Of a DNA stretch of 7,657 nucleotides, positions 1-7,657 are shown piece after piece. Origin of the DNA: Brevundimonas sp. (lineage in GTDB: Bacteria; Pseudomonadota; Alphaproteobacteria; Caulobacterales; Caulobacteraceae); the NCBI GenBank assembly GCA_024711185.1, contig JANJTI010000185.1, positions 1-7,657 of the forward strand, given 5' to 3'. The position numbers and the translations under genes are program-made. The notes below the pieces were generated by a model. That model saw only the letters and a list, made by a program, of their open reading frames with translations, ran no database searches and was not told the origin of the DNA. Positions within the stretch are counted from its first letter, which is position 1, and each line of letters starts with the position of its first letter.

Positions 1-1
1 G

Positions 2-691
2 CTCGAGGACGCGGTCATCCACCGCATCGCTCAGCGGCTCGACCACCAGGACATCGGCGCCGATATCATCCAGCAAACCTTCAAGGCGATGCTGCGCGAC
101 GAGCCCGAGTGGAGCTCGACCGTGCGCGTCGACATCCAGGCCTAGTACGATCGCGACCCGGCCTGCGACCGCTTCATCATGCCGGTGCTCTATTTCAAGG
201 GCTTCCACGCCATCCAGACCCACCGGCTGGCCCACTGGCTGTGGGGGCAGGGGCGGCGCGACTTCGCGCTCTACCTGCAGAGCCGCTCGTCGGCGATCTT
301 CCAGACCGACATCCACCCGGCGGCGCGGCTCGGCAAGGGCATCTTCATCGACCACGCCACCGGGCTCGTCATCGGCGAGACGGCGGTGGTCGGCGACGAG
401 GTGTCGATGCTGCACGCGGTGACGCTGGGCGGGACCGGGGCCGAGCGTGGCGACCGGCATCCGAAGATCGGCAAGGGCGTGCTGCTGGGCGCCGGGGCCA
501 AGGTGCTGGGGAACATCGCCATCGGCGACTACGCCAAGGTGGCCTCCGGCTCGGTGGTGCTGAAGCCGGTGCCGGCGGGCTGCACCGTGGCCGGGGTGCC
601 GGCGCGGCTGGTCAACTGCCCCGCCGGCGAGGCGCCGGCGCGGACCATGGACCACACGCTGGCCGACATCGTCTACGACTTCGTCATCTGA
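2..691 (+). pseudogene. cysE: Serine O-acetyltransferase (CysE), 5'-truncated by the window and interrupted by an in-frame TAG
   Basis: CysE makes O-acetylserine from L-serine and acetyl-CoA, the first committed step of cytosolic cysteine synthesis. The frame is open from the window edge and reads as the helical CysE N-terminal domain, including DEPEWSSTVRVDIQA, until TAG at 143-145. It then continues in the same frame with YDRDPACDRFI and the whole left-handed beta-helix domain to TGA at 689-691. The catalytic histidines of the family are visible in DHATG (352-366) and DRHPKI (451-468), and the Asp of FQTDIHPAA is present. Homology on both sides of the TAG is in one frame, so this is a nonsense codon and not a frameshift. 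An ATG at 179 could restart translation and give 170 residues with the catalytic domain but without the oligomerising N-terminal helices; no Shine-Dalgarno precedes it. Family assignment is near certain. Real pseudogene versus sequencing error is undecided. Confidence 0.85.
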
Positions 692-754
692 GCCTTTCTC
701 CCGGCGCGTCGTTTCACAAGGGTCCGCGCCCAACACGAGACCCGAGGAAAGCCC

Positions 755-964
755 ATGAACGCCGCCGACATGAAGCGCGTCGAGACGCACCTGAAGCGCA
801 CCTTCAACACCGGCGGCATCATCGTGAAGCCGCGCGGCAAGCCGGCCGACTCGGCCGAGGTCTATGTCGGCGACGAGTTCATCGGCGTGGTCTTCGAGGA
901 TGAGGACGAGGCCGGCAGCTTCATGTTCGAGATGGCCATCCTGGCGGAAGACCTGCCCGAGTAG
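755..964 (+). CDS. DUF3126 family small protein
   Basis: A 69-residue acidic protein beginning MNAADMKRVETHL and ending AILAEDLPE. Its compact pattern (an amphipathic N-terminal helix, a basic IIVKPRGK segment, then VYVGDEFIGVVFEDEDE) matches what I recall of DUF3126, a family of short alphaproteobacterial proteins often encoded next to cysE. No biochemical role is known to me. There is no signal peptide or membrane segment, so it is probably cytosolic. The start is well supported by GAGGAAA at 744-750, four bases ahead of ATG. It lies 63 bp behind the cysE stop with no terminator between them, so co-transcription with cysE is likely. It ends in TAG, which shows that amber is an ordinary stop in this genome. 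Confidence 0.85.
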   Translation: MNAADMKRVETHLKRTFNTGGIIVKPRGKPADSAEVYVGDEFIGVVFEDEDEAGSFMFEMAILAEDLPE

Positions 965-983
965 GCCCACCGCAGCGGGCACG

Positions 984-1016
984 AAAAAGCGCCGGAGGAG
1001 CGATCCTCCGGCGCTT
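984..1016 (-). terminator. Intrinsic terminator between convergent genes
   Basis: A perfect 13-bp inverted repeat (987-999 pairs with 1004-1016) closes a GCGA tetraloop. On the minus strand the stem is followed by a run of five T (988-984 read in reverse, partly inside the stem), the classic intrinsic terminator layout, so it should end the H1-like gene whose stop is at 1035. On the plus strand the stem is followed by CTTCGTCGTTT. It could stop read-through from the DUF3126 gene, but with a poorer T tract. Confidence 0.85.
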
Positions 1017-1034
1017 CGTCGTTTCGGAGGGCGA

Positions 1035-1628
1035 TCAGCGCTTGCCGAAGATGGCGTCGAGCACCTTGGTGAAGAAGCCCTTCGGCTCGGCCGGCTGGCT
1101 GGCCGCGGGCTTCGGAGCCGACGCCGCGGCCGGAGCCGGGCTGGCGGCGGGCTGCGGCGCGGCGGCGGGAGCGGCGGGTTTCGGCGCGGTCGCGGCCTTG
1201 GGCGCAGCGGTCGCCGCGGGCTTCGCAGAAGCCGACTTCGCCGGCGCGGCCCTGGTGGACGACGCCTTCGGAGCGGCGGCCTTGGGCGCGGCGGCCTGCG
1301 AAGCCGTCGCCTTCGGGGCCGCGGCCTTCGGCGCCGCCGACTTCGCTGCGGTCGACTTGCCGGCGGCGGTCTTCGCGGTGGTCTTCGCGGCCGGCGCCTT
1401 GGCCGGGGTGGACACCGTGGTCTTCGCCTTCGGGGCCGCGGCCGCCTTCGGAGCCGCAGACCTGGCCGGAGCTTTCGCCGCCGCCGTCTTCGCCGCCGGC
1501 GCGTTCACCGGCGCCCTGGCGGCGGTTGATTTCGCCGCGGCGCTCGACTTCGCCGCCGCTTTCGGCTTGGAAGCGGCGGACGCCGCCTTCGGCGCGGCAG
1601 TGCTCGACCTGGATGGTGTCTTGGCCAT
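1035..1628 (-). CDS. Ala/Lys/Pro-rich histone H1-like protein
   Basis: A 197-residue protein of strongly biased composition. After MAKTPSRSS it is almost wholly Ala, Lys, Pro, Ser and Thr, with recurring AAPKA and AAAPKA units typical of bacterial histone H1-like tails and PhaF-type nucleoid-binding tails. The central Lys-rich part gives way to a Pro/Ala stretch, and the protein ends in a different, amphipathic tail (KGFFTKVLDAIFGKR). Binding of DNA or another polyanion is the likely role, inferred from composition only. There is no folded domain, signal peptide or phasin domain that I can recognise. I chose ATG at 1628 because GGGGA lies a few bases upstream and MAKT is a natural start; an in-frame start 16 codons earlier (1676) is possible. 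All other frames here are also open because of GC bias, but this strand has the start signal, lysine codons of the AAG type and a matching terminator. Confidence 0.72.
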   Translation of the reverse strand: MAKTPSRSSTAAPKAASAASKPKAAAKSSAAAKSTAARAPVNAPAAKTAAAKAPARSAAPKAAAAPKAKTTVSTPAKAPAAKTTAKTAAGKSTAAKSAAPKAAAPKATASQAAAPKAAAPKASSTRAAPAKSASAKPAATAAPKAATAPKPAAPAAAPQPAASPAPAAASAPKPAASQPAEPKGFFTKVLDAIFGKR

Positions 1629-1719
1629 GTGTTCCCCGATCCCCCGGATGGTGCGTTTGCTGGCGACAGGGCGCACGCCAGCGCCTGCCTCGACTCGCGA
1701 TCATAGCGGCGTTTGAGAA
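1629..1719. promoter_or_regulatory. Divergent intergenic region between the H1-like gene and prmA
   Basis: These 91 bp separate two divergently read genes and must hold the promoter of at least the minus-strand gene, and probably prmA's too. I see no convincing -35/-10 pair. The one clear structure is a 7-bp inverted repeat, GCTGGCG at 1659-1665 and CGCCAGC at 1676-1682, with a 10-bp spacer. This could be a regulator site, or chance in such GC-rich DNA. No strong Shine-Dalgarno precedes the prmA ATG; only a weak TTGAGAA lies there. Confidence 0.35.
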
Positions 1720-2589
1720 ATGTCCGAGTACGCTGTTCAGAACATCGCGCGCGGCGACCGCCGCATCGCCGAAGCCGCCGCCGCCGCGCTCGACGCCGAT
1801 CCGTTGCTGGAAGGCGCCACCTACTCCATCCTCGAGGAGGACGAGGACCGCGGGATCTGGCGCATCGACGCCTTTCCGACCACCGACGAGGAGGCCGACG
1901 GTGTCGAGGCGCGACTAAAGGCGCACGACGGCCTGACGGTCTCGGTCGAGAAGCTGGCCGACGCCGACTGGCTGGCCATGTCGCTGTCGGGTCTCCCGCC
2001 GGTCGAGGCGGGGCGCTTCTTCGTCTACGGCGCGCACGATCAGGGACGGGTGCCGCCGAACCGGGTGAATCTGAAGATCGACGCCGGCGCCGCTTTCGGC
2101 ACCGGCCACCACGGCACCACCGTGGGCTGCCTGCTGGCCTTCGACGAACTGCTGAAGCGCGAGCGTTTCGAGCGGGTGCTGGACGTCGGCTGCGGCACGG
2201 GCGTGCTGGCCATCGCGGCAGCGAAGACCGGCTCGCGCGTGGCCGTCGGCACCGACATCGACGCTCCCTCGGTGCGCATCGCCAACGAGAACGCGGCGCT
2301 GAACCAGGCCAGGGCGCGCTTCGTCCACGCCTCGGGCCTCAACGACCGCAAGGTGCGCGGGGAGGGGCCCTACGACCTCGTCTTCGCCAACATCCTCGCC
2401 CCGCCGTTGGTGGCCCTGGCGCAGGACATCAAGGAGGCGCTGAAGCTGGAGGGCGTCGCCATCCTCTCGGGCCTGCTGCGGACCCAGGAGCGGCGGGTCA
2501 CGGCCGCCTATCTGTCGCGCGGCTTCGTGCTGGAGCGCCGCATCCACCGAGACGCGTGGAGCGCGCTGGTGCTGCGCAGGAAGGGTTAA
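1720..2589 (+). CDS. prmA: Ribosomal protein L11 methyltransferase PrmA
   Basis: PrmA transfers methyl groups from S-adenosylmethionine to the N-terminal and lysine amino groups of ribosomal protein L11 in the cytosol. The 289-residue length is close to the E. coli enzyme (about 293). Residues 1-110 form the substrate-recognition domain. FGTGHHGTT (126-134) is the PrmA signature linking to the catalytic domain. [11 protein letters not shown] (155-165) is SAM-binding motif I, TDID (178-181) carries the acidic residue expected to hold the SAM ribose, and FANILAPPL (222-230) is the NIL motif at the active site. The C-terminus runs through the conserved SGLL and ends in LVLRRKG. ATG at 1720 gives the expected N-terminus. 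The next gene on the same strand starts 57 bp downstream, so the two could share a transcript. Confidence 0.95.
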
Positions 2590-2646
2590 CGGCGGAACGA
2601 GGCGCGAGCGGGGCCGTTCGGAACGGGCAACCGGAGGACCGACCCC

Positions 2647-3168
2647 GTGACCTACACCGATCCCCTCGATCCGCGTCGCCCCGCGCCGGGCGACCCCGTC
2701 GTCACCGAGACCGTGGTGACCCGCCCCGGCGTCACCGAGACCGTCACCACGACCGGCCCGGCCGTGACCGAGTCGGTCGAGACGGTGGTGGTGCGCGAGT
2801 CCAACACCGGCTGGTGGATCGCCGGCATCCTCGGCGGACTGGTCCTGCTGGCGGTGCTGTGGATTCTTTTCGCCCGCGGCGCCCAGCCCGAGACCGACGC
2901 CGCCCTGCTGGAGGCGCAGCTGGACGCCGCCGCCGCACAGGCCCAGGCCGAGCAGGCGCTGGTCGCCGGACAGGTGGCGGGCGCGCAGGCGAGCATCGAC
3001 ATGGCGCGCGCGGACGCCGCCCGGGCGCAGGCGGAGGCTTCGCGCGCCGCCGCCGAGGCCCGCGCCGCCGAAGCCCGGGCGCAGACGCCGGTCATCGTCG
3101 AAACGCCGGCTGCGGCGCCCGCGCCCGCGCCGGGGACCGCGGTGGTGTCGCCGACGGCGCCCCAGTAA
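2647..3168 (+). CDS. Single-pass membrane protein with Thr/Val-rich N-tail and Ala-rich coiled-coil region
   Basis: I do not recognise a named family. The 173-residue protein has three parts. Residues 1-54 are rich in Thr, Val and Pro and carry three TE(T/S)V repeats. Residues 56-75 (GWWIAGILGGLVLLAVLWIL) form one clear membrane helix followed by ARG. Residues 80-145 are an Ala/Gln/Glu/Arg-rich helix with the look of a coiled coil, and a Pro/Ala tail ends in SPTAPQ. There is no cleavable signal peptide. The basic ARG after the helix hints that the C-terminal part is cytoplasmic, but the N-tail also contains Arg, so topology is uncertain. The start is GTG, chosen because GGAGG at 2633-2637 sits nine bases upstream. 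It lies 57 bp behind prmA and ends 6 bp from the convergent lipoprotein gene. A scaffold or envelope role is a guess. Confidence 0.75.
   Translation: MTYTDPLDPRRPAPGDPVVTETVVTRPGVTETVTTTGPAVTESVETVVVRESNTGWWIAGILGGLVLLAVLWILFARGAQPETDAALLEAQLDAAAAQAQAEQALVAGQVAGAQASIDMARADAARAQAEASRAAAEARAAEARAQTPVIVETPAAAPAPAPGTAVVSPTAPQ
2701..2777 (+). repeat. Short in-gene direct repeats encoding V-T-E-x-V
   Basis: GTCACCGAGACCGT occurs exactly at 2701-2714 and 2731-2744. A degenerate copy, GTGACCGAGTCGGT, lies at 2764-2777. The spacing is 30 and 33 bp, in frame, and encodes VTETV, VTETV and VTESV in the N-terminal tail of the membrane protein. This looks like small internal tandem duplication. Confidence 0.7.
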
Positions 3169-3174
3169 CGAGCC

Positions 3175-3669
3175 CTACTGGCTCTCGACTTCGGAGATGT
3201 GCAGACGGGCGGCCTGCAGCGCGCCGCTGCCATAGGTGCCGACCCAGATGTCGTACTGGCCGGACCGGGGCGAATTGAAGCGGAGCGATGGATTCAGTCC
3301 GTTCACGCCGCCGTCGTCGTCGCAGTACCACGAGCCGTCGGGCCCGTTGACGACGAGGGTGGTGTCGCTGGACGACGCGACCGACAGGATCAGCGGGTAT
3401 TCCCCCGCCTGATAGTCAAGGCGCACGTCAGGCGCGGCGGCGATGTAGCCGCTGCAGGCCGAGGACACGTTGGTCGCCGGAATGCCGCCGCCAGACTGGA
3501 GCGAGATCACCCGCGGATCGGGTTCGAAGCCGGCGGACAACCTGACCGTTCCATAGCTTGGCGCGGCGCTGTAGTCCGGCATCCCGCCGTTGCTCTGGTC
3601 GATCGATGCGCAGGCGACCAGCGCCGTCGTCGCCCCGGCGATGCCGATCGCCCGAAACAGATTGTGCAT
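3175..3669 (-). CDS. Lipoprotein with a pre-peptidase C-terminal (PPC)-like beta domain
   Basis: A 164-residue predicted lipoprotein. The N-terminus MHNLFRAIGIAG, a short hydrophobic stretch and the lipobox LVAC place the acylated Cys at residue 20. There is no Asp at +2, so outer-membrane sorting is likely. Residues about 72-162 form a beta-rich domain: ACSGY, then LDYQAGEYPLILSV, DTTLVVNGPDGSWYCDDDGG, NPSLRF, and SGQYDIWVGTY. This pattern resembles PPC-type domains, and in Caulobacterales and Hyphomonadaceae such proteins are often loosely labelled peptidase S1; no protease catalytic residues are seen. C72 and C116 may form a disulfide, and the CDDDGG loop could bind a metal. I chose ATG at 3669, not the upstream open extension, because GGAAGGGG lies six bases before it and the signal peptide starts there. 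Divergent from holC and convergent with the membrane protein gene. Confidence 0.8.
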   Translation of the reverse strand: MHNLFRAIGIAGATTALVACASIDQSNGGMPDYSAAPSYGTVRLSAGFEPDPRVISLQSGGGIPATNVSSACSGYIAAAPDVRLDYQAGEYPLILSVASSSDTTLVVNGPDGSWYCDDDGGVNGLNPSLRFNSPRSGQYDIWVGTYGSGALQAARLHISEVESQ

Positions 3670-3753
3670 GCGAAACCCCTTCCCTTGGTGGAGAGGCGAC
3701 GCTGGCATAGGCTCGCCGGCGCGGCGAGTGCCGAAACCTGATGGACGAATTGG
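3670..3753. promoter_or_regulatory. Divergent intergenic region between the lipoprotein gene and holC
   Basis: These 84 bp must contain the promoters for both directions, including that of the five-gene holC-inhibitor run. I cannot point to a convincing sigma-70 pair. A 7-bp inverted repeat with a 3-bp centre (CTCGCCG at 3712-3718, CGGCGAG at 3722-3728) lies midway and could be an operator or a small hairpin. GGAAGGGG for the minus-strand gene lies at its left end. Confidence 0.35.
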
Positions 3754-4221
3754 ATGGCGATGCCAGAGACCCGCAACGAGATCTGGTTCTACCATCTGGA
3801 GCGTTCCGAGCTCCGCGACGTCCTGCCGGGCCTGCTCGAGAAGACGCGCGAGCGAGGCTGGCGGGCGCTGGTGCGCGTGAACAGCGCCGGTTTGCTGGAC
3901 GAACTGGATGAGCGGCTCTGGACCTGGCGCGACGAGGCGTTTCTGGCCCACGGTCGGGCGACGGAGCCCCACGCCGGACGGCAGCCGATCCTTCTGAGCC
4001 AGTCCGGGGAGAACCTGAACGGCGCTCAGGCGCTGTTCATCGTGGACGACGCAGAGCTTGGCGATACGGAGAGCTACGAACGATGCTTCATCATCTTCGA
4101 CGGGCGGGACGAGACATCCCTGACGGCCGCCCGGGAACGGTGGAAGGTGCTGAAGCAGGGCGGGGCGAACCTCGCCTACTGGCGGCAGTCGCCGGAGGGA
4201 CGCTGGGAAAAGGCGGCCTGA
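3754..4221 (+). CDS. holC: DNA polymerase III subunit chi (HolC)
   Basis: Chi is the clamp-loader accessory subunit that contacts psi and single-strand binding protein at the replication fork. The 155-residue length is close to E. coli chi (147). Family landmarks are in order: IWFYHLERSEL (10-20), the GWRALVRV strand (35-42), LDERLWTWRDEAFLAHG (51-67, the classic LDxxLWT...FLxHG core), RQPILLS (76-82), then ALFIVDDAE and YERCFIIFDG (108-117), and a C-terminal ERWKVLKQ helix. ATG at 3754 and ATG at 3760 are both possible; neither has a strong Shine-Dalgarno. The downstream lipoprotein frame overlaps its 3' end, so holC leads an apparent operon with four envelope proteins. That is an odd pairing: in many alphaproteobacteria holC follows pepA. 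Function is confident, the exact start less so. Confidence 0.93.
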   Translation: MAMPETRNEIWFYHLERSELRDVLPGLLEKTRERGWRALVRVNSAGLLDELDERLWTWRDEAFLAHGRATEPHAGRQPILLSQSGENLNGAQALFIVDDAELGDTESYERCFIIFDGRDETSLTAARERWKVLKQGGANLAYWRQSPEGRWEKAA

Positions 4222-4538
4222 TCGGCCTCGTCGCGCTGGCGGGTTGCGCCAGCCCCGCCTCGGACGCGCCGGCGCCGCGCGCCGTGGAGCGGGCGCAGGT
4301 CAGCGTCGCGCCGGTGGGCAGCCGGGTGCCGCAGGATTCGACCACGGACCTGTGCCGAGCGGGCGAGCTGCAGTGGCTGGTCGGGAAACCGAAGGCCGAC
4401 ATTCCCGTTCCGGTGGACGTGGTGAACCGCCGCGTCACCTGCACGACCTGTCCGGTGACCGAGGATTTCGTCCCGCACCGGCTGAACATCTTCTTCAACG
4501 CGCAGACCGAGATCGTCGAACAGGTCCGCTGCGGATGA
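4203..4538 (+). CDS. I78-like peptidase inhibitor lipoprotein, copy 1 (start codon uncertain)
   Basis: First of four paralogs. The frame encodes a short hydrophobic leader LIGLVALAGC with a lipobox (LAGC), a linker, and a domain with DLC, WLVGKPKADIP, RRVTCTTCPVTEDF, PHRLNIFF and a terminal RCG. T-x-D-x-x-P-x-R-L-N plus the terminal Cys-Gly are the I78 inhibitor hallmarks. Three in-domain partners surround a CTTC at 4440-4451. No ATG, GTG or TTG sits at a sensible place. From CTG at 4203 the leader reads LGKGGLIGLV, with a Lys and with GGAGG (4194-4198) four bases ahead. CTG at 4218 would overlap the holC TGA. GTG at 4140 or ATG at 4083 would make an unusually long leader inside holC, and GTG at 4284 would drop the lipobox. 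The domain is confident; the 5' end is my best guess. Probably translationally coupled to holC, and periplasmic, anchored by lipid. Confidence 0.7.
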   Translation: MGKGGLIGLVALAGCASPASDAPAPRAVERAQVSVAPVGSRVPQDSTTDLCRAGELQWLVGKPKADIPVPVDVVNRRVTCTTCPVTEDFVPHRLNIFFNAQTEIVEQVRCG

Positions 4539-4557
4539 AACGCGAGGGAGCGACCTC

Positions 4558-4848
4558 ATGAGAACCCTGATGCTGAGTCTGGCCGTCGCCGGTCTGGCGG
4601 CCGGCTGCGCCGCCCCGGTCGATCCCGGGCCCGGCGCTCCGCCGGACGGAGCGCCGACGCAATGCCGGGCCGACCAGTACCGCTATCTGATCGGCCGCAA
4701 CCGCTCCGAAATTCCCCCGACGCCCGCCGGGCGCACGTGGCGGGTCGCCTGCACCACCTGTCCGGTGACGATGGACTACAATCCGAACCGTCTGAACATC
4801 TTCTATGACGAGGCGACCGGCGTGATCCGCCGTGTCGAGTGCGGATGA
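4558..4848 (+). CDS. I78-like peptidase inhibitor lipoprotein, copy 2
   Basis: A 96-residue lipoprotein and the cleanest member of the set. MRTLMLSLAVAG leads into the lipobox LAAGC (acylated C17), followed by a Pro/Gly-rich linker and the inhibitor domain: QC at 36, YRYLIGRNRSEIPP (41-54), RVACTTCPVTMDYNPNRLNI (62-81), then FYDEATGVIRRVECG to the end. C36 and C95 probably form the disulfide that closes the I78 fold. C65 and C68 lie where standard I78 proteins have an Arg-Pro-Gly-type loop. The start is firm: GAGGGAG (4544-4550) lies seven bases before ATG. The gene begins 19 bp after copy 1 and its TGA overlaps the ATG of copy 3 (ATGA at 4845-4848). The target protease is unknown; inhibition itself is inferred from family membership. 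Confidence 0.82.
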   Translation: MRTLMLSLAVAGLAAGCAAPVDPGPGAPPDGAPTQCRADQYRYLIGRNRSEIPPTPAGRTWRVACTTCPVTMDYNPNRLNIFYDEATGVIRRVECG

Positions 4849-5132
4849 CAGGCTGGACGATCCCGGCGGCGGGGGCGCTGCTTCTGGCGGCCTGCGCGCC
4901 CGCGCCGGCGGCCGATCCCGGGACCGGCCCGACCGGGGGGGCGGAGCGCTGCGACGCCGCCGGCACCCGCTCGCTGATCGGGACGCACGTCGGTGCGGTC
5001 ACCTTCCCGCAGGGCGCCAATGTGCGCATCGTCTGCACCACCTGTCCCACGACCCGCGATTACCGGCCCGACCGGCTGAACGTTCGCTTCGATCAGGCGA
5101 CGGGCATCATCAGGAGCGTCGATTGCGGCTGA
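4845..5132 (+). CDS. I78-like peptidase inhibitor lipoprotein, copy 3
   Basis: A 95-residue lipoprotein. MTGWTIPAAGALLLAAC gives a signal peptide with lipobox LAAC (C17), though the n-region lacks a Lys or Arg. The domain shows RC at 36, RSLIGTHVGAVTFP (42-55), IVCTTCPTTRDYRPDRLNV (62-80), FDQATGIIRSVDCG at the end. C36/C94 should be the structural disulfide and C64/C67 the loop pair. ATG at 4845 is preferred because it forms an ATGA overlap with the copy 2 stop; an in-frame GTG at 4839 would add Val-Arg and so a positive charge, and cannot be excluded. Its C-terminal half is closest to copy 2 (RDYRPDRLN against MDYNPNRLN), as expected of tandem duplication. Confidence 0.8.
   Translation: MTGWTIPAAGALLLAACAPAPAADPGTGPTGGAERCDAAGTRSLIGTHVGAVTFPQGANVRIVCTTCPTTRDYRPDRLNVRFDQATGIIRSVDCG
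5112..5125 (+). promoter_or_regulatory. Ribosome binding site and TTG start that set the copy 4 N-terminus
   Basis: AGGAG (5112-5116) lies six bases before TTG (5123-5125), inside the 3' end of copy 3. No ATG or GTG in this frame would give an intact signal peptide, so this pair decides the start. Confidence 0.65.
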
Positions 5133-5449
5133 TCGCTACCCTGTCTCTCGCCCTGACGGCCGCCCTGGCGACGGCCTGCGGCGAGCCTGTCGCGCCGGAG
5201 AGCCCCGAACCGGCGCAGGCGCCCGCCGCGCCTGCGCCACCCGCGACGGCCCCGCGCGACGGTTGCGGGGCGGCCGAGCGACAGGACTGGGTCGGTCGGG
5301 GCAGGGCCGACCTGCCCGCCGCGCCGGAGGGTGCGACCTGGCGTATTTACGAGACCGGGCAGCCGGTCACCCAGGACCTGCGCCCGGACCGGCTGAACAT
5401 CGAGATCGATCCGGACAGCCAGAGGGTGGTTCGGCTCAGCTGCGGCTGA
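5123..5449 (+). CDS. I78-like peptidase inhibitor lipoprotein, copy 4 (lacks the CTTC loop)
   Basis: A 108-residue lipoprotein and the most divergent member. From TTG at 5123 the leader is MRLIATLSLALTAALATAC with lipobox ATAC (C19), then a longer Pro/Ala/Glu linker and the domain: DGCGAAERQDWVGRGRADLP (46-65), WRIYETGQPVTQDLRPDRLN (73-92), IEIDPDSQRVVRLSCG. The aligned CTTC position reads ETGQ, so only the structural pair C48/C107 remains. The first block, CGAAERQxWVG, looks most like ordinary I78 proteins. The start is TTG, supported by AGGAG at 5112-5116 six bases upstream and by the fact that it gives a proper n-region (MRL). It overlaps copy 3 by 10 bases, so coupled translation is likely. 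Its stop lies 3 bp from the convergent dsbA-like stop, with no terminator hairpin in between. Confidence 0.8.
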   Translation: MRLIATLSLALTAALATACGEPVAPESPEPAQAPAAPAPPATAPRDGCGAAERQDWVGRGRADLPAAPEGATWRIYETGQPVTQDLRPDRLNIEIDPDSQRVVRLSCG

Positions 5450-5452
5450 CGC

Positions 5453-6238
5453 TCAGCCCCGCGCCTTGGCCTCGCGGATGGCGCGATCGATGTCCGCCGG
5501 CTGGATGCTGGGGCTGGCGCGGCCGTTGACGAAGAAGGTCGGGGTGCCGACCAGGCCCAGGGTCTGGGCGGCGGCCTGGATATCGGTCAGGTGGCGGGCG
5601 ACCTCGACGCCCTGCATCGCCGCCTCCGCCTCGGGCCGCGAGACGTCGTTGGCGGCGAGGATGCGGTCGACGGCCTCCGGATCGAGGGCCGGCTCGGCCA
5701 TCAGGTCGCGGAACACCGGGAGATACTTGCCTTGGCGGTGGGCCGCATTGGCCGCGCGGGCGGCGTAGTGGGAGGTCACCTCCGTCCCCCGGTCGAGGAT
5801 CGGCCAGTCCTTGAAGACGAAGCGGACGTCCGGGTGGGCCTCCATCAGGCGCAACACCTCGGGGGCGGTGGCCTTGCAGCCCGGGCAGCGGAAGTCGAAG
5901 AACTCGATCACCGTCACCCTCGCGTCGGCCGGGCCGAAGGCGGGATCGTCGGCGTCGACGGCGAGCAGGCCGGGATTGGCGGCGGCGCGCTGGTTGATGG
6001 CGTCGGCCAGCGCGTTGTCCTGGTTGGCCTGCAGGGCCGTACTCATCTCCTGCAGAATCTCCGGATGTTCCAGCAGGTAGGCGCGGACCTTGCCGTCGAA
6101 GGAGCCGCCGCCGCCGAGGTAGGGCGCGACGGCGAGGACAAGGGCCAGCGCGGACATGGCCACCGCCGCCGCGGCGCCGCGTTCGGCGGTGAACAGGCGT
6201 CGCGCGGGCGGTGGCGTCGTTTCAGGCGCTTCGGTCAT
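5453..6238 (-). CDS. DsbA-family thiol-disulfide oxidoreductase (Com1/ScsC/BdbD-like)
   Basis: A 261-residue membrane-anchored periplasmic thioredoxin-fold protein. Residues 1-20 are a Pro/Thr-rich cytosolic tail and 21-42 a membrane helix (or uncleaved signal). VRAYLLEHPEILQEM (51-65) is the helix that precedes the catalytic domain in Com1/ScsC-like DsbA proteins. The thioredoxin strand VTVIEFFDFRCPGC (108-121) carries the redox pair C118-x-x-C121, and GTPTFFVNG (231-239) is the cis-Pro loop opposite the active site. The expected role is oxidation or isomerisation of disulfides in exported proteins. CPGC differs from the usual CPHC of DsbA and the CGYC common in Com1-like proteins, which should shift redox potential. 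ATG at 6238 gives the expected tail; the Shine-Dalgarno is weak. It lies 20 bp behind the M48 gene, so they are probably one operon, and it converges on the inhibitor genes. Confidence 0.92.
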   Translation of the reverse strand: MTEAPETTPPPARRLFTAERGAAAAVAMSALALVLAVAPYLGGGGSFDGKVRAYLLEHPEILQEMSTALQANQDNALADAINQRAAANPGLLAVDADDPAFGPADARVTVIEFFDFRCPGCKATAPEVLRLMEAHPDVRFVFKDWPILDRGTEVTSHYAARAANAAHRQGKYLPVFRDLMAEPALDPEAVDRILAANDVSRPEAEAAMQGVEVARHLTDIQAAAQTLGLVGTPTFFVNGRASPSIQPADIDRAIREAKARG

Positions 6239-6258
6239 GCGGTCGGTGGTGTCCTGGT

Positions 6259-7657
6259 TCAGCCGGCGGCGGGCACGACGGCGGGCCGGTTCCGGCTGTT
6301 GCGACGGTCGAGGGCGTCGACGTCGTCCTGGGTGGCGCCGGAGGCGAAGACGATGTCCATGGCGCGGGTGTACTCGGCGGTGCCCGGCTGCAGCATGTCC
6401 CGGGCACGGAGCGCGAACTGGGTGGCCTGATCCTTCGCGCCCATGGCGAAGTACATCTCGGCGGAGGCGAGGCGGGCCTCGCCCTCCTTGCCCTGGCTGG
6501 CGTAGGCTTGGGACAGCAGCCGCCAGGCCATGGTGTTTTCGCGCTCCAGGGCGGCCGACCGTTTCAGGTGCTCGATCGCGGCCTCGAGCCGGGCCGGCTC
6601 CTGGGTCTCGATCATGGCGTGGGCCAGGTTGATGCGCAGCAGGGGCGCCTCGGGCATCAGGTCGACGGATTTCTGGTGGGCCCCGATCGCCTCGCCCGGC
6701 CGCCCTTCCTCGAACAGGATCTGCCCGCGCAGCTCCCAGAAGAAGGCGTTCTCCGGTTGCTCCTCCAGCAGGGCGTCGACCGCCGCGAGGGCGCGTTCGG
6801 TCTGGCCGTCCCGGTACCAGGCGATGGCCCGGGCGTAGCGGCCGGGAAGGGAGGCGTCGCTCTCGGGCCAGGTCCGCAGGGTGGTGTTCGGCGGGTCCAT
6901 GAAGGCGTGGATCTTGGCCAGCACCAACGCGTGCTGGGCCATCCGCTCGGGGCTGTCCGTCTTGCCGTAGTTCGACTGCTCGGCGACGAAGCGGCGCAGG
7001 TTCTCGATGCGCTGCGACGACAGCGGGTGGCTGCGGAAATAGGGGTAGCGGCGGGCGTCGGAGAACACCTCCTGCGAGCGGAAATTCTCGAAGAAGGAGA
7101 CGAGGCCCCGGCCGGACTCGCCGGCCTGCTGGAGGGCGCGGGCCCCGGTGTTGTCGGCCTCGCCTTCCTGATGGGTCATGTAGCGCAGGGCGCTGAGGGT
7201 GCCGAAATACTGGCTGTTGCCCAGCAGCACCGCGCCGGCCTGGGGCGCGCCGGCCGCGATGGCCAGGGCGCCGAGGGCCATGGTCATGAGCATCGGCTGC
7301 ATGCCGGCGCCCTGGGCCCCGTCCCGCAGGGTGTGGCGATTCTTGATATGCCCGGCCTCGTGAGCCAGTACGCCGAGTAGTTCGTTGGCGGTTCGGGTCT
7401 TCAGGATCAGGCCGGTGTTCACGCCCATGATCCGACCACGCGTGGCGAAGGCGTTCAGATCGTTCTCGTTGATCAGCAGGATCTCGACCTCGGTCGGCTC
7501 CAGCCCCATGGCGACGAGGACCGGGTCGGCCCACTCATGAATGATGCCCTCGATCTCGGTGTCGCGGATCGCGCTCTGGGCCGAGGCGGGCGAGGCCGCC
7601 GCCAGCACAAGGCCCATGGCGGCGACGACGCCCGTTGCGCGGAAGGCGGTGCGGGAC
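6259..7657 (-). CDS. M48 family zinc metalloprotease with TPR repeats (BepA/YfgC-like), 5' end outside the window
   Basis: A periplasmic M48 peptidase of the type that handles outer-membrane assembly quality control in E. coli (BepA). Numbering from Met at 7617: the zinc motif is LAHEAGHIKNRH (84-95, HExxH at 86-90), the third ligand Glu lies in EGEAD (151-155, ExxxD), and SHPLSSQRI (196-204) matches the conserved HP motif whose His acts as a regulatory switch in BepA. A hydrophobic stretch at 109-133 follows the zinc site, as in the family. From about 225 to the end are TPR-like helical pairs (ALAAVDALLEEQPEN, EAIGAHQKSVDLMPEA, AAIEHLKRSAALEREN). Translation stays open upstream of 7617 to the window edge and reads SRTAFRATGVVAA before MGLVLAAASPASAQ, a typical signal peptide with Arg in its n-region. 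The true start is therefore beyond 7657, and Met at 7617 lies inside the leader. Confidence 0.93.
   Translation of the reverse strand, partial: SRTAFRATGVVAAMGLVLAAASPASAQSAIRDTEIEGIIHEWADPVLVAMGLEPTEVEILLINENDLNAFATRGRIMGVNTGLILKTRTANELLGVLAHEAGHIKNRHTLRDGAQGAGMQPMLMTMALGALAIAAGAPQAGAVLLGNSQYFGTLSALRYMTHQEGEADNTGARALQQAGESGRGLVSFFENFRSQEVFSDARRYPYFRSHPLSSQRIENLRRFVAEQSNYGKTDSPERMAQHALVLAKIHAFMDPPNTTLRTWPESDASLPGRYARAIAWYRDGQTERALAAVDALLEEQPENAFFWELRGQILFEEGRPGEAIGAHQKSVDLMPEAPLLRINLAHAMIETQEPARLEAAIEHLKRSAALERENTMAWRLLSQAYASQGKEGEARLASAEMYFAMGAKDQATQFALRARDMLQPGTAEYTRAMDIVFASGATQDDVDALDRRNSRNRPAVVPAAG

What the first reader, a model, noticed from the sequence alone, without database searches (positions are those of the whole stretch)
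4203..5449. Four tandem, overlapping I78-like inhibitor lipoprotein genes downstream of holC
Four consecutive frames each show a lipobox, a first domain Cys, a (L/W)(V/I)G block, T-x-D-x-x-P-x-R-L-N and a terminal Cys-Gly. Cys spacing is almost fixed: 28-29 residues from the first Cys to the CTTC in copies 1-3, and 27 from it to the last Cys. Gene junctions overlap (ATGA between 2 and 3, a 10-base overlap between 3 and 4). Such a run suggests a family amplified in place, perhaps to inhibit several proteases or to be made in fixed ratio in the envelope.
Basis: partly seen in the sequence, partly recalled or inferred. Interest (0 to 1): 0.7.

Follow-up and report, generated by a model that had tools for sequence, protein, structure and literature searches.

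The report
Four tandem protease-inhibitor lipoproteins, different baits
Behind the DNA-polymerase gene holC, this Brevundimonas genome carries a row of four small genes for likely envelope-anchored protease inhibitors; the residue predicted to act as bait for the protease differs in each (Glu, Met, Arg, Gln), and across the sampled genus one copy nearly always keeps methionine there.

Summary
Four consecutive genes (4203-5449) encode lipoproteins with an I78-type domain. Two of four pass Pfam's PF11720 cut-off, and predicted folds of copies 2 and 4 resemble eglin c, CI-2 and AFUEI (an I78 inhibitor of known structure). The row is typical of Brevundimonas: 100 of 101 genomes drawn have at least one copy behind holC, and 106 of 109 arrays read have two to four. 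Most other Caulobacteraceae have one. So this is an in-place, lineage-specific expansion under purifying selection.

Aligned to eglin c and AFUEI, the predicted P1 residue is Glu, Met, Arg, Gln in copies 1-4, with P2 Thr and P1' Asp nearly fixed. Met is the usual P1 in single-copy relatives (62 of 77, a biased sample). In Brevundimonas 104 of 109 arrays keep a Met-P1 copy and 103 exactly one; where copy 2 lacks it, another copy usually carries it (20 of 25). A tree-aware test favours dependence, but well-supported independent lineages are few.

Likely mechanism: envelope canonical serine-protease inhibitors, Met-P1 being the kept core specificity and sister copies retuned. Inhibition and targets are untested.

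The parts
3754..4221 (+). holC, DNA polymerase III chi subunit; upstream anchor of the row, overlaps copy 1 by 19 bases if copy 1 starts at CTG 4203
   Evidence: PF04364 114.7 bits, NF004347 184.7 bits over its cut-off 132
4203..4538 (+). copy 1 (c1): I78-like lipoprotein, likely CTG start; domain 4347-4535, CTTC, predicted P1 Glu (GAG 4461-4463)
   Evidence: PF11720 19.2 bits, under the cut-off; alignment to copies 2-4; orthologs
4558..4848 (+). copy 2 (c2): I78-like lipoprotein; domain 4657-4845, CTTC, predicted P1 Met (ATG 4771-4773)
   Evidence: PF11720 25.8 bits, over the cut-off; AlphaFold2 model resembling eglin c, CI-2 and AFUEI
4845..5132 (+). copy 3 (c3): I78-like lipoprotein, ATGA overlap with copy 2; domain 4944-5129, CTTC, predicted P1 Arg (CGC 5055-5057)
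   Evidence: PF11720 15.7 bits, under the cut-off; alignment; orthologs
5123..5449 (+). copy 4 (c4): I78-like lipoprotein, TTG start overlapping copy 3 by 10 bases; domain 5258-5446, no CxxC, predicted P1 Gln (CAG 5372-5374)
   Evidence: PF11720 28.1 bits, over the cut-off; 108-aa gene call P0121; AlphaFold2 model

Best explanation
The row encodes four lipoproteins with an I78-type domain, predicted to act as canonical (substrate-like) serine-protease inhibitors held in the cell envelope, each likely tuned to a different protease specificity by its P1 residue. Shown by sequence: four leaders with a Cys at a lipobox-like place, an I78/eglin-like domain, and a loop T-[E/M/R/Q]-D where eglin c and AFUEI have T-L-D and T-M-E. 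Inferred: the lipidated Cys anchors each protein in the periplasm or outer membrane; the loop docks in a serine protease's active site with P1 in the S1 pocket; a disulfide between the first and last domain Cys closes the fold as in AFUEI (recalled), and the CTTC of copies 1-3 stiffens the turn before the loop. Evolution, inferred from the survey: a single Met-P1 gene behind holC was duplicated in Brevundimonas; one copy kept Met as core specificity while sisters moved to Glu, Gln or His (copy 1) or mostly Arg or Lys (copy 3). Where copy 2 lacks Met, copy 1 or copy 3 usually carries it. Targets are likely foreign proteases (predators, competitors, hosts) rather than the cell's own.
Confidence: 0.66

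Rival explanations
1. The Met pattern is only shared ancestry: Met was ancestral and survives in whichever copy did not change, with no selection to keep one.
For: Met is the commonest P1 in single-copy relatives (62 of 77). The 13 copy-1-Met genomes lie near each other on the HolC tree, and copy-1 Met changes only 4 times by parsimony. Only two independent pairs lie on well-supported branches, so the sign test has no power.
Against: 103 of 109 arrays have exactly one Met-P1 copy. A model with dependence beats one without on two trees (LR 30.8 and 28.4), and 0 of 67 usable null simulations reach the re-fitted 28.96. Two different copies, c1 (13 arrays) and c3 (7), carry the Met where c2 does not.
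Confidence: 0.3
2. Inhibitors of the cell's own envelope proteases (for example HtrA-type or subtilase), kept to restrain them.
For: All 101 genomes have trypsin-fold matches, 2 to 5 each, and 76 of 101 have a subtilase match. The row sits next to a convergent M48 protease gene.
Against: 18 of the 20 listed subtilase-free genomes keep a Met-P1 copy. The trypsin-fold matches, G065 apart, look HtrA-like by partial cover and length (inferred), and HtrA proteases are not known for Glu, Arg or Gln at P1 (recalled). M48 enzymes are metalloproteases, which a canonical serine-protease loop should not inhibit (recalled).
Confidence: 0.2
3. Not inhibitors: the CxxC marks thiol-redox or structural lipoproteins that use an inhibitor-like fold.
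For: CxxC in 99 of 99 c1, 76 of 78 c2 and 61 of 61 c3 rows. A DsbA/ScsC-like gene lies next to the row.
Against: Copy 4 lacks the CxxC but keeps the loop and fold. P2 Thr and P1' Asp are nearly fixed while P1 varies by copy, as for an inhibitor loop. CxxC-less relatives behind holC in other Caulobacterales keep the T-x-D loop.
Confidence: 0.12

Closest known systems
AFUEI/AFLEI, Aspergillus elastase inhibitor (MEROPS I78, Pfam PF11720; PDB 3w0d)
   Different: Secreted single fungal protein; no lipoprotein anchor, no CxxC before the loop, no tandem row known to me
Eglin c and CI-2 (potato inhibitor I family, PF00280)
   Same: Same predicted fold (top VIA-align rows); P-V-T-P1-D loop register
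   Different: No copy reaches the PF00280 cut-off; eglin c and CI-2 lack disulfides (recalled)
Ecotin (I11), periplasmic inhibitor of E. coli
   Same: Envelope inhibitor with Met at P1 and broad range (recalled)
   Different: Unrelated fold, not lipidated, single gene (recalled); not compared here
Brucella Omp19 lipoprotein
   Same: Alphaproteobacterial outer-membrane protein whose unlipidated form is reported to inhibit proteases (passages of PMC12620975)
   Different: Other family (recalled); not compared here

Membership tests
Inhibitor_I78 (PF11720) | Match to the Pfam model over the curated cut-off of 23.6 bits | tested here: inconclusive
   Met by copies 2 and 4 (25.8, 28.1 bits), not by copies 1 and 3 (19.2, 15.7)
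Inhibitor_I78 (PF11720) | Sequence relation to the I78 structure AFUEI | tested here: met
   Profile of 22 domains, which includes copies 1-4, hits 3w0d at E 3.2e-5, ahead of all other PDB sequences
Inhibitor_I78 (PF11720) | Fold like AFUEI and eglin c | tested here: met
Inhibitor_I78 (PF11720) | Inhibition of a serine protease | not testable with these tools
   Needs enzyme assays
Potato inhibitor I (PF00280) | Match to the Pfam model over the cut-off of 24.5 bits | tested here: not met
   Best 17.4 bits (copy 2); copy 3 has no listed match
Bacterial lipoprotein | Signal peptide with a lipobox Cys | tested here: inconclusive
   Read by eye from the sequence: LAGC, AAGC, LAAC and ATAC at the place; the Cys is invariant in 66- and 46-row alignments A3 and A4. 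No signal-peptide program was run and lipidation is untested

The most novel reading that the evidence does not exclude
A bacterial anti-protease repertoire with a rule: each Brevundimonas envelope keeps one Met-P1 I78 inhibitor as an indispensable broad-range core, whichever gene copy carries it, while the other copies behind holC are freely retuned at P1 to meet changing foreign proteases.
Probability: 0.33. Interest if true: 0.72.

Novelty: new variant of a known kind. Interest (0 to 1): 0.5.

Why it matters
In the papers I could search, bacterial I78 proteins appear almost only as database labels or screening candidates. This row gives natural paralogs on one scaffold with Glu, Met, Arg/Lys and Gln at the predicted P1, so substrate-like inhibition and specificity by P1 can be tested directly. 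If the 'one Met kept' pattern holds, it points to a shared, still unknown protease pressure on the envelopes of these bacteria.

Tried and rejected
P1 as the single most copy-specific site: rejected; it ranks 11 of 63 columns by divergence and 14 of 63 by entropy, though it varies more than any neighbour from P4 to P3'. Own subtilases as the reason for Met: disfavoured. A promoter inside the row: no sigma-70-type site was found in 3600-5600, which fits one transcript but proves nothing. RNA family in the window: none at gathering score. A further I78 locus in this genome: only one weak match outside the row, E 0.137, not followed. N-terminal part of the longer copy-4-like protein in L082: no Pfam match besides a sub-cut-off I78 match. 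Sign test on independent pairs: no power. NCBIfam: no match for the four copies. Literature: the searches listed no paper on I78 arrays in Brevundimonas or Caulobacter; I judged this from the listings, the library holds open-licence papers only, and the AFUEI structure paper is not held.

Selection and dropped rows. The 100 arrays are 91 of the 101 genus genomes plus 9. The 10 genomes left out there were searched: 9 match and were read; G006 (88% complete) has no match. G030, without a match, has two copies. In the 9 loci I named the copies c1 and c2 by eye; one of these c2 rows lacks the CxxC. The 80 named loci are the best 80 of 223, and one of its two search patterns asked for Met, Glu or Gln at P1, so the P1 count is biased against other residues. 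Seven of 247 rows were printed as ambiguous in the copy assignment. The null simulation kept 67 of 181 draws, the rest having under five genomes with one of the traits. In one search, 11 genomes without a match are not listed, 5 are not.

Full report
What is there. The window is a whole contig (G000:C164) of a 2.24-Mb, 78% complete genome. Downstream of holC (3754-4221) four frames follow on the same strand, ending at 4538, 4848, 5132 and 5449. Each has a hydrophobic leader, a Cys at a lipobox-like place, a linker and a 62-63-residue domain.

Junctions and starts. Copies 2 and 3 share ATGA (4845-4848). Copies 3 and 4 overlap by 10 bases from TTG 5123. In 77 of 99 copy-1 genes a GKG motif follows the codon at this place, and that codon is NTG in all 77 (CTG 64, TTG 6, GTG 5, ATG 2); the overlap with holC is 19 bases in the 76 measured. 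The TG comes from a Trp codon of HolC in the other frame (read from the window sequence), so this is weaker evidence than it looks. In 34 of the 77 no ATG, GTG or TTG lies between the upstream stop and seven codons past the place, the place itself not counted. A CTG start is likely, not proven.

Reactive site. Copy 2 aligns to eglin c as PVTMDYNPNRLNIFY against PVTLDLRYNRVRVFY, a match not significant by itself (E 0.23). In eglin c the Leu-Asp bond is the reactive site (recalled). A review that I saw in passages prints AFUEI with DMITMEYIASRLN (PMC8954713), so P1 and P1' there would be Met and Glu by the same register. By this register the predicted P1 residues are Glu (copy 1), Met (2), Arg (3) and Gln (4), with Thr before and Asp after in all four. 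Eglin chains with Arg or Lys at this place (SPVTRDL, SPVTKDL) come from complexes with subtilisin and with a trypsin variant (titles), so copy 3's loop has a solved parallel.

Survey of the genus. With the Pfam model 99 of 101 genomes match at E <= 1, a lax threshold at which 7 of 14 control genomes also ring. With the profile made from the domains, every one of the 91 genomes of that draw that I read has at least one copy at E <= 0.001, as do 9 of the other 10; G006 has none. Over 100 genomes, one locus each, copies per array are 1 (3), 2 (55), 3 (34) and 4 (8); the nine further genomes all have two. HolC is found on the same strand in 98 of 100; in the two others the locus is cut at a contig end. 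Copies were typed without the loop columns: c1 99, c2 78, c3 61, c4 9. P1 is Glu 61, Gln 19, Met 13, His 6 in c1; Met 75, with one Gln, Thr and Asp, in c2; Arg 26, Lys 17, Met 8, Glu 4, Gln 2, Thr 2, Leu 1, His 1 in c3; Gln 8 and Ser 1 in c4. The CxxC is present in all c1 and c3 rows, 76 of 78 c2 rows and none of the c4 rows.

Outside the genus. Of 199 family genomes 168 match. The 40 Brevundimonas listed all match, 39 with two or more matches. The other 128 that match have one match in 119 and two or three in 9; matches in one genome need not be neighbours. In the 80 named loci (31 Caulobacter, 22 Phenylobacterium, 10 Asticcacaulis, 16 unplaced, 1 Brevundimonas) holC lies upstream on the same strand in 78. 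P1 in the 77 single-copy loci is Met 62, Gln 10, Leu 3, Glu 2; two Caulobacter records with three copies read Glu, Ala, Met. Of 60 genomes drawn from the order 34 match; in the 19 loci of other families that I fetched (leaving out L110), 13 have a HolC match on the stretch and six carry rows of two or three (L091-L096).

One Met per array. Of 109 arrays 103 have exactly one Met-P1 copy, one has two and five have none. In the 100 arrays, where c2 carries Met another copy does so in 1 of 75; where it does not, another does in 20 of 25 (13 c1, 7 c3). The five without Met are c1E+c3L, c1E+c2T, c1Q alone (twice) and c1Q+c3R; I looked for missed copies in these loci and saw none. On two trees a dependent model of the two traits beats an independent one (LR 30.8 and 28.4, four degrees of freedom). 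A re-fit gave 28.96, and 0 of 67 usable null simulations of 181 reached it. Against this: the HolC tree is poorly resolved (20 of 102 inner branches starred), each trait changes about 10 times, only two independent pairs lie on well-supported branches, and the pattern was noticed before it was tested. I take it as a good lead, not as proof.

Selection. In eight genome pairs all 26 ortholog comparisons give dN/dS from 0 to 0.32; copy 2 of this genome against its two nearest relatives gives 0.03. The copies are therefore kept as proteins.

Targets. All 101 genomes have trypsin-fold matches, but only G065 has a strong full-length one; I read the rest as HtrA-like from open-frame length and partial cover in the listed part. 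Subtilases match in 76 of 101; of the 25 without, 20 are listed, and 18 of these 20 keep a Met-P1 copy. An own protease is thus not an obvious target, and foreign proteases are my preferred reading. This step is inference.

Novelty. The domain family, fold and likely mode of action are known. Not found in the searches are the holC-linked tandem expansion in one genus, the copy-specific predicted P1 residues and the near-constant single Met. I file the row as I78-like, a new variant of a known kind, since two of the four copies stay under the Pfam cut-off.

Noticed in passing
L091-L096: Rows of two or three I78-like domains behind holC also occur in other Caulobacterales families; L091, L092 and L093 have predicted P1 Met and Gln copies in one row.
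   Followed up: partly
L013:3183-1 (minus strand), L080 and L082 downstream ends of the rows: Copy-4-like proteins with a longer N-terminal part (motif TYWAPEG..RNH) before the I78-like domain; the N-terminal part has no Pfam match in the one case tested (L082).
   Followed up: partly
4203-4221: Copy 1 likely starts at a CTG that lies inside holC; the codon is CTG in 64 of 77 genes with the motif.
   Followed up: partly
5453-6190 and 6259-7617, minus strand: Convergent neighbours: a DsbA/ScsC-like thioredoxin-fold protein and an M48 protease with TPR repeats, BepA-like but under the NCBIfam cut-off. Both were also seen downstream of the row in three of six wider Brevundimonas loci (L079, L083, L084).
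   Followed up: partly
3175-3666, minus strand: Secreted-looking protein with a weak, sub-cut-off PPC-domain match (17.5 bits), divergent from holC; also seen in L080-L082.
   Followed up: no
P0028, P0052, P0088, P0102: Some public records name these I78-like lipoproteins 'hemolysin', which the sequence does not support.
   Followed up: no
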